DNA of 64,000 nucleotides from Thermosipho atlanticus DSM 15807. GTDB lineage: Bacteria; Thermotogota; Thermotogae; Thermotogales; Fervidobacteriaceae. Made by a program: the position numbers and the translations under genes. The stretch is taken from assembly GCF_900129985.1 (NCBI RefSeq), contig NZ_FQXN01000002.1:248001-312000 (forward strand). The letters are read 5' to 3'. Positions within the stretch are counted from its first letter, which is position 1; every line of letters starts with the position of its first letter. Under the pieces are notes generated by a model, which saw nothing but the letters and a program-made list of their open reading frames with translations, was not told the DNA's origin and made no database searches. Of this stretch, positions 1 to 64,000 are shown in pieces.

Positions 1-2
1 GT

Positions 3-8
3 TATAAT
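3..8 (+). promoter_or_regulatory. Candidate -10 box at the window edge
   Basis: TATAAT lies just upstream of the histidine kinase gene. The -35 region is outside the window, so the promoter cannot be confirmed. If used, transcription would begin near position 15, which makes the ATG at 21 almost leaderless and favours the ATG at 69. Confidence 0.35.
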
Positions 9-68
9 CTGAAATATTTTATGATTTCACGACTCTTAATTTTTTTCGGAGTGATTTTAAATATACTA

Positions 69-2192
69 ATGAAATATAAAAAAATAAGAAACATAAGAAA
101 AAGTTTGTTAGCGGTGGGTTTGTTTTTAATTGTACTAATTTTTTTACCAAGTGGGTTTTATTTTTCTGGGAATGTAACGGGTTTGACTATGTTTATCGAA
201 TTTTTATTTATTGTTGGATTATCAACGAGTAGTTTTTTTTACTATAAGGAATCGAAATTATTCTTCTATTCTCTAATATTATTTTCATTAGGACAAGTTT
301 TTTTTATTTATTCTGTTAATAAATATAATTTATTTTTTGAGTTAAGTCATCTTTTTAATTTTTTGGCAACTCTATTTTTAATGTTTTCGGTAATTAATAA
401 ATATATTTTTCCATCTTTAAAACAAATAGAGTTATTATCTAAAAAATTCGGTATAGATGATATTAATAAAATTTATAAAAATATAAGATTGAATTTTTTA
501 ATAACTGTAGGTACACGAGAAGTTTTTGAACTAATTATGAAATTAAAAGATAAATCAGATGTAGTTAAAGTGTTTGAATTGATTAAAGAAAAAATTTATA
601 ATTATACAAAGGAAATACCATCGTTTGTAGTAATGTATAAAGATAGAATGATTTATTATTCTTCGGATAATTTGTTGAGTGATGAAGATAATTACTTAAA
701 TTGGGAAAGTGTAAAGTTGGGCAATTTTTCAGTTTATATTAAGTCGTTAATTTCAGATAGAATTCCACTTAGTCTCTTGAAAGCTATTGAGATAATATTG
801 TATACTCTTCAGATTCAATTAAATTATTTAGAAAACCTCGAAAAGCTCGAGGAAATTAATGAAACATTAATAGAAGCCCAGAAATTTAAGGAAAATTTTA
901 TTAGGGCATTTTCTCATGAATTAAAAACTCCTTTAAGTATAATAATGGGGAATGTTCAACTAATGAAAAAAGGAATTTTTGGAAATTTAGATCACGTACA
1001 AAGCACACTTGATGAAATTTTAGTGGCATCAAAACAAATGAAAGATTTGATAGGTAATCTCTTGAATTATTCAAGGATTCAAGAAGGTAAAATGAGATTG
1101 AATATGCAAAAATTGGATGTAGAAGAATTGGAGCCGTTAATAAAGGAATATGAAAGTATTGCAGTCAAGAAAGGTTTAGATTTCAAGTTTGAATTTAAAG
1201 GTGAAAATAGTTTTTCAGGAGATTTTCATGTAATTTTTTCTATTCTTTCAAATCTACTAAATAATGCTGTGAAATACACTGAGAAAGGTAAAATAGAGGG
1301 AGTATTTAGTATAAATGAGGAAGAATTAATTATCAAAATTTGTGATACTGGTAAAGGGATAGATGAAAAAGAAAGAGAAAGAATCTTTAAACCATTTGTT
1401 GGTAACGTCTTAAACAAATCAAGTACAGGATTAGGCTTATCAATCGTGAAAGAATTTGTTGAGAAATTGAACGGTAAGATAGAAATTGATAGTAAACCTT
1501 CTAAAGGATCTTGCTTTATTGTAAAAATTCCAAGATTTGTTGAACCCAAGGTTGATGTTCAAGAAAAAAGCGTAGATATACTAATTATAGAACCACATAA
1601 AGGTATAAGGAAATTATTGAAAAAAATGTTCAAAGAATATAGGATAGAAGATGCAAATAATGCTTCTGAAGGTTACAAAAAAGCATTGTTGTATGTTCCA
1701 AAGGTAATTGTTTTATCCGTTAATCTTCCTGAAATAGATGGAATCAGTTTAGCTGAGAGATTAGAAAAAGAACTTGTACTAAAAGAGACCAAATTTGTGT
1801 TTTTTACTGGCGCACGCTTATCTTTACCAAACAGGTTTAATAAAGTTGGAGTTCAGAAATGTGAAGATATAGAAATCTTAAAGGAGAAGATTGATAGTTT
1901 AATTAAAGATAGGGTTCTATTAATATATGATAAGATAAATATTTCAAAAGGATTATTGGAGAGCCTTTTGGAAAAATTACAGTTGAAAAGAGATAAAATA
2001 ATTGAGAAAGATATTAAGGAAATAAAACTTTCTGATTACTTTGAAACAGAAACAGTAATTATTATATTAGAAAATATAGAGAAGTTGACCAGCTTAAAAT
2101 TGTTAATTGAAAAGTATAATTTGACGTTGAAGATAGTAACAATTGTGATTTATAAAGAGGGTGAACAAAATGAAGAAAGTTTTGATAGTTGA
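69..2192 (+). CDS. Membrane sensor histidine kinase with C-terminal degenerate receiver domain
   Basis: A hybrid two-component sensor. Residue numbers are for the longer frame starting at ATG 21. About four hydrophobic segments (residues 28-125) precede a linker. The HisKA H-box follows (SHELKTP, His299), then the N-box near 411-420, the G1 box DTGKGID (442-448) and the G2 box GLGLS (470-474). A receiver-like domain starts near 517. There the usual phospho-Asp is Ser566 (VLSVNLPEIDG) and the acidic pair is missing, so it probably cannot be phosphorylated. The start at 69 is preferred because GGAGTGAT lies at 48-55; ATG 21 has no Shine-Dalgarno. The 3' end overlaps the HD-GYP regulator gene, its likely partner. 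The input signal is unknown. Confidence 0.85.
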   Translation: MKYKKIRNIRKSLLAVGLFLIVLIFLPSGFYFSGNVTGLTMFIEFLFIVGLSTSSFFYYKESKLFFYSLILFSLGQVFFIYSVNKYNLFFELSHLFNFLATLFLMFSVINKYIFPSLKQIELLSKKFGIDDINKIYKNIRLNFLITVGTREVFELIMKLKDKSDVVKVFELIKEKIYNYTKEIPSFVVMYKDRMIYYSSDNLLSDEDNYLNWESVKLGNFSVYIKSLISDRIPLSLLKAIEIILYTLQIQLNYLENLEKLEEINETLIEAQKFKENFIRAFSHELKTPLSIIMGNVQLMKKGIFGNLDHVQSTLDEILVASKQMKDLIGNLLNYSRIQEGKMRLNMQKLDVEELEPLIKEYESIAVKKGLDFKFEFKGENSFSGDFHVIFSILSNLLNNAVKYTEKGKIEGVFSINEEELIIKICDTGKGIDEKERERIFKPFVGNVLNKSSTGLGLSIVKEFVEKLNGKIEIDSKPSKGSCFIVKIPRFVEPKVDVQEKSVDILIIEPHKGIRKLLKKMFKEYRIEDANNASEGYKKALLYVPKVIVLSVNLPEIDGISLAERLEKELVLKETKFVFFTGARLSLPNRFNKVGVQKCEDIEILKEKIDSLIKDRVLLIYDKINISKGLLESLLEKLQLKRDKIIEKDIKEIKLSDYFETETVIIILENIEKLTSLKLLIEKYNLTLKIVTIVIYKEGEQNEESFDS

Positions 2193-3216
2193 TGATGAAA
2201 AACAAATTAGAAAAATTTTGAAATTATATTTAGAAAGTAAGGATTTTGAAGTTAGAGAGGCTGGCGATGGTAAAGAGGCGCTGGAAGTATTGGAGAATGA
2301 ATCAATAGATGTTGTATTTATGGACATACAAATGCCTCATCTTAATGGTATAGAAGCGGTTAATGAAATAAAAAAAAGAAAACTCTCAACTATTATAATA
2401 GCGTTAACTGCATTTACTGACCAAGATATTATGAAAAAAGCGGCTAAAGTCGGATTTGACATGTTTATTTCAAGACCAATTGATTTTGATGAAATAGATG
2501 ACAAATTAAAAGATATTTTAGAATATAAAGATTTTTATAAAGAAAAGCATTCTTTTTATACAGTTTATTCAGAAGCATTTTCAGAAATTTCATCTAAATT
2601 AAATTTTCTTAAAGAAGAAAAAGATTTATTAATAATGGAAAGTATAAATTTAGTATACCATATATCCGAATATAGGGATGATGAAACACATGCCCATACT
2701 ATGAGAATAGGAATTTTAAGTAGTAAATTGGCTTCAAATGCAAAGTTTGATGTAAAATACATTTCAGAAATTAGATTAGCTGCACCGTTACACGATTTAG
2801 GAAAGGTTGGTATTCCAGACAGGATTCTTTTGAAACCTGGGAAACTTGATAATACAGAATGGGAAATCATGAAACAGCATGCAGTAATTGGTTTTAATAT
2901 GTTAAGAGGTACTACTAGCTCTATATTTAAGTTGGCAAGTGAAATCGCAATTAGTCATCATGAAAGATGGAACGGCAGTGGATATCCTAAAGGGTTAAAA
3001 GAAGAGGAAATACCAATATCAGGCCAGATAGTTGCAATAACTGATAGTTTTGATGCAATGGTTTCTAAAAGGCCATATAAAGAAGCTTTTCCGTATGACT
3101 TTGCTTTTGAAGAAATTGAGAAAAATGCTGGAATTTTGTACAATCCTGAGTTAGTCAAAGTCTTTCTTTCCATGAAAGATGAAATTTATTCGATGTATGA
3201 ACATGGTATAGTTTAA
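2170..3216 (+). CDS. Response regulator with HD-GYP domain (putative c-di-GMP phosphodiesterase)
   Basis: An N-terminal CheY-like receiver (VDDE; phospho-Asp52 in FMDIQMP) is joined to an HD-GYP output domain. The HD pair lies at about residues 208-209 (HDLGKVGIPD), followed by HHERWNGSGYP. Such proteins hydrolyse c-di-GMP to pGpG or GMP in the cytoplasm. The conserved receiver Lys appears as Arg (FISRPID). ATG 2170 is chosen because GAGG stands 9 nt upstream; GTG 2161 falls inside the ribosome-binding region. The gene overlaps the upstream kinase gene by 23 nt, suggesting translational coupling and a cognate pair. Catalytic activity is inferred from motifs only. Confidence 0.9.
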   Translation: MKKVLIVDDEKQIRKILKLYLESKDFEVREAGDGKEALEVLENESIDVVFMDIQMPHLNGIEAVNEIKKRKLSTIIIALTAFTDQDIMKKAAKVGFDMFISRPIDFDEIDDKLKDILEYKDFYKEKHSFYTVYSEAFSEISSKLNFLKEEKDLLIMESINLVYHISEYRDDETHAHTMRIGILSSKLASNAKFDVKYISEIRLAAPLHDLGKVGIPDRILLKPGKLDNTEWEIMKQHAVIGFNMLRGTTSSIFKLASEIAISHHERWNGSGYPKGLKEEEIPISGQIVAITDSFDAMVSKRPYKEAFPYDFAFEEIEKNAGILYNPELVKVFLSMKDEIYSMYEHGIV

Positions 3217-3252
3217 GCGTGATAAACAAATTTATAATTTATTTTTAATTTT

Positions 3253-3290
3253 AAGTGTCTCCCAAAAACAGGGGAACACTTTTATTTTTG
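3253..3290 (+). terminator. Rho-independent terminator after the HD-GYP gene
   Basis: AAGTGT (3253-3258) pairs with ACACTT (3276-3281), with further C/G pairing inside, followed by TTATTTTT. It separates the signalling pair from the next transcription unit. Confidence 0.75.
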
Positions 3291-3300
3291 TTAAACTTTA

Positions 3301-3309
3301 TGATATAAT
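3301..3309 (+). promoter_or_regulatory. Extended -10 promoter for the udg array
   Basis: TGATATAAT is an extended -10 element (TG-n-TATAAT), 48 nt before the start of the uracil-DNA glycosylase gene. No convincing -35 is seen, which extended -10 promoters tolerate. It lies directly after the preceding terminator. Confidence 0.6.
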
Positions 3310-3356
3310 TTTAATACTAACAAAGTTAAACAACATTAATATTTTGGAGGTATCAT

Positions 3357-3953
3357 ATGACAAAAGAAGAATTGATGAATGTTATAGTTGAAAGAATTAG
3401 AAATTGTAAATCATGCCCTTTGTGGGAAAACAGGACCAATGTAGTACCCGGAGAAGGGAATTTAGATGCTCCTATAATGTTTGTGGGGGAAGGTCCGGGT
3501 GAAGAAGAAGATCTTTCGGGTAGACCTTTTGTTGGAAGAGCAGGCCAATTGTTGACAAAAATATTAGAGTCAGTAAACATCAAGAGAGAGGACGTTTATA
3601 TAACAAATATTGTTAAATGTCGGCCACCGAACAATAGAACCCCGACAAAAGATGAGACGAAAACTTGTTCTCATTTTCTTCTTGCTCAAATTGAAATAAT
3701 AAACCCCAAAATGATTGTTACACTTGGAAAAGCAGCATTAGATTTTTTTGCTGAGAAGAGTTTACCTATTACGAAAGTTAGAGGGAATGAGTTTGAGTGG
3801 AAAGCAGGGATTATAATATTTCCAATGTTTCATCCAAGTTATCTTCTTAGAAATCCTTCAAAAGCAAAAGGATCTCCAAAAGATTTAACATGGCAAGATA
3901 TAAAAAGGGTTAGGAAATATTATGAACAATTCTTAAAGGAGAGGAAAGATTAA
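3357..3953 (+). CDS. Type-4 (Fe-S) uracil-DNA glycosylase
   Basis: Removes uracil formed by cytosine deamination from DNA, a heavy burden at high temperature. Four cysteines, Cys17, Cys20, Cys88 and Cys104, have the spacing of the [4Fe-4S] ligands of family 4. Motif A is GEGPGEEED (44-52) and motif B is HPSYLLRN near the C-terminus. The length (198 aa) fits the characterised Thermotoga enzyme class. The ATG follows TTGGAGG closely. The stop overlaps the next start (TAATG), so this is the first gene of a coupled array that also includes rarA. Confidence 0.93.
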   Translation: MTKEELMNVIVERIRNCKSCPLWENRTNVVPGEGNLDAPIMFVGEGPGEEEDLSGRPFVGRAGQLLTKILESVNIKREDVYITNIVKCRPPNNRTPTKDETKTCSHFLLAQIEIINPKMIVTLGKAALDFFAEKSLPITKVRGNEFEWKAGIIIFPMFHPSYLLRNPSKAKGSPKDLTWQDIKRVRKYYEQFLKERKD

Positions 3954-4456
3954 TGGCTGGGAAGAAGTTAACACCTACACTTGAAAATTACCTTGTTACA
4001 ATTTATAAATTGTCGAAAAAAGATGGCATCACCAGGGTTTCAGATGTTGCAAAGTCCAAGGATGTTAGTTATCCAAGTGTAACAACGGCTGTGAAAAAAC
4101 TTGTAGACCTAGGTTATATTGAACATGAGAGATACGGTTTTATCAAACTTACACGAAAAGGCAGAAGATTAGCTATAACCATACATAATGGTGAGATGAG
4201 AGTAAAGTATTTTTTTATGTATGTAATTGGTTTCCCTGAAAACAGGGCTCAACAAATTGCTGAAATGATGATATATGGTCTTGATCATGAAACGAGAAAA
4301 CAGTTGAGAAGGTTTTATGCCTTAATGATAGATTTTGATGAAAGTAAAACTCAAAAATTAATTAAGTTTCTAAAAGAACAACGTGAAAAATTGGGGGTAA
4401 AAAATGTTCCAAAGGAAGCATTGAAACTAAAGATTAGATTAAAGGAGGATGACTGA
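3953..4456 (+). CDS. DtxR/MntR-like metal-dependent regulator, atypical metal site
   Basis: The N-terminal winged helix (residues 5-75) reads like the DtxR/MntR family: LENYLVTIYKL, then VSYPSVTTAVKKLVDLGYIEHE. The second half is the expected dimerisation/metal region. However, the usual Glu-His pair of the AE..EH segment reads Ile-Tyr here (AEMMIYGLDHE), so metal binding may be altered or lost. There is no SH3-like third domain. The gene overlaps the udg stop by one base and the epimerase start by one base (TGATG), so all three are probably co-translated. Its regulon cannot be read from the window. Confidence 0.75.
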   Translation: MAGKKLTPTLENYLVTIYKLSKKDGITRVSDVAKSKDVSYPSVTTAVKKLVDLGYIEHERYGFIKLTRKGRRLAITIHNGEMRVKYFFMYVIGFPENRAQQIAEMMIYGLDHETRKQLRRFYALMIDFDESKTQKLIKFLKEQREKLGVKNVPKEALKLKIRLKEDD

Positions 4457-5397
4457 TGAAAGCACTGGTCACTGGTGGAGCTGGCTTTATTGGTTCTCAT
4501 CTTGTTGATAGATTAATTGAACTGGGGTTAGAAGTAGTTGTTGTTGATAATTTAAGTAAAGGAAAGAAAGAAAATGTTAATAAGAATGCTCAACTTATTG
4601 TTACAGATATTAGGGATGAAAAAAGTATTGAGAATATTTTCAAAGAATATAGTTTTGATTATGTTTTTCATTTGGCAGCTCAAGCAAGTGTTTCAGCTTC
4701 TGTGAAAAATCCAGTTGAAGATGCAGATATAAACATAGTTGGTAGTCTAATTTTAATAAAAAATTCAATAAAATATGGAGTGAAAAAGTTAATTTTCTCT
4801 TCAACTGGTGGAGCAATTTATGGGGAAGAAGTTGATGTTTTTCCTACCCCGGAAACTATTTGTCCGTTTCCTATATCACCATACGGAATTGCAAAACTTT
4901 CTGTGGAGCACTATTTAAGATTTGCTAAAAAAGAATTTGGATTAAATTACACAGTATTAAGATATGCTAATGTTTATGGCCCCAGGCAAGATCCTTATGG
5001 AGAGGCGGGAGTTGTAGCTATCTTTACCTCAAGGATGATTAATGGTGAAGATGTAATAATAAATGGTGATGGAGAATATGTAAGAGATTATATTTATGTT
5101 TCTGATGTTGTAGATGCAAATTTGAGGGCGATGAAAAAAGGAGACGGTCTTGAAATAAACATAGGTACTTCTCGGGGAACAACTGTGAACCAGCTATTCA
5201 GTTATTTGAAGAAAATTACTGGTTATGATAAAGAACCAATATATGGCCCCCCGAGAAAAGGAGATATAAGGATGAGCTTGTTGTGTTATACAAGAGCGAA
5301 TGAAGAGTTAAAGTGGAAACCAAAAATTGAGTTGGAAAAGGGGTTGAGGCTTACAGTTGAATGGTTTAAACGAAATTTTAAGGCCAAAGACGTTTGA
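4456..5397 (+). CDS. NAD-dependent sugar-nucleotide epimerase/dehydratase (GalE-like)
   Basis: An extended short-chain dehydrogenase of 313 aa. GGAGFIGSH (residues 7-15) is the Rossmann NAD motif. The catalytic Ser/Thr (SSTGG) and YxxxK (SPYGIAK) are present, and RYANVYGPRQDP is typical of UDP-glucose 4-epimerase-like proteins. It should interconvert nucleotide sugars for glycan or exopolysaccharide synthesis. UDP-glucose/galactose is the best guess, but related 4,6-dehydratases or UDP-GlcA epimerases cannot be excluded. The ATG overlaps the preceding stop, and the 3' end overlaps rarA by 41 nt. Confidence 0.85.
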   Translation: MKALVTGGAGFIGSHLVDRLIELGLEVVVVDNLSKGKKENVNKNAQLIVTDIRDEKSIENIFKEYSFDYVFHLAAQASVSASVKNPVEDADINIVGSLILIKNSIKYGVKKLIFSSTGGAIYGEEVDVFPTPETICPFPISPYGIAKLSVEHYLRFAKKEFGLNYTVLRYANVYGPRQDPYGEAGVVAIFTSRMINGEDVIINGDGEYVRDYIYVSDVVDANLRAMKKGDGLEINIGTSRGTTVNQLFSYLKKITGYDKEPIYGPPRKGDIRMSLLCYTRANEELKWKPKIELEKGLRLTVEWFKRNFKAKDV

Positions 5398-6616
5398 AGA
5401 TATTGTTGGACAAGAACACATTCTTGGAAAAGGAGCATTTTTAAGGTTAGCAATTGAAAACAGGAAGATATATTCAATGATATTTTATGGCCCACCTGGA
5501 TGTGGAAAAAGTTCGACCATGGAACTCATTAACACATATACTGATTATGAGGTTTATCATTTTAATGGGGCGTTTGCTTCAGTTAAAGAGATAAAAAAAA
5601 TACTTGAATACGCTAAAAAAGTCAAAGAAATCAAAAAGATACTTTTGTTTGTTGACGAAATCCATAGATTTAATAAGAAACAACAAGATATTTTTTTGCC
5701 AGGTATCGAGGCGGGTGATTATGTATTAATTGGGGCAACGACGGAAAATCCTTACAAAATGATTAACGAAGCACTTCTTTCGAGAGTAAGGATAATTGCA
5801 TTCAAAAAGTTAAGTAAAGAAAATATAGTAACTTTATTAAGAAAAGCAAGTGAAATCCAAAAAATTTCTTTGACAGATGAAGCAGAAGAATTTGTCTCAA
5901 AGGTTTCAAATGGTGATGCAAGGTTTGCAATAAATTTATACGAAGTTCTTAGTTTTATTGCAAAGTCCGAGGGAAAAAATACAATAGATAAAAGTATTTT
6001 AGAGCTTTATTCTGGAGAAGAAAAATATGTATTTAATGAAAAAGAACATTATAATCTTGCTTCTGCATTTATAAAAAGCATTAGAGGAAGTGATCCAGAT
6101 GCTGCGTTATATTACCTGGCAAGAATGCTAGAAGAAGGAGAAGATCCAAGATTTATTGCTAGAAGACTGATTATTTTAGCAAGTGAAGATATAGGTCTTG
6201 CGGATCCAATGGCTTTAGTTATTGCTGCTTCTACAGCTTATGCTGTTGAATATGTAGGGCTTCCAGAATGTGTGTTAAATTTATCTGAATGTGTTATATA
6301 TCTTTCTACTGCACCAAAAAGTAATTCTGCTACAGTTGCTATAGGCAAAGCAAGAGAGATAGCAAAAGAAACGAAAGATATAAAAGTTCCAAGACATTTA
6401 TTGAATTTTCCAGGGAGTGGTTATATTTATCCGCATGATTATGGAGGATTTGTTAGAAAAAGTTACCTTCCAAAAGAACTATCTGATAAAATTTTTTACT
6501 TTCCAAAATCAATTGGTAAAGAAAAAAGAATAAAAGAAATTGTAGAAACTCTCTGGAAAGGAGTTAAAGATTATGGAAGTGTTATTAAGACTGAAAGTAA
6601 AAAATACGATGATTGA
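5357..6616 (+). CDS. rarA: Replication-associated recombination AAA+ ATPase RarA (MgsA)
   Basis: A clamp-loader-like AAA+ ATPase acting at stalled replication forks. The N-terminus has the family signature LRPKTFEDIVGQEHILG. Walker A is GPPGCGKSS and Walker B is LFVDEIHRF. The SIGATTENP-type sensor 1 segment reads LIGATTENP, and the C-terminal tetramerisation half includes GSDPDAALYYLARMLEEGEDPRFIARRL. It starts at TTG 5357, with GAGG exactly 7 nt upstream, and overlaps the epimerase gene by 41 nt. The length of 419 aa is normal. Together with UDG and the macrodomain protein it gives this array a genome-maintenance flavour. Confidence 0.93.
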   Translation: MNGLNEILRPKTFEDIVGQEHILGKGAFLRLAIENRKIYSMIFYGPPGCGKSSTMELINTYTDYEVYHFNGAFASVKEIKKILEYAKKVKEIKKILLFVDEIHRFNKKQQDIFLPGIEAGDYVLIGATTENPYKMINEALLSRVRIIAFKKLSKENIVTLLRKASEIQKISLTDEAEEFVSKVSNGDARFAINLYEVLSFIAKSEGKNTIDKSILELYSGEEKYVFNEKEHYNLASAFIKSIRGSDPDAALYYLARMLEEGEDPRFIARRLIILASEDIGLADPMALVIAASTAYAVEYVGLPECVLNLSECVIYLSTAPKSNSATVAIGKAREIAKETKDIKVPRHLLNFPGSGYIYPHDYGGFVRKSYLPKELSDKIFYFPKSIGKEKRIKEIVETLWKGVKDYGSVIKTESKKYDD

Positions 6617-7145
6617 AATAGTCAAAGGTGATATTACGAAAGAAAACACAGAAGTTATAGTGAACGCTGCTAATTCACATCTAAAACATGGGGGAGGAGT
6701 TGCGGGTGCAATAGTAAGAGTTGGTGGGAAAATAATTCAAAAAGAGAGTGATGAATATGTGAGGAAAAATGGAGTAGTGGACGTTGGAAACGTAGCAGTT
6801 ACTGGAGCAGGAAATTTGAAAGCGAAATATATAATACACGCTGTTGGTCCCATCTGGCGTGGAGGAAATCACAACGAAGAAGAATTATTAAGAAAAGTTG
6901 TTAGAAATGTTTTAAAAAAAGCTTCTGAATTAGGTGCAAGTTCAGTCTCTATTCCTGCAATTAGTAGCGGAATTTTCGGATTTCCAAAGAAATTGTGTGC
7001 CATAATATTTGCAGAAGAAATAGAACAATTTTTAAAAAATAATGAAACTTCCCTGAGTTTAATAAGAATTGTAAACATTGATGAACTTACTTCCAAAATT
7101 TTTCATGAAGTTTTCGATGATAAATTTACAGAGGAAAAATCATGA
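6573..7145 (+). CDS. Macrodomain protein (putative ADP-ribose/O-acetyl-ADP-ribose hydrolase)
   Basis: A single macrodomain of 190 aa. The adenosine-diphosphate-ribose binding loops are visible: GDITKENTEVIVNAANSHL followed by HGGGVAGAI, and later SIPAISSGIFGFP. Relatives hydrolyse O-acetyl-ADP-ribose or remove ADP-ribose from proteins or nucleic acids. The ATG at 6573 has AAGGAG 9 nt upstream, so it is kept although an internal ATG exists at 6609. The frame overlaps rarA by 44 nt and the next permease start by 4 nt. Substrate is inferred only from the family. Confidence 0.88.
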   Translation: MEVLLRLKVKNTMIEIVKGDITKENTEVIVNAANSHLKHGGGVAGAIVRVGGKIIQKESDEYVRKNGVVDVGNVAVTGAGNLKAKYIIHAVGPIWRGGNHNEEELLRKVVRNVLKKASELGASSVSIPAISSGIFGFPKKLCAIIFAEEIEQFLKNNETSLSLIRIVNIDELTSKIFHEVFDDKFTEEKS

Positions 7146-8134
7146 GAAATTTTTGGGGATTATCAAAAGCATTCTTTTTAGAATCTTTTAGAAATAGGTT
7201 TTCTTTTTTCTTTAACATTTTACTTCCGATGGTGTTTTTTCTTTTGTTTGGATTAGTTTTCAGTGAATCTACTGATTATTTGTTTGCTTATTATTCAGAT
7301 ACTGACATTTCAATAAAAGGTGTTAGATATACTAATAAAGATTTATTGATAAAAAGTAAAAACAATTATCATGCAGTTGCAATTATTGAAAACAATAAAG
7401 TTATTGTTTTTAAAAATTCTGATGGGTATGCTGTTGATAGTTGGATCAATGGTATCAAAATAGAACTTGAGAGAAAAATAAATAATGTTACTCAGATAAT
7501 AAATGTTAAAAGTGAAAAAGTCGATTCTTTTTTCTTTTCTAATATTGAATATATTTTTACCGGTACTCTTGCATTGTCTATAATGTCAATAGGTATGTTT
7601 GGCGCAATAAATTTATTTTCGAAAAGTAGAAATAATGGTACGATTAGAAAATTTAAAACCCTTCCTCTTTCACCTCACACATTTGTTTTTTCTTTTTCCT
7701 TTTCGCAATTTTTAATAAGTTTTATTTCAATATTACTTATTAGAGCTATTTCGATTTTTTTGTTTTCATTTGATATTAGAGAAAATCTATTTATGATTCT
7801 AATTTCTATCGTTTCTTCAAGTTTAGGTATGATAGGGTTTGGTGTTATTTTGAGTATTTTATTTCCCAAAACGGCAAGCTCTGTAGCTCAGTTTTTATAT
7901 ACCATTTTCATTTTTTTCTCTGGAATTTATTTTCCTATAGATTTTTTACCACCATTTTTAAAAAGTATAAGTTTTTTTACTCCAGTAAAATATGTGGTGG
8001 AGATGTTTAAATATTCTTACGGAATAAAAGAAATAAATCATGGTTCGTTTTTAATTTATTCTTTGATAATGAGTATTTTAGGCTTTTTTTTACTTTCTTT
8101 TGGTGGGAAAATTTTGTTTTTCAAGGAAGAGTAG
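7142..8134 (+). CDS. ABC-2 type permease (first of two)
   Basis: An integral membrane subunit of an exporter. One transmembrane segment lies at residues 20-40, then an extracytoplasmic region of about 110 residues, then five hydrophobic segments from about 140 to the end. The pattern FFTPVKYVVEMFKYSYG near the C-terminus is typical of ABC-2 (DrrB/YhhJ-like) permeases. The start overlaps the macrodomain stop (ATGA). It is followed by its ATPase after 8 nt and by a second ABC-2 permease, giving a two-permease, one-ATPase exporter. The substrate is unknown. Confidence 0.8.
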   Translation: MRNFWGLSKAFFLESFRNRFSFFFNILLPMVFFLLFGLVFSESTDYLFAYYSDTDISIKGVRYTNKDLLIKSKNNYHAVAIIENNKVIVFKNSDGYAVDSWINGIKIELERKINNVTQIINVKSEKVDSFFFSNIEYIFTGTLALSIMSIGMFGAINLFSKSRNNGTIRKFKTLPLSPHTFVFSFSFSQFLISFISILLIRAISIFLFSFDIRENLFMILISIVSSSLGMIGFGVILSILFPKTASSVAQFLYTIFIFFSGIYFPIDFLPPFLKSISFFTPVKYVVEMFKYSYGIKEINHGSFLIYSLIMSILGFFLLSFGGKILFFKEE

Positions 8135-8142
8135 GTGATAAT

Positions 8143-9006
8143 TTGGTGCTGAAAGTTAAAAATTTAAAAAAATTATATGGTCAATTTGAAGCTTTAAAAG
8201 GTATAAGTTTTGAAATAGAAAGAGGTAGTATTTTTTCGCTGTTAGGTCCAAATGGAGCAGGAAAAACGACTACTGTGGAAATATTGGAAGGATTACGAAA
8301 AAAAACGGAAGGTGAAATATATTATTTTGGTAAAAAAACGGAATTTGTATCAAGAGAGATAAAAGAGAAAATAGGAGTGTGTTTGCAAAAAACTGAACTT
8401 TTTAAAGAACTTACTGTAATTGAGACTTTAAAGTTATTTAGAGGTTTTTATAAAAGAGGCTTTGAGCCAGAAGCAATTTTGAACTTAGTTGGTTTGAAAG
8501 AAAAGGCAAAAAGTAGGGTAAAAAATTTATCAGGTGGACAGTATCAAAGGTTAGTTTTAGGACTTTCATTTATAAATGACCCAGAGTTAATTTTCCTTGA
8601 TGAGCCTACAACCGGCCTTGATCCACAATCGAGAAGACACGTGTGGGAAATAATACGGAATTTTAAAAATCAAGGAAAAACTATTTTTTTGACGACTCAT
8701 TATATGGAAGAAGCAGAAAAACTAGCTGATATAGTTTGTATCATAGACAACGGTGAGATTATTGAATCAGGTTCACCACAAAACCTTATAGAAAAATCTA
8801 ATTTAAATGTAATAGTAGAAGTTCCTAAAAACGAGAAGACTAGGCATTTGGGGAAAATTTTTAACAATAAAGTTATTATAGAAACAAAAGATGTGAGAAA
8901 AACAATTCAAGAGATTCTAAAAGTTGGAATAGAAAATTTTATTGTTCGACATCCTACATTGGAAGATGTATTTTTAAGATTAACCGGAAAAGGATTGAGG
9001 GATTGA
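8143..9006 (+). CDS. ABC transporter ATP-binding protein (ABC-2 exporter)
   Basis: A DrrA/CcmA-like nucleotide-binding subunit. Walker A is GPNGAGKTT, the Q-loop is VCLQKTELF, the signature is LSGGQYQR, and Walker B is LIFLDEPTTGLDP, followed by the H-loop TTHYMEEAE. The C-terminal extension LEDVFLRLTGKGLRD is typical of drug or polysaccharide ABC-2 exporters. TTG 8143 is taken as start because AGGTGAT ends 3 nt before it, the same geometry as grpE in this window; GTG 8146 is an alternative. It lies between the two ABC-2 permeases. Confidence 0.9.
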   Translation: MVLKVKNLKKLYGQFEALKGISFEIERGSIFSLLGPNGAGKTTTVEILEGLRKKTEGEIYYFGKKTEFVSREIKEKIGVCLQKTELFKELTVIETLKLFRGFYKRGFEPEAILNLVGLKEKAKSRVKNLSGGQYQRLVLGLSFINDPELIFLDEPTTGLDPQSRRHVWEIIRNFKNQGKTIFLTTHYMEEAEKLADIVCIIDNGEIIESGSPQNLIEKSNLNVIVEVPKNEKTRHLGKIFNNKVIIETKDVRKTIQEILKVGIENFIVRHPTLEDVFLRLTGKGLRD

Positions 9007-9010
9007 GTGT

Positions 9011-10099
9011 ATGATAAAGTATTTGTTAAAATTGGAAATTTTAAGATCTAAAGAAGCAACTTTTTGGTTTATTATTTTTCCAATACTCCTCACTTTCATA
9101 TTATCTTCCATTTTTGGAGAAATGGATAGAAATATAAGATTTAAAGTGGGTGTTATGGGGAATAGCACATTACTTGAAAATTTATTTGATGAACTTAGAG
9201 AAACAAAACAGTTTGAGATAAAACAGGTTCAAAATATTGATAAACTTTTAACTGGAGAATTAGACATAATTGTTAAAATTCCTAAAGATTTTGATTTTAA
9301 ATTTCACAAAGCATTTTTACTTTCAAAAACTACTTTATTCAAACCTATTAATTTGATAATTTACTATGTTTCCAATCGCGATGATTCTACAATAGCAAGA
9401 GATATATTTTATAATATTTTTTCTACCTTCGATATTGAATTTTATAAAAGAACGAATAATTGGAATGAAGTAAGTATAAAAGTAATTAAAAAAACAAAAG
9501 GTGATATCAGTTATTATGAATTTTTATTTCCTTCAATTATCGTTATGATAATAATGTCAGTTGCATTTTTTGGGTATACCAATGGTATAACAAATTTTAA
9601 AAGACAAGGAATATTAAAAAAAATTGCAAGTACTCCGTATTCTTTAAAAAGGTTTTATTTTTCTTATACATTGGTTTCAATAGTTCAAATCTTTTTTTCA
9701 CTTGTTATTTTCTTTATTTTCGAAAGTGTTGTTTATCACATAAATGTATTTGATAATTTCAGCAATACTCTTTTTTACACTTCGTTAGGAACAACAGTTT
9801 TTCTTTCTATTGGTTATTTTTTAGCCAATGTAATAAAAAATCCTGAGACAAATGTAGTTTTGGGAAATATTCTATTTCAAGTGTTCATGTTTGCAGGAGG
9901 ATTTTATTTTGATGTTAAAAATATAAAAATAATTGGACAGATTTCGAAGTATATTCCCTCAACTTATATTGTCGATGGTATAAGGAAATCTTTTGATTAT
10001 TCGCAATATGGTGACCATTTGACAATACCTGTATTATGGATTACAATTTTTTTATTTTTTTCTTTGATTTTTGGGGTTAAAGAAAATGAGAAAATTTAA
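9011..10099 (+). CDS. ABC-2 type permease (second of two)
   Basis: 362 aa. One N-terminal membrane segment (residues 18-36) is followed by a large extracytoplasmic domain to about residue 170, then five hydrophobic stretches and FSKYIPSTYIVDGIRKS-like spacing before the last one. This is the layout of ABC-2 permeases of the YhgE/NatB/DrrB type. It starts 4 nt after the ATPase stop and completes the exporter. Its stop codon overlaps the convergent RNase H stop inside TTTAAA, so there is no room for a terminator between the two units. Confidence 0.8.
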   Translation: MIKYLLKLEILRSKEATFWFIIFPILLTFILSSIFGEMDRNIRFKVGVMGNSTLLENLFDELRETKQFEIKQVQNIDKLLTGELDIIVKIPKDFDFKFHKAFLLSKTTLFKPINLIIYYVSNRDDSTIARDIFYNIFSTFDIEFYKRTNNWNEVSIKVIKKTKGDISYYEFLFPSIIVMIIMSVAFFGYTNGITNFKRQGILKKIASTPYSLKRFYFSYTLVSIVQIFFSLVIFFIFESVVYHINVFDNFSNTLFYTSLGTTVFLSIGYFLANVIKNPETNVVLGNILFQVFMFAGGFYFDVKNIKIIGQISKYIPSTYIVDGIRKSFDYSQYGDHLTIPVLWITIFLFFSLIFGVKENEKI

Positions 10100-10848
10100 A
10101 TTTCGATATCATATTTTACATGAGTTTTTTCATCTTCTATTGCTTTCTTAGCTAATTTATCTGCAAGATCGTTAAATCTTTCTCCTGTGTGTGCTTTTAC
10201 TTTTGTAAACGTTACATTTATAATTTTTGAGTACTTATCATATAAATTTTTATATTTTTTTGTCAATTCGGTTTTAGGTTTCCATCTTCCTACACTCCAC
10301 ATTTCAATTCCAGTATAATCGTAAAATATCTCAAGGTTATTTATCGTTTCATTTTTTGCATATTCAAGTGCTAAAAGTGTAGCAACAATTTCACCTGTTA
10401 CATTTCTGTGCTTTGCATATTTTGTGATGAATTTGTAATATTTTTCAATTCCACCTGTTTTAACTATGACTAGACCTGCTCCTATTTTTCCGGAACTTTT
10501 GTAACTACCATCAACGTAAGCCTTAGTTATTTCTTGGTTTATTGGAGATTTAAAATGGGAAAGAAATAAATTTGCAATTTGGTTATCAGTTGCTTGAAGG
10601 ATTTTTAGTTTTGTGGGTTCGAAATATTTGTTGTAGAAAAGTTGAATCTTTAAAGAGTGATTGTTTCTTTCAATAAAGTATATTTCTTGAAAAGAGAAAT
10701 GTTTTACACCAACAATTTTAAAACCAGATAATTTACTTCTGAGTTCCTCATAAATTTTTTTCAAATTTTCATTTTGAAAATCTAAATTTTTTTCAATTTT
10801 AAAATTACCAATTTTGTAATTTATATCAATCTTCGCTATTTCCAACAA
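10096..10848 (-). CDS. Ribonuclease HI family protein with N-terminal extension
   Basis: The C-terminal RNase H fold begins near residue 109. The four catalytic acids are visible as Asp113 (YVDGS), Glu153 (TGEIVA), Asp177 (YDYTG) and Asp227 (FNDLAD), with the conserved His220 in KAHTG. It should cleave RNA in RNA:DNA hybrids. The first 105 residues are an unrecognised, lysine-rich domain and not an obvious hybrid-binding (caulimovirus-type) module. It starts at tandem TTG codons, with GGGGG 7 nt ahead of the first. It is the last gene of the reverse aldo/keto reductase-M29 unit and overlaps the convergent permease by 4 nt. Confidence 0.85.
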   Translation of the reverse strand: MLEIAKIDINYKIGNFKIEKNLDFQNENLKKIYEELRSKLSGFKIVGVKHFSFQEIYFIERNNHSLKIQLFYNKYFEPTKLKILQATDNQIANLFLSHFKSPINQEITKAYVDGSYKSSGKIGAGLVIVKTGGIEKYYKFITKYAKHRNVTGEIVATLLALEYAKNETINNLEIFYDYTGIEMWSVGRWKPKTELTKKYKNLYDKYSKIINVTFTKVKAHTGERFNDLADKLAKKAIEDEKTHVKYDIEI

Positions 10849-10865
10849 TTAAGAACCCCCGAGAA

Positions 10866-10887
10866 ATGGGTGGCATATACCACCCAT
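10866..10887 (-). other. Intercistronic hairpin between aminopeptidase and RNase H genes
   Basis: ATGGGTGG (10866-10873) and CCACCCAT (10880-10887) form an 8-bp perfect stem with a 6-nt loop, overlapping the aminopeptidase stop. No U-tract follows in the reverse direction, so it looks more like an RNA-processing or attenuating stem than a full terminator. Confidence 0.5.
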
Positions 10888-12086
10888 CAAATTTTCCATC
10901 TGCCATTTTCCATAAGAGTGATTTTTTCACCGTTTTTAAATCCGGTAACTCTCATGTTTTCATTTCCTATCATAAAATCAACATGAGTTATACTTGTATT
11001 TAACCCAATATTTTTCAATTCTTCTTCACTCATTTTCTCTCCATTTTTTATACAACTTGTGTATGCCCGGCCAAATGCAAAATGAGAAGCGGCATTTTCA
11101 TCGAATAGTGTATTATAGAAAATAGTTTTCATTTGATATATTGGAGAATCAACTGAAACCAAAGCAACTTCACCTAATGAGGTGGCACCCTCGTCAGTTT
11201 CAAGAATGGTTTTCAACACTTCTTCTCCTATTTCAGCTTTATATTTTACAACCTTGCCGTTTTTGAATTCCAATTCAAACTTGTCAATTACATTTCCCGC
11301 ATATACAAGTGGCAAACTATTTCTTACTATTCCTTCTATTTGTTCCCTATGTGGTGCGGTAAAAATTTCTTCAGTGGGAATATTTGGTACAAAAGTTACA
11401 CCATCACTGTTTTTTTGTGACCCGGAAATCCAAATGTGATTTTTAGGAAGGCCTACTTTTAGATCTGTTCCTGGACCTTCATAATGCAGAAATTCAAATT
11501 GCATTTGGTTTAAAAAATTGGTGATTCTTTGTAATTTTTCAATATGTTCTTTCCAATTTTTTATTGGATCACCAAATATTCTTGATGCTTTTAAAATGTA
11601 TTCTAAGAGTTGCTCTTTAGTGTTATTTTTATTAAAGACTTTCAAAGCCCATTTTTCAGTAGGATAAGCCACTACACACCAACTAATTTCGTTAGACATA
11701 ATTCTCTTAGAAACTTCTTTCATTGCATTGTTTCTTGCCTTTTGGGCAATACCTATTCTTTTTGGGGGCACATCTTTTAAAACATCTGGATCTCCACCTG
11801 TTATACTAAGAAAACAAGCTTTTCTATTAATTAATTCTTCTGTGGCTTTTATTTCCCATTCTGGTATGTCTTTTAAGGCATCTTCCGGAGCCTTTTTGAG
11901 TTTAATTTTGTTAACAATTTCATCATTCCACTTAATATATACATTGTATGCTCCCATATCAAATGCAAGTTCTGTAATTGTTTCTACAAATTCACGAGCA
12001 TCAATTGGGGCTTTTATGAAAAGGATTTGATTTTTTTGAAGATTTACCCCAATTTTAAGAGCTACCTCTGCATATTCTTTTAACAT
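10887..12086 (-). CDS. M29 family metallo-aminopeptidase
   Basis: A 399-aa cytoplasmic thermophilic aminopeptidase (aminopeptidase T/AmpS/PepS family) removing N-terminal residues from peptides with a two-metal centre. Recognisable features are the N-terminus YAEVALKIGVNLQKNQILFI, the PHREQIEGIVRNS segment with a metal-ligand Glu, and the C-terminal DENAASHFAFGRAY and HVDFMIG segments with metal His/Asp residues. The start is ATG 12086, directly after GGAGGAGGAA; a longer frame to 12125 has no support. It lies one base from the aldo/keto reductase stop, so they are co-transcribed. Confidence 0.9.
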   Translation of the reverse strand: MLKEYAEVALKIGVNLQKNQILFIKAPIDAREFVETITELAFDMGAYNVYIKWNDEIVNKIKLKKAPEDALKDIPEWEIKATEELINRKACFLSITGGDPDVLKDVPPKRIGIAQKARNNAMKEVSKRIMSNEISWCVVAYPTEKWALKVFNKNNTKEQLLEYILKASRIFGDPIKNWKEHIEKLQRITNFLNQMQFEFLHYEGPGTDLKVGLPKNHIWISGSQKNSDGVTFVPNIPTEEIFTAPHREQIEGIVRNSLPLVYAGNVIDKFELEFKNGKVVKYKAEIGEEVLKTILETDEGATSLGEVALVSVDSPIYQMKTIFYNTLFDENAASHFAFGRAYTSCIKNGEKMSEEELKNIGLNTSITHVDFMIGNENMRVTGFKNGEKITLMENGRWKI

Positions 12087-12087
12087 T

Positions 12088-13050
12088 TTATTCCTCCTCC
12101 AATATTTTGTTGATCTCATCAGCAATATCTTTCGTTATTTTTTCCTTTATTTCAAGTGCTTTCAAATTTTCATGTAATTGTTCTAGTTTAGAAACTCCTA
12201 AAATTACGCTACTTACATGTGGATTCAAGAGACACCATGCAAGTGCAAGTTGGGAGAGTTTTGCATCCAGACTGTCTGCAATTTTTTGAATTTTTTGAAG
12301 TTTTACAAATGTTTGTTCACTCAATATTCCACTTTCTTCAAGGTGTTTTTTTAAGTTAGGAAATTTTGCAAGCCTTGAATCTTCAGGAATTCCGTTATTG
12401 TATTTTCCAGTTAGTACTCCAGAAGCAAGTGGACTCCATGTTGTAAGCCCCATTCCATATTTCTCATATATTGGTTGATATTCTTTTTCAACTCTTTTTC
12501 TTACCAACATGTTATATTGGGGTTGTTCAACTATAGGAGGAATACAATTAAGTTCTTTACAAGCTTTATGGGCGCTTTCCAATTGTTCAGCACTCCATTC
12601 AGAAGTTCCCCAATATAGAGCCAATCCGCTTCTTATAATATAGTCCATAGCAAGTACAGTCTCTTCAATAGGAGTTTCAGGATCTGGTCTATGACAATAC
12701 ACTATATCGACATAATTAAGTTGTAACCTTTTTAGTGAACCCCAAATACCTTCAATTAAATGCTTTCTTGAAAGTCCTCTATCATTTGGACCATTTCCTC
12801 CCCAAAAAATCTTAGTTGAAACAACGATATCGCTTCTCCTGAATTCTTTTAAAATTTCCCCAAGCATGGATTCAGCCATTCCATTTGCATATGCTTCAGC
12901 AGTATCAAAGAAGTTAATTCCATTTTTAAATGCTTCTCTAACTATTTCTTTTGCTCCTCCAATGTCAAGCTGATTGCCAAAAGTCACCCAAGAACCTAAT
13001 GAAAGTTCGCTTATTTTCAATCCCCACTTTCCTACTTTTCTATAGTTCAT
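12088..13050 (-). CDS. Aldo/keto reductase, voltage-gated K+ channel beta-subunit-like (AKR6-type)
   Basis: A 320-aa NADPH-dependent TIM-barrel oxidoreductase. Family landmarks are the N-terminus YRKVGKWGLKISELSLGSW, FFDTAEAYANGMAE (catalytic Asp and Tyr), the Lys in VVSTKIFWGG, YVDIVYCHRPDPETP, and SSVILGVSKLEQLHENL for cofactor binding. The sequence is closest to the Kv-beta-like subgroup, whose bacterial members reduce aldehydes. ATG 13050 follows AAGGAGGTGA; an upstream in-frame start at 13140 is unsupported. It is first gene of a reverse unit and is divergent from the MATE gene. Substrate is unknown. Confidence 0.88.
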   Translation of the reverse strand: MNYRKVGKWGLKISELSLGSWVTFGNQLDIGGAKEIVREAFKNGINFFDTAEAYANGMAESMLGEILKEFRRSDIVVSTKIFWGGNGPNDRGLSRKHLIEGIWGSLKRLQLNYVDIVYCHRPDPETPIEETVLAMDYIIRSGLALYWGTSEWSAEQLESAHKACKELNCIPPIVEQPQYNMLVRKRVEKEYQPIYEKYGMGLTTWSPLASGVLTGKYNNGIPEDSRLAKFPNLKKHLEESGILSEQTFVKLQKIQKIADSLDAKLSQLALAWCLLNPHVSSVILGVSKLEQLHENLKALEIKEKITKDIADEINKILEEE

Positions 13051-13085
13051 AATTTCACCTCCTTCTTTTATTATATCACAAAATG

Positions 13086-13094
13086 TGGTAAAAT
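13086..13094 (+). promoter_or_regulatory. Extended -10 promoter for the MATE gene
   Basis: TGGTAAAAT (TG-n-TAAAAT). It lies within a 16-nt block, AAAATGTGGTAAAATA, that recurs exactly upstream of thiI at 21900-21915. A reverse-strand TATAAT (13070-13075) for the aldo/keto reductase lies alongside, so the intergenic space holds divergent promoters. Confidence 0.55.
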
Positions 13095-13130
13095 AGTTAG
13101 TAAAGCGAAAGATTTTTCGGAGGGATGACA

Positions 13131-14492
13131 TTGGATTCAAAAAACAGGATTGATGTGCTTAGTAGGGGAATTTTCTCGTCTTTATTTTTATTAAGTTGGC
13201 CAATAATAATTTCAAATCTTATGCAAACTTTATACAATGCTGTCGACGCTTATTTTTTAGGTAAGTTAGGAAAAATAGAATTTTCGGCTCCAACAATTGT
13301 TTGGCCTCTTATTTTTGTTTTTATTTCTCTATCTATAGGTTTTACACAAGCGGGTGTTACGCTCGTTGCTCAGTATACTGGAGCCAAAAACAATGAAAAT
13401 GCAAGAAAATCTGCTGGTCAAGTTTTACTAATATCAAGTATTTTAGGAATTGTACTTTCCTTAATTGGAATTATTATTTCGAAACCTGTTATTTCATTGA
13501 TAGCTGGTAATGAAAGCAAAGAGGTTGTAAAATATGCGGTTTCTTATTTTAATTTAATTATGTTAGGATTGCCATTTGCATTTGTTTTTAACTCAGTTTC
13601 TGCAATTTTAAGAGGGTGGGGCGACTCGAAATTTACAATGAATATAATGTTAATTTCAACTATTTTAAATATAATATTGGATCCATTATTGATTTTTGGC
13701 TTTAGTTCTTTACCAGCATTAGGGGTAAAAGGAGCAGCAATTGCTACCACTACTTCAAGGATTGTTGCTGCTGTGATTTCAATAAATCATTTGTTTACTG
13801 GGAAGAGAGGTTTTAAAATTGCTTTGAAGTGCTTAAAACCCGATTTTAGATTAATAAAAAAAGTTTTTAGGATAGGACTTCCTGGTTCAGTAAGTATGAC
13901 TTTTACATCTTTGGGTTTTGTTGTAATTATGCGATTTGTTTCTAGTTTTGGGCCAACTGTGGTTAGCGCATATGGAGTGGGGAATAGAATAATAAATTTT
14001 ATTACTATGATTTCGTTTGGAATTGGGAGTTCAGTTACAACTATGATTGGACAGTTTTTAGGTGCCAATGACATAAAAAACGCTGAAAAAACAGTAAAAA
14101 TTGCATTTGTTACTAATTTTTTGATTGTTTTATCTTTAAGTACACTAACTTTTCTGTTCGGTGGAAACCTTACTAAGTTTTTTATAAACGATTCAGAAGT
14201 AATTCAGGTCGGTTATTTGTTCTTTAAATATGTTTCATTTTCTTTGCCGTTTTTTACATCGATGACTGTATTTACGAATACTTTGATAGGTGCTGGAAGA
14301 ACAGAACTATCAATGATAGTTGATATAACAAGACTTTGGGGTATCAGAGTGCCTTTAATTGCAATATTTTCTTCGCGTTTTGGTTTTAAAGGATTATTTT
14401 TTGCTATGATAATAAGTAATATATTAGCTTTAATTTTAGCATGGTTATTTGTGAAATTTGGAAATTGGAAAAAATCAATTGTACATAGCTAA
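13131..14492 (+). CDS. MATE family multidrug/Na+ (H+) antiporter
   Basis: About 12 membrane segments over 453 aa. The two homologous halves typical of MATE/NorM exporters both carry the family pattern (ADAYFLGKLG near residue 35; VSAYGVGNRI near 280). It exports cationic compounds against ion gradients. The start is ambiguous: ATG 13125 abuts the Shine-Dalgarno CGGAGGG, whereas TTG 13131 sits exactly 7 nt after GGAGG and is therefore preferred. It is followed at 12 nt by oligoendopeptidase F on the same strand. Substrate cannot be inferred. Confidence 0.88.
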   Translation: MDSKNRIDVLSRGIFSSLFLLSWPIIISNLMQTLYNAVDAYFLGKLGKIEFSAPTIVWPLIFVFISLSIGFTQAGVTLVAQYTGAKNNENARKSAGQVLLISSILGIVLSLIGIIISKPVISLIAGNESKEVVKYAVSYFNLIMLGLPFAFVFNSVSAILRGWGDSKFTMNIMLISTILNIILDPLLIFGFSSLPALGVKGAAIATTTSRIVAAVISINHLFTGKRGFKIALKCLKPDFRLIKKVFRIGLPGSVSMTFTSLGFVVIMRFVSSFGPTVVSAYGVGNRIINFITMISFGIGSSVTTMIGQFLGANDIKNAEKTVKIAFVTNFLIVLSLSTLTFLFGGNLTKFFINDSEVIQVGYLFFKYVSFSLPFFTSMTVFTNTLIGAGRTELSMIVDITRLWGIRVPLIAIFSSRFGFKGLFFAMIISNILALILAWLFVKFGNWKKSIVHS

Positions 14493-14504
14493 GGAGGGAT
14501 TTAG

Positions 14505-16220
14505 ATGATTTTTACGAGTGAGAAGGTTGTAAAAAAAGAAAGAAAGTACTTTAAGGATTTGGATCCAACAAATGCTGAAGATATTGTTGCAAAGTTAAAT
14601 GAGCTTATAGACACACCCATAAATGATGAGAAAGATATCATTGAAATTGTTGAGAAGTTTACGGAATTAGCTGATGCAGTCTCTGAAGAGATGGGGTGGA
14701 GATACATAAATATGACAAGATTTGCAGATAAAAAAGAGTTTGCGGATAAATTCAACAGTTATTTTGCAAATGTTGTTTCGAAAGTTAGACCATATTCTTT
14801 TAAGCTTGAAAAGAAAATATATGATTCGCCCCTTTCGAAAAATTTATCAGAAAAATACCAGCACATGATGAATATAATTTCTAGGAATATTGAAATGTTC
14901 AGAGAAGAAAATATTCCTTTGCAGGTGGAGGAAAGAAAAATATCAAACAAATATGGTGCAATTTTTGGTTCCATCACAGTAAAATTTGAAGGTAAAGAGA
15001 AAACTTTACAACAACTTCTGCCATATTTGAAATCACCGGATAGAGATATCAGAGAAAGAGCCTGGAGAAAAAGATTTGAGGGTATCCTTGCAAAAAAAGA
15101 AGAGTTTAACAAAATTTTTGATGAGTTAAAGGAGCTTAGAATTAAACAGGCTAAGAATGCTGGTTTTGATAATTACAGAGATTATATGCATAATCTCAAG
15201 GGAAGAACCGAATATTCCGTAAAAGATGTAATAGCTTTTCATGACGCTGTTGAAAAAAAAGTAATGCCATTTTTTAAAGAAAGAATGGAAAAACGGGCGA
15301 AAAAATTAGGTATAGTTACGGTGAGACCATGGGATAGAGCAGTTGATGCAGATGGGAAAGTTTTAAAACCTTTTGAAACTATCGATGAATTTATAAATAA
15401 AGCAATAAAAATATTAGGTAAAGTGAAACCAATTTTTGGAGAACGCCTCGAAATGATGAAAAATTCTGGTTTGTTAGATTTAGAAAATAGAAAAGGAAAA
15501 GCTCCTGGAGGATATAACTATACACTACCTGAAACTGGTGCACCATTTATTTTTATGAATGCAACAGGCCAAAGTGGTGATGTAAGAACTTTATTACATG
15601 AATCAGGGCATGCAATGCATACTTTCGAAACAGTTAATATACCAATTATGTATTATAGACCTTCAAGATCGGAGATCAATGAGTTAGCTTCAATGAGCAT
15701 GGAACTTTTGACACTTCACTATTGGCAAGAGTATTATCCAGATAGTGAAGACTTCAAAAAAGCAATGATTGAAGAGTTAGAAAATGCAGTTTTATTTTTA
15801 CCATGGTGTATGACTGTGGATGCATTTCAACAATGGATTTATACTCATCCAGAACATACACCAGAAGAAAGGGCAGAGTATTTTGGAAAGCTTATGGACA
15901 GATTTAATCAAGGGGTTGATTGGACAGGGTTAGAAGAAGAAAAAAGATATAGATGGTTGTTCCAACTCCATATTTTTCAAGCTCCATTTTATTATATTGA
16001 ATATGGTATTGCTCAGTTGGGGGCATTAGCTATATACAAAAATTATTTAGAAAATCCACAAAAAACAATAGAAAATTATATCAACTTTTTAAAAGAAGGA
16101 TATAAAGCACCTATAGATAAAATTTATGAAATTGCCGGTATTAAGTTAGATTTTTCCGAAACTTATATTGGCGAAATAGTAGATTTTGTTAAAGAACGTT
16201 TGAATGAACTTGAAAAATGA
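14505..16220 (+). CDS. pepF: Oligoendopeptidase F-type M3 metallopeptidase
   Basis: Zinc peptidase of the M3B family, cleaving short peptides in the cytoplasm. The HEXXH motif is HESGHAMH at residues 365-372, and the third ligand Glu lies in the downstream helix with EINELASMSMELL. The 571-aa length fits the group. The ATG follows AAGGAGGG well. It lies just behind the MATE gene and is probably co-transcribed with it. A terminator follows. Substrate range (6-20 residue peptides) is known from the family, not from this sequence. Confidence 0.92.
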   Translation: MIFTSEKVVKKERKYFKDLDPTNAEDIVAKLNELIDTPINDEKDIIEIVEKFTELADAVSEEMGWRYINMTRFADKKEFADKFNSYFANVVSKVRPYSFKLEKKIYDSPLSKNLSEKYQHMMNIISRNIEMFREENIPLQVEERKISNKYGAIFGSITVKFEGKEKTLQQLLPYLKSPDRDIRERAWRKRFEGILAKKEEFNKIFDELKELRIKQAKNAGFDNYRDYMHNLKGRTEYSVKDVIAFHDAVEKKVMPFFKERMEKRAKKLGIVTVRPWDRAVDADGKVLKPFETIDEFINKAIKILGKVKPIFGERLEMMKNSGLLDLENRKGKAPGGYNYTLPETGAPFIFMNATGQSGDVRTLLHESGHAMHTFETVNIPIMYYRPSRSEINELASMSMELLTLHYWQEYYPDSEDFKKAMIEELENAVLFLPWCMTVDAFQQWIYTHPEHTPEERAEYFGKLMDRFNQGVDWTGLEEEKRYRWLFQLHIFQAPFYYIEYGIAQLGALAIYKNYLENPQKTIENYINFLKEGYKAPIDKIYEIAGIKLDFSETYIGEIVDFVKERLNELEK

Positions 16221-16257
16221 GTGTGAGAAAAATCAGTATAATAAGGATTTTATAGTT

Positions 16258-16290
16258 AACAGGCTCTTAAAAGGGCCTGTTTTTCTTTTT
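16258..16290 (+). terminator. Terminator after oligoendopeptidase F
   Basis: AACAGGC (16258-16264) pairs with GCCTGTT (16275-16281), followed by a T-rich tail. It ends the MATE-pepF unit. Confidence 0.85.
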
Positions 16291-16295
16291 ATGAA

Positions 16296-16323
16296 TTGAA
16301 TTTTTTGAATTTAAAGATATAAT
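16296..16323 (+). promoter_or_regulatory. Promoter for the dihydrolipoamide dehydrogenase gene
   Basis: TTGAAT (-35, 16296-16301), 16-bp spacer, TATAAT (-10, 16318-16323), 38 nt before the ATG. It lies directly after a terminator, so this is a monocistronic unit. Confidence 0.65.
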
Positions 16324-16360
16324 AATGTTGAAGAATAAATTTGAAATGAGGTGATATAAA

Positions 16361-17722
16361 ATGTATGATGTTGTAATAATTGGTGGAGGTCCTGGAGGAT
16401 ATGTTGCAGCAATTAGGTTATCTCAATTAGGGAAGAAGGTTGCGTTAATAGAAAAAGAAAATTTAGGAGGAACGTGTACAAATAAAGGTTGTATTCCTAC
16501 AAAAGCCATGCTAGCAGCTGCACATTTATATACTGAAATTAATTCAAAAGCAAAAAAGTTTGGTATTTCGGTAGAAAACGTTTCATATGATTTGACAAGT
16601 ATTATGAAGCATACCAATAAATCTATTACTATGTCGAGAAAAGGAATCGAATTTTTAATGAAGAAAAATAAAATAGATGTCTTTAAAGGAACAGGAATCA
16701 TCGAAGATAAAAATCATGTGAGAATTAAAGAAACTGACGAAACTATAGAGGGTAAATATTTAATTTTAGCTCATGGTTCTACCCCTACAATTTTTTCGCC
16801 ATTTGACAAAGTAGAAGGAATTTGGACGAGTGATGATGTTTTTAAGATGAAAAAATTGCCGGAGGATATTTTAGTTATAGGCGGTGGAGTTATAGGAGTA
16901 GAATTCTCAACATTTTTTTCATCGTTGGGAAAGAAGGTAATACTTGTGGAGTTAGAGGAACATATTTTACCATTTGAAGATAATGATGTTGCAGAAGTTA
17001 TAAGAAAGTCATTGGTTAAAAAAGGAGTTCAAGTTTTGGAAAAAACAAAAGTAACTGATATTAAAAAAGAAAATGAGAGATATAAAGTGATTGTTCAAAA
17101 TGAAAAAGAATTAATAGAATTATCTGTGGAAAAAATATTATTAGCTGTTGGAAGAAAGCCCAATATACCAGAAGATGTTAGAAAATTAGGTGTGGAAATA
17201 AAGAGAGGAGTTGTAACAGATAATAAGATGAGAACAAATATAGAAAATGTTTATGCAATTGGTGATGTTCGAGGACAGATAATGTTAGCACATGTTGCAA
17301 TGTTTGAAGGAATTGTTGCAGCGCATAATATAGCCGGTGAAGAAAAAGTTATGGATTATAATGCTGTGCCATCGATAATTTTTTCAAATCCTGAAGTTGC
17401 TTCTACAGGTTTGAAAGAAAAAGATGTTGATCCTGAGAAAGTTATTATTGGAAAATTTCCAGTTTCGGCAAATGGAAGAGCGAGAACTATGGAAGAACGA
17501 GAAGGCTTTGTAAAGGTAATTGCTGAAAAAGGTACAGGAAAAATAGTTGGAATTAGTATTGTTTCACCTTCGGCTACAGATATGATAATGGAAGGGGTAA
17601 TAGCTGTTAAGCATGGATTGACTATAGAAGAACTTGCAAGTGCAATCCATCCGCATCCAACTTTGACAGAAACTATTTTGGGTGCTATTGAAACTGCAGA
17701 AGGTATGGGAATTCATATTTAA
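16361..17722 (+). CDS. lpdA: Dihydrolipoamide dehydrogenase-like pyridine nucleotide-disulfide oxidoreductase
   Basis: A 453-aa FAD enzyme. It has the N-terminal FAD motif GGGPGGYVAAIRL, the redox disulfide Cys39-Cys44 (GGTCTNKGCIPTK), the NAD motif VIGGGVIGVEFSTFFSSLG, the second FAD motif NVYAIGDV, and the C-terminal His-Glu pair in HPHPTLTE. It oxidises dihydrolipoamide with NAD+. No lipoyl E2 or glycine-cleavage gene occurs in the window, and the gene is flanked by terminators on both sides. It could serve a distant glycine cleavage system or another disulfide substrate. Confidence 0.88.
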   Translation: MYDVVIIGGGPGGYVAAIRLSQLGKKVALIEKENLGGTCTNKGCIPTKAMLAAAHLYTEINSKAKKFGISVENVSYDLTSIMKHTNKSITMSRKGIEFLMKKNKIDVFKGTGIIEDKNHVRIKETDETIEGKYLILAHGSTPTIFSPFDKVEGIWTSDDVFKMKKLPEDILVIGGGVIGVEFSTFFSSLGKKVILVELEEHILPFEDNDVAEVIRKSLVKKGVQVLEKTKVTDIKKENERYKVIVQNEKELIELSVEKILLAVGRKPNIPEDVRKLGVEIKRGVVTDNKMRTNIENVYAIGDVRGQIMLAHVAMFEGIVAAHNIAGEEKVMDYNAVPSIIFSNPEVASTGLKEKDVDPEKVIIGKFPVSANGRARTMEEREGFVKVIAEKGTGKIVGISIVSPSATDMIMEGVIAVKHGLTIEELASAIHPHPTLTETILGAIETAEGMGIHI

Positions 17723-17748
17723 TAGATTTATTAAGCATAAAATATATT

Positions 17749-17777
17749 AAGTGGCTCTATTGAGCCACTTTTTTATT
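17749..17777 (+). terminator. Terminator after lpdA
   Basis: A perfect 9-bp stem, AAGTGGCTC (17749-17757) and GAGCCACTT (17762-17770), with loop TATT and a following T-run. Confidence 0.9.
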
Positions 17778-17784
17778 TTATATG

Positions 17785-17813
17785 TTGACTGAGAAAATGA
17801 TTTGATATAAAAT
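17785..17813 (+). promoter_or_regulatory. Promoter of the marR-ABC exporter operon
   Basis: TTGACT (17785-17790), 17-bp spacer, TAAAAT (17808-17813). It lies 47 nt before the MarR start. Confidence 0.75.
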
Positions 17814-17830
17814 AGTTATACATCAAACTA

Positions 17831-17842
17831 TTAGACGTTTAA
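17831..17842 (+). promoter_or_regulatory. Candidate MarR operator
   Basis: TTAGACGTTTAA is an imperfect 12-bp palindrome (one mismatched pair) in the leader just downstream of the start point, where an autorepressor of the MarR family would be expected. Assignment is by position and symmetry only. Confidence 0.35.
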
Positions 17843-17859
17843 GAATAGGAGGTAAAAAT

Positions 17860-18309
17860 ATGAATTTTAATGATTTTTCAGAAGTTTTTAAACTATTATC
17901 TGAGTTTGGTAAGGTTCGGTTTCAAATTTTAAGAAGTGCATTAGAAAATGATAACGTTCATCCTGGACAAGTCCCAATGCTTTTTATAATATCCAGCAAT
18001 CCAGGAATTTCGCAAAATGAAATTGCAAAAAGAATGCATATTACATCCTCAACTGTTGCAATAATGTTGAGAAGGATGGAAAAACATGGTTTGGTGGAAA
18101 GGAAGCAAAATGAACAAGATAGGCGAGAATTGAAAGTCTATTTAACCGAAAAAGCTAAGAAGCTTGTGGAGAAGCTTTTTGAAAAAATGAAAAATTTTGA
18201 GAGTTTGAGTTTGAGAAATTTCAGTAAAGATGAAATTGAAACTTTTGAAAACCTTTTAAGGAAAATGTTGAAAAATTTGGAGGCGATGAAACATGATGAA
18301 ACTTTTTAA
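17860..18309 (+). CDS. MarR family transcriptional regulator of the ABC exporter
   Basis: A 149-aa winged helix-turn-helix dimer. Helices HPGQVPMLFIISSNPGISQNEIAKRM and the recognition region ITSSTVAIMLRRMEKHGLVERKQNEQDRRELKVYLT show the MarR pattern including the wing DRRE. It probably represses the downstream exporter genes until a drug-like ligand binds. It overlaps the first ABC gene by 17 nt. It has its own consensus promoter with a palindrome in the leader, consistent with autoregulation. Confidence 0.92.
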   Translation: MNFNDFSEVFKLLSEFGKVRFQILRSALENDNVHPGQVPMLFIISSNPGISQNEIAKRMHITSSTVAIMLRRMEKHGLVERKQNEQDRRELKVYLTEKAKKLVEKLFEKMKNFESLSLRNFSKDEIETFENLLRKMLKNLEAMKHDETF

Positions 18310-20017
18310 ATATCTAAAAAAATATTCGTTTTTAATAACTTTTGCTATAATTTTCGTTATTTTCCAAGGATTGTTGAATTTATATCTTCCAGATTTAATG
18401 GCAGATATTGTAAATCAAGGTGTAGTTAGAGGAAACATAGATTATATATTAAACATTGGTGGAAAAATGTTGTTAATTACTCTTTTAAATATTACATCTG
18501 CTGTAATTTCTACTTATTTTGCTGCAAAAGTTGCGATGTTGTTTGGAAAGGATCTAAGAAGTATGGTTTTTAAGAAAGTGATGAATTTCTCTTTACATGA
18601 AGTTGATAAATTTGGAACATCTACTCTTATTACAAGAAATACCAACGACATTACTCAAATCCAAACTGTGGTTTTTTTAATGCTTAGGTTGGTTTCATTG
18701 GCCCCAGTTATGGCTATTGGTGGAACGATTATGGCAGTTTCAAAAAGTGCAAAACTTTCAATGGTATTGCTTGTTTCGATTCCTGTAATGTTTGTAGCGG
18801 TATACTTTATAGCCAAGTATACAATGCCATTATTTAGATCTATGCAAAAAAAATTAGATAAATTGAACAGAATTTTGAGAGAGAATTTAACCGGTGTAAG
18901 AGTGATAAGAGCGTTTGCAAAAACAAATTATGAAAAACAGAGATTTGAAATAGCAAATGAAGATTTAACTCAAACAACATTAAAAGTGAATAGGGTTTTT
19001 GCATTAGTTTTTCCTTTTATTATGTTGGTTATGAATTTTACAATAGTTTTTTTGATTTGGATTGGAGCAGTTCAGGTTGATAAAGGAACATTACAGGTTG
19101 GGGATATTATGGCGGTAATGCAATATGTTATACAAATAATGTTTTCATTTATAATGATTTCAATGATCTTTATATTTCTTCCACGAGCATCGGCTTCAGC
19201 AGAAAGAGTTTATGAAGTTTTAAGTTCTGAGACAAGCATAAATGAACCAGAAAACCCTGTTATACCAGAAAGGAAAGGAGAAATTGAATTTAAAGATGTT
19301 ACTTTTTATTACGAAAAAGCAAAAGAACCGGCTTTGCAAAATATAAGTTTTAAGGTTCATCCTGGTGAATTTGTGGGAATAATTGGTAGTTCTGGTTCAG
19401 GAAAAAGTACGCTTATTAACCTTTTATTGAGATTTTATGATGTTTCAAAAGGCGAAATATTGATCGATGGTGTAAATATAAAAGATTTATCTCAGAAAGA
19501 ATTGAGAAATATGGTCTCTTTAGTTCCTTCGAGGCCTGTAATTTTTTCAGGTACAATAGAAGACAATGTGAGAATAGGTAAAGAGAATGCAACTGAAGAG
19601 GAAATAATAGAAGCGTTAAAAGTAGCCCAAGCTTGGGACTTTGTTTCGAAACTTCCAAACGGTATAAAAACAGAAGTTTCACAGGGGGGAACAAATTTAT
19701 CTGGAGGGCAGAAGCAAAGGCTTGCAATAGCAAGGGGCATAATTGGGGAGAAAAAAATATATATATTTGATGATAGTTTTTCTGCTCTTGATTTTAAGAC
19801 TGATTCAAAAGTAAGAATGGCATTACGTGAAAGGTTAAAAGATTCAACCGTTATTATTATTTCTTTAAGGGTTGCTACTATTATGAATTTAGACAAAATA
19901 ATCGTTTTAGATAACGGAAAAATTGCTGGAATAGGTACACATAAGGAATTGATGCAAACTTCTCATGTTTATAGTGAGATTGTCACCACGCAGCTTTCTG
20001 AGGAGGAGATAGCATGA
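18293..20017 (+). CDS. Heterodimeric ABC exporter, degenerate-site half (TM287-like)
   Basis: Six transmembrane segments (residues 1-310) fused to a nucleotide-binding domain. Walker A GSSGSGKST and signature LSGGQKQR are canonical. The Q-loop Gln is Ser (LVPSRPVIF), the catalytic Walker B Glu is Asp (IFDDSFSALD), and the switch His is Leu (IISLRVATI). This matches the known asymmetric type IV exporter design in which one ATP site hydrolyses poorly. Its partner is the next gene, overlapping by 4 nt. Two ATG codons (18293, 18296) fit the GGAGG; the first is used. Multidrug export is inferred from the MarR context. Confidence 0.93.
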   Translation: MMKLFKYLKKYSFLITFAIIFVIFQGLLNLYLPDLMADIVNQGVVRGNIDYILNIGGKMLLITLLNITSAVISTYFAAKVAMLFGKDLRSMVFKKVMNFSLHEVDKFGTSTLITRNTNDITQIQTVVFLMLRLVSLAPVMAIGGTIMAVSKSAKLSMVLLVSIPVMFVAVYFIAKYTMPLFRSMQKKLDKLNRILRENLTGVRVIRAFAKTNYEKQRFEIANEDLTQTTLKVNRVFALVFPFIMLVMNFTIVFLIWIGAVQVDKGTLQVGDIMAVMQYVIQIMFSFIMISMIFIFLPRASASAERVYEVLSSETSINEPENPVIPERKGEIEFKDVTFYYEKAKEPALQNISFKVHPGEFVGIIGSSGSGKSTLINLLLRFYDVSKGEILIDGVNIKDLSQKELRNMVSLVPSRPVIFSGTIEDNVRIGKENATEEEIIEALKVAQAWDFVSKLPNGIKTEVSQGGTNLSGGQKQRLAIARGIIGEKKIYIFDDSFSALDFKTDSKVRMALRERLKDSTVIIISLRVATIMNLDKIIVLDNGKIAGIGTHKELMQTSHVYSEIVTTQLSEEEIA

Positions 20018-21870
20018 GTAACGAAAAAGTCCAACATCGAGGTTTTCAAAGGCCCCGAGGTGGTCATGGCCCTCTTCGTGGAGTTGTAGAGAAACCAAAA
20101 AATTTTAGAAAGTCTTTTGTAAGATTAATGAAATACTTAAAACCATATATAATTCCTTTGATAGTAGTGTTTGCACTTGCTATTACAGGAACTGTGTTGA
20201 GTATAATTGCTCCAAAAATCCTGGGAAAAGCTACGACGAAGATTTTTCAGGGGTTTCTTGCAAAGAAAATCTTTCCAAAAGCAAAGATAGATTTAGAGGG
20301 GATTTTGAATATATTAATAAAGGTTGGAATACTATATGGATTGTATGCTTTATTTATGTACATCCAACAATATATTATGGCTGGAATTTCACAAAAAGTT
20401 GTAAAGAGATTAAGAACAGAAGTCATGGATAAATTAACAAAACTTCCTTTAAAATTTTATGATTCTAGAACACATGGGGAAATTTTAAGTAGAATAACCA
20501 ACGATGTAGATTTAATAAGTAATACGTTAAATCAAAGTTTGACACAATTTGTGACCTCGCTTGTTACTATTGTGGGTGTGATTATAATGATGTTAACTAT
20601 AAGTCCGCTTTTGACGTTAGTCACAGTGGGTATTTTACCGTTGAGTATTTTAATTATCAGTTTCATAGTTAAAAGATCACAAAAATATTTTAAAATGCAA
20701 CAAATGTCTATAGGAAAAGTTAATGGTCATGTAGAAGAAATGTTTGCAGGTTTAGTAGTTGTAAAAGCTTACAATAGAGAAGAAGAAAGTATAGAAAAAT
20801 TTGAAAAACACAATAATAACTTGTATAACGCTGCTTGGAGAGCACAGTTTATTTCAGGTATTACGATGCCGTTAATGAGATTTGTAAGTAATCTAGGATA
20901 TGTTATAGTTGCAGTTGTTGGAGGAATCATGGTTACAAAACGTACTATAGAGTTGGGGGATGTACAAGCTTTTATACAGTATTCAAATCAATTTTCTCAA
21001 CCTATAGCTCAGGTAGCAAATATAATGAATATGATTCAATCAACAATAGCGGCTGCCGAAAGAGTTTTCGAAATATTGGATGAAGAAGAAGAGTTACCAG
21101 ATCCTGAAGATGCCATTGAAATTCAAGAAGTTAAAGGGAATGTGAAGTTTGAAAATGTTTATTTTAGTTACAGAACAGATAAAAAACTTATCGAGGATTT
21201 AAATATAGAAGTGAAAAGTGGACAAACAGTTGCAATTGTTGGGCCAACTGGAGCGGGTAAAACCACTCTTGTAAATCTACTAATGCGTTTTTATGAAATA
21301 CAAGGTGGGAAAATAACTATAGATGGAATTGATATAAGGAGAATTAAAAGAGAAAATCTTAGAAAAATCTTTGGAATGGTTCTTCAAGATACTTGGTTAT
21401 TTAATGGAACAATTGAAGAAAACATTGCGTATGGAAAAGAAAATGCTTCACGAGAAGAAGTAATTGAAGCTGCAAAAAGAGCTCATGCTCATCACTTTAT
21501 AATGGCTTTGCCTGGTGGTTATGATGCAGTAATAAATGAAGAAGCATCAAATATTTCTCAAGGCGAAAAACAATTAATTACTATTGCAAGGGCATTTATT
21601 GCTGATCCAGATATATTAATTCTTGATGAAGCAACAAGTAATGTAGATACTTTAACTGAAAGATACATACAAAAAGCGATGAAAAATTTGATGCATAGTA
21701 GGACAAATTTTGTAATTGCTCATCGGTTGTCTACGATTGTTGATGCAGATATAATACTTGTTATGAATGAAGGACAGATAATTGAGAAAGGTACACATAA
21801 AGAATTAATGGAAAAAAATGGGTTTTATGCGGAATTATATAAAAGTCAGTTTTTAGGAGCTTATGTGTAG
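20014..21870 (+). CDS. Heterodimeric ABC exporter, catalytic half (TM288-like)
   Basis: 618 aa, with an N-terminal cytoplasmic extension of about 30 residues (MSNEKVQHRGFQRPRGG...), six membrane helices, and a C-terminal ATPase. Walker A is GPTGAGKTT, the Q-loop Gln is present (MVLQDTWLF), Walker B has the catalytic Glu (LILDEATSNVD), and the switch His is present (IAHRLST). The signature is altered to ISQGE, exactly what would face the degenerate site of the partner. The ATGA overlap couples it to the first half. The stop codon sits inside the terminator stem. Confidence 0.93.
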   Translation: MSNEKVQHRGFQRPRGGHGPLRGVVEKPKNFRKSFVRLMKYLKPYIIPLIVVFALAITGTVLSIIAPKILGKATTKIFQGFLAKKIFPKAKIDLEGILNILIKVGILYGLYALFMYIQQYIMAGISQKVVKRLRTEVMDKLTKLPLKFYDSRTHGEILSRITNDVDLISNTLNQSLTQFVTSLVTIVGVIIMMLTISPLLTLVTVGILPLSILIISFIVKRSQKYFKMQQMSIGKVNGHVEEMFAGLVVVKAYNREEESIEKFEKHNNNLYNAAWRAQFISGITMPLMRFVSNLGYVIVAVVGGIMVTKRTIELGDVQAFIQYSNQFSQPIAQVANIMNMIQSTIAAAERVFEILDEEEELPDPEDAIEIQEVKGNVKFENVYFSYRTDKKLIEDLNIEVKSGQTVAIVGPTGAGKTTLVNLLMRFYEIQGGKITIDGIDIRRIKRENLRKIFGMVLQDTWLFNGTIEENIAYGKENASREEVIEAAKRAHAHHFIMALPGGYDAVINEEASNISQGEKQLITIARAFIADPDILILDEATSNVDTLTERYIQKAMKNLMHSRTNFVIAHRLSTIVDADIILVMNEGQIIEKGTHKELMEKNGFYAELYKSQFLGAYV

Positions 21871-21893
21871 GCAGCTTTTAGCTGCCTTTTTTT
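21869..21893 (+). terminator. Terminator overlapping the exporter stop codon
   Basis: AGGCAGC (21869-21875) and GCTGCCT (21881-21887) with a 5-nt loop, then TTTTTT. The stem begins in the stop codon of the ABC gene. Confidence 0.88.
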
Positions 21894-21905
21894 ATATCGA
21901 AAATG

Positions 21906-21914
21906 TGGTAAAAT
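21906..21914 (+). promoter_or_regulatory. Extended -10 promoter for thiI
   Basis: TGGTAAAAT within the 16-nt block AAAATGTGGTAAAATA, shared exactly with the MATE gene promoter at 13080-13095. It lies 24 nt before the proposed TTG start. Confidence 0.55.
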
Positions 21915-21937
21915 ATAAAATGGAAGGAGGAATGACT

Positions 21938-23107
21938 TTGGAGAAAGTCGTACTTGTTAGATATGCAGAAATTGGTTTAAAAGGTAGGAATAGAGGTTAT
22001 TTTGAAAGTAAATTAATAGAAAATATAAGAAAAATCGTAAAGCCACCCGAAATCAACAAAAGGTATGGAAGAATTGTTATAAGGTTGAAAGAACAATTAT
22101 TTGAGGAAATAGAAGATAAACTTAAATATGTATTTGGAATTCAAAATTATAGCTTTGCTTATGCGGTAGTACATGATATTGAAAAGATAAAGAAAGCAGC
22201 TTTTGAATTGATGAAGCTAAATTTGAAACAGCAGAAAACGTTTAAAGTTGAAACAAAAAGATCGTTTAAACAGTTTCCGATGAAATCTCAAGAGATGAGT
22301 GCTTACATTGGTGCTTATTTGTTAGAACAATTTCCCCAATTGAAAGTTGATGTTCATAATCCGGAAATAACTGTAGGAATAGAAATAAAAGAGAAAGAAG
22401 TGTTTGTATTTATTGATAAGAAGAAATTATATGGAGGGTTACCAGTTGGAGTTTCTGGAAAAGCTTTGTTATTATTAAGTGGAGGAATAGATAGTCCTGT
22501 TGCTGGTTGGTATATGTTGAAAAGAGGTGTGAATATTGAAACTATTAGTTTCTTAAGTCCACCTTTTACTACTGAAAAATCAGTAAAAAAAATATTGGAT
22601 CTTGCAAACATTTTGGCAAACTATGTACCAGATTCTCTTAGGGCGTGGATTGTTCCTTTTACAGAAATTCAACAATATATTAAGAATAATGTTCCTGACA
22701 GATATTCACTAATTGTTCAAAGAAGAAGTATGATGAGAATAGCAAACAAATTAGCAGCCAAAATAAAGGCAAAAGCACTTATAACTGGAGAAAATGTAGG
22801 TCAAGTTGCAAGTCAGACATTGACAAACTTGCATAGTATCGAAAATGTTTCTAAATTACCTGTCTTAAGACCTTTAATAGGTTTTGACAAAACAGAGATT
22901 GTAAATAAATCGAAAGAAATTGGTACATATGAAATTTCTATTTTGCCTTATATTGACAGCTGTGTCGCGTTTGCTCCCAAAAATCCTGCCACTAGTTCCT
23001 CAATTAATAAACTTGAGGTAATTGAAAGTAAATTGAAAAAGCTTTCGACTTTGGAGGAAACAGTTTTTGAAAAGATAAAAAAATATGTTATTGGGAGGAA
23101 TGTATGA
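21938..23107 (+). CDS. thiI: tRNA 4-thiouridine synthetase ThiI
   Basis: It adenylates U8 of tRNA and transfers sulfur to it, and in many bacteria supplies sulfur for thiamine. From the N-terminus come the ferredoxin-like region VRYAEIGLKGRNRGYFE, a THUMP domain to about residue 170, and the PP-loop LSGGIDSPVAG. A conserved Cys follows in DSCVAFAPKNPAT. There is no C-terminal rhodanese domain, as in most short ThiI proteins, so sulfur must come from a separate desulfurase. TTG 21938 is 7 nt after GGAGG; ATG 21932 is too close to it. It is the first gene of a coupled array. Confidence 0.93.
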   Translation: MEKVVLVRYAEIGLKGRNRGYFESKLIENIRKIVKPPEINKRYGRIVIRLKEQLFEEIEDKLKYVFGIQNYSFAYAVVHDIEKIKKAAFELMKLNLKQQKTFKVETKRSFKQFPMKSQEMSAYIGAYLLEQFPQLKVDVHNPEITVGIEIKEKEVFVFIDKKKLYGGLPVGVSGKALLLLSGGIDSPVAGWYMLKRGVNIETISFLSPPFTTEKSVKKILDLANILANYVPDSLRAWIVPFTEIQQYIKNNVPDRYSLIVQRRSMMRIANKLAAKIKAKALITGENVGQVASQTLTNLHSIENVSKLPVLRPLIGFDKTEIVNKSKEIGTYEISILPYIDSCVAFAPKNPATSSSINKLEVIESKLKKLSTLEETVFEKIKKYVIGRNV

Positions 23108-23859
23108 AAAGAGTTATAAGTTTTTTTTATACAATTTACTTATTTGTTGGAGCAACTATATATGTATTTGTATATGGTGGAATAGTATTAATGATTGGTG
23201 GATTGTTAAGATTATTTAGTAAAAACCTTTCGAAAAAGTTTGTTGTTAAACAAATTGAAACATTTGGTAGAATGGCTTTCAAACTTTTAGGGATAAAAGT
23301 ATATAAATTTGGGGAGATTAGTAAAACAGATAACAACTTTTTAATAGTGTCTAATCATCAAAGTGCACTTGATATTCCACTTGTTATAGGTTATGTAACT
23401 CCTGCTGCTTTTATTGCAAAAAAAGAGTTAGCAAAGGTTCCAGGAATTAATTGGTATTTAAAATATTTAAATAGTGTGTTGATTGATAGAGGAAATATTA
23501 GGCAAACTGCTGCAGCACTAAAAGAAGTGGTTAAAAGATTAAGACGTGGAGTACATTTCATTATTTTTCCGGAGGGAACCAGAAGTGAGGATGGAAAGGT
23601 TTTATCTTTTAAACCAAGAAGTTTGGAATTAGCATTTAAGTATAAAGTAAAAGTTTTGCCAGTTTCAATTTGGGGACTTCATAGGGTATGGAAAAAGAAA
23701 AGATTTTTAATTGAAAGACATCCGGTATATATTAAAATACACGATTTTATTGATCCAAAAGATTTTAATAGTGAGGAAGAACTTCGAATTCATGTAGAAA
23801 ATGTGATAAAAGAAGGAGTGGAATTTTTAGAAAGGAGGCATTATAGTGAAGAAAGCTAA
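23104..23859 (+). CDS. plsC: 1-acyl-sn-glycerol-3-phosphate acyltransferase
   Basis: Makes phosphatidic acid by acylating lysophosphatidic acid at the membrane. Motif I is NHQSALDIP (HX4D) and motif III is FPEGTRSEDG. The N-terminus has one or two hydrophobic segments (residues 5-35). The length is 251 aa. The ATG overlaps the thiI stop (ATGA), and the 3' end overlaps the BFN-domain gene by 14 nt. Confidence 0.92.
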   Translation: MKRVISFFYTIYLFVGATIYVFVYGGIVLMIGGLLRLFSKNLSKKFVVKQIETFGRMAFKLLGIKVYKFGEISKTDNNFLIVSNHQSALDIPLVIGYVTPAAFIAKKELAKVPGINWYLKYLNSVLIDRGNIRQTAAALKEVVKRLRRGVHFIIFPEGTRSEDGKVLSFKPRSLELAFKYKVKVLPVSIWGLHRVWKKKRFLIERHPVYIKIHDFIDPKDFNSEEELRIHVENVIKEGVEFLERRHYSEES

Positions 23860-24388
23860 AGTAAGAGCGCTTGTTTTGGATAAATTAAATAACGCTCCGG
23901 TTGTTTTATTGGAAATTGAAGGTACAAAAAAGTTATTACCTATTTGGATTGGTGCTTGTGAAGCAAGTATAATTGCTATGATCTTGGAAAGGAATGAATT
24001 TGAAAGACCACTTACCCATGATTTAATGTTAAATATTATTGAAGGTCTTGAAGCAAAGGTTGAAAATGTTGTGATACATAAGATAGAAAATAGTACATTT
24101 TATGCCAAAGTGGTATTGAAAGATCTGACTATTCCTCCTGAAGAGAGTGAGGAACAATTCGTAGAGTTTGATGCTAGGCCTTCAGATTGTATCATAATTG
24201 CTTTGAAAACTAATTCTCCAATTTTTGTTTCAGATGAAATAGTAGACTCGCATGCTATGGAATTTGAAGGCAAGGCTTTTGAGACAGAAGATGATGAATT
24301 TAGAAAATTTGTGGAAAACTTAGATATCAATGAATTTAGGAAAAGAATAAAGAAAGACGAAACTCAAAATAATGAAAACGATAATTAA
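23846..24388 (+). CDS. Bifunctional nuclease (BFN/DUF151) domain protein
   Basis: A 180-aa protein. The DUF151 domain spans residues 1-140, with the hallmarks VLLEIEGTKKLLPIWIGACEA, RPLTHDLM and RPSDCIIIALKTNSPIFV. It is followed by an acidic, charged tail. A Thermotoga member has a solved structure, and plant homologues show nuclease activity; the bacterial role is unsettled. It starts at GTG 23846 after AAAGGAGG and overlaps plsC, implying translational coupling. Confidence 0.88.
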   Translation: MKKAKVRALVLDKLNNAPVVLLEIEGTKKLLPIWIGACEASIIAMILERNEFERPLTHDLMLNIIEGLEAKVENVVIHKIENSTFYAKVVLKDLTIPPEESEEQFVEFDARPSDCIIIALKTNSPIFVSDEIVDSHAMEFEGKAFETEDDEFRKFVENLDINEFRKRIKKDETQNNENDN

Positions 24389-24422
24389 ATGATGATCATG
24401 AGTAGAAAAGGGGAGAAATAAA

Positions 24423-25034
24423 ATGCTTCACTTATTTTTAGGGCATTACGTAGCTGATCATGGTTTTACGAATAATAGTAAAATTAGACATTTAAAAGGG
24501 TGGAAAATAGTAGAACATATGATTTGGTCTGTATTTGCTATTTTGGCTTTTACTTTTGATACCCTCTTATTTAATGTACCTATTGTTTTATTTTCTTTTA
24601 TTTCTATCCACTTATTATTGGATTATCTGAGAATAAAAGTGAATAAAAAGTTATATTATCATTTTATAGAATTAACTGGGATTTTGGTTGCGCTTATTTT
24701 TAACTTTTCTGTTGTAAATTATTTTAGTACTTCTTATCTTTCGAAAGAATTTGTGATGTATTTATTAGGAATGGCTCTGGTAACTACAGCTCTTTCTTAT
24801 TTCTTTAGAAATTTTTATCCTGCTATAGAAAATTTTGAAGATTTAGAGGGGATATCTGAAAGGTTAGCTTTTTTTGTCTTTTTCTTGGCGAATAAACCAA
24901 GTTTCGCTTTTATATCCCTTTTGTTGGGTTTTCTTTATAGACTTTGGAAGGTCAAAAAATTTGACCATGTTTGGTGGATAAGTCCATTATTTGCAATTTT
25001 GTTTTCGTTTTTGTGGAAGGGGCTGGTTTTTTAG
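24423..25034 (+). CDS. DUF3307-like integral membrane protein
   Basis: 203 aa with about six hydrophobic segments. The N-terminal part (LHLFLGHYVADHGFTNNSK, then VEHMIWSVFAILAF and ISIHLLLDYLRIKVN) has the His/Asp-in-membrane pattern of DUF3307 proteins. Function is unknown. The ATG follows AGGGGAGA. Assignment to the family is by remembered pattern only. Confidence 0.6.
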   Translation: MLHLFLGHYVADHGFTNNSKIRHLKGWKIVEHMIWSVFAILAFTFDTLLFNVPIVLFSFISIHLLLDYLRIKVNKKLYYHFIELTGILVALIFNFSVVNYFSTSYLSKEFVMYLLGMALVTTALSYFFRNFYPAIENFEDLEGISERLAFFVFFLANKPSFAFISLLLGFLYRLWKVKKFDHVWWISPLFAILFSFLWKGLVF

Positions 25035-25058
25035 GCCTCATTTTAAGGGGGGAGCCCT

Positions 25059-27365
25059 ATGAAAAAGATTAAATATCTTATATATATTATATTTTTAATA
25101 GCAGCTTTTAGTGGTATTTATTTAGTTGTAAATTACTCTAAAGAAATACCTCCTAATTTGATTTTGCATGAACCTGAGAACAATGCATACTTAAATTCTA
25201 GAAATGTTCACTTTTCTTGGGATGTAATTTATGATAAAAATGTTGATTTTTTAAAATCTTTGTATATAGGAAATGCTACTCCATCAGAATTAATCTATGA
25301 AGGTTTAGAGAATTCATTTGAAATAGATAATTTAAAACCTGGAGAGTATTATTGGAAAGTTATCTTAAAATATGGAAAAAAAATAATAGAAAGTCCTGTG
25401 TATACTTTTTCAATTGTAAATAACCCTCCTCAAGTTCCTGTCTTAGAACTTCCAAAAAATGAGAGCAAAATTTTGGATAAAAGAGTCACTTTTTCTTGGA
25501 AAACTTCCGATCCTGATGGAGATACATTAAGATATGATCTTTATTTTGATAAATATCAAGAACCAAAACTTTTTGTTGCCAATCTTTCAAATAGTACTTT
25601 TACAATTTCCGACCTTGCACCGGGAATATATTATTGGAAAGTTTTAGCAAAGGATTCATATGGTGCTATTTCTGAAAGTGAAGTATTTTCATTTGAAGTG
25701 GCTTCAGAAGGGCCAAAGAAACCAGTTATTGAGATTAGAAAAGTGGGAAATTACTTAAGGGTATATTGGGAAAAGAAAGAAAATTTGAAATATACTTTAG
25801 AAATAGATGAAGAAGGCAAATTAAAAACAGTACAAGTTGATAATTCTTATTATGATATAAAGATTAAACCTGGTGTTAAGTATAAATTCCGTTTAAAAGT
25901 TGAGGATCGTTATGGTCAAGTAGCTTACAGTGAATTTAAGGAATTCAGAGTTATAAATAATCCACCTGAATATGTAATTTACTTTCCACCAAATAATTTA
26001 AAAGGAGTGACTAATAAGATAGTGTTTAAATGGGAACTATTTGATCCAGAGGATGAACCTACAGTAGATTTTTATTTTGGTGAAAGTCCAGAGAATCTTA
26101 AACTAATTGTTGGAAATTATAAAGGTAAAATATTTGAGATGGGTGGGTTAAAACCAAATACTAAATATTATTGGAAAATAAAGGTTTCCGATCCATATGT
26201 TTCAATTGACTCTCCTGTATATGAGTTTAGCACAGGCCCTAAATTAGAAATTAAAAATGTTTTTGGAACTAATTTGGATGATCAAGTAAATGATTTCATA
26301 AAATATAACAATTATTATGTTATTTTAGGAACGCAAAATGAAAAGTATCCGTTCCTTTTAAAATTAGAAGGAAATAAAAAAGAAATAGTAAATATAAATG
26401 TTGAAGGGAATGGTGTAAAACTTTTGAACAAGGGGGAAATAATATACGTTTTAGGAAACTTAAATAGAGAACATGGAGATATATTTTTGGCTGCTGTAAA
26501 AGATTGGAAAGTTAGTTGGATGAAAACTTATGGTGGAACTTTTAAGGATGTAGCTTCAGATATGCTTATCGAAGACGATGGAATATTAATTCTTGGATAT
26601 AGTTGGTCTAGCAATTTTGTTGGTAAATTATATGGCTGGTGTGATATTTTTTTGATGAAGGTAGATTTTAGTGGGAATATCTTGTGGATTAAAAAATTTG
26701 GGGGAAGTCAATACGATGAAAGTGTAAAATTGTTGAAATTAAATGATAATTATGTTATAGCCGCAAATACTACTTCTCGTGATTTAGATGTTCCAAGAAA
26801 TTATGGTCTCAATGATATATGGGTTTTTTCTGTAAATAGAGATGGAAAATTTAAGTGGTTACGTGTCTTTGGAACAGAGGACTCTGATATTGTTACGAAT
26901 ATGAAAATATATGATAATAAAATATATGTGTTGGGAAGGACTTATCGAGGGAAGAATGGAGAAATAAGCGAAAATTCGAACATATGGTTAATTATATTGG
27001 ATGAAAATGGAAATAAAATAAAAGAATATGTATTTTCAGGAAACGGGAATGATATTGCAAATGATCTTTTGATTAGCGGAAATTATTTTTGGATCTTTGG
27101 CCGTACTAATTCTACATCGGGTGATTTCTACGCAAATTACTATTTTAAAAAAGGATTTTACGATTTTTTCATAACAAAAGTTGTTAATGGTACTTTTATC
27201 TGGTCAAGAGTGACAGGAGGTTATGGTTATGACGAAATTAAAAAGGCGCTAGTAGATGGTGATAAAATAGTATTTGTTGGAAATACGACTTCAACGGACG
27301 GAGAATTTGAATTTAATAACGGTAGTACGGACATTTTCATGGGAATTATGGAAATTGAGAGGTGA
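25059..27365 (+). CDS. Surface/periplasmic protein: signal anchor, four Fn3-like modules, seven-repeat beta-propeller
   Basis: 768 aa. An N-terminal hydrophobic segment (residues 5-25) acts as signal or anchor. Four Fn3/Ig-like modules of about 90 residues follow up to about residue 395. Each contains the pattern FSW..xDPDGD and ends in LxPGxYYWKV-like text. The C-terminal 370 residues hold seven repeats of about 50 residues with the pattern D-I-W/F-hydrophobic-x-D-G-x-x-x-W-x-K-x-x-GG. The first repeat lacks its last strand, which the extreme C-terminus (TDIFMGIME) supplies, as in closed seven-bladed propellers. It may bind glycans or proteins outside the cell. It overlaps nothing upstream but abuts the ABC gene. 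Confidence 0.75.
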   Translation: MKKIKYLIYIIFLIAAFSGIYLVVNYSKEIPPNLILHEPENNAYLNSRNVHFSWDVIYDKNVDFLKSLYIGNATPSELIYEGLENSFEIDNLKPGEYYWKVILKYGKKIIESPVYTFSIVNNPPQVPVLELPKNESKILDKRVTFSWKTSDPDGDTLRYDLYFDKYQEPKLFVANLSNSTFTISDLAPGIYYWKVLAKDSYGAISESEVFSFEVASEGPKKPVIEIRKVGNYLRVYWEKKENLKYTLEIDEEGKLKTVQVDNSYYDIKIKPGVKYKFRLKVEDRYGQVAYSEFKEFRVINNPPEYVIYFPPNNLKGVTNKIVFKWELFDPEDEPTVDFYFGESPENLKLIVGNYKGKIFEMGGLKPNTKYYWKIKVSDPYVSIDSPVYEFSTGPKLEIKNVFGTNLDDQVNDFIKYNNYYVILGTQNEKYPFLLKLEGNKKEIVNINVEGNGVKLLNKGEIIYVLGNLNREHGDIFLAAVKDWKVSWMKTYGGTFKDVASDMLIEDDGILILGYSWSSNFVGKLYGWCDIFLMKVDFSGNILWIKKFGGSQYDESVKLLKLNDNYVIAANTTSRDLDVPRNYGLNDIWVFSVNRDGKFKWLRVFGTEDSDIVTNMKIYDNKIYVLGRTYRGKNGEISENSNIWLIILDENGNKIKEYVFSGNGNDIANDLLISGNYFWIFGRTNSTSGDFYANYYFKKGFYDFFITKVVNGTFIWSRVTGGYGYDEIKKALVDGDKIVFVGNTTSTDGEFEFNNGSTDIFMGIMEIER

Positions 27366-27369
27366 GTTA

Positions 27370-29094
27370 TTGTTGATTAAGGAATTTTTGAAGAAGAGAT
27401 GGCCTTTTTATCTTGCAGGAATTTTAACTTTGATTGTGGTAGATACGTTACAACTTATTATTCCAAAATTTATTTCGAGAGCGATTGATGGGTTGAATGT
27501 AGAGACTCCAGATGTATCACTTGCAAAATTAATGGCGTTGGGAATTATTGGTATTGCCGTTGGTATGTTTATTACGCGATTTTTATGGCGAATTTTTATA
27601 ATTGGTAATGCAAGGAAATTTACATATGAAGCGAGAAATTTGTTGTATGATAAAATTTTGTCGCTTGATATGTCTTTTTTTGATAAGCATAGAAGTGGAG
27701 ATTTAATGGCGCACTTTACAAACGATATGAATAATTTAGAGAGAATGTTGGGGCCCGGTATTGTAATGATGGTTGATGCTGTGTTTATGTCTTCTATAAC
27801 TTTGTTTTTTATGTCTACAAGTGTTGGTTGGCATTTAACGTTGGTAGCAATTGTTCCGTTGCCTATAATAGCGATTATTTCATTGATTTTTGGAAAGTTC
27901 ATATATAAAAGGTCAAGAAAAGTCCAAGATACATTTTCAGATTTGAGTGGTTTTACTGAGGAATCGATAGATGGTATTAGAGTTGTAAAAACTTTTTCTA
28001 TTTTGCCAAAGTTCCAAGAGATATTTGCGGATAGATCGTTTAGAAACTTTAGGGCAATGATTTCCTTAATTAAAGTTTGGGGTGTAATGTGGCCTTTAAT
28101 TCATTTTGTTAGTTCTTTATCATACTTTTTGACGATCGCATATGGTGGTCCTATGGTTATTAATTCAAAAATTACTTTAGGTGAATTTTTTGCATTTAAT
28201 AATTACATTGGTATGATTGTTTGGCCATTAACAGCTTTTGGTTGGGTGATTAATATAGTCCAGAATGGAAGAGCTTCTTATTCAAGGATTTTAAAAGTTT
28301 TGAATACAATGCCAAAAGTGCAGGAACCAGAGAATCCTGTTGAAATCGGTAAAATTAAGAGTATTAGTATAAAAAACCTTAGTTATTCTTATCCTGGTGA
28401 AGATAGATTTGTTTTGAAGAATGTAAATATGTTTATCGAAGAAGGACAGTTAATAGGGATTGTTGGAACAGTCGGGAGTGGTAAGTCTACTATTGTGAAG
28501 ATTATAAGTAAGTTATATCCTGTGGAAAGAAATCGTGTTTTTATAAACGGAGTTGATATTAACGATATTTCTTCCGAAGTTGTGAGAACAAAAATTTCTT
28601 ATGTTCCACAAGAAACTTTTTTATTTTCGAGTACTGTGAAAAATAATATTGCTTTTGGTGTTGAAGAATTTAATGAAATGAAAGTCAAGGAATATGCAAT
28701 GTTATCTGCAGTTCATAAAGATATAGAGAGATTCCCAAAAGGTTACGATACTGTTGTTGGCGAAAGAGGTGTGACCCTTTCAGGAGGGCAAAAACAAAGA
28801 ATTACTATTGCAAGAGCGTTAATGAGGGACGCCGATGTTTATATTTTTGATGACTGTCTTTCGGCGGTTGATCCAGAAACAGAAGAGCAAATTATTGAAA
28901 GTTTGAGAAGAAGTATGCAAAATAAAACAATGGTTATTATTACTCATAGGTTAAAGGTATTACAGGATGCAGATATGATATATGTTTTTGATGAAGGGAA
29001 AATTGTTGAAAAAGGTAAGCATCATGAATTACTAGAAAATAATGGTTTATATGCAAGTATGTATAAGAAACAGTTAATTAAGGAAGAATTATAA
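27370..29094 (+). CDS. ABC exporter half-transporter with degenerate Walker B
   Basis: 574 aa from TTG 27370, which is exactly 7 nt after AGAGG; a longer frame from 27274 would overlap the propeller gene by 92 nt and lacks support. Six transmembrane helices precede an ATPase. Walker A is GTVGSGKST, the Q-loop SYVPQETF is normal, the signature is LSGGQKQR, and the switch His is present (ITHRLK). Walker B, however, ends FDDCLSAVD, with Asp in place of the catalytic Glu. Such halves normally pair with a canonical partner (YheI/YheH, TM287/TM288 types), but no partner gene is adjacent. Substrate is unknown. Confidence 0.88.
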   Translation: MLIKEFLKKRWPFYLAGILTLIVVDTLQLIIPKFISRAIDGLNVETPDVSLAKLMALGIIGIAVGMFITRFLWRIFIIGNARKFTYEARNLLYDKILSLDMSFFDKHRSGDLMAHFTNDMNNLERMLGPGIVMMVDAVFMSSITLFFMSTSVGWHLTLVAIVPLPIIAIISLIFGKFIYKRSRKVQDTFSDLSGFTEESIDGIRVVKTFSILPKFQEIFADRSFRNFRAMISLIKVWGVMWPLIHFVSSLSYFLTIAYGGPMVINSKITLGEFFAFNNYIGMIVWPLTAFGWVINIVQNGRASYSRILKVLNTMPKVQEPENPVEIGKIKSISIKNLSYSYPGEDRFVLKNVNMFIEEGQLIGIVGTVGSGKSTIVKIISKLYPVERNRVFINGVDINDISSEVVRTKISYVPQETFLFSSTVKNNIAFGVEEFNEMKVKEYAMLSAVHKDIERFPKGYDTVVGERGVTLSGGQKQRITIARALMRDADVYIFDDCLSAVDPETEEQIIESLRRSMQNKTMVIITHRLKVLQDADMIYVFDEGKIVEKGKHHELLENNGLYASMYKKQLIKEEL

Positions 29095-29118
29095 CACATT
29101 TCAAAAGGAGGTGTTTGT

Positions 29119-30612
29119 ATGAATAAGGTTAAACTGTTTGTTTTAATTATGTTAATTGTTGCCATTAGTCTTTTTGCAACGAAAGTTACTATTTTCCATA
29201 TTAATGATACACATGGGCATGCTTGGACTTTTAGTGAGTACAAAAATCCTAATATTGGTGGTTTTGCTGTTATTGCTTCAATAATTGATAAAGAAAGGGC
29301 AGTTAATCCTAATGTTTTATTCTTACATGCAGGTGATTTGAATACGGGAGTTCCTGAATCTGATCTTCTAAATGCGTTACCTGATATTTTTGTCCTTAAC
29401 AGAATGAAACTAACTGCGATGGCAGTAGGTAATCATGAATTTGATAAAGACAGATCAGTCCTTGAGTATCAAATGAGTATTGCAAAATTCCCATTCTTAT
29501 CTGCAAATATTTATAAAAATGGGAAGCCATTTTTTACACCTTATATTATCAAAAATGTGGGAGGAGTAAAAGTCGCTATTTTCGGATTAACTACTGAAGA
29601 AACAGCAATTCTTGAACCATTGTACAGTTCTGATTTGGAATTTAGAAATGCTATTGAAGTAGCAAAAGAATTAGTTCCAAAATTAAGAGCAGAAGCTGAT
29701 GTAGTTGTTGCCCTTACCCATCTTGGAATGGGAATGGAACATGAAGGAGATTATACAACTTCTGAACAGCTTGCACAAGCTGTTGATGGTATAGATGTAA
29801 TTATTGATGGACACAGTCATACAAAATTAGCTAAAGCTAAAGTAATCAATAATACAATAATTGTTCAGGCTTGGGAATGGGGTAAAATATTAGGTAAATT
29901 GGAACTTGATGTTGAGAATGGAAAGATAGCAAATTGGAATTGGACACCAATTCCGGTTAAACTTGAAGGCAATGAAGAAGCGCTTTATGTAAAAGTTCCA
30001 CTTGATATATTTGCAAAGATGGGTTCAGAGAAACTTGATACAGTCATTGGAGAAACAAAGATATTACTTGATGGTGAAAGAGCCCATGTAAGATCTGGTG
30101 ATACAAATCTAGGCCATCTTATAACTGATGCAATGCTTTGGAAAACTGGTGCAGAAATTGCATTACAAAATGGTGGAGGAATAAGAGCTTCAATAAAGCC
30201 TGATAAAATAACAATTAGGGATATTTTAACAGTTCTTCCATTTGGAAATACCGTATATGTTTTAAAATTAAAAGGTTCGGAATTGTTAAAGGTTCTTGAA
30301 TACGCAGCAACAATTCCTGAAGGAAAAGGAGCCTTTTTACATGTAGCAGGTTTAACTTGGAAAAGCGAAGGAGGAAAGGTAACTGAGGTGTTAGTTAACG
30401 GAAAACCACTTGATCCTAATAAAATATATCTTGTAGCTACAAACAATTATATGGCTGGTGGTGGTGACGGATATTCGTTATTGAAGGAAAATAAATCTTC
30501 AGGATACGATACTGGTTTTGTTTTAGCTGACGTTGTAGTTGAATATATTCAAAAAGGATTAAACGGAAAAATCGAAACGTACGATGATACCCCAAGATAT
30601 ATAAGGAAATAA
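29119..30612 (+). CDS. Secreted 5'-nucleotidase/2',3'-cyclic phosphodiesterase (UshA family)
   Basis: A signal peptide (residues 1-20, MNKVKLFVLIMLIVAISLFA) is followed by the metallophosphatase domain. Its dimetal motifs are FHINDTHGH, GDLNTG, GNHEFD and IDGHSH. The C-terminal nucleotide-specificity domain starts near residue 310 and contains NGGGIRASI, LPFGN and AGGGDGYS. It should release nucleosides and phosphate from extracellular nucleotides in the periplasm. It follows the ABC gene by 24 nt with AAAGGAGGTG, and a strong terminator ends the unit. The nucleotide release fits the downstream purine-type catabolic cluster, but the link is speculative. Confidence 0.92.
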   Translation: MNKVKLFVLIMLIVAISLFATKVTIFHINDTHGHAWTFSEYKNPNIGGFAVIASIIDKERAVNPNVLFLHAGDLNTGVPESDLLNALPDIFVLNRMKLTAMAVGNHEFDKDRSVLEYQMSIAKFPFLSANIYKNGKPFFTPYIIKNVGGVKVAIFGLTTEETAILEPLYSSDLEFRNAIEVAKELVPKLRAEADVVVALTHLGMGMEHEGDYTTSEQLAQAVDGIDVIIDGHSHTKLAKAKVINNTIIVQAWEWGKILGKLELDVENGKIANWNWTPIPVKLEGNEEALYVKVPLDIFAKMGSEKLDTVIGETKILLDGERAHVRSGDTNLGHLITDAMLWKTGAEIALQNGGGIRASIKPDKITIRDILTVLPFGNTVYVLKLKGSELLKVLEYAATIPEGKGAFLHVAGLTWKSEGGKVTEVLVNGKPLDPNKIYLVATNNYMAGGGDGYSLLKENKSSGYDTGFVLADVVVEYIQKGLNGKIETYDDTPRYIRK

Positions 30613-30620
30613 TTGTCAAA

Positions 30621-30652
30621 AGAAAGGAAGCCTTAAGGCTTCCTTTCTTTTT
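30621..30652 (+). terminator. Terminator after the 5'-nucleotidase
   Basis: A perfect 28-nt palindrome (30621-30648) centred on CCTTAAGG, followed by TTTTT. Confidence 0.9.
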
Positions 30653-30665
30653 AGGGGGCTAAAGT

Positions 30666-31247
30666 ATGATCAGAAAAGTGAATAAAAAAGATGATTTATT
30701 GAAAGTAGCCGAATTGATCTATAGTACTGATGAAGAGCTTTTTTCTTTTCTTTTTGGAAAGAAAGAAAAGGCTATTTTCAAACTTGCTAGACTGGTTGAA
30801 AAAGAATCAAATGTTTTTTCTTGCAAAAATATATATGGATATTTTGATAAAGAATTGAAAGGTATACTAATTGTTTATGATTTAAAAAGTAGAGACACAC
30901 AGGGGAAGTCAAAAGATTTTATGGAGGTATTTTCACTTGTTGAATTATTTATACTATTTTTAAAAAGTGTAATATTAAAGAATTTAATGAGTTTGGAAGG
31001 GTTAGAAGGGTTATATATTCAGAATATTAGTGTTGATAAGAGATTTAGAGGTCAAGGGCTTGGTACAAAACTTTTAGAATATTGCATCAGAGTAGCCAAA
31101 AAAGAAGGTTATAAAGAAATTTACTTAGATGTTGAAAAAAGTAATAGAGCTAAGAATTTATACTTGAGAAAGGGATTTAAAATTATTGATGAAAAAAGGT
31201 CGATAATAAGAAAATTCAGCATATATAGGATGAAAAAAGATATTTAA
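30666..31247 (+). CDS. GNAT family N-acetyltransferase
   Basis: 193 aa. The acetyl-CoA binding motif A is IQNISVDKRFRGQGLGTKLLEYCI (RGQGLG core near residue 130). Motif B follows as VEKSNRAKNLYLRKGFKII. The N-terminal 100 residues are divergent. It acetylates an amine on an unknown small molecule or protein. The Shine-Dalgarno AGGGGGC lies just after the terminator tail, so it may depend on readthrough or on a promoter not seen here. Confidence 0.85.
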   Translation: MIRKVNKKDDLLKVAELIYSTDEELFSFLFGKKEKAIFKLARLVEKESNVFSCKNIYGYFDKELKGILIVYDLKSRDTQGKSKDFMEVFSLVELFILFLKSVILKNLMSLEGLEGLYIQNISVDKRFRGQGLGTKLLEYCIRVAKKEGYKEIYLDVEKSNRAKNLYLRKGFKIIDEKRSIIRKFSIYRMKKDI

Positions 31248-31255
31248 AAAAATAA

Positions 31256-31276
31256 CACGGCCCTGTATGGGCCGTG
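31256..31276. terminator. Bidirectional terminator between GNAT and spoVS genes
   Basis: CACGGCCC (31256-31263) pairs with GGGCCGTG (31269-31276). In the reverse direction it is followed directly by TTATTTTTTT, which suits the spoVS transcript; forward it is followed by a weaker T-tract. Confidence 0.88.
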
Positions 31277-31296
31277 GTCTACTTTTTCTTTGGAAA

Positions 31297-31560
31297 TTAT
31301 TCGCGTGGGAATACAATAAATTTTAAAGCAGTTCTGGATTCATTTTCGATGCTAACGTCAGTAAAAGCTGGTACACATACAAGATCAATACCACTTGGAG
31401 CAAGATAACCCCTAGCAATTGCGATGGCTTTAACAGCTTGGTTAACTGCACCAGCACCAATAGCTTGGACTTCTGCTTTACCTTTTTCTCTAATAACACC
31501 AGCTAAAGCACCTGCAACTTTGTTAGGATTGGAACCTGATGCAACTTTAAGTACTTCCAT
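31297..31560 (-). CDS. spoVS: Stage V sporulation protein S (SpoVS)
   Basis: An 87-aa alpha/beta protein nearly identical in pattern to SpoVS: MEVLKVASGSNPNKVAGALAG, then AEVQAIGAGAVNQAVKAIAIARGYL. It is related to the Alba-like fold and affects septation and sporulation in Bacillus. Thermotogae do not form spores, so its role here is open (nucleic-acid binding or cell-envelope control). It lies directly downstream of five same-strand tRNA genes. Its ATG follows AAAGGAGG. It could be read from the tRNA promoter at 32080-32108. Confidence 0.95.
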   Translation of the reverse strand: MEVLKVASGSNPNKVAGALAGVIREKGKAEVQAIGAGAVNQAVKAIAIARGYLAPSGIDLVCVPAFTDVSIENESRTALKFIVFPRE

Positions 31561-31630
31561 ACTAAAACCTCCTTTACGATGTTGTTAAGTGAAAAATGTG
31601 CTAGATCTAGGAGTGAAGCTTTGAAAACTA

Positions 31631-31707
31631 TGGCGCGCCCGGCAGGACTTGAACCCGCAACCATCGGATCCGAAGTCCGACGCTCTATCCAATTGAGCTA
31701 CGGGCGC
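31631..31707 (-). tRNA. tRNA-Arg (anticodon UCG)
   Basis: 77 nt, with a complete cloverleaf: acceptor GCGCCCG/CGGGCGC, D-stem GCTC/GAGC, anticodon loop CTTCGGA giving UCG (codon CGA), T-loop TTCAAGT, and encoded CCA. It is last in the five-tRNA array. Confidence 0.97.
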
Positions 31708-31722
31708 GTATTACAACAAAAA

Positions 31723-31798
31723 TGGGGTGGCTAGTGGGATTTGAACCCACGACCACCTGATCCACAGTCAGGCGCTCTACCAGCTGAGCTATAGCCAC
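31723..31798 (-). tRNA. tRNA-His (anticodon GUG)
   Basis: 76 nt, with acceptor GTGGCTA/TAGCCAC, anticodon loop CTGTGGA giving GUG, discriminator C and encoded CCA. The base before the 5' end (31799) is G on the reverse strand, supplying the G-1 that pairs with C73, a tRNA-His identity element. Confidence 0.97.
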
Positions 31799-31823
31799 CA
31801 CGAGAATTAATTTATATTAATTT

Positions 31824-31900
31824 TGGCGCGCCCGGCGGGAGTCGAACCCACAACCCCCGGATTAGAAGTCCGGTGCTCTATCCTGTTGAGCTACGGGCGC
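31824..31900 (-). tRNA. tRNA-Arg (anticodon UCU)
   Basis: 77 nt, with acceptor GCGCCCG/CGGGCGC identical to the other Arg tRNA of the array, anticodon loop CTTCTAA giving UCU (AGA codons, the main Arg codon in this AT-rich DNA), and encoded CCA. Confidence 0.97.
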
Positions 31901-31901
31901 T

Positions 31902-31978
<77 letters not shown>

Positions 31979-31980
31979 AT

Positions 31981-32057
31981 TGGTCGGGGCGACTGGACTT
32001 GAACCAGCGGCCTCCTGTTCCCAAGACAGGCGCGCTAGCCGACTGCGCTACGCCCCG
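31981..32057 (-). tRNA. tRNA-Pro (anticodon UGG)
   Basis: 77 nt, with acceptor CGGGGCG/CGCCCCG, anticodon loop CTTGGGA giving UGG, discriminator A and encoded CCA. It is first gene of the reverse tRNA array, 23 nt from the -10 box. Confidence 0.97.
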
Positions 32058-32079
32058 CAAGTTACTCAAACCGTGAATA

Positions 32080-32108
32080 ATTATAGCATATGCAATATTT
32101 TGTGTCAA
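32080..32108 (-). promoter_or_regulatory. Perfect consensus promoter of the tRNA array
   Basis: On the reverse strand: TTGACA (32103-32108), 17-bp spacer, TATAAT (32080-32085), with TGC before the -10 (extended). Every position of both hexamers and the spacer length matches the sigma-70/SigA consensus, as expected for stable RNA. Confidence 0.95.
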
Positions 32109-32169
32109 TATGTTGAGAAAATTTAAGTGTAAAAATTTTTATATTTTTTGTTTAATATTTATGAAATTA

Positions 32170-33252
32170 TCAAAGAACACCAGAAATAGCTTTTACTGGA
32201 CATCTACTTTCACACAAGCCACATCCGAAACATTTTTCGTTATTTATATGTACTTTCGTATCAATGGTAATTGCAAAATATGGACATACTTTTTCACAAA
32301 TTCTACAAAGTGTACATTTTTCATGATCTACAACAGGATGATTAGGCTCATATTTTACACTTGGTATTTCAAGTTGTGTATTTCTTATATCTTTAACACT
32401 TTTAAATCCATATTTTTCAAGTTTTTTTGGTAAGTCATTTATTATTCTTTCATATATGTCTTTTCCGAAAATTAATGCAGACGATAATAATTGTACTGCA
32501 TCTGCTCCGGCTAACATGAATTCTATTACATCATCTGCACTTTTAATTCCTCCAACACCAATAATTGTAATTTCAGGAAATGAATCTCGAAGCATTTTTA
32601 CAATAGCAAGTGCTACAGGTTTGATAGCAGGTCCTGAGAGCCATACTTGACCTTTTTCATTCCCAATTAAGATTTTTCTGTTTTGTATATCTATCTTTAC
32701 TGTAGGACCAAGAGAATTGATTGCTACTATACCGTTAGCTCCATTTTTTAGAGCTACTTCTGTGAATTTGATTGGATCTGGAATATGTGGACTCATTTTC
32801 ATAAATATAGGTTTATCTGTGTTATCTCTAATTGCTTTTACTATTTCACCAATAGTTTCATAAGTTTTTCCAACATAATGAGTGGATATTTCAAAGGCAT
32901 CGGCAAATTCGTTTAATTTTGGTATTAATTGTTTCATGTCTTCTTTTGAATATCCTGCACTTATGATCAAAGGTTTGTCCAATTCCTCCCTCAAACGAGG
33001 TAAAAATTCACCCAACCATTTTTCGGGAGGATATTCTGACCATAGTTCTGCATTCATAGCAAAGTTATTTTCTCCGTATATACATGGTCTTGGAACTTCG
33101 GCTGCTTTTGTAGAAATTGTTTTTGTAACGATGGCCCCGACTCCAGTAGAATCAATGAATTTAATCTTTTCATAATCGCCTACTAAAGGTCCTGATGCTG
33201 GCATTACAGGATTTTGGATTTTTATGCCTGAAAATTCTGTTGAAAGATCCAT
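32170..33252 (-). CDS. preA: Dihydropyrimidine dehydrogenase subunit PreA-like (DHODH fold plus 2[4Fe-4S])
   Basis: 360 aa. The first 290 residues are an FMN TIM barrel of the dihydroorotate/dihydropyrimidine dehydrogenase type (IQNPVMPASGPL; IVAINSLGPTV; GVGGIKSADDVIEFMLAGADAVQL). The C-terminal 60 residues hold two [4Fe-4S] motifs, CTLCRICEKVC and CFGCGLCESRC. E. coli PreA works with the flavoprotein PreT to reduce uracil or thymine. No PreT gene is present here, so electrons may come from ferredoxin or a distant partner. It ends the ygeY-ygeW-hyuA-ssnA operon and starts 14 nt after the preceding gene, behind GGGGGAG. Confidence 0.85.
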   Translation of the reverse strand: MDLSTEFSGIKIQNPVMPASGPLVGDYEKIKFIDSTGVGAIVTKTISTKAAEVPRPCIYGENNFAMNAELWSEYPPEKWLGEFLPRLREELDKPLIISAGYSKEDMKQLIPKLNEFADAFEISTHYVGKTYETIGEIVKAIRDNTDKPIFMKMSPHIPDPIKFTEVALKNGANGIVAINSLGPTVKIDIQNRKILIGNEKGQVWLSGPAIKPVALAIVKMLRDSFPEITIIGVGGIKSADDVIEFMLAGADAVQLLSSALIFGKDIYERIINDLPKKLEKYGFKSVKDIRNTQLEIPSVKYEPNHPVVDHEKCTLCRICEKVCPYFAITIDTKVHINNEKCFGCGLCESRCPVKAISGVL

Positions 33253-33265
33253 GAGAACTCCCCCT

Positions 33266-34516
33266 TTAGTTGTTTTTATGGTTAGATCTTAAAGAAATAT
33301 CTAATACGCCAGATTTGTCAATTATTAAGTACAATTTGATTTTATCTTTGAGAACTATTTTTTTTGAAATTTCCATACTAGAATTTATCCTTCTCAACTC
33401 AAGGTTATTACCAGAAATTGAAATCATTATTTTTCTTTTAGTGTTTTCAGTGTTAAATATATGGATTTTGAAGGTTCTCTCTTCAAACTTTTCAGTTTTA
33501 TAATTATCTATTAATTCTAGATTTGCGTATACGGTCCATCCTTCACCAAGGTTTATTTCAGAAAATTTATTTTCTCCTGTTTTGGGTAGATTGGAAATGT
33601 ATTTTATAAATTCTGTGTCATTATATCTTTCATAAATTCTAATTTGTCCAGACAATAATGGAACACCTAATCCATTATCTTTAGAATTTTCGAATAGTCT
33701 GTAAATGTTGAAAAATTTATTTTCAAAAGAATTTGTATAAAAGTTAAAAGATAAAGAAGGTATATCTTCATAACTTTTAATGGTTCCGAGTTTAAAAACT
33801 TTAAAATATTTTCCATTAAATTTTTCAACTTTTCCGAGATTAATCACCGCTTTTTCGTTTATTATTTCAGGTATTCCAAAATTCTCAGAGTTTTGATAAT
33901 TTTGTTCATACAGTGTTTGTTTTTTAAGATTAGTTGTAGAATATAGATCACTTTGATAATAACTGTCTATCAAAAAAACGTTACTTTGTTTATCTAAGTT
34001 ACCACTAATCATATATGTTAAATATAAATCACCATTTGTTTTTAAATCGTAAATCAAGTTCCAAGACATTGGTTTTGAAATTAATAAGGTTCCTTCAGCA
34101 TTTTTGGCGATAAGCCTTTTGTTATATAATAATGCTTCTAAATTGTTTTTTTCCGTTTTGCACCACAAATTGAGTTGTGGATGATAAAAATACACATATT
34201 TTTCTGAACTATCTCTTCTTTCCAAAACTAAAGGATTATTATTTATAATTTTCACTTCTTTTGATAAATGATTTTGTAAATCTTCCTTTGTGCTTACAAT
34301 CAGAAACTCAATATACTTCAAATCAGAATAATCCACTTTGTAAAATTCAGATTTTTCAAGAAAAATAATGTTTTCTTCATTTTTCAAAGGCAGAACAAGC
34401 TCAGAAGTAAATGGAAGTTGAACATTAATAATTCCTTTATTTCTGAAAACAAAAACATTGTCAATTGAAAAAACAAGATTATACACAATCAAAAAAACTA
34501 AAAGGATTTTTTTCAC
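33266..34516 (-). CDS. Secreted protein of unknown function, distant DUF4139-like pattern
   Basis: A GTG start at 34516 is 8 nt after GGAGG, and gives a signal peptide (VKKILLVFLIVYNLVFS) followed by about 400 residues rich in beta strands. Segments such as SWNLIYDLKTNGDLYL and LFENSKDNGLGVPLLSGQIRIYE recall the C-terminal half of DUF4139 surface proteins. It has no enzymatic motif that I recognise. It sits between ssnA and the preA-like gene with essentially no spacing, so it is part of the same transcript although the flanking enzymes are cytoplasmic. The longer frame to 34591 is unsupported. Confidence 0.6.
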   Translation of the reverse strand: MKKILLVFLIVYNLVFSIDNVFVFRNKGIINVQLPFTSELVLPLKNEENIIFLEKSEFYKVDYSDLKYIEFLIVSTKEDLQNHLSKEVKIINNNPLVLERRDSSEKYVYFYHPQLNLWCKTEKNNLEALLYNKRLIAKNAEGTLLISKPMSWNLIYDLKTNGDLYLTYMISGNLDKQSNVFLIDSYYQSDLYSTTNLKKQTLYEQNYQNSENFGIPEIINEKAVINLGKVEKFNGKYFKVFKLGTIKSYEDIPSLSFNFYTNSFENKFFNIYRLFENSKDNGLGVPLLSGQIRIYERYNDTEFIKYISNLPKTGENKFSEINLGEGWTVYANLELIDNYKTEKFEERTFKIHIFNTENTKRKIMISISGNNLELRRINSSMEISKKIVLKDKIKLYLIIDKSGVLDISLRSNHKNN

Positions 34517-34517
34517 A

Positions 34518-35816
34518 TTAACTTCCTCCAAGTTTCTCCCACAATCTTTGTGAGACTTTTCTAGCTTCTTTATAAATTTCATTGACATCATCTGTGGGAA
34601 CCGTTATTTTGTAATTATCCATTAGCAATTTACCATTGACAATCACATGAGATGGTCTGAAGTTATCGAACAAGCCAAAAACAACATGTCCATAAGCGTT
34701 TTCCTTATTAATAGGTGTGGGTGGAATATATGGAACAATTATTAAATCAGAGGCATACCCTGGTTGTATTTTTCCTAACTTGATTCTAAGTAATTTGCTT
34801 GCTATTTCGTATGTATTTGATATAGAGTATTTTAGATCATCTAACGAGAATGCAAGAGGGGATTTACCTTTTAATTTCATCGAGAAAAATAGATTTAGTA
34901 ATTCTCTTGCCAAGTTAAATCCTAAACCATCATTACCTACTATCGTTTTTACATTATGTTTCTTCATTTTTTTGTAATCTGGAAGACCAACTGCGTTATT
35001 CATATTAGAAGAAACATTTAAAGCAACATAACAGTTATTTTTACTGATGAGTTTAAGTTCCTCCTCAGTAACGTGAACACAATGTGCAAGAATAGAATTC
35101 TCTCTAAGTAGGCCAAATTTATTCAAGCGGTTTATAACTCGCATTCCATATTTTGACAGTGAATCTTCTACATCATCTATACTTTCTGCCGTGTGAATAT
35201 GAATAGGTCCTTTGTAAAGTTCGGATATTTTTTTTAAAGTTTCATCAGATAAGCTTAAAGATGCATGTAATCCAAATAATCCTGCATACATATCAGAACT
35301 ATTTTCATTTAAAAATGAAAGATTTTCTTGGATACATTCTTCTACGTTGAATCTGTCACTTGTTTCAAAACAAAAAATTCCTCTTAATCCTATTTCATCA
35401 CACAATGCTTTCCTTAGTGTATTTAAACTTCCCTTAATTTGTTTTCCACTTGCATGATGATCTATAATTGTTGTTACGCCATTTTTAATAAATTCAATTC
35501 CTGAAACAAGAGCACTAAAATAATTTTCAGTTTCGCCAAGCTTTGAGTCAAGTTTCCACCATAGCTGGTTTAAGATATCTTTGAAGTTTGTGGGATTAAA
35601 TGGCAGGCTCAATCCTCTTGCGAAAGCTGAGTAAATATGTGTGTGTCCAATAACTAAACCCGGCATTACAAAATTTCCGTGGGCATCAATTACATACGAT
35701 GCACCTGGAAATTTTTCCATACTTCCAATTTCAATTATTTCTTTATCGAATAATATATAATAATTTTCATAAAAATTATCAAAATCGAATATGTTAGCAT
35801 TAATTATAGCTTTCAT
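34518..35816 (-). CDS. ssnA: SsnA-like amidohydrolase (putative aminohydrolase)
   Basis: A 432-aa metal-dependent hydrolase of the TIM-barrel amidohydrolase superfamily. Metal and catalytic residues show as GHTHIYSAF, HIHTAE, LAHCVHVTEEE and GNDGLGFN. SsnA is part of the enterobacterial ygeW-ygeY-hyuA-ygfK-ssnA island, and relatives deaminate guanine or other purine-like rings. ATG 35816 is 8 nt after GGAGG; TTG 35819 is an alternative. It lies directly behind hyuA and ahead of the secreted unknown protein. Substrate is inferred from context. Confidence 0.85.
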   Translation of the reverse strand: MKAIINANIFDFDNFYENYYILFDKEIIEIGSMEKFPGASYVIDAHGNFVMPGLVIGHTHIYSAFARGLSLPFNPTNFKDILNQLWWKLDSKLGETENYFSALVSGIEFIKNGVTTIIDHHASGKQIKGSLNTLRKALCDEIGLRGIFCFETSDRFNVEECIQENLSFLNENSSDMYAGLFGLHASLSLSDETLKKISELYKGPIHIHTAESIDDVEDSLSKYGMRVINRLNKFGLLRENSILAHCVHVTEEELKLISKNNCYVALNVSSNMNNAVGLPDYKKMKKHNVKTIVGNDGLGFNLARELLNLFFSMKLKGKSPLAFSLDDLKYSISNTYEIASKLLRIKLGKIQPGYASDLIIVPYIPPTPINKENAYGHVVFGLFDNFRPSHVIVNGKLLMDNYKITVPTDDVNEIYKEARKVSQRLWEKLGGS

Positions 35817-35821
35817 CAATA

Positions 35822-37114
35822 TTACCTCCTGATAAATTTTCCAAGGGGTGAATTTAATAATTGATTGTCTATCACTAAAATTCCATCTTTAATCACTTTT
35901 TCGATTTTTCCTTTGACTTTCATATTTAAGAAAAGATCGTAGTCGGCTTTTGTATGACTCTCTACTATTTTTCCGTTATAATTAGGATTGAAAATTACGA
36001 TATCAGCATCAGCCCCTGGGAGTAGTGTTCCTTTTTTAGGATATAGACCGAAAAATTTTGCGGGGTTTATTGTAAATCTATTGATTATTTTCTCACCAAA
36101 TAACGAAAACATTAATACGAATGAATGTTCAATTCCTCCAATTCCCATGGGAAGATTTCCTGTTTTCTTTTTTCTCTTATCTTTCTTATTAAATGAGCAA
36201 TGATCAGTGCCAATTGAAAAGATATTGTCAATGTTTGCTTTCAGTTTTTCTTTTTCAATTTTACTTCTAAGAGGAGGTGTCATGGCGTATAGATAAGCAT
36301 TTTTTCCATTGTATACTTCGTCATCAAAATAAAAATAATGTGGGCAGCTTTCAAAAAATAAATTCTTGTTATGAATTTCTGTAAATTTATTTTTAACTTC
36401 TTCAATTGAAGTTCCACAAGTTGTATGCACAATATAAGCGGTTCCTTTTGTTTGATAAATAAATTCAGAAATTTTAATTATTTCAGAAATTTCAGAAATT
36501 TCTGGTCTTGCTTTCGAATGGAGATTAATTGGAACATTTTCAACTATCATATCTTCATTTTCGGCATGAATTAAAATTGGCACGTTATATTCTCTTGATT
36601 TTTCAAATAGTTTATACAACAGTTTATCAGAGGTTCTTCTTTTACTAGAAGAATAAGCAGTAAATACTTTTATAGACCTTGTTCCTAGTTTTTTTGACAT
36701 TTTAAACAATGTATCTAAATCACCATTGAACTGACCAAGAGTAACGTGGAAAGAAAAATCTGTTCTTGAATTTTTGGCTGCTTTTAATCTTCTATTAAAA
36801 GCTTCTTCAAGTTGCTCAAGAGAATTTATTGGATCTAAAAAGTCAATTATTGTAGTTACACCACCAAATAAAGCAGAAATACTCCCACTCTTGAAATCAT
36901 CGATAGATGTATATTTTCCAAGATTTAATTCGAAATGTACATGTGGATCAATAAAACCGGGAAGGACAACCTTCCCGGTTGCATCAATTTCTTTTTTGCA
37001 TTTTTGATAATTTGTTGATAAGTCAACGATTTTTCCTGCATTGATATATACATTTAAATGGATGAAAATTCCATCCACAAATACCTTTCCGTTTATAATG
37101 CCAATGTCATGCAT
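35822..37114 (-). CDS. hyuA: D-hydantoinase/dihydropyrimidinase family cyclic amidohydrolase
   Basis: 430 aa. The binuclear metal site is visible: DPHVHFE (two His), the carbamylated Lys in TRSIKVFTAYSS, His in ILIHAENED and in YIVHTTCGT, and Asp in IGTDHCSF. It opens cyclic amides (hydantoins, dihydropyrimidines) to N-carbamoyl acids. Together with the YgeW and YgeY homologues it forms the core of the purine/uric-acid breakdown island. Its ATG lies within TAATGCATG just after the ygeW stop, so it is translationally linked. Confidence 0.9.
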   Translation of the reverse strand: MHDIGIINGKVFVDGIFIHLNVYINAGKIVDLSTNYQKCKKEIDATGKVVLPGFIDPHVHFELNLGKYTSIDDFKSGSISALFGGVTTIIDFLDPINSLEQLEEAFNRRLKAAKNSRTDFSFHVTLGQFNGDLDTLFKMSKKLGTRSIKVFTAYSSSKRRTSDKLLYKLFEKSREYNVPILIHAENEDMIVENVPINLHSKARPEISEISEIIKISEFIYQTKGTAYIVHTTCGTSIEEVKNKFTEIHNKNLFFESCPHYFYFDDEVYNGKNAYLYAMTPPLRSKIEKEKLKANIDNIFSIGTDHCSFNKKDKRKKKTGNLPMGIGGIEHSFVLMFSLFGEKIINRFTINPAKFFGLYPKKGTLLPGADADIVIFNPNYNGKIVESHTKADYDLFLNMKVKGKIEKVIKDGILVIDNQLLNSPLGKFIRR

Positions 37115-37116
37115 TA

Positions 37117-38106
37117 TTAAAATCTTCCTCCCATTAATAATGCCATGACAGCTTTTGCAGTATGCAATCTGTTTTCTGCTTCGTCATAAACTACTGAATG
37201 TGGGCCATCTATTACACTATCAACTACTTCCTTTCCTCTATCTGCAGGTAATGCATGCATATAAATAGAATGTTTTTTGGTGAGTTTCATTAATTCTTCT
37301 GTACAAATCCAATTTTTGTGTTTTGCTTGTTCGGCTCTTATTTCATCAGGATTATCTGATACAAAGAATCCTCCCCAATTTTTTGGAATTACAACGTCTG
37401 CATCGACAAAGGCATCTTCCATTTTATGAGAAATTTCTAGTTTCCCACCATATTTTTCTGCGTTCTTTTTAGCTTGCTCTACAATTTCTGGCATAAGGTC
37501 AAAGCCTTCCGGATACGCTAGTGTTACATCCATTCCAAATCGTGTGAATAGTAAGATTTGAGATTGAGGAACAGATAACGGTTTAAGATGACTTTCAGCA
37601 TATGCCCAACTGATTCCAACTTTTAATCCTTTAAGGTTCTTTCCGAATTTTTCTTGAATTGTCATTAAATCTGCCAAAACTTGGAATGGATGATAAACAT
37701 CATCTTGTAAATTCATTACAGGAGCTTTTGAATGTTTAGCCATTTCTCTTATATATTTGTTCCCTTCTTTAAATTTACAAAATCTAATACCTATTCCATC
37801 ACCAAATCTTGAGAGAATAATTCCCGTATCTTTTGCTACTTCACCATGAGCGATTTGCATTTTATCAGGAGTTAGAAATATTCCTGTTCCGCCAAGTTGA
37901 GCAATTCCGGCTTGCATACTGTTTCTGGTTCTAGTACTTTCATCGAAGAAAATTAAGAATAGAGTTTTGTAGAGTAGATAAGGTGTTGGTACTCCATGGG
38001 TGAATTTGATTTTTAAATCTCTTGCTAGATCAAGCATTAATTCGATTTCATCATTTGTAAATTCTTGTGTAGTGATAAAATGTCTTCCTCTAAAAAATGT
38101 TGACAT
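37117..38106 (-). CDS. ygeW: YgeW-like carbamoyltransferase
   Basis: A 329-aa member of the aspartate/ornithine carbamoyltransferase superfamily. The carbamoyl-phosphate loop is ESTRTRNSMQAG and the second-substrate region is MHALPADRGKEV. The HALPAD text instead of the ornithine enzyme HCLP is as in YgeW, which is a knotted carbamoyltransferase of unsettled substrate. In catabolism it would run backwards, forming carbamoyl phosphate from an ureido compound, from which ATP could be made by carbamate kinase. No carbamate kinase gene lies in this operon. ATG follows GGAGGGA. Confidence 0.88.
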   Translation of the reverse strand: MSTFFRGRHFITTQEFTNDEIELMLDLARDLKIKFTHGVPTPYLLYKTLFLIFFDESTRTRNSMQAGIAQLGGTGIFLTPDKMQIAHGEVAKDTGIILSRFGDGIGIRFCKFKEGNKYIREMAKHSKAPVMNLQDDVYHPFQVLADLMTIQEKFGKNLKGLKVGISWAYAESHLKPLSVPQSQILLFTRFGMDVTLAYPEGFDLMPEIVEQAKKNAEKYGGKLEISHKMEDAFVDADVVIPKNWGGFFVSDNPDEIRAEQAKHKNWICTEELMKLTKKHSIYMHALPADRGKEVVDSVIDGPHSVVYDEAENRLHTAKAVMALLMGGRF

Positions 38107-38107
38107 C

Positions 38108-39319
38108 TTAATCCCTCCTTGATTTTAGTAAATTTACGATTGTTTTTGGGAAAGTAGCGTAAAATGCAGCAGCCTTAATAAGATGTTCAATCTCAACCTT
38201 TTCATTTGGAGCATGAGCATATTTTTCCTCCCCTGGACCGAAACCAACTGTGGGAATTCCGTATACTCCAGCGGTAACAGTACCGTTTGTAGAGAAAATC
38301 CATTTATCAATGAGTGGTTCCTTACCAAATACCTCCAAGTAATTCTCCTTTGCAGCTCGTACTATTAAGCTATCTTCGGGGAAAGACCACGATGGAAAGT
38401 ATTTTTCTGTTGGAAATACGAGACCTGTATAAGACGGTTTTTTATATTCTAATTCAATAATTTCTGCGTCTTCAACACCTGCTTTTTTAAATACATCTTT
38501 GATTTCGGCAAAAACAGTTTCTTTTGTTTCACCTTCCGTAATTCTTCTATCAATTTGAATTTCACACTCATCCGGTACTGCATTATGTGAAGGAGATTTG
38601 AAGAATATTTGGGAAACAACTATTGTTCCTTTTCCCAAAAATGAATCGCTTTTAAGTCTATCATTTAACTTTTCAATTTCATTAATAATTTTTGCCATTT
38701 TATAAATAGCATTAACGCCTCTTTCAGGTGCACTTGCATGAGCTGATAGACCAGTTGTTCTAATTCTAAATTCAATTCTTCCTCTATGACCTCTATATAT
38801 ATTGAGTGATGTTGGTTCTGTTATTACAACAAAGTCTGGTTTTATATTTTCTTTCTCTATCAGATATCTCCAACATAGCCCATCACAGTCTTCTTCCATG
38901 ACTGTTCCTGTAATATAAAGGGTAAAATCATCCATGAGATTAAGTTCTTTCAATATTTTTGCTCCATATACCATGGAACACATTCCGGCTTTTTGATCTG
39001 ATGCACCTCTTCCATATACCCATTTATCGTCAAATTCTCCACTAAATGGATCTTTTTCCCAAAGTTTTTCATTTCCGATATCCACAGTATCAATATGTGC
39101 ATCCATTGCAATTTTGTATTTACCATTTCCTATACGCCCAATTACATTTCCTAACCCGTCGATTCTTACTTCATCAAACCCTACCTTTTCCATTTCATTT
39201 TTGATTACTTCAATTACTTCTTTTTCTTCACCTGAATAACTTTTAGCTTTAATAAGAGCACTCATGAACCTTACAATGTCATCCTTGTATTTGTATGAAA
39301 GTTCCAATGCCTTATTCAA
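38108..39319 (-). CDS. ygeY: YgeY-like M20 peptidase/deacylase
   Basis: 403 aa. The M20 dimetal site appears as DAHIDTVD, GRGASDQKAG, MEEDCDG and EPTSLNIYRGHRG. M20 enzymes of the ArgE/DapE/AllC types remove acyl or carbamoyl groups. YgeY belongs to the enterobacterial uric-acid/purine island. TTG 39319 is chosen as the start, 8 nt after GGAGG; GTG 39328 lies inside the Shine-Dalgarno region. It is the first gene of the reverse operon, behind a TATAAT (reverse strand, 39349-39354). Confidence 0.88.
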   Translation of the reverse strand: MNKALELSYKYKDDIVRFMSALIKAKSYSGEEKEVIEVIKNEMEKVGFDEVRIDGLGNVIGRIGNGKYKIAMDAHIDTVDIGNEKLWEKDPFSGEFDDKWVYGRGASDQKAGMCSMVYGAKILKELNLMDDFTLYITGTVMEEDCDGLCWRYLIEKENIKPDFVVITEPTSLNIYRGHRGRIEFRIRTTGLSAHASAPERGVNAIYKMAKIINEIEKLNDRLKSDSFLGKGTIVVSQIFFKSPSHNAVPDECEIQIDRRITEGETKETVFAEIKDVFKKAGVEDAEIIELEYKKPSYTGLVFPTEKYFPSWSFPEDSLIVRAAKENYLEVFGKEPLIDKWIFSTNGTVTAGVYGIPTVGFGPGEEKYAHAPNEKVEIEHLIKAAAFYATFPKTIVNLLKSRRD

Positions 39320-39348
39320 TATAAACACCTCCTTTGTCTTTTGTTTGT

Positions 39349-39354
39349 ATTATA
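39349..39354 (-). promoter_or_regulatory. -10 box of the ygeY-preA operon
   Basis: TATAAT on the reverse strand, about 30 nt before the ygeY start. The -35 region is only a T-run (weak), so activation by a regulator is possible. Confidence 0.5.
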
Positions 39355-39476
39355 GTTTGTAATAATTTTAAAAAAAATATGAGAAAAAAAGCAAAATAAG
39401 AAAAAAAACAAAGATTTTTTCGAATATTCAGCAAAAATAGAAGTATTAGAAAAATTTAAAGTAATTAAATGTTGAG

Positions 39477-39504
39477 TTGACAAATAAGCATAATATGCTA
39501 AATT
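39477..39504 (+). promoter_or_regulatory. Promoter of tRNA-Ala
   Basis: TTGACA (39477-39482), 16-bp spacer, TAAATT (39499-39504) with TGC just before it (extended -10). Confidence 0.75.
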
Positions 39505-39516
39505 ATTATTTGTGTT

Positions 39517-39592
39517 GGGGCCGTAGCTCAGCTGGGAGAGCGCTACCTTCGCACGGTAGAGGCCGTGGGTTCAAATCCCATCGGCTCCACCA
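39517..39592 (+). tRNA. tRNA-Ala (anticodon CGC)
   Basis: 76 nt, with acceptor GGGGCCG/CGGCTCC, anticodon loop TTCGCAC giving CGC (codon GCG), and encoded CCA. It is a single forward gene between two reverse-strand operons. Confidence 0.97.
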
Positions 39593-39600
39593 AACAAAAA

Positions 39601-39636
39601 GCCCTCCAATATTTTTTGGAGGGCTTTTATTTTTTC
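39601..39636. terminator. Bidirectional terminator between tRNA-Ala and the serA-like gene
   Basis: GCCCTCC (39601-39607) pairs with GGAGGGC (39617-39623). T-runs follow on the forward strand and a TTTTTG tract on the reverse strand. Confidence 0.88.
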
Positions 39637-39651
39637 AATTGTTGAGAGTAT

Positions 39652-40563
39652 TTAAAGATTTTTGATTTCTTCAAGGATCTTATTGACAATTATTTGTCCA
39701 ACTCTCAATTGTGCTTCTACAGTTGAGGCTCCTATATGAGGTGTTACTACAACATTAGGAAGTTCTAGAAGTTTCTTTCTTAACTCATCTGTTGGAGGTT
39801 CTACTTCGAAAACATCAAGACCGGCTGCATAAACTTTACCAGAAACAAGGGCATCATACAAAGCTTTTTCGTCTACTACACCTCCTCTTGCTGCGTTTAT
39901 AATTATCACTCCATCTTTCATAGCATCAAAAGCTTCTTTGTTTATAAGATGTTTTGTTTGCTCATTTAGTGGGACATGAATTGTAATGATGTCTGATTCT
40001 TTGAAAATTCTTTCAAGCTCAACAATTTCGACATTAAGATCTGTTTCTTTTACAAAAGGATCATAAGCGAGAACTTTCATATCAAATGCAAGAAGTCGTT
40101 TTGCAACTTCTTTCCCAATATTTCCAAAACCAATAATACCAGCAGTTCTTTTGTATAATTCGTGACCTTTTAATTCTTTTTTTGTCCATTTTCCTTCTTT
40201 TAAATCTATTGTACCTCTTGCTATGTGTCTTGCACAAGCAATCATCAAACCAATAGCTAATTCAGCAACTGAAATACCATTTGCTCCTGGAGTGTTAATG
40301 ACTTTGATCCCTTTTTCTTTTGCTTTTTCAACATCAACATTATCAAGTCCAGTACCAGCTCTTGCAATTATTTTCAAGTCTGTTCCAGCTTCAATTACAT
40401 CGGCAGTTACTTTGGTTGCACTTCTAACAACAAGAACATTAATGTTAGGCATTTCTTTTATTAATTCTTCCTTTTCTAAATGTCCTTCAGTAACTTCATA
40501 TCCAGAAGCTTTTAATTTTTCCATTGCCAATTTATCAAGAGGATCATTAACATGAATTCTCAT
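39652..40563 (-). CDS. serA: D-3-phosphoglycerate dehydrogenase (short form)
   Basis: 303 aa, a D-2-hydroxyacid dehydrogenase without ACT or other regulatory domain. The NAD motif is [17 protein letters not shown]. The catalytic Arg/Glu/His lie in [22 protein letters not shown] and VVTPHIGAS. First serine step: 3-phosphoglycerate to 3-phosphohydroxypyruvate. It overlaps the aminotransferase gene by 4 nt (ATGA), so the pair forms a unit. Glyoxylate or hydroxypyruvate reduction is the alternative. Lack of ACT suggests no serine feedback. Confidence 0.88.
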
Positions 40564-41705
40564 TCTTTATTTACCTCCTTATATAGTACTTCTTGAGCGG
40601 CTTTTACACCTTTCCCGAATTCAACTTTGTAACCTAGTTCATTCAATGTAAATTCTAAAGCGGATATTCCTATAATTGTATCAAATATACTTAAATAACC
40701 TAAAGTAGATATTCTAAATATTTTTCCTTTAAGGTGTTCTTGTCCACCTGCAATAGTTACACCATATTTGTCTCTCATTATTTTTGTGAGTTTTTTGCCA
40801 TCAACGCCTTCTGGAACCTTCACAGCGGTTGCAACATTACCAGGACGTTTTGAAAAGAGTTCAAGTCCCAGTGCTTGGACAGCTGCTCTTGTAGCATCAG
40901 CTAACATTTTATGCCTCTTCCAGACATTTTCTATTCCTTCATTTTTGATTATATTTATAGCTTTCCTTAACATATAGATGAGGTTTACTCCTGGAGTCCA
41001 AGGATTGTCAGGATATTTTTTGTTATATGCCTTTAGATTGAAATAATATCTTGAGTTATTGGAATTTTCAACTAATTTCCAAGCTTTTTCATTAAGTGCA
41101 ATAAATGCAAGTCCTGGTGGGAGCATAACACCTTTTTGTGAACCACTTACAACTACGTCAATTCCCCATTCGTCCATTTTTAAGGGTTCAGCTAAAAGAG
41201 CACTTACAGCATCAGTAACTAATACAACATCAGTGTCTCTAGTAATTTTTGCAATTCCTTCTAAATCAATTACTGTACCAGTCGATGTTTCACTATAAGT
41301 TGTAAAAACAGCCTTAGCATCTGGGTGTTTTTCAATAGCCTCTTTAATTTGTTCTGGAGTGACAGCTTCACCCCATTCTAATTTTAATGATACAATATTA
41401 ATGTTGTAAGCTTCAGCAATTTCTCTCCATCTTTCACCAAATTTTCCAGCTTCTACAATAATTGCTTTGTCTCCAGGATTTAAAAGGTTTGAAACAGCCG
41501 CTTCTAATGCCCCAGTACCGGAAGAGAGTAGTGTAAAAACTCTGTTTTCAGTTTGGAATAAATATTTCAACCCTTCAAGAGTTTCTTCAAGAATACTAAC
41601 AAATTGCGGAGTTCGATGATGGATAGTTTCCTTTGCACCTTCTAAAAGAATATCAGAAGGAACTGGAGTTGGGCCAGGAGCCAATAAGTAGTTTTTCTTT
41701 ATCAT
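40560..41705 (-). CDS. Class V aminotransferase (serine/alanine-glyoxylate or phosphoserine type)
   Basis: 381 aa. PLP Lys lies in [12 protein letters not shown]. The N-terminal signature [14 protein letters not shown] and the [12 protein letters not shown] segment mark the alanine-glyoxylate/serine-pyruvate subgroup. Paired with the SerA-like dehydrogenase, it most likely performs the transamination step of serine synthesis, a pairing also known in other Thermotogae. ATG 41705 is 8 nt after AGGAGG; GTG 41714 lies in the Shine-Dalgarno. The gene is divergent from the aminotransferase-buk operon. Confidence 0.82.
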
Positions 41706-41907
41706 TTGATACACCTCCTATGATTTGATTAGATTACACATATATTTTAAATTAAATTAAAGAAATAGAAAATGGTATATTTCATTAATTTTTTTCAATA
41801 AAACCTTAAAAAATTAAAATTTTCAGTTAAAACTTAGAAATTTAGAGTTTTACTATTTCTAAAATATATTGTACACTTATTATAGAATATTTTCAATTGT
41901 TTTAAAA

Positions 41908-41966
41908 TGCAAAAAATTGCACGCAAAAAATTGCAAAATGCAAGAAATTGCATACAAAAAATTAGA
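41908..41966 (+). promoter_or_regulatory. Array of four 14-bp boxes, consensus TGCAAAAAATTGCA
   Basis: Boxes at 41908-41921 (TGCAAAAAATTGCA), 41922-41935 (CGCAAAAAATTGCA), 41939-41952 (TGCAAGAAATTGCA) and 41953-41966 (TACAAAAAATTAGA, weaker). They are arranged as two abutting pairs separated by 3 nt. Each is itself a palindrome TGCAA-n4-TTGCA. They lie in the roughly 305-bp gene-free gap between the divergent serine and amino-acid fermentation operons. The rest of the gap is AT-rich and shows no gene; an A-rich stretch (41967-41992) leads to the Shine-Dalgarno at 41999. This is likely an operator array for an unidentified regulator. Confidence 0.7.
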
Positions 41967-42010
41967 AAAAATAAAAAATAAAAAAATAAAAAATTTTTGG
42001 AGGTGTAAAG

Positions 42011-43246
42011 ATGAATTATAAAGAGAAATATTCGAGATTGGGGAAATCTCTGCGTTCATCATTGATCAGAGAGCTTTTGAAATATGCTTCTATTCCAAAT
42101 GCTATTTCATTTGGTGGAGGGGTTCCTGATCCTGAGACTTTTCCAAGGAGGGAATTATCTCAAATAGCAGCGGAAGTTATTGAAAAAGAATATGCTTATG
42201 TTCTTCAATACAGTACTACTGAAGGTGATCCTGAACTTGCGAAACAGATGATCAATTTACTTGAAAGGCTATATGGTTTTGATAATTTAAACGAGGATAA
42301 TATAATGTTTACAACAGGTTCTCAACAAGCTCTTGAGCTTGTTGGAAAAATATTTTTAGATGAAGATAGCATTGCTATTGTTGAGGATCCATTTTATTTG
42401 GGAGCAGCTAGTGCATTTAGAATGAGAAATGCTAAATTTATTCCTATACCTTTAGAGGATGATGGAATGAATGTTGACTTATTGGAGAAAAGATTGCATG
42501 AATTGGATAATAAGGGATTAATTCCAAAAGTTAAATTTATCTATGTGATACCAAATTTTCATAATCCTGCAGGGGTTACTGTTTCTTTTGAAAAAAGAAA
42601 AAAAATTATTGAATTAGCTGAAAAATATGATTTATTGATTTTAGAAGATGATCCATACGGACTTTTAAGATTCGAAGGGGAACATATCCCATCGTTTTTT
42701 AAATTAGCAGAAAGGGGTAGAGTTGTTCTTCTAAATACTTTCAGTAAAATTCTTGCACCAGGTTTAAGAATTGGAGCAGTGCTTGGAGATAAAGAAATAA
42801 TTAGAAAATTTGTTTTAGCAAAACAAGGAACAGATCTTTGTAGTTCAGCATTAACTCAAAGAATAGCTGCAAGATATCTTGAAAGATATGATCTTGTTCA
42901 GCAAATAGCTCCAACAATAAAATTATATAAATCCAAGAAAGATGTCATGATGAAAGCTTTTGATGAGTATTTCTCAAAGATAAATGGAATAAAATGGATT
43001 AATCCTCATGGTGGATTATTTACTTGGGTAACACTTCCTGAAGGTTTTGACACAATGGAAATGTTCGAAATTGCAAAGAAAAAATTAGTTTTTTATATTC
43101 CAGGTCAGGCATTTACACCTGATGATAGAGTTTCACCATCGATGAGGATGTCATTCTGCCTACCTTCACATGAAAAAATTATAGAAGGAGTGAAGAGGTT
43201 AAGTGAAGTAATTGTTGAATATGGTAAATCTAAGGGGTTGATATAG
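42011..43246 (+). CDS. PLP-dependent aminotransferase (2-aminoadipate/branched-chain/aromatic type)
   Basis: 411 aa, fold-type I, class I/II. It has the N-terminal signature SIPNAISFGGGVPDPETFP, YSTTEGDPELAKQM, and the PLP Lys in NTFSKILAPGLRIG. It resembles LysN/kynurenine-type enzymes with broad specificity. It is the first gene of the operon leading to the butyrate kinases and 2-oxoacid ferredoxin oxidoreductase. It should supply 2-oxoacids from branched-chain or aromatic amino acids. The ATG is 7 nt after GGAGG, and the stop overlaps the buk GTG (TAGTG). Four operator-like boxes lie upstream. Confidence 0.88.
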   Translation: MNYKEKYSRLGKSLRSSLIRELLKYASIPNAISFGGGVPDPETFPRRELSQIAAEVIEKEYAYVLQYSTTEGDPELAKQMINLLERLYGFDNLNEDNIMFTTGSQQALELVGKIFLDEDSIAIVEDPFYLGAASAFRMRNAKFIPIPLEDDGMNVDLLEKRLHELDNKGLIPKVKFIYVIPNFHNPAGVTVSFEKRKKIIELAEKYDLLILEDDPYGLLRFEGEHIPSFFKLAERGRVVLLNTFSKILAPGLRIGAVLGDKEIIRKFVLAKQGTDLCSSALTQRIAARYLERYDLVQQIAPTIKLYKSKKDVMMKAFDEYFSKINGIKWINPHGGLFTWVTLPEGFDTMEMFEIAKKKLVFYIPGQAFTPDDRVSPSMRMSFCLPSHEKIIEGVKRLSEVIVEYGKSKGLI

Positions 43247-44305
43247 TGTTAATTTTAGTGATTAATCCTGGATCTACCAGTACAAAAGTTGCTATTTTCG
43301 AAAACGAAAAGAAAAAAGTACAAAAAGTTTTGAAACATCCGGTAGGTGAATTAGAAAAATTTGACAATCTTATGGCTCAAAAAGAATTTAGGGAAAAAGC
43401 TATATTGGAATTTTTAAATGATGAAGGATATAAATTAGAAGATTTTGATGCAATAGCTTGTCGAGGAGGAGTTTTACCACCTTTAAAAAGTGGAACTTAT
43501 ATAGTCAATGAAGAAATGGTTAGATATTTAAAAGATAAATCTCGAGTTCAACATGCTTCAAATTTAGCTGCTGTTATTGGATATGAACTTTCTAGTGGAA
43601 AAATTCCTGTTTACATAACTGATCCGGTATCAGTTGATGAAATGATAAATGAAGCAAGAATTTCAGGGATTCCTGAAATTGAAAGATTAAGCCTTGCACA
43701 TGCATTGAATATAAAAGCAGTTGCAAGGAAAGTAGCATTTGAGTTGGGAAAAAAGTATGAAGAACTTAATATGGTTATTGCACATCTTGGTGGAGGCATT
43801 TCCGTGACAGCTCATGAAAAGGGAAAAATGATAGATGTGAACAACGCAAATGATGAAGGTCCTTTCAGTCCTGAGAGAACTGGGGAGCTTCCTGTTGGAG
43901 ATGTTGTAAAATTATGTTTTTCCGGAAAATATTCGCGCAATGAAATTAAAAAAATGTTTGTAGGAAAGGGAGGATTAGTAGCATATTTAGGGACTAACGA
44001 CATGAAAAAAGCCATTGAATTGTCTAAAAGTGATGAGCATGCAAAATTGGTCGTTGAAGCGATGGCGTATCAAATAGCGAAGGAAATTGGTGGAATGTGT
44101 GTAGTTTTGAAGGGGAAAGTTGATGCAATTGTCATTACTGGAGGAATTGCGAATAATTCTAATTTTGTTGAAAAAATAAAGTCTTACATTTACAAATTTG
44201 GGCCTATATTTACCATTCCTGGTGAATTTGAGATGGAAGCGCTTGCTTTGGGAGCTTTAAGAGTTTTAAAGAAAGAAGAACAAGCCTTAGTTTGGGGTGA
44301 GAAAT

Positions 44306-44322
<17 letters not shown>
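43246..44322 (+). CDS. buk: Butyrate (branched-chain fatty acid) kinase 1
   Basis: 358 aa of the acetate/butyrate kinase superfamily. The phosphate-1 loop is [13 protein letters not shown]; also seen are ACRGGVLPP, AHLGGGISVTAHEKG and ITGGIANNS. It turns acyl phosphate plus ADP into acid plus ATP. The 17-residue start INPGSTSTK is shared with the second kinase at 45211, but the proteins differ clearly along their length, so they are an old duplication. It starts at GTG overlapping the aminotransferase stop and overlaps the phosphotransacylase frame. Confidence 0.92.
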
Positions 44323-46939
<2,617 letters not shown>

Positions 46940-46953
46940 GGAGGTCGTGAAAA

Positions 46954-47175
46954 ATGCCTAAAGTAAAAGGTTATATTGAAATTGATAAGGAAAGGTGTAA
47001 GGGTTGTGGGTTGTGTATTGAAGCTTGTCCTACAAAAGTAATAGAATTTTCTGAAAGCTTTAACAGTAAAGGTTATCATCCAGCAGAAGCAAAATATATG
47101 GAAAAGTGTATAGCTTGTGGATTTTGTTATAGAATGTGTCCCGATGTTTGTATAACAGTATATAGGGAAGAGTGA
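46954..47175 (+). CDS. 2-oxoacid:ferredoxin oxidoreductase, 2[4Fe-4S] delta subunit
   Basis: 73 aa, a ferredoxin-like subunit with CKGCGLCIEACP and CIACGFCYRMCP, each a [4Fe-4S] motif. It carries electrons out of the thiamine diphosphate site to ferredoxin. The ATG follows AAGGAGG. It overlaps the frame of the alpha subunit only if that gene started at 47172; with the preferred start at 47187 there is an 11-nt gap. Confidence 0.92.
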   Translation: MPKVKGYIEIDKERCKGCGLCIEACPTKVIEFSESFNSKGYHPAEAKYMEKCIACGFCYRMCPDVCITVYREE

Positions 47176-47186
47176 GGAGGGAAAGT

Positions 47187-48251
47187 ATGGAAAAAGTAAT
47201 GGTAAAGGGAACAGAGGCAATAGGAGAGGCTGCAATAAGAGCTGGTTGTAGGCATTTCTTTGGATATCCTATAACTCCTCAAAGTGAGCTCCCAGAATAT
47301 ATGTCTAAAAGACTTCCTGAAGTTGGAGGAGTTTTTCTTCAAACAGAAAGTGAAGTTGCGACTGTGAATATGTTGTACGGTGCAGCATGTACCGGTACAA
47401 GAGTAATGACTTCTACATCTTCCCCCGGTTTTAGTTTGATGATGGAAGGTGTATCTTATATGGCATGTGCGCAATTGCCCGCTGTTTTTGTAAATGTTGT
47501 GCGTGGAGGCCCGGGACTTGGTGACATTCAACCAGCTCAAGGAGATTATTGGCAAGCAACCAAAGGAGGCGGCCATGGTGATTACAAATTGATTGTTTTA
47601 GCCCCTTCAACAGTCCAAGAAGCTGTTGATTTGACGGTTCTTGCTTTTGATCTTGCAGATAAATATAGAACGCCGACCCTTATATTAGCTGATGGATTAC
47701 TCGGACAAATGATGGAACCAGTTGAATTTCCAGAATTTAGAGATTTGTCGACATTACCTGATCACAGTAGTTGGGCAATGACGGGTGCCAAAAATAGAGA
47801 ACCACATATAATTACTTCTTTTGATATAGATCCATATGTTTTGGAAAAAATGAATTTAGAACTTGTTAAGAAATATAAAGAAATTGAGAAAAATGAAGTG
47901 AGATGGGAAGAGTATGAAACGGGAGATGCTGAAATTATTATAACTGCGTTTGGTACTGTTGCAAGAATAGTAAAAAGTGTTGTTGAAATGGCAAGAAAAG
48001 ATGGTTTAAAAGTTGGTTTGTTTAGGCCAATTACTGTATGGCCATTTCCATATGAACCACTTGAAAAATTGGCTGATAAGGTAGAATTATTCTTTGATGT
48101 TGAAATGAACATGGGACAAATGTTAGAAGATGTAAAACTAGGAGTAAAAAATAAGAAACCAGTTGCATTTTATTCGAGAATGGGTGGAGTTGTGCCTACA
48201 CCGACCGAGATTTACGAAGCATTGAAAAGAGAGATTGGGAGGCGAGAATAA
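47187..48251 (+). CDS. 2-oxoacid:ferredoxin oxidoreductase alpha subunit (VorB/KorA-like)
   Basis: 354 aa. The pyrimidine-binding/transketolase N-terminal part carries GYPITPQSELPEYM and STSSPGFSLMMEGVSYMACAQLP, typical of the alpha subunit of 2-oxoisovalerate/2-oxoglutarate ferredoxin oxidoreductases. A C-terminal domain (LKVGLFRPITVWPFPY) follows. It decarboxylates 2-oxoacids to acyl-CoA with ferredoxin reduction. The branched-chain (VOR) reaction is favoured by the buk-ptb neighbours. Start ATG 47187 follows GGAGGGA. Confidence 0.9.
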   Translation: MEKVMVKGTEAIGEAAIRAGCRHFFGYPITPQSELPEYMSKRLPEVGGVFLQTESEVATVNMLYGAACTGTRVMTSTSSPGFSLMMEGVSYMACAQLPAVFVNVVRGGPGLGDIQPAQGDYWQATKGGGHGDYKLIVLAPSTVQEAVDLTVLAFDLADKYRTPTLILADGLLGQMMEPVEFPEFRDLSTLPDHSSWAMTGAKNREPHIITSFDIDPYVLEKMNLELVKKYKEIEKNEVRWEEYETGDAEIIITAFGTVARIVKSVVEMARKDGLKVGLFRPITVWPFPYEPLEKLADKVELFFDVEMNMGQMLEDVKLGVKNKKPVAFYSRMGGVVPTPTEIYEALKREIGRRE

Positions 48252-49003
48252 TGAAAAAACTTTTATATAAAATGCCTGAGTCATTGAGTGGCAAGGAATT
48301 TACATATTGTCCTGGGTGTCACCATGGTATTATTCATAGATTAATTGCAGAGGTTGTTGATGAACTTGGAATAAGAGAAAAAACTCTTGTTGTAGCTCCA
48401 ATTGGTTGCTCGGTTTTTGCATATCAATTTTTTAATATGGATGGAACAATAGCTGCTCATGGAAGAGCACCTGCCGTTGCTACGGGAATGAAAAGAGCAA
48501 GGCCAGATCTTTATGTTTTTACATATCAAGGTGATGGTGATCTTGCGGCTATTGGTACTGCTGAGATAATGCATGCAGCTAATAGAGGTGAGAAAATAAC
48601 GACGATATTTGTAAATAATGCGATATATGGAATGACAGGTGGACAGATGGCACCTACCACTCTTCTTGGAATGAAGACTACGACCACACCGTATGGTAGA
48701 ACAGCTGAAAATGATGGTTATCCTATGCATATGTGTGAATTTTTGAAAGAAGCTAAGGGAGTTGCATATCTTGCAAGAACAAAAGTTACAACACCTCAAG
48801 ATGTAGAAAAAACTAAGAAAGCCATTAAAAAAGCATTTTTAGCTCAAATTAAAGGAATAGGATTTGGTTTAGTTGAAGTTTTGTCAACTTGTCCTACAAA
48901 CTGGGGTATTGATCCTATTTCAGCTATGAAATGGCTTGAAGAGAAAATGATACCAGAATATCCACTTGGAGTATTTGTGGATAAGGTTGGTGATGAAAAA
49001 TGA
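48251..49003 (+). CDS. 2-oxoacid:ferredoxin oxidoreductase beta subunit (VorA/KorB-like)
   Basis: 250 aa, the thiamine diphosphate-binding subunit. It has YCPGCHHGI, HGRAPAVATGMK, the TPP/Mg motif GDGDLAAIGTAEIMHAANR followed by NNAIYGMTGGQ, and CPTNWGIDP. The ATG is in the TAATG junction with the alpha gene, and the 3' end overlaps the gamma gene by 4 nt. Confidence 0.92.
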   Translation: MKKLLYKMPESLSGKEFTYCPGCHHGIIHRLIAEVVDELGIREKTLVVAPIGCSVFAYQFFNMDGTIAAHGRAPAVATGMKRARPDLYVFTYQGDGDLAAIGTAEIMHAANRGEKITTIFVNNAIYGMTGGQMAPTTLLGMKTTTTPYGRTAENDGYPMHMCEFLKEAKGVAYLARTKVTTPQDVEKTKKAIKKAFLAQIKGIGFGLVEVLSTCPTNWGIDPISAMKWLEEKMIPEYPLGVFVDKVGDEK

Positions 49004-49539
49004 GGTTCATTTTTGCAGGTTTTGGTGGACAAGGTGTCATGTTAATGGGACAAGTATTAGCTTATGCAGGAATGATTGAAGGTAAAAATGTTACCTGGAT
49101 GCCTTCATATGGTCCTGAAATGAGAGGTGGGACTGCAAACTGTACAGTTGTTGTAAGTGATGAACAAGTAGCTTCTCCTGTAGTTGATAAAGCTGAAGTA
49201 ATTGTAGCAATGAATATACCTTCAATGTTAAAATTTCAAGATTTTTTAGCCGAAAATAGCTACTTCTTCTTGAATAAATCTGTGATTGACAGAGAACCTA
49301 ATAAAAGAGAAGGGGTGAAAGTTTTTAAAATTGAGTGTAATGAAATAGCAGATAAATTAGGAAATTTGAAAGTCGCTAATATGGTAATGTTGGGGGCAGT
49401 TATTGGGGCAACATCAATTGTTTCAAAAGAAAGTGTTTTTAAAGCACTTGAAAAGAAATTGGTTGGGAAAAAAGCTGGTTTAATTGAGTTAAATAAATTA
49501 GCAATAGAAGAAGGAATAAAGAGAGTTAGAGAGCAGTAG
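49000..49539 (+). CDS. 2-oxoacid:ferredoxin oxidoreductase gamma subunit (VorC/KorC-like)
   Basis: 179 aa. GFGGQGVMLMGQVLAYAG at the N-terminus and PSYGPEMRGGTANCTVVVSD are the family hallmarks; the subunit completes the alpha-beta-gamma-delta complex. ATGA overlap with the beta subunit. A strong terminator follows, closing the aminotransferase-buk-ptb-KOR operon. Confidence 0.93.
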   Translation: MRFIFAGFGGQGVMLMGQVLAYAGMIEGKNVTWMPSYGPEMRGGTANCTVVVSDEQVASPVVDKAEVIVAMNIPSMLKFQDFLAENSYFFLNKSVIDREPNKREGVKVFKIECNEIADKLGNLKVANMVMLGAVIGATSIVSKESVFKALEKKLVGKKAGLIELNKLAIEEGIKRVREQ

Positions 49540-49564
49540 GCGGATGAGATAAAGTTTTCATTAT

Positions 49565-49590
49565 GGGGCCTTCGGGTCCCGTCTTTTTTA
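49565..49590 (+). terminator. UUCG-tetraloop terminator after the ferredoxin oxidoreductase operon
   Basis: GGGGCC (49565-49570) and GGTCCC (49575-49580) form a 6-bp stem (one G-U) closed by C-G around a TTCG tetraloop, followed by GTCTTTTTT. Confidence 0.88.
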
Positions 49591-49617
49591 AATTGAGTTG
49601 AAAACATGAAAAAGATT

Positions 49618-49645
49618 TTGAATAATTTAAAAAATTGTGTATAAT
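49618..49645 (+). promoter_or_regulatory. Promoter of the yicC-remA-gmk-rpoZ operon
   Basis: TTGAAT (49618-49623), 16-bp spacer, TATAAT (49640-49645), about 20 nt before the yicC start. Confidence 0.7.
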
Positions 49646-49665
49646 TGTCTTTGGGAGTGATTATT

Positions 49666-50541
49666 TTGCCAAAAAGCATGACTGGTTATTCTAAATTGGA
49701 TTATTATGACACAAATTATAAAATTACTTGTGAATTAAAGACTTTGAATTCAAAAGGATTGGATATACACATTTCTCTTCCTTATTATTTAAGTTCAAAG
49801 GAAGTTTTAATTGCAAAAATTGTTTCAAATTTTATTAGCCGTGGAAGAGTGAGTGTGAAATTAAATGTACGATTTTTAAAACCGATTAATATAAATTTAG
49901 ATTTTGCGATGGCTAAGTCTTATTACGATAATTTGGAAGAGTTACGGGAAAGTTTGGGTATTCAAAAACCAATAAAATTGTCAGATTTGCTTATGTTCAA
50001 GGAATTGTTTAGAACTGATATTGAGGATGAAGAAATCGAAAAGTTATGGGTTACCGTTGAAGTTGTATTGAAAAAAACTTTAGAAAAGCTTTTAGAAGAA
50101 AGAAAAAGTGAAGGTGAAAAATTATCGGCAGATATTAAAAATATGTTAGTAAGGTTGGAGGAAATAGTTTCTAAAATAGAATTTTATGCTAAGGATTTAA
50201 AAAATGTTATTGCACAAAGAATAAAAGAAAATGTACAAGATATTCTTCCAGAAAATATTGAGTTAGATATGAATCAATTTGAGACAGCAGTAGCACTCAT
50301 TGCAGATAGAGCAGATATAAGGGAAGAAATAGTTAGATTGAAAAGTCATTTAAATAGAATGAAAGAGTTATTGAATTCTGATGGGCCAATAGGTACGTTG
50401 TTTAACTTTTTGACTCAAGAAGTTCATAGAGAATTTAATACAATATTGTCGAAAAGTAGAATGTTGGAGTTAAGTGATCTTGCAATAGAGGGTAAATTTA
50501 CGAATTCTCAATTAAAAGAACAAATCCAAAATTTGGAATAA
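49666..50541 (+). CDS. yicC: YicC family endoribonuclease-like protein
   Basis: 291 aa. The N-terminal YicC domain begins SMTGYSKLDYY and the C-terminal DUF1732 domain contains NTILSKSRMLELSDLAIEGK. Family members have been linked to RNA cleavage and stationary-phase growth. TTG 49666 is chosen because GGAG lies 8 nt upstream and it places SMTGY at residues 4-8 as usual. It is the first gene in the conserved order yicC-remA-gmk-rpoZ. Confidence 0.88.
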   Translation: MPKSMTGYSKLDYYDTNYKITCELKTLNSKGLDIHISLPYYLSSKEVLIAKIVSNFISRGRVSVKLNVRFLKPININLDFAMAKSYYDNLEELRESLGIQKPIKLSDLLMFKELFRTDIEDEEIEKLWVTVEVVLKKTLEKLLEERKSEGEKLSADIKNMLVRLEEIVSKIEFYAKDLKNVIAQRIKENVQDILPENIELDMNQFETAVALIADRADIREEIVRLKSHLNRMKELLNSDGPIGTLFNFLTQEVHREFNTILSKSRMLELSDLAIEGKFTNSQLKEQIQNLE

Positions 50542-50559
50542 AATTTGGGAGGTGTAATT

Positions 50560-50844
50560 ATGTTTGGGCTTATTAATATTGGTTTTGGTAATGTAATTGC
50601 TGGTGATAGGATTGTTGCAATTGTAAATCCTGAAAGTGCTCCGTTGAAAAGACTTAAGGAGGATGCGAAAGATGAAGGAAAACTTATTGATGCAACGTAT
50701 GGTAGAAAAACTAGAGCAATACTTATTTCTGATAGTAATCATATAATTTTAAGTGCCATACAACCAGAAACTATTGCTCAAAGATTTATGCAATCATTTT
50801 TTGAAATAGAAGAACAACTTGACAAAATTAGAAGAAAGGGATAA
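50560..50844 (+). CDS. remA: RemA/DUF370 family DNA-binding regulator
   Basis: 94 aa. It matches RemA ([61 protein letters not shown]), a ring-forming DNA-binding protein that controls matrix genes in Bacillus. The longer Thermotogae/Firmicutes form is normal. ATG 50560 follows GGGAGGTG. Next to gmk, as in many Firmicutes. Its targets here are unknown. Confidence 0.9.
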
Positions 50845-50845
50845 T

Positions 50846-51466
50846 ATGAAGGGAACATTGTTTGTAGTTAGTGGGCCATCAGGAGTTGGAAAAACTAGTA
50901 TAATTAATTCAATAATTGATAAAATAGATAATGTTGTATTTTCGGTTTCTTGCACTACAAGACCTCCAAGACCTGGAGAGGTTGATGGAGTTGATTACTT
51001 TTTTGTTACAGAAGAAAAGTTTTTGGAAATGGTTCAAAATTCAGAATTTTTGGAATGGGCAAAAGTTCATGGAAATTTATATGGTACCCCCAAAAAATTC
51101 GTGTTTGAAAACATTGATAAAGGTAATAAAATAATATTAGATATAGATGTTCAAGGGGCGTTACAAGTAAAGAAAAACTATGATGATGCTGTTTTTATTT
51201 TTGTAGCTCCTCCGAGTTATCAGGTATTAAAGGATAGATTATTGAAAAGAGGAACGGAATCACCTGAAGCACTCTTGAAAAGACTAAATAATGCTAAATG
51301 GGAATTGTCGAAGATGATAGAATTTGATTATTTAATAGTTAATGATGATTTAGAGAAATCGATACAGATTATGAAGTCAATAATTATTGGCGAATCATAT
51401 AGGACAAAAAGAGTTTTAACAGAAGAATTAATAAAAAACCTTTTTAAGGGGGTAAGTGATAGATGA
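50846..51466 (+). CDS. gmk: Guanylate kinase
   Basis: 206 aa. Phosphorylates GMP to GDP. P-loop [12 protein letters not shown]-binding segment [19 protein letters not shown], and lid region [19 protein letters not shown] 50846 is preferred over an upstream TTG at 50819 that lies inside remA, because AAGAAAGGGA precedes it. The 3' end overlaps rpoZ by 4 nt. Confidence 0.95.
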
Positions 51467-51690
51467 AACCAGTAATCAATTATGATGAGTTATTAAAGAA
51501 AGTTCCATACAAATTTGCAATTCCTATTGCTGTAGCAAAAAGGGCCGAAAATTTAAAGGAATTTGCCAAAGCATATGTGAAAACTTGGGATAATAACTAT
51601 GTTAGTATAGCTTTAAAAGAACTCAGTGAAGGCTATGTTAGGATTAAAAATGAAGAAATTTTGAAAATTTTAATTCCAAATGTAAAGTAA
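51463..51690 (+). CDS. rpoZ: RNA polymerase omega subunit
   Basis: 75 aa. The conserved core [15 protein letters not shown] is the omega signature (binding of the beta-prime C-terminal tail). ATGA overlap with gmk. The gmk-rpoZ order is conserved across bacteria. A strong terminator follows. Confidence 0.9.
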
Positions 51691-51713
51691 TAATTTTCAA
51701 AAATTACTGTAAA

Positions 51714-51753
51714 AAACACCCCCATTACTTTCCTTTAAATGGGGGTGTTTTTC
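51714..51753. terminator. Bidirectional terminator between rpoZ and the M42 peptidase genes
   Basis: A 12-bp perfect stem, AAACACCCCCAT (51714-51725) and ATGGGGGTGTTT (51739-51750). T-runs follow in both directions. Confidence 0.92.
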
Positions 51754-51771
51754 GTTGTTAAATAATCTTTA

Positions 51772-52782
51772 TTATTCAATAGGTGCTTTTTCTAAAAACA
51801 GTTTTGCAAGTTGATAAGTATTTTTGTAATCGTTGAGATTAATTACAGATACGGGACTGTGAATGTATCTTGAAGGAATTGAAATTACGCCAGCTGGTAC
51901 TCCATAGATACTTCTAGCATACCGCGCAGCATCTGTTCCACCTGCAATTCTCCTTTTGTATTGGAATGGGATTTTATTTTCTTTAGCAACATCAACTAGA
52001 GAATCAAATATTCTTTTATCGATTACATAACGTGAGTGAAGAAAAGTTAGAGCTGGGCCGTCTCCTAAATGTGTAGCCCAGTGTTCTTTTTCTAATTCAG
52101 GATTATCACCAGCTGTTGTGCATTCAAATGCAAGTGCAAAATCGGGTTTAATTTGTTCAGCAACAACAGCTGCACCTCTTAATCCGGTTTCTTCCTGAAC
52201 AACAAAAGCGAAATAAAGATCATAATCGCTTTTGACATCATTAATGATTAAATCCATTAAAATACTACATCCTCCCCTATCATCGAAGGCTTTTCCGGTG
52301 GCAAAATTTCCGATTTCTGTGTATTTTGTATCGAATGAAACATAATCACCTAATTTAACTTTTTTTTCAGCTTCTGTCTTTGATGTAAAACCTGCATCAA
52401 TTTTTAAATCGGAAAATTTTGGAGTTTTCAGGTAGTCTTCTTTTTGAAGATGAATTGCCTTAAAGCCTATAACCCCTTGGATTTCATCGTTGATTTTTAC
52501 TCTTTTACCAATTGCAACTCTTGGATCAACACCACCTACTGGCATAAAAGAAAAAGTACCATCATCGTTAATTTTTGTAATCATAAATCCTACTTCATCC
52601 AAGTGTGCATCAAGTATAACTTTAGCTTTTCCTTTCCCTTTTTTTAGTGCTATTAAATTTCCCATTCTATCTATCCAAAATTTGTCAACTTTATTTTTGA
52701 TTTTTTCTAAAATGAAATTTCTAACTTTATGTTCATTTCCAGAGACTCCATTTAATTCTGAAAGCTCTTTTAGAAACATCAT
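51772..52782 (-). CDS. M42 family metallo-aminopeptidase 1
   Basis: 336 aa, of the TET/FrvX/CelM type that forms dodecameric tetrahedra. Metal-site residues are visible: DAHLDEVGFMI, FDDRGG, the catalytic Glu in VQEETGLRG, and the C-terminal His in IHSPVSVI. It cleaves N-terminal residues from peptides. It overlaps the upstream M42 gene by 4 nt, so the two are co-expressed and may mix in one particle. Two ATG codons follow GGAGGTGCA; the first is used. Confidence 0.9.
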   Translation of the reverse strand: MMFLKELSELNGVSGNEHKVRNFILEKIKNKVDKFWIDRMGNLIALKKGKGKAKVILDAHLDEVGFMITKINDDGTFSFMPVGGVDPRVAIGKRVKINDEIQGVIGFKAIHLQKEDYLKTPKFSDLKIDAGFTSKTEAEKKVKLGDYVSFDTKYTEIGNFATGKAFDDRGGCSILMDLIINDVKSDYDLYFAFVVQEETGLRGAAVVAEQIKPDFALAFECTTAGDNPELEKEHWATHLGDGPALTFLHSRYVIDKRIFDSLVDVAKENKIPFQYKRRIAGGTDAARYARSIYGVPAGVISIPSRYIHSPVSVINLNDYKNTYQLAKLFLEKAPIE

Positions 52783-53795
52783 TGCACCTCCATTTCAATG
52801 ATAGTAAATGCCATTAATTTTGCTGTATTCTCAACGTCTGTTATAGAAACTTTTTCATATGGTGTGTGCATATATTTTAAAGGTATGGAAAGTAATTGAG
52901 TTTTTATTCCAGTTCTTACAAGTTGTACTTCATCGGTGTCTGTTCCTGAATTTCGTGGGATAGGTTCAAGTTGAGTTTTAATATTGTATTTTTCAGCAAC
53001 TTTCCTTACTTTTTCATTGAATTCTCTGTCTATTACGGGGCCAAAACCAACAGCTGGTCCTTTGTTGAGTTCAATTTTAGCGTATCCAGGTATTTTCTCA
53101 TCTCCGTGGGTTACATCAATTACGAAAGCATAATCTAGTTCTGAAAAATATGCACTTGTTGGAGCCCCGGGCCCTCCAATTTCTTCCTGTGTTGTAAAAA
53201 TAAAGAAAACATCGAAAGAGTGGTTCATTTTTTGGAGCATTTTAGCCGTTAAAATAATCGAAGTACAACTTGCTCTATTATCAAGAGCAGGAGCAAAAAC
53301 AAAATTTTGGGTTTCAAACCCTTTTATATCATCTAGCATTACTATGTCGCCAACATTTATTTCTTTCCATTTTTTATTCATGCTAATATCAAGAAACAAA
53401 CCATCAAAATTTGGCATTATTTTTCTGTCCTTTGATTTTTGTAGGTGAGGCGCTAAAAAACCAAAGACGCCATTAAATATCTTTCCATTTGAATATATGA
53501 TAGCTCTTTGTCCTGCAACAACTTTAGGATCCCAACCTCCTATTTTTTCTACGTACGCAAATCCTTTTTCATCAATTTTACTAACAACAAATCCGAGTTG
53601 ATCTACATGAGCAAGTAAACCAATTCTTCCTTTGCCGTTTCCTTTTTTCAAGCAAATGAGACTACCTAATTTTGTAATGTGACATTCGTCAGAGTATTCT
53701 TCCATTATTTTCTGTATTTCTTTGATTACTTGATTTTCAAATCCGGATGGGCCGTGAATAGAAGTTAATTTTAATAGTAAATCTTTTGTGTTCAA
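52779..53795 (-). CDS. M42 family metallo-aminopeptidase 2
   Basis: 338 aa. The same dimetal pattern as its neighbour: LAHVDQLGFVV, ALDNRASC, the catalytic Glu in TQEEIGGPGA, VTHGDEK, and the C-terminal MHTPYEKV. The two genes differ clearly in sequence and probably in residue preference. TTG 53795 lies exactly 7 nt after GGAGG; an ATG at 53810 precedes the Shine-Dalgarno and is not credible. Confidence 0.9.
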   Translation of the reverse strand: MNTKDLLLKLTSIHGPSGFENQVIKEIQKIMEEYSDECHITKLGSLICLKKGNGKGRIGLLAHVDQLGFVVSKIDEKGFAYVEKIGGWDPKVVAGQRAIIYSNGKIFNGVFGFLAPHLQKSKDRKIMPNFDGLFLDISMNKKWKEINVGDIVMLDDIKGFETQNFVFAPALDNRASCTSIILTAKMLQKMNHSFDVFFIFTTQEEIGGPGAPTSAYFSELDYAFVIDVTHGDEKIPGYAKIELNKGPAVGFGPVIDREFNEKVRKVAEKYNIKTQLEPIPRNSGTDTDEVQLVRTGIKTQLLSIPLKYMHTPYEKVSITDVENTAKLMAFTIIEMEVQ

Positions 53796-53886
53796 TTTTA
53801 TCCCTCCCATATTTATGCATTCTAATTTAATTTTAACACAATTTTTATTTTTTTATTTCAATTTTTCAAGTTTTATTATAGGTTAT

Positions 53887-53895
53887 TGATATAAT
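53887..53895 (+). promoter_or_regulatory. Extended -10 promoter of the radical SAM gene
   Basis: TGATATAAT, identical to the element at 3301-3309. It lies 43 nt before the start; no clear -35 is visible. Confidence 0.6.
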
Positions 53896-53937
53896 TATAA
53901 TTGAAAGAGAAAAAGAAAAAATTCAAGGGGTGGTGAA

Positions 53938-54879
53938 ATGCGAAAGGCAAAAATAGTTGAAGTTGAGTTAACTACGATTTGTAATTATTCTTGTTTACAT
54001 TGTTACTGCTTTGCTGGAAAACCTTCAAGTAATGAACTAACAACGGAAGAAGTGAAAAAAGTTATAAAAGATTTATATGAAGCTGGTGTTGAAATAATTG
54101 ATTTAGTGGGTGGAGAACCTTTAACTAGAAAGGATATATTTGAATTAATTTCATATGGAAGAAAATTAGGTGCCAATTTGATGCTTAATACAAATGCTTC
54201 TTTGGCAACAAAACAGGTGGTTAAAAAACTTAAAGAAGTTAATCCAGATTTGCATATTGGTATTTCTATTGATGGTCATATCAAAAAGATACATGAATTT
54301 GTTAGAGGGGCAGGAACTTTTGAAAAAACAATGACTGGGTTGCAAAATTTTTTAACAGAAGGATTTAACGTAACAATTTTACATGTTATTAACAAACAGA
54401 ATTATAAATATTTTGAGGATATGGTACAATTTGCAAGGAAATTTGGTATGAATTTATACGTGGATAGGTTTGTTCCTGTTGGGAGAGGAGAACTATTTAA
54501 AGATATTTTAACTCCTACGAAAGAAATGATACAGTATGTAAATGAAATAATTAAGAAATACGCAAATGAAGTGAACTTTTATGTAGAGGAAAATATTTCT
54601 GGCGGTGAATGTACGGCTGGTAAAACGCATGCGTCGGTGCTGGTAGATGGTACTGTTGTGCCTTGCGGACATTTCAGATATGATCCAGAATATTATATGG
54701 GAAATATTAAGAAGATGTCATTTAAAGAAATATGGGAGGCATTTGATCCAAGCATATTAACAAGAGATTGCGAAAATTGTAAGCTTTTTGAGGAGTGCAA
54801 GGGTGGTTGTAGGGCATTTGCGAAAAAATTAGGTTTAACACATGATCCAATATTTTGTGAGGTGAATGACAGTGTTTGA
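53938..54879 (+). CDS. Radical SAM/SPASM domain protein
   Basis: 313 aa. The [4Fe-4S]-SAM motif is Cys15, Cys19, Cys22 (CNYSCLHC). It is followed by the GGEP glycine motif (DLVGGEPL). The C-terminal SPASM-like region has Cys residues in GGECTAGK, VVPCGHF and CENCKLFEECKGGC, expected to bind one or two auxiliary clusters. SPASM enzymes modify peptides or cofactors (heme d1, PQQ, RiPPs). No short precursor peptide gene is visible nearby. It overlaps an MFS gene by a few bases, suggesting a maker-exporter pair. Confidence 0.85.
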   Translation: MRKAKIVEVELTTICNYSCLHCYCFAGKPSSNELTTEEVKKVIKDLYEAGVEIIDLVGGEPLTRKDIFELISYGRKLGANLMLNTNASLATKQVVKKLKEVNPDLHIGISIDGHIKKIHEFVRGAGTFEKTMTGLQNFLTEGFNVTILHVINKQNYKYFEDMVQFARKFGMNLYVDRFVPVGRGELFKDILTPTKEMIQYVNEIIKKYANEVNFYVEENISGGECTAGKTHASVLVDGTVVPCGHFRYDPEYYMGNIKKMSFKEIWEAFDPSILTRDCENCKLFEECKGGCRAFAKKLGLTHDPIFCEVNDSV

Positions 54880-56077
54880 AAAGGATATTCAGTTTAGAAA
54901 GTTCCAATTATATGGTTTCCTAAAAAACTTGAGATTTTTTGAACCTTTTTTGATACTTTTTCTTTTAAGCAGTGGTCTAAGTTATTTGCAAATAGGTGTA
55001 CTGTATTCAATAAAGAGTGTTGCTACTAATATTTTGGAAATTCCTACTGGAATAGTTGCTGATTTGTATGGGCGAAAAAAAGCAATGCTTTTTTCAATGA
55101 GTTCATATATTGTTTCTTTTTTTATATTTTACTTTTCTTATTCTTTTGTTTTATATATTTTTGCAATGATATTATTTGCTTTTGGAGAAGCTTTTAGGAC
55201 AGGTACACACAAAGCAATGATTTTTGATTATTTAAAATTAAAGAATATAGAAAATTTGAAAGTACAATATTATGGTTCTACCAGGGCAGCATCTCAATTG
55301 GGTTCAGCAATTAATTCATTGCTAGCTGCAGCAATTGTCTTTTTGAGTGGTGATTACAGAAAAATTTTTGCTTTTACAATTATTCCTTATGTTTTAAATT
55401 TTATAAATTTAGCAACGTATCCAAAAGAACTTGATAAATTGGAAATGAAGAAATCAAAAAAAGCTACTTTAAAGGATTTCATTACTGCTGTAGCAAATGT
55501 AAGAGTTTTGAGAGTAATATTAAATACTTCTTCATATTCCGCTGTATTTAAAAGTTTAAAAGATTACTTACAGCCAATTCTTGAAACTTTTGCTTTAACA
55601 CTTCCTATTTTTGTAAGTTTAAATGATGAGAAGAGGTCGTCAATAGTAATTGGCGTAGTATATTTTGTATTGTATTTATTGACTTCATATGCTTCTAAAA
55701 ATTCGTGGAAAATTAATAGAAAAGGGTCTACAATAGCTTTAAATTTAACATTGTTACTAGGAGCTTTGTCTATTTTATTTGCTGGTTTAACTTATATGTT
55801 TAAATTTTATGTTATATCAATTGTTATCTTTGTGGTTTTATACATTATTGAGAATCTAAGAAGGCCAATATCAGTGTCGTATATTAGTGAAAATGTAAAA
55901 TCAGATGCATTAGCGTCTGTTCTATCAGTGGAATCGCAAACAACGACGTTTCTTACAGCGGTGTTTTCAGTGATTGCAGGTTATTTTGCTGATAAATATG
56001 GAATTGGACAAGCAATCACAATATCAGGAGTAATTTTAATAGGTATATCATTATTGGTTGGTATTAAAGAAAAGTAA
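54872..56077 (+). CDS. MFS transporter coupled to the radical SAM gene
   Basis: About 401 aa with some 12 membrane helices. The motif-A-like GIVADLYGRKKAMLFSM sits after helix 2 and ADKYGIG near the end. It is a major facilitator of unknown substrate. GTG 54872 is 9 nt from GAGG; ATG 54866, 3 nt away, is an alternative. The gene starts inside the last codons of the radical SAM gene, so translation is coupled. Export of the radical SAM product, or import of its substrate, are both possible. Confidence 0.85.
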   Translation: MFEKDIQFRKFQLYGFLKNLRFFEPFLILFLLSSGLSYLQIGVLYSIKSVATNILEIPTGIVADLYGRKKAMLFSMSSYIVSFFIFYFSYSFVLYIFAMILFAFGEAFRTGTHKAMIFDYLKLKNIENLKVQYYGSTRAASQLGSAINSLLAAAIVFLSGDYRKIFAFTIIPYVLNFINLATYPKELDKLEMKKSKKATLKDFITAVANVRVLRVILNTSSYSAVFKSLKDYLQPILETFALTLPIFVSLNDEKRSSIVIGVVYFVLYLLTSYASKNSWKINRKGSTIALNLTLLLGALSILFAGLTYMFKFYVISIVIFVVLYIIENLRRPISVSYISENVKSDALASVLSVESQTTTFLTAVFSVIAGYFADKYGIGQAITISGVILIGISLLVGIKEK

Positions 56078-56082
56078 AAGAG

Positions 56083-56979
56083 TTACGAGTTATCGTATTC
56101 TTTTAGTTTTTCTAAAATTTTTTTATAATCAAAGAAATTGTGCCAAAAACCTTGGAATCTTTTAATGTTTAATTCTTTTTGGAGAGGAATAAGTAGTTTA
56201 TGATAAATTTTTTGGATATGCTTTTTTTTCATGTGGATTTTAAGACCTTGAGGTAGAATACCAATAAGAACATCTAAAGTGATTACATCAAATAAACTTT
56301 CTATGAAAGAATAGTAAATATTTTCAGATTCAAAGTCTGAAATTCCTATATTTAAATTATTTAATTGTATTATTTCTAACTTGTTTAAGCACTTTTTAAA
56401 CTTTTTCCAATTGATTTCTTCTGAGTAAATAGTATCAGTGATATCTTCAAATCTATGATTTGTTAGAAATTTTGAAAAATAAACAAATTCCTGCTTTCTT
56501 GCTGTTTTAAACATTATTGTATCTGTGTATAAAGCAATTGCAAATGAAAAAAGGACGTAATCATTTAAAACGATGTTGAATTCTCTCGACAATTCGTATA
56601 AATTAACAACGTTGGCGCTAGATTCTGAAATATACGAAAAAAGTGAGTTTTTAATAAATTCTTTGTCTCTCATATGATGGTGATCAAATAGAACGTATGG
56701 TTTGTTTTTTGGAATAAAATTAACATGTTCTTTCATTTCGGTATCATAGATGAAAACAAAATCATAATCAGTAAAATCTTTTTTTTGATTATCACTTAAA
56801 TTTAGTTTTTTAACAAGTCCTTTGGTAGTTCTCAAGGTTATTTTTGGGATATAATAATCCCCACCAAATACATTTATTCCCCAATAGATGGATGCTATAC
56901 CATCACAATCAGGATTAATGTGTGTTGTATGGAGTATCTTTTTTTGTTTAACAATTTTGAATAAGTCACTAAATTGCAT
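56083..56979 (-). CDS. DHH family phosphoesterase-like protein
   Basis: 298 aa. The DHH pattern is visible: THINPDCDGIAS (motif I), the Asp in FIYDT (motif II), and FDHHHM (motif III). SESSANVVNLYELSREF lies where motif IV is expected. It resembles NrnA/RecJ-type phosphoesterases but is divergent in the C-terminal half, where the usual DHHA1 glycine-rich stretch is not seen. Nanornase or cyclic-dinucleotide hydrolysis is possible. ATG 56979 follows CGAGGTGA. Divergent from the FKBP gene. Confidence 0.75.
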   Translation of the reverse strand: MQFSDLFKIVKQKKILHTTHINPDCDGIASIYWGINVFGGDYYIPKITLRTTKGLVKKLNLSDNQKKDFTDYDFVFIYDTEMKEHVNFIPKNKPYVLFDHHHMRDKEFIKNSLFSYISESSANVVNLYELSREFNIVLNDYVLFSFAIALYTDTIMFKTARKQEFVYFSKFLTNHRFEDITDTIYSEEINWKKFKKCLNKLEIIQLNNLNIGISDFESENIYYSFIESLFDVITLDVLIGILPQGLKIHMKKKHIQKIYHKLLIPLQKELNIKRFQGFWHNFFDYKKILEKLKEYDNS

Positions 56980-57010
56980 ATTATTCACCTCGTAATAATT
57001 ATATATCAAA

Positions 57011-57039
57011 TTTGCATTTTCGTTTATATAGTGTATAAT
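57011..57039 (+). promoter_or_regulatory. Promoter of the FKBP isomerase gene
   Basis: TTTGCA (57011-57016), 17-bp spacer, TATAAT (57034-57039), 29 nt before the ATG. A reverse-strand TATAAT at 56998-57003 would serve the DHH gene, so the intergenic region is divergent. Confidence 0.6.
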
Positions 57040-57068
57040 TGAATTATTAATACAAGTGAGGTGAAAAC

Positions 57069-57488
57069 ATGGGTGTTAAAATTGGAGATACTGTAACTCT
57101 TCATTATGTTGGAAAATTTGAAGATGGGGAAATTTTTGACAGTTCATTTGGGGGAGAGCCACTCGAATTTGTTGTGGGTAGTAATGAAGTAATACCAGGA
57201 TTTGAGGAAGGCGTTATTGGTATGGAAGTAGGCGAAAAGCGAACAATAAATATTCCAGTTGACAAAGCATATGGCCCAGTAAAAGAAGAGTTGATTTTCC
57301 CGGTTAAGAAGAGCAATTTACCGGAAGAAATAGAAGTCGGCGGATATTTAGAAGTTCAACAACCTGATGGGAATGGTTTTATAGTTAAAATAGCAGATAT
57401 AAAAGGTGATACGGTATATTTAGATGCTAACCATCCGTTTGCTGGTAAAAATTTGATTTTTGAAGTAGAAGTTGTATCGATAAAATGA
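57069..57488 (+). CDS. FKBP-type peptidyl-prolyl isomerase (SlyD-like)
   Basis: 139 aa. The FKBP core VTLHYVGKFEDGEIFDSSFGG, then FVVGSNEVIPGFEEGVIGM, and an inserted chaperone flap (IF) domain between about residues 70 and 120 mark the SlyD type. There is no His/Cys-rich tail. It catalyses prolyl isomerisation and chaperones folding. A monocistronic unit between a promoter and a perfect terminator. Confidence 0.92.
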   Translation: MGVKIGDTVTLHYVGKFEDGEIFDSSFGGEPLEFVVGSNEVIPGFEEGVIGMEVGEKRTINIPVDKAYGPVKEELIFPVKKSNLPEEIEVGGYLEVQQPDGNGFIVKIADIKGDTVYLDANHPFAGKNLIFEVEVVSIK

Positions 57489-57523
57489 AAAAATGTGAAT
57501 AGAAAAATAAATTTAAGTGTGGT

Positions 57524-57560
57524 AAAAGCGATTTCCTTTAAAGGAAATCGCTTTTTTTTT
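57524..57560. terminator. Perfect palindromic bidirectional terminator
   Basis: A 32-nt perfect palindrome (57524-57555), beginning AAAAGCGATTTCC, followed by more T. It serves the FKBP gene forward and galM in reverse. Confidence 0.92.
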
Positions 57561-57568
57561 AGTCAATA

Positions 57569-58630
57569 TTATTTGAATATGAATTTATATACTATTTTGT
57601 GATGAAAAAATTCATTAGGTTCAAGAATAGTATTTGGAAAATTTGGATGATTAGGTGAATCGGGGAAAAATTGAGGTTCGAGGCATATTCCAAAATGTTT
57701 TTTATAGATTGTCCCATATTTGCCTTTAACATTGTCGAGATAGTTACCAGTATATAATTGTAAACCCGGTAAGGTTGTATATAATTCAAGCGTTATACCT
57801 GTTTCTAATGATTGTAAGCGAGCAGCTAATGATGGTTGATGTTTTGAGGTATTTAATACAAAATTAATGTCATATTCGTAATTCTTTTTTTTGAGAATTT
57901 CTTCGAGCTTTATCGGAGTTGTAAAGTCATATATAGTGTTTTTTACAGATTGAATTTCACCTGTTGGGATTAAATTCTCGTTTAAGGGGGTATAAAAATT
58001 TGCATTTATTTGCAGTAAATGGTTGTATATATTTCCTATTCCGGATAAATTAAAATAACTATGTTGAGTAAAGTTCACTATAGTTGGTTTATCGGTTGTT
58101 GCATAAAAGTCAATTGATAACTCATTATTATTTGTTAATTGATAAATTGTCATTATGTCTAGATTACCCGGGAATCCTTCCTCACCATCAGGGCTTCTAT
58201 ATTTTAAGATTAATTTAGGACCCTCTGGAGTAAGATGCGAACTAGCCTTAAAAACTTTGGTGTGAAAACCATTTATACCACCATGTAAAGAATTAGGCCT
58301 TCCATTGTCGTTCAATTGAAGTTGATAAGTTATTCCTTTAATAGTAAATCTTCCATATGCAATTCTATTTGCATATCTTCCAACTATAGCACCAAAAAAG
58401 TATTTTGAATTGTATTTTTCGTATTCTTCTATAGTATCAAAGCCAAGAACGATATCTTGATATTTTCCAAATTTGTTTGGAATTAAGATATTGGTAATAA
58501 TGCCACCATAGTTGATGATCTTAACTATTAGTCCTTGTGCATTAATGAGTGAATATTGAAATATAGAAATTCCTTTGGAAGTTTTACCATAAAATTCTTT
58601 TTTTACTTTACCAAAAGTGTGTTTGTTCAA
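57569..58630 (-). CDS. galM: Aldose 1-epimerase (galactose mutarotase)
   Basis: 353 aa. Interconverts alpha and beta anomers of glucose/galactose. Landmarks are GRYANRIAYGRF, NGRPNSLHGG, the catalytic His in FTQHSYFNLSG, and the C-terminal catalytic Glu in GICLEPQFFPDSPNHPNFPN. TTG 58630 is exactly 7 nt after GGAGG; an ATG at 58657 lies before the Shine-Dalgarno. It is divergent from the niaR operon. Confidence 0.93.
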   Translation of the reverse strand: MNKHTFGKVKKEFYGKTSKGISIFQYSLINAQGLIVKIINYGGIITNILIPNKFGKYQDIVLGFDTIEEYEKYNSKYFFGAIVGRYANRIAYGRFTIKGITYQLQLNDNGRPNSLHGGINGFHTKVFKASSHLTPEGPKLILKYRSPDGEEGFPGNLDIMTIYQLTNNNELSIDFYATTDKPTIVNFTQHSYFNLSGIGNIYNHLLQINANFYTPLNENLIPTGEIQSVKNTIYDFTTPIKLEEILKKKNYEYDINFVLNTSKHQPSLAARLQSLETGITLELYTTLPGLQLYTGNYLDNVKGKYGTIYKKHFGICLEPQFFPDSPNHPNFPNTILEPNEFFHHKIVYKFIFK

Positions 58631-58709
58631 AATATCTCCTCCGTTTTTGTATCTCATTTATTTATTATTTATTATACTACTTGTTCTTAATGTTTGTATT
58701 TAGATATAC

Positions 58710-58738
58710 TTGACAGCAGCTGTAAAGTGCTGTAAAAT
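58710..58738 (+). promoter_or_regulatory. niaR-niaP promoter with embedded NiaR-type operator
   Basis: TTGACA (58710-58715), 17-bp spacer, TAAAAT (58733-58738). Within it, ACAGC and GCTGT form an inverted repeat (58713-58723), and GCTGTAAA occurs as a direct repeat at 58719 and 58729, 10 bp apart (one helical turn). The operator covers the spacer and both hexamers, as expected for repression. Assignment to NiaR is by location and by the ACAG/TGT style of known NiaR sites. Confidence 0.7.
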
Positions 58739-58758
58739 TTGTTGCGAGGAGGGATATA

Positions 58759-59268
58759 ATGAAAGAAAATTTAAAAAAGATTTTGGAAATTTTGTCCAAA
58801 TCAAAAGGTCCTGTAAAAGGGAAAGAACTTGCTGAGTATCTAGGTGTGAGTAGACAAGCTATAGTTCAATATATTTCGATTCTTAAAACTCAAAATTACA
58901 AGGTTGTTTCTACAAGGGATGGTTATATCTTAGAAGATTCTAGTGGAAAAATAAGAAAAATGGTAGCGGTGAAGCACTCTATTGATGATATCTACAATGA
59001 ATTAGTTTCAATAGTAAATGCTGGAGGAACAGTTGTAAATGTAATAGTAGAGCATCCACTTTATGGGGAAATCACTGGAAGATTGGATATTAGTACTATG
59101 GATGATGTGTCAAAGTTTATAGCTTTAATGGAATCAACGCATGCCAGACCGTTATTAGAGCTTTCTGGTGGAATACATATACACACGATTGAAACTCCTG
59201 ATAAAGATACAATGAAAAAAGTTTTAGAAGCAATTAGTGATTACCTTATTAAGGAGGTGCACATATGA
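58759..59268 (+). CDS. niaR: Nicotinate-responsive repressor NiaR (HTH plus 3H domain)
   Basis: 169 aa. The N-terminal HTH (residues 5-55: VKGKELAEYLGVSRQAIVQYISIL) is followed by the 3H domain with conserved His in VKHSIDD, EHPLYG, STHARPLLELSGGIHIHTIE. T. maritima TM1602 is of this type; it represses niacin uptake and NAD synthesis genes. The start ATG follows GAGGAGGGA. It overlaps the transporter gene by 4 nt. Its promoter carries an inverted/direct repeat operator, so it is probably autoregulated. Confidence 0.92.
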   Translation: MKENLKKILEILSKSKGPVKGKELAEYLGVSRQAIVQYISILKTQNYKVVSTRDGYILEDSSGKIRKMVAVKHSIDDIYNELVSIVNAGGTVVNVIVEHPLYGEITGRLDISTMDDVSKFIALMESTHARPLLELSGGIHIHTIETPDKDTMKKVLEAISDYLIKEVHI

Positions 59269-60533
59269 AAATAGATGAGGTAGTTGGGAAACTTGTTACG
59301 AGAAAACATCAGAAAAGATTATTATTGGTAACTTCGATACTTTGGATGATTGGGGCAGCTGGGGTTATGGTTATGCCGTTTGCTATTCCTGATATTTCGA
59401 AGGAGTGGGCTTTAAGTACAACGTTAAGTAGTTCGTTGATCAGCTCTGTTTTTTTAGGTATGCTAGTAGGTGCATTAAGTTCTGGGTTAGTTTTAGATTA
59501 CGTTGGAAGAAAGGTTGGAACGATTATTTATCTTTTGATCTCTGTTATTTTCACAGTGTTTTTTGGTATTTCAATTTCGTATAATACAGCTATGTTTTTA
59601 AGATTTTTGTCTGGAGTTGGGTATGGTGGACTGCTTCCGGCAGTAAATACTTATCTTTCCGAGTATACTTCGATAAAACTTAGGGGGAGGTATTTGGTAC
59701 TTCTAGAAGCAAGTTGGGCTATCGGAAGTATTTTAATTGCTTTATTTGCTGTTACAATTGGAGAAAAGTTAGGTTGGAGATGGAATTTTTATATTTTCAT
59801 TTTAGGAATATTTTCATTAATTCCTTTATCTTTTGAACGAGAAACCCCAAAATATATTTTCAAAAAATATGGTAAGAAAAAATTGGAAGAAATATTTGGA
59901 AGAGTTAAAGGGGAAATAGAACCAATTGAAGAGGTAAAAATCACATACAAAGCATTATTTAGTAAAAGTCATATCAAAAAGACAATAGTTGTTATTGTTT
60001 CATGGTTTGTAGTAAGTTTTGTGTATTATGCTTTGTTTTCTTGGGCACCTAAAATTTTTGTTGCTCAACTTGGTATAACTATTACTAAAGCAAAATGGTT
60101 TACGTTCTATATTTACTTGGCCCAACTTCCCGGTTATTTATCTGTAGCATATTTAATTGAAAAATGGGGTAGAAAACCTACATTAACAACTTATTTTATA
60201 GCTATGGGTTTAAGCGCTTTACTTCTTCCTTTTGTTTCGGGAAATATTTCATTCTTAATAATAATGTTGATAATTTCGTTTTTTACATTGGGAGTTTGGG
60301 GACTTGTGTACGCTTATACTCCTGAACTTTTTCCAACATCATTTAGAGGAACAGCAAATGGATTGGCTGGTTCAATTGCAAGAATTGCCGGAATAATTGC
60401 ACCGTATTTTACAGGATATTTTGTTGATAAGTCCATTTTTATTGCTTTGCTGATTATTGCTATTTTAGCGGGAGTATCGGGTATAACTGTTTTGCTCCTT
60501 GGAAAAGAAACAAAAGAAATGTCTGTAAACTAA
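59265..60533 (+). CDS. niaP: MFS transporter, probable niacin permease NiaP
   Basis: 422 aa, 12 predicted membrane helices. MFS motif A is LVLDYVGRKVGT, and a second copy IEKWGRKPTL follows helix 8; LSEYTSIKLRGRY and PELFPTSFRGTANGLAGS are typical of the sugar-porter-like NiaP family. The coupling to niaR by a 4-nt overlap (ATGA) gives the substrate: nicotinate or nicotinamide. nadE lies 3 kb downstream, so salvage genes are near but not in one operon. A terminator overlaps its stop codon. Confidence 0.85.
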   Translation: MKIDEVVGKLVTRKHQKRLLLVTSILWMIGAAGVMVMPFAIPDISKEWALSTTLSSSLISSVFLGMLVGALSSGLVLDYVGRKVGTIIYLLISVIFTVFFGISISYNTAMFLRFLSGVGYGGLLPAVNTYLSEYTSIKLRGRYLVLLEASWAIGSILIALFAVTIGEKLGWRWNFYIFILGIFSLIPLSFERETPKYIFKKYGKKKLEEIFGRVKGEIEPIEEVKITYKALFSKSHIKKTIVVIVSWFVVSFVYYALFSWAPKIFVAQLGITITKAKWFTFYIYLAQLPGYLSVAYLIEKWGRKPTLTTYFIAMGLSALLLPFVSGNISFLIIMLIISFFTLGVWGLVYAYTPELFPTSFRGTANGLAGSIARIAGIIAPYFTGYFVDKSIFIALLIIAILAGVSGITVLLLGKETKEMSVN

Positions 60534-60560
60534 AGCGCCCGATGGGCGCTTTAGTTTTAT
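60531..60560 (+). terminator. Terminator overlapping the niaP stop
   Basis: TAAAGCGCCC (60531-60540) and GGGCGCTTTA (60544-60553), a 10-bp perfect stem with a 3-nt loop, then TTTT. It contains the niaP stop codon. Confidence 0.9.
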
Positions 60561-60579
60561 TAAACAAAATCAGTGTGAT

Positions 60580-60608
60580 TTGACTAGTAATTATTTTTGT
60601 GTTATACT
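60580..60608 (+). promoter_or_regulatory. Heat-shock operon promoter
   Basis: TTGACT (60580-60585), 17-bp spacer, TATACT (60603-60608) with TGT before it (extended -10). The expected start lies within the CIRCE-like element. Confidence 0.8.
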
Positions 60609-60609
60609 A

Positions 60610-60636
60610 TTAGCAGATATTTATTAAGAGTGATAA
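60610..60636 (+). promoter_or_regulatory. CIRCE-like HrcA operator
   Basis: TTAGCAGAT, a 9-nt spacer, GAGTGATAA. The consensus is TTAGCACTC-N9-GAGTGCTAA; the left arm matches 6 of 9 and the right arm 8 of 9, with the spacer exactly 9. It lies at the transcription start of the gene for the HrcA repressor. Confidence 0.8.
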
Positions 60637-60661
60637 TGAAAGTGATAAGTGGGGTGATTGA

Positions 60662-61675
60662 ATGAGGGATCTTTCTGAGCGACAGAAAAAGATCCTATAT
60701 TGTGTTGTAAGAGAGTATGTAAAAACGGGTGTACCTGTAAGTTCAAAAAAAGTTTTAGAAACTACTAATCTTGATTGGAGTGGTGCTACGGTAAGAAACG
60801 ATTTAAGAAAATTGGATTATTTAGGGTATATTTTTCAGCCTCATACATCAGCAGGGAGAATACCTACTGATAAAGGGCTAAGATTTTATGTCAATGAAAT
60901 ATTAAAAATAAGACAAGAGACAAAAAAGAAAGGTTCTTCCGTAGATACGACAATGAATTTTCCAATAGGAGATCTTGATAAAGTAATTCATGGAGCAGCA
61001 AAACTTCTTGCGACTACTGTAAAAGGTTTTGTGATTATTGAAAAACCTAGTCCAATGAATCTCAGAATTAAAAGAATTGTTTTGACCCCCGTTACTAGTA
61101 ATTTTTCAATTGTGAATATTATCACAGAACTAGGATTAACTACAGTTTTGCCAATTCAACATTCAGAGATTTTTAACATAGATGAAATTGAACATTTCTT
61201 AAATAAAAGTTTGCAGGCTGCCTTTTTAAGCGATTTTAAACTGAAATTGAAAGAAATAACCGAAAGATTTTCTTGGGCTGAGGGAAGATTAAAAGAATTT
61301 ATAGAATTATCTGAACGAATTGCTTCCGAAAAATACGAAGATTACATTGCTGATGGAGTATTTAATTTAATTAATGCAAAACGATTTGACGAAAATAAAT
61401 TGAAAGAAATTGTGAGATTATCAACCTCTATAGATTTTTATTCTCAGATATTTAATTTAGGTGAAGGAATCTATATTGGGAAAGAACATAATCTGAGAAA
61501 TTTTGAACAGTATACGGTAGTTATAGTGCCTTATTTTGTTGGTTCTAGAGAAGTAGGTAAAATTGCAGTGATTTTTGATAAATTCGGTGATTATGACAAG
61601 GTATTTGAAAGCATAGAATACGTTGTGAATAGATTAACTGAATATTTTACAGTTGTATCAAGAAACGTACAATAA
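60662..61675 (+). CDS. hrcA: Heat-inducible transcription repressor HrcA
   Basis: 337 aa. N-terminal winged helix with LSERQKKILYCVVREYVKTGVPVSSKK and SGATVRNDLRKLDYLGYIFQPHTSAGRIPTDKG, the HrcA signature. A GAF-like domain and a dimerising insert follow. It binds CIRCE and is refolded by GroEL. The ATG follows TGGGGTGAT. It leads the order hrcA-grpE-dnaJ, with a CIRCE-like site at its own promoter for autoregulation. Confidence 0.95.
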   Translation: MRDLSERQKKILYCVVREYVKTGVPVSSKKVLETTNLDWSGATVRNDLRKLDYLGYIFQPHTSAGRIPTDKGLRFYVNEILKIRQETKKKGSSVDTTMNFPIGDLDKVIHGAAKLLATTVKGFVIIEKPSPMNLRIKRIVLTPVTSNFSIVNIITELGLTTVLPIQHSEIFNIDEIEHFLNKSLQAAFLSDFKLKLKEITERFSWAEGRLKEFIELSERIASEKYEDYIADGVFNLINAKRFDENKLKEIVRLSTSIDFYSQIFNLGEGIYIGKEHNLRNFEQYTVVIVPYFVGSREVGKIAVIFDKFGDYDKVFESIEYVVNRLTEYFTVVSRNVQ

Positions 61676-61688
61676 TGGAGGTGATAGA

Positions 61689-62252
61689 ATGAAAAAAGAT
61701 TTGGATAGCAAGAAAAAAACAAATGAAAAAAATGAAGTTAAGGTTGAAAAAGGCCAAAAAGTCAATAATAATGAAAAAAAGATAAAAGAACTAAAGGAAA
61801 GAATTGAGGAATTGGAAAAGCAATTAAAAGATTTTGAAAACTATGCGAGAATATTAAAATCACAATTTGAAAATTACAAAAAGGATGTTGCAAAAGAAAA
61901 GGAACAAATTACGATAAGTACTACTGGAAGAATAGTTGAGAAATTCATACCAATTATTGATGATTTCAAAAGAGCATTCGTAAATGCCGAAGAAGAAATC
62001 AAAAATACAAAGTTTTTTAAAGGCATTGAGTTGATATATAAAAATTTCATGAAAGTTCTTAAAGATTTAGGCTTAAGTGAGCTATCTGTAGGTGAAAAAT
62101 TTGATCCATTTGAACAAGAGGCTGTAGAAAAAATAATGGACGAGGAAAAAGAAGAATATACGATTATTGAAGTTGTTGAAGATGGTTATAAATTCAGAGA
62201 TAGAGTAATCAAACCTGCAAAAGTCAAAGTAACAGTCAAGCCTAGGAGGTGA
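61689..62252 (+). CDS. grpE: Nucleotide exchange factor GrpE
   Basis: 187 aa. A charged, disordered N-terminus, a long coiled coil (residues about 25-75: [18 protein letters not shown]...), then the beta domain with [11 protein letters not shown] and [19 protein letters not shown]. It releases ADP from DnaK and senses temperature through its helices. ATG 61689 is 7 nt after GGAGG, 13 nt beyond the hrcA stop; the longer frame to 61653 is unsupported. Confidence 0.94.
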
Positions 62253-62256
62253 ATAT

Positions 62257-63372
62257 ATGGCAAAAAAAGATTATTACGAAATATTAGGAGTTTCTCGCAA
62301 TGCAACTAATGAAGAGATTCGTAAGGCATATAAACAATTGATAAAAAAATGGCATCCTGACAAACACCACGAGAATAAGAGGGAAGCGGAACAAAAATTT
62401 AAAGAGATACAAGAAGCTTATGAAGTATTGTCGGATCCTGAAAAAAGAGCAATGTATGATAGATATGGGTATGTAGGTGACGTTCCACCAAATGCAGAAG
62501 GTTTTGGCGGCTTTGGTGGTTTTGGTGGTTTTGAAGATATTTTTAGAGATTTCGGGGATTTTATTAATAATGATATTTTCAATATTTTTTTTGGGAATCA
62601 AAGGACTTCTTCAAGGAGGAAGCAGAAGTCTCCTAGAAGAGGTGAAGACATAAATATAACTGTTGATATATCATTTGAAGAGTTATTTAAGGGCACTACT
62701 GTTCCTCTAGAATATGATAGGTACGAAACATGTTATCATTGTAAAGGCGAAGGAATAGAACCCGGAAGTGGATGGGTTACTTGTCCAAAATGTCATGGTA
62801 CAGGTACGGTGAGAGAAGAAAGAAGAACATTTTTGGGTGTAATAGTGAATCAATATACTTGTAATCAGTGTGGAGGAACTGGAAAAATTCCTGGGGAAGT
62901 TTGTCATATTTGTGGTGGTAATGGGCGAATAAAAAAAAGGCACAAAGTTGAGGTAAAAATCCCTGCAGGAATAGAAGATGGAACTGTTTTAAGAATAGCA
63001 CAAGGTGGTAATGCTGGATACTATGGTGGAGATTATGGTGATTTATATGTTCATGTAAGAGTGATTGGTACAGGTGGCTTTATAAGAAAAGGAAGAGATC
63101 TAATAAAAGATTTAACTATTGATTATATTGATGCGATTTTAGGTACAGAACTAACTTTGAAAATGCCAGATGGGAACGAGAAAAAAGTGAAAATTCCTTC
63201 TGGCGTTCAACATGGAGAAGAAATATATGTCTATGGTGAAGGATTACCTGACATGAGAACGGGAAAAAGAGGAGATTTAATATTAAGGATTAAAGTTGAG
63301 ATTCCTAGAAGAGTTTCGAGAACTGAGAAAAAATTACTGCAAGAAATTGCTAAGATAAGAGGGAAAATATGA
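62257..63372 (+). CDS. dnaJ: Chaperone protein DnaJ
   Basis: 371 aa. The J domain spans residues 1-70 with HPD in [10 protein letters not shown] Gly/Phe region ([15 protein letters not shown]) follows, then four CxxCxGxG zinc repeats: [32 protein letters not shown]. The C-terminal substrate domains complete it. It delivers unfolded proteins to DnaK. No dnaK gene is in this window, so dnaK lies elsewhere. ATG follows AGGAGGTGA; the stop overlaps nadE (ATGA). Confidence 0.95.
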
Positions 63373-64000
63373 TAAAAATTGAAGAAATCGTAAGTTTCAT
63401 TCGAAAAACACTAAAAGAAAACAATTTTTCAGGTGCTGTTTTAGGCGTTAGTGGGGGAATTGATTCAGCAGTTGTATTAGGTTTATTGGTAAAAGCTATA
63501 GAGAAAGATAAAATAAAGTGCTTTATATTACCTGAAAGAGATAGTCCGCCTGATAGTGTAAAAGATGCAATATTAGTGTGTGAAAAGTTTGGTGTAAATT
63601 ATGAAATTAAAAGAATTTCAAAAATTTTGAAAGCTTTAGGTATATATAGTTACTATCCTCCAGCATCTTTGATTCCGTGGAATATTAGAGCCAAGTACGC
63701 TAAAAAGAGATGGAATAGTTATAGCCGACATTCTAATCCATATGAAATGGATGTTTCTGGTACAGAGGATTCTGAGTTTTTAAAAGGGATTTCTTATTAT
63801 AGAGCCAAACATCGCGTTAGAATGGTTTATTTATACAAGGAAGCTGAACTTAGAAATTACGCAGTTATTGGTACAACGAATAAGACAGAATTTTTAACGG
63901 GGTTGTATGTAAAATGGGGTGATGATTCAACAGATATAGAGCCAATTATGCATCTTTATAAGACTGAAGTATATGAATTAGCAAAGCAACTGGAAGTGCC
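63369..64000 (+). CDS. nadE: NAD+ synthase (partial, runs off the window)
   Basis: The first 210 residues of an ammonia- or glutamine-dependent NAD synthetase. The ATP pyrophosphatase P-loop is [11 protein letters not shown], and conserved [56 protein letters not shown] are visible. It makes NAD+ from nicotinate adenine dinucleotide. ATG overlaps the dnaJ stop, so it may be transcribed with the heat-shock operon. The C-terminus is beyond the edge. No N-terminal glutaminase domain is fused. Confidence 0.93.

Follow-up and report, generated by a model that had tools for sequence, protein, structure and literature searches.

Boxes upstream of an amino-acid fermentation operon in Thermosipho: probably a BkdR-type enhancer kept after the loss of sigma-54

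The boxes that precede the aminotransferase-buk-ptb-2-oxoacid:ferredoxin oxidoreductase (KOR) operon of Thermosipho atlanticus DSM 15807 are best explained as a BkdR enhancer that was kept after the loss of sigma-54 and rewired to sigma-70-type control, an explanation that we consider probable on the sequence data. The stretch 41908-41952 almost certainly represents BkdR-type sites, and operon control very probably no longer uses sigma-54. The window, i.e., the whole 64,000-nt stretch of DNA that was analyzed, corresponds to C2:248001-312000 of a 1.64-Mb genome in 11 contigs. What came as a surprise lies outside the coordinates covered by an earlier, sequence-only reading of this DNA: judged by its sequence, the genome is devoid of sigma-54 and its BkdR orthologue is devoid of the GAFTGA loop. 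The coordinates of the features are collected in Table 1. Within the operon, ptb lies between two distinct butyrate kinase genes, and the 214-aa P-loop-like protein encoded further downstream matched no Pfam or NCBIfam family.

Table 1. Features of the box region and of the genes around it (window coordinates, unless C2 or L106 is named)
Feature	Position	Strand	Remark
Divergent second gene	39652..40563	-	presumably D-3-phosphoglycerate dehydrogenase-like, by its sequence
Divergent class V aminotransferase (serine/glyoxylate type)	40560..41714	-	
Proposed sigma-70-type operon promoter, TTTACT-N17-TACACT	41849..41877	+	30 nt before box 1
Proposed divergent sigma-70-type promoter, TTGAAA-N17-TACAAT	41868..41896	-	overlaps the + promoter; 10/12 consensus matches
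Box 1, TGCAAAAAATTGCA	41908..41921	.	perfect TGCAA-N4-TTGCA, read from the sequence
Box 2, CGCAAAAAATTGCA	41922..41935	.	1 mismatch; abuts box 1
Box 3, TGCAAGAAATTGCA	41939..41952	.	perfect; 3 bp past box 2
Claimed fourth box, TACAAAAAATTAGA	41953..41966	.	degenerate: 3/10 specified positions wrong
Class I/II aminotransferase	42011..43246	+	first operon gene
Butyrate kinase, first copy	43246..44322	+	
Phosphate butyryltransferase (ptb)	44297..45211	+	
Butyrate kinase, second copy	45211..46302	+	
214-aa P-loop-like protein	46295..46939	+	between second buk and ferredoxin oxidoreductase
2-Oxoacid:ferredoxin oxidoreductase, alpha subunit (VorB-type)	47172..48251	+	
2-Oxoacid:ferredoxin oxidoreductase, beta subunit	48251..49003	+	
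2-Oxoacid:ferredoxin oxidoreductase, gamma subunit	49000..49539	+	
BkdR orthologue, 566 aa	C2:318560-320260 (L106:6560-8260)		28.6 kb from the boxes, 6.6 kb past the window end

The sequence-only reading had described four 14-bp boxes at 41908-41966, with a spacing of 14 bp, a 3-nt gap and a 31-bp period. The first three boxes were found where it had placed them, and the geometry was confirmed, as the box starts are spaced 14, 17 and 31 bp apart and the gap between boxes 2 and 3 (41936-41938) reads AAA. The fourth box was not upheld: 41953-41966 is probably not a site, and three boxes are the better reading, because this stretch misses three of the ten specified positions and showed no conservation in sister species when the upstream regions were aligned. 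Perfect TGCAA-N4-TTGCA sites occur only twice in the whole genome, both times in the array, so that the scan proposed earlier did not return a random density, and with up to one mismatch 97 sites were counted vs 31 for the reversed pattern. In relatives, a 28-bp double box (at most three mismatches) is present about once per genome, nearly always at the aminotransferase locus, and the reversed-pattern control gave 0-2 matches in most genomes. The restriction of the perfect sites to this locus and the excess over the reversed-pattern controls argue that the box array is not due to chance. Other array matches with 2-3 mismatches lay in or near unrelated genes at the four loci inspected, and were treated as chance.

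The upstream regions of the orthologous aminotransferase gene were then gathered from ~50 genomes of the class. Here f1 denotes the window's family, g1 the window's genus Thermosipho, g5 its sister genus, and g4 the RpoN-bearing sister of the derived clade g1+g5 within f1. A 14+14 array is located ahead of the aminotransferase gene in 20/20 genomes of f1 and in 10 of the 11 of f2, and it was also found there in f6, f7, f8 and f11. A variant with a box-3 bp-box arrangement was observed in f4 and in one f5 genome, the array being poor in two other f5 genomes, and the 28-bp double-box scan detected no array in any of the 14 f3 genomes. Box 3, at a distance of exactly 3 bp, persists in g1, g4, f2 and f6, whereas g5 has lost it. 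Boxes 1 and 2 are perfect or nearly perfect in all eight g1/g5 genomes, and the flanking AT-rich DNA has diverged. The array is thus conserved in relatives, and the lack of conservation that had been named as counting against it did not occur.

BkdR is a PAS-PAS-AAA+-Fis activator of branched-chain amino-acid catabolism, and sigma-54 activators work as AAA+ hexamers. The earlier proposal of an array for a multimeric regulator ahead of the operon, possibly including the divergent serine-type genes, would agree with this. That reading did not recognize the consensus as any known site, which has to be corrected, since we read the same array as a BkdR-type enhancer in Bacilli and Clostridia. When GTDB genomes were scanned for exact matches to the double box, 68 stretches were returned and, besides Thermotogota, most of the intergenic ones were in Bacilli and Clostridia (genera including Brevibacillus, Exiguobacterium, Desulfosporosinus, Lutispora, Sedimentibacter and Anaerosolibacter). 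A GAFTGA-type enhancer-binding protein (EBP) is encoded at 36 Firmicutes array loci, and in 34 of them the stop codon of the bkdR-like gene is at most ~100 bp from the array; at 87-200 bp past the array there is a sigma-54 promoter, and then typically ptb, leucine dehydrogenase (bcd) or buk. In the sigma-54-bearing Thermotogota, the array start lies ~92-118 bp (187 in f7) upstream of a TTGGCACG....TTGC/TTGA promoter (-24/-12), which precedes the gene. This location, beside bkdR-like genes and the sigma-54 promoters of bkd-type operons, points to the array being the BkdR UAS or enhancer, and its format, i.e., abutting TGCAA-N4-TTGCA boxes in a 14-bp register with an optional third box after 3 bp, is the one seen in the window. 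The Firmicutes EBPs that adjoin the array are 46-52% identical to the Thermosipho protein, many of them over the full length, and the three that were scanned have the same PAS-PAS-AAA-lid-Fis architecture. The EBP by the array in Brevibacillus (L274:5749-7827) carries an extra N-terminal region of ~115 aa that resembles the N-domain of dihydrodipicolinate reductase (PF01113), which is absent in the Thermotogota protein. For the BkdR assignment the Firmicutes array-linked EBPs were compared, and the BkdR of Bacillus thuringiensis was taken from its published description, with two PAS/PAC domains and an experimentally demonstrated action on a sigma-54 ptb promoter (PMC4428206); in Bacillus, BkdR activates the bkd operon together with sigma-L, i.e., sigma-54 (Debarbouille 1999, as cited in PMC4428206). 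From these similarities we infer that the array is bound by the Thermosipho BkdR orthologue.

The comparison of the aminotransferase upstream regions (L016-L045 and L144-L163) also revealed two kinds of -24/-12 promoter. Those of f1, f2, f8 and f11 read GG-N9-G(C/A), and RpoN is short there (open frames of ~297-390 aa); f5, f6 and f7 have the canonical GG-N10-GC, which is also found in Firmicutes, and an RpoN of ~403-445 aa. In the former four families a reduced sigma-54 is possibly paired with a promoter one base shorter. The rpoN gene of genome G006 (L130:3688-4557) encodes a 289-aa sigma-54 in which Pfam recognized the DNA-binding domain, no more than a fragment of the core-binding domain, and no activator-interacting domain. 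Genome-wide counts of -24/-12-like sites (spacing of 9 or 10 bp) were not used to estimate regulon size, the one-mismatch background being too high. Helical phasing of the array to the -24 element (Rayleigh p ~0.002 at 10.5 bp, at the family level in Thermotogota) is suggestive only and was not retained as a firm result, because the representative distances were hand-picked, several periods were tried, and the phasing was not seen in Firmicutes.

The BkdR orthologue of Thermosipho has the domain order PAS-PAS-Sigma54_activat-AAA lid-Fis HTH, and a PF00158 search detected one strong EBP per f1 genome, except in the 60%-complete G019, with a weaker second one in a few. The regulator gene usually adjoins its target operon in Firmicutes; here 28.6 kb separate the two, and in the six other g1/g5 genomes that have both on one contig the distance from regulator to array is ~25-45 kb. 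Because the genes are not adjacent in Thermosipho, the link between regulator and operon rests on homology and on the phyletic pattern. The regulator gene ends a row of genes (C2:312251-320260; L106:251-8260) that encodes DUF4147/MOFRL, 2-hydroxyacid dehydrogenase-like, B12-binding MutE-like, D-Ala-D-Ala-ligase-like and UPF0047 proteins, and it is overlapped by the UPF0047 gene by a few bases.

RpoN was absent by HMM from all eight genomes of g1 and g5 (4+4; 96-99% complete), and a search with the g4 RpoN protein gave no match in them, although the positive controls were found. RpoN is present in g2, in g3 (except the 60%-complete G019), in g4, in nearly all f2 genomes and in several other families; marginal PF04552 matches in f3 (~20-22 bits over ~35-60 positions) were read as chance. 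The gene order in g4 is psuG-rpoN-yfcE-yigZ-aminotransferase (we presume the names psuG, yfcE and yigZ from the gene sequences), and in the window's genome yfcE comes directly after psuG, with ~87 bp between them. This synteny indicates a clean loss of rpoN. Furthermore, no -24/-12 promoter was found in any of the eight g1/g5 upstream regions. The GAFTGA loop reads GAFLGA in the window's species, GAFLGA or GAFFGA across g1, and GTFIGT, DAFMGT or a shortened form in g5, and every RpoN-bearing f1 and f2 genome has GAFTGA or GSFTGA. Judged by its sequence, the Thermosipho protein is a BkdR relative by descent that falls outside the definition of a functional sigma-54 activator. Most replacements of the GAFTGA threonine are inactive, and sigma-54 occurs in only some Thermotogae (PMC3162934); a literature search found no paper joining Thermosipho or Fervidobacterium with sigma54.

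A maximum-likelihood tree of 46 BkdR orthologues requires three changes each for RpoN and GAFTGA. The loop is lost in 12/12 RpoN-lacking genomes and intact in 30 of the 31 RpoN-bearing genomes scored, and the clades with both losses are g1+g5, f4 and f9; since there are only three, a paired test of RpoN vs GAFTGA loss cannot reach significance, and the pattern, though consistent, falls short of proof. Loop loss in the f4 proteins left Walker A in place, whereas in the f9 proteins the Walker motifs are altered as well. Genome G050 of f9 has RpoN although its BkdR orthologue is without GAFTGA, so that loop loss need not follow the loss of sigma-54. Upstream of its aminotransferase gene, G050 (L154) has a double box with a different consensus, TGAAAAAAATTTCG TGAAAAATTTTTCA. 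A covariation of the recognition helix with the boxes (RNLYYK with a TGAAA-type array in f9) was considered and rejected, as Firmicutes RNLYYK proteins adjoin TGCAA arrays. In the f4 genomes G057 and G045 (L255, L259), which are without RpoN, the box-3 bp-box array is located ~270-300 bp upstream of the gene and a sigma-70-like TACAAT element lies downstream of the boxes, a geometry opposite to that of Thermosipho.

Alignment of the eight g1/g5 upstream regions revealed a strongly conserved block (~41847-41897) that is followed by the boxes, and in this block we infer two overlapping sigma-70-type promoters from the sequence. The one on the + strand is conserved in all eight genomes, with TATAAT as the -10 in one sister species; in the window it has 8/12 consensus matches, below the threshold of the promoter tool. 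In g5 the stretch between the boxes and the Shine-Dalgarno sequence is only ~40 nt long, which argues that the operon's promoter lies ahead of the boxes or inside them. We propose that in the ancestor, as in living relatives and in Bacilli and Clostridia, BkdR bound the array and its GAFTGA loop opened the sigma-54 promoter of an operon for the fermentation of branched-chain amino/keto acids. In g1 and g5 rpoN was then cleanly lost, the -24/-12 promoter went and GAFTGA decayed, the regulator and two to three boxes being retained; the operon would now be read from the sigma-70-type promoter that directly precedes the boxes. These would thus come to lie at ~+24 to +69 of the operon transcript, and the modified BkdR would be a ligand-controlled repressor, much as TyrR is on sigma-70 promoters, the expected ligand being a branched-chain amino or keto acid. 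Since +24 to +69 is a repressor position, repression is the effect on the operon that we moderately favor.

Relative to the divergent transcript, the same boxes would be at ~-46 to -90, which is an activator position, and an effect on the divergent genes is a serious possibility. In its strong form, in which the BkdR orthologue mainly activates the sigma-70 promoter of the class V aminotransferase/phosphoglycerate dehydrogenase genes and the fermentation operon is secondary or unaffected, this explanation seems unlikely. The - strand promoter is the better consensus match, and in each of the eight g1/g5 genomes 11 nt separate its -35 hexamer from box 1. Visual inspection, with no null model, also showed a - strand -10-like element in g3 and f2, at ~34-36 bp from the array. 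However, the boxes stay with the aminotransferase operon in f5, f6, f7 and f8 despite a different divergent gene, and the Firmicutes array serves the ptb/bcd/buk side.

A second alternative is that array and regulator are functionless relics of the lost sigma-54 system, as would be suggested by the disappearance of sigma-54, promoter and GAFTGA, and by the absence of the third box and of part of the AAA loop in g5. This is improbable in view of the selection to which both appear to be subject. Boxes 1 and 2 have stayed (nearly) perfect in eight genomes amid diverged AT-rich DNA, and the g1/g5 regulators retain intact Walker A and Walker B motifs, recognition helix and arginine finger, the HTH and the PAS domains being kept across two genera. 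The dN/dS ratio is ≤0.1 wherever dS could be estimated, dS being saturated for some domain pairs. The AAA domain has a similarity of 76.1% between g1/g5 and g4 vs 80.5% between g4 and g2/g3; the other four domains show the reverse trend, so that AAA alone is accelerated in g1/g5, which fits the loss of one interaction and not the decay of the whole protein. These sequence comparisons indicated that the BkdR orthologue and the boxes are under purifying selection in Thermosipho.

Lrp-type sites are AT-rich palindromes about three helical turns apart, and from the shape of the boxes and their 31-bp period our own first idea was an Lrp/AsnC regulator. It was dropped because the array adjoins bkdR-like genes and sigma-54 promoters, a link that is consistent in distant phyla, and the joint absence of array and BkdR orthologue in f3 also speaks against it; binding of the boxes by an unrelated regulator of this or another kind is therefore very improbable. 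A role of the boxes at the RNA level, as tandem 5-bp hairpins of a 5' leader, is hardly credible, since the leader does fold better than shuffles (z -2.7, 3/200 as good; one hairpin per box), but any DNA palindrome folds likewise and the array is upstream of the sigma-54 promoter, and hence outside the operon transcript, in relatives and Firmicutes.

The preferred explanation, a BkdR enhancer kept and rewired, can be compared with several known systems. Like the BkdR of the Bacillus BkdR/sigma-L system, e.g., HD73_4469 of B. thuringiensis (PMC4428206), the Thermosipho protein has two PAS domains, an AAA+ domain and a Fis HTH; ptb, buk and a complex that oxidizes branched-chain 2-oxoacids make up the presumed target in Thermosipho as they do the target in Bacillus bkd, and the array is shared with Bacilli and Clostridia, where it is located between a bkdR-like gene and the target. 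Unlike Bacillus bkd, Thermosipho is without sigma-54, GAFTGA and a -24/-12 promoter, its regulator gene is far from the operon, and a ferredoxin oxidoreductase takes the place of the dehydrogenase complex. TyrR, DhaR, HupR and VpsR have likewise lost the contact with sigma-54 and kept the AAA+ core, with GAFTGA altered or deleted, and a sigma-70-type target promoter was shown for TyrR, DhaR and HupR (PMC3162934). The Thermosipho BkdR belongs to another subfamily, and by analogy it may work like TyrR. Unlike in the TyrR group, however, close relatives still have sigma-54-using orthologues, their promoter and the ancestral enhancer, so that the conversion is traceable in its successive steps. 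EBPs of Fusobacterium and Jannaschia were also kept without sigma-54 and with the GAFTGA threonine replaced; the passages of PMC3162934 consulted do not trace their DNA target sites, as is done here for those of Thermosipho. Clostridiales sigma-54 regulons (PMC6615313) are similar in having Fis-type UAS 100-250 bp upstream of amino-acid fermentation promoters; many of their UAS motifs are TGT-N10-12-ACA, unlike TGCAA-N4-TTGCA, and the main text lists a tyrB-iorAB-butK regulon (ZypR) and names no bkd or ptb target.

The conversion of a sigma-54 activator into a sigma-70 regulator, which TyrR must have undergone, is known mostly from its end points. Here one bacterial family holds the ancestral state (RpoN, GAFTGA, -24/-12 promoter and array), the derived state (array only) and an RpoN-bearing sister (g4), and two further families of the class offer parallel cases, so that the conversion is directly testable. 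It is conceivable, if rather doubtful, that in sigma-54-bearing Thermotogota the array already served both the sigma-54 operon promoter and a close divergent sigma-70 promoter, and that this double duty let the regulator survive the loss of rpoN, drop its loop and become a pure sigma-70 regulator in the Thermosipho clade and, in parallel, in f4 and f9; if true, it would give a replicated natural series of enhancer-to-operator conversion. In addition, these results propose which protein regulates the fermentation of branched-chain amino acids in Thermosipho and, via the motif, in other Thermotogota and in many Firmicutes.
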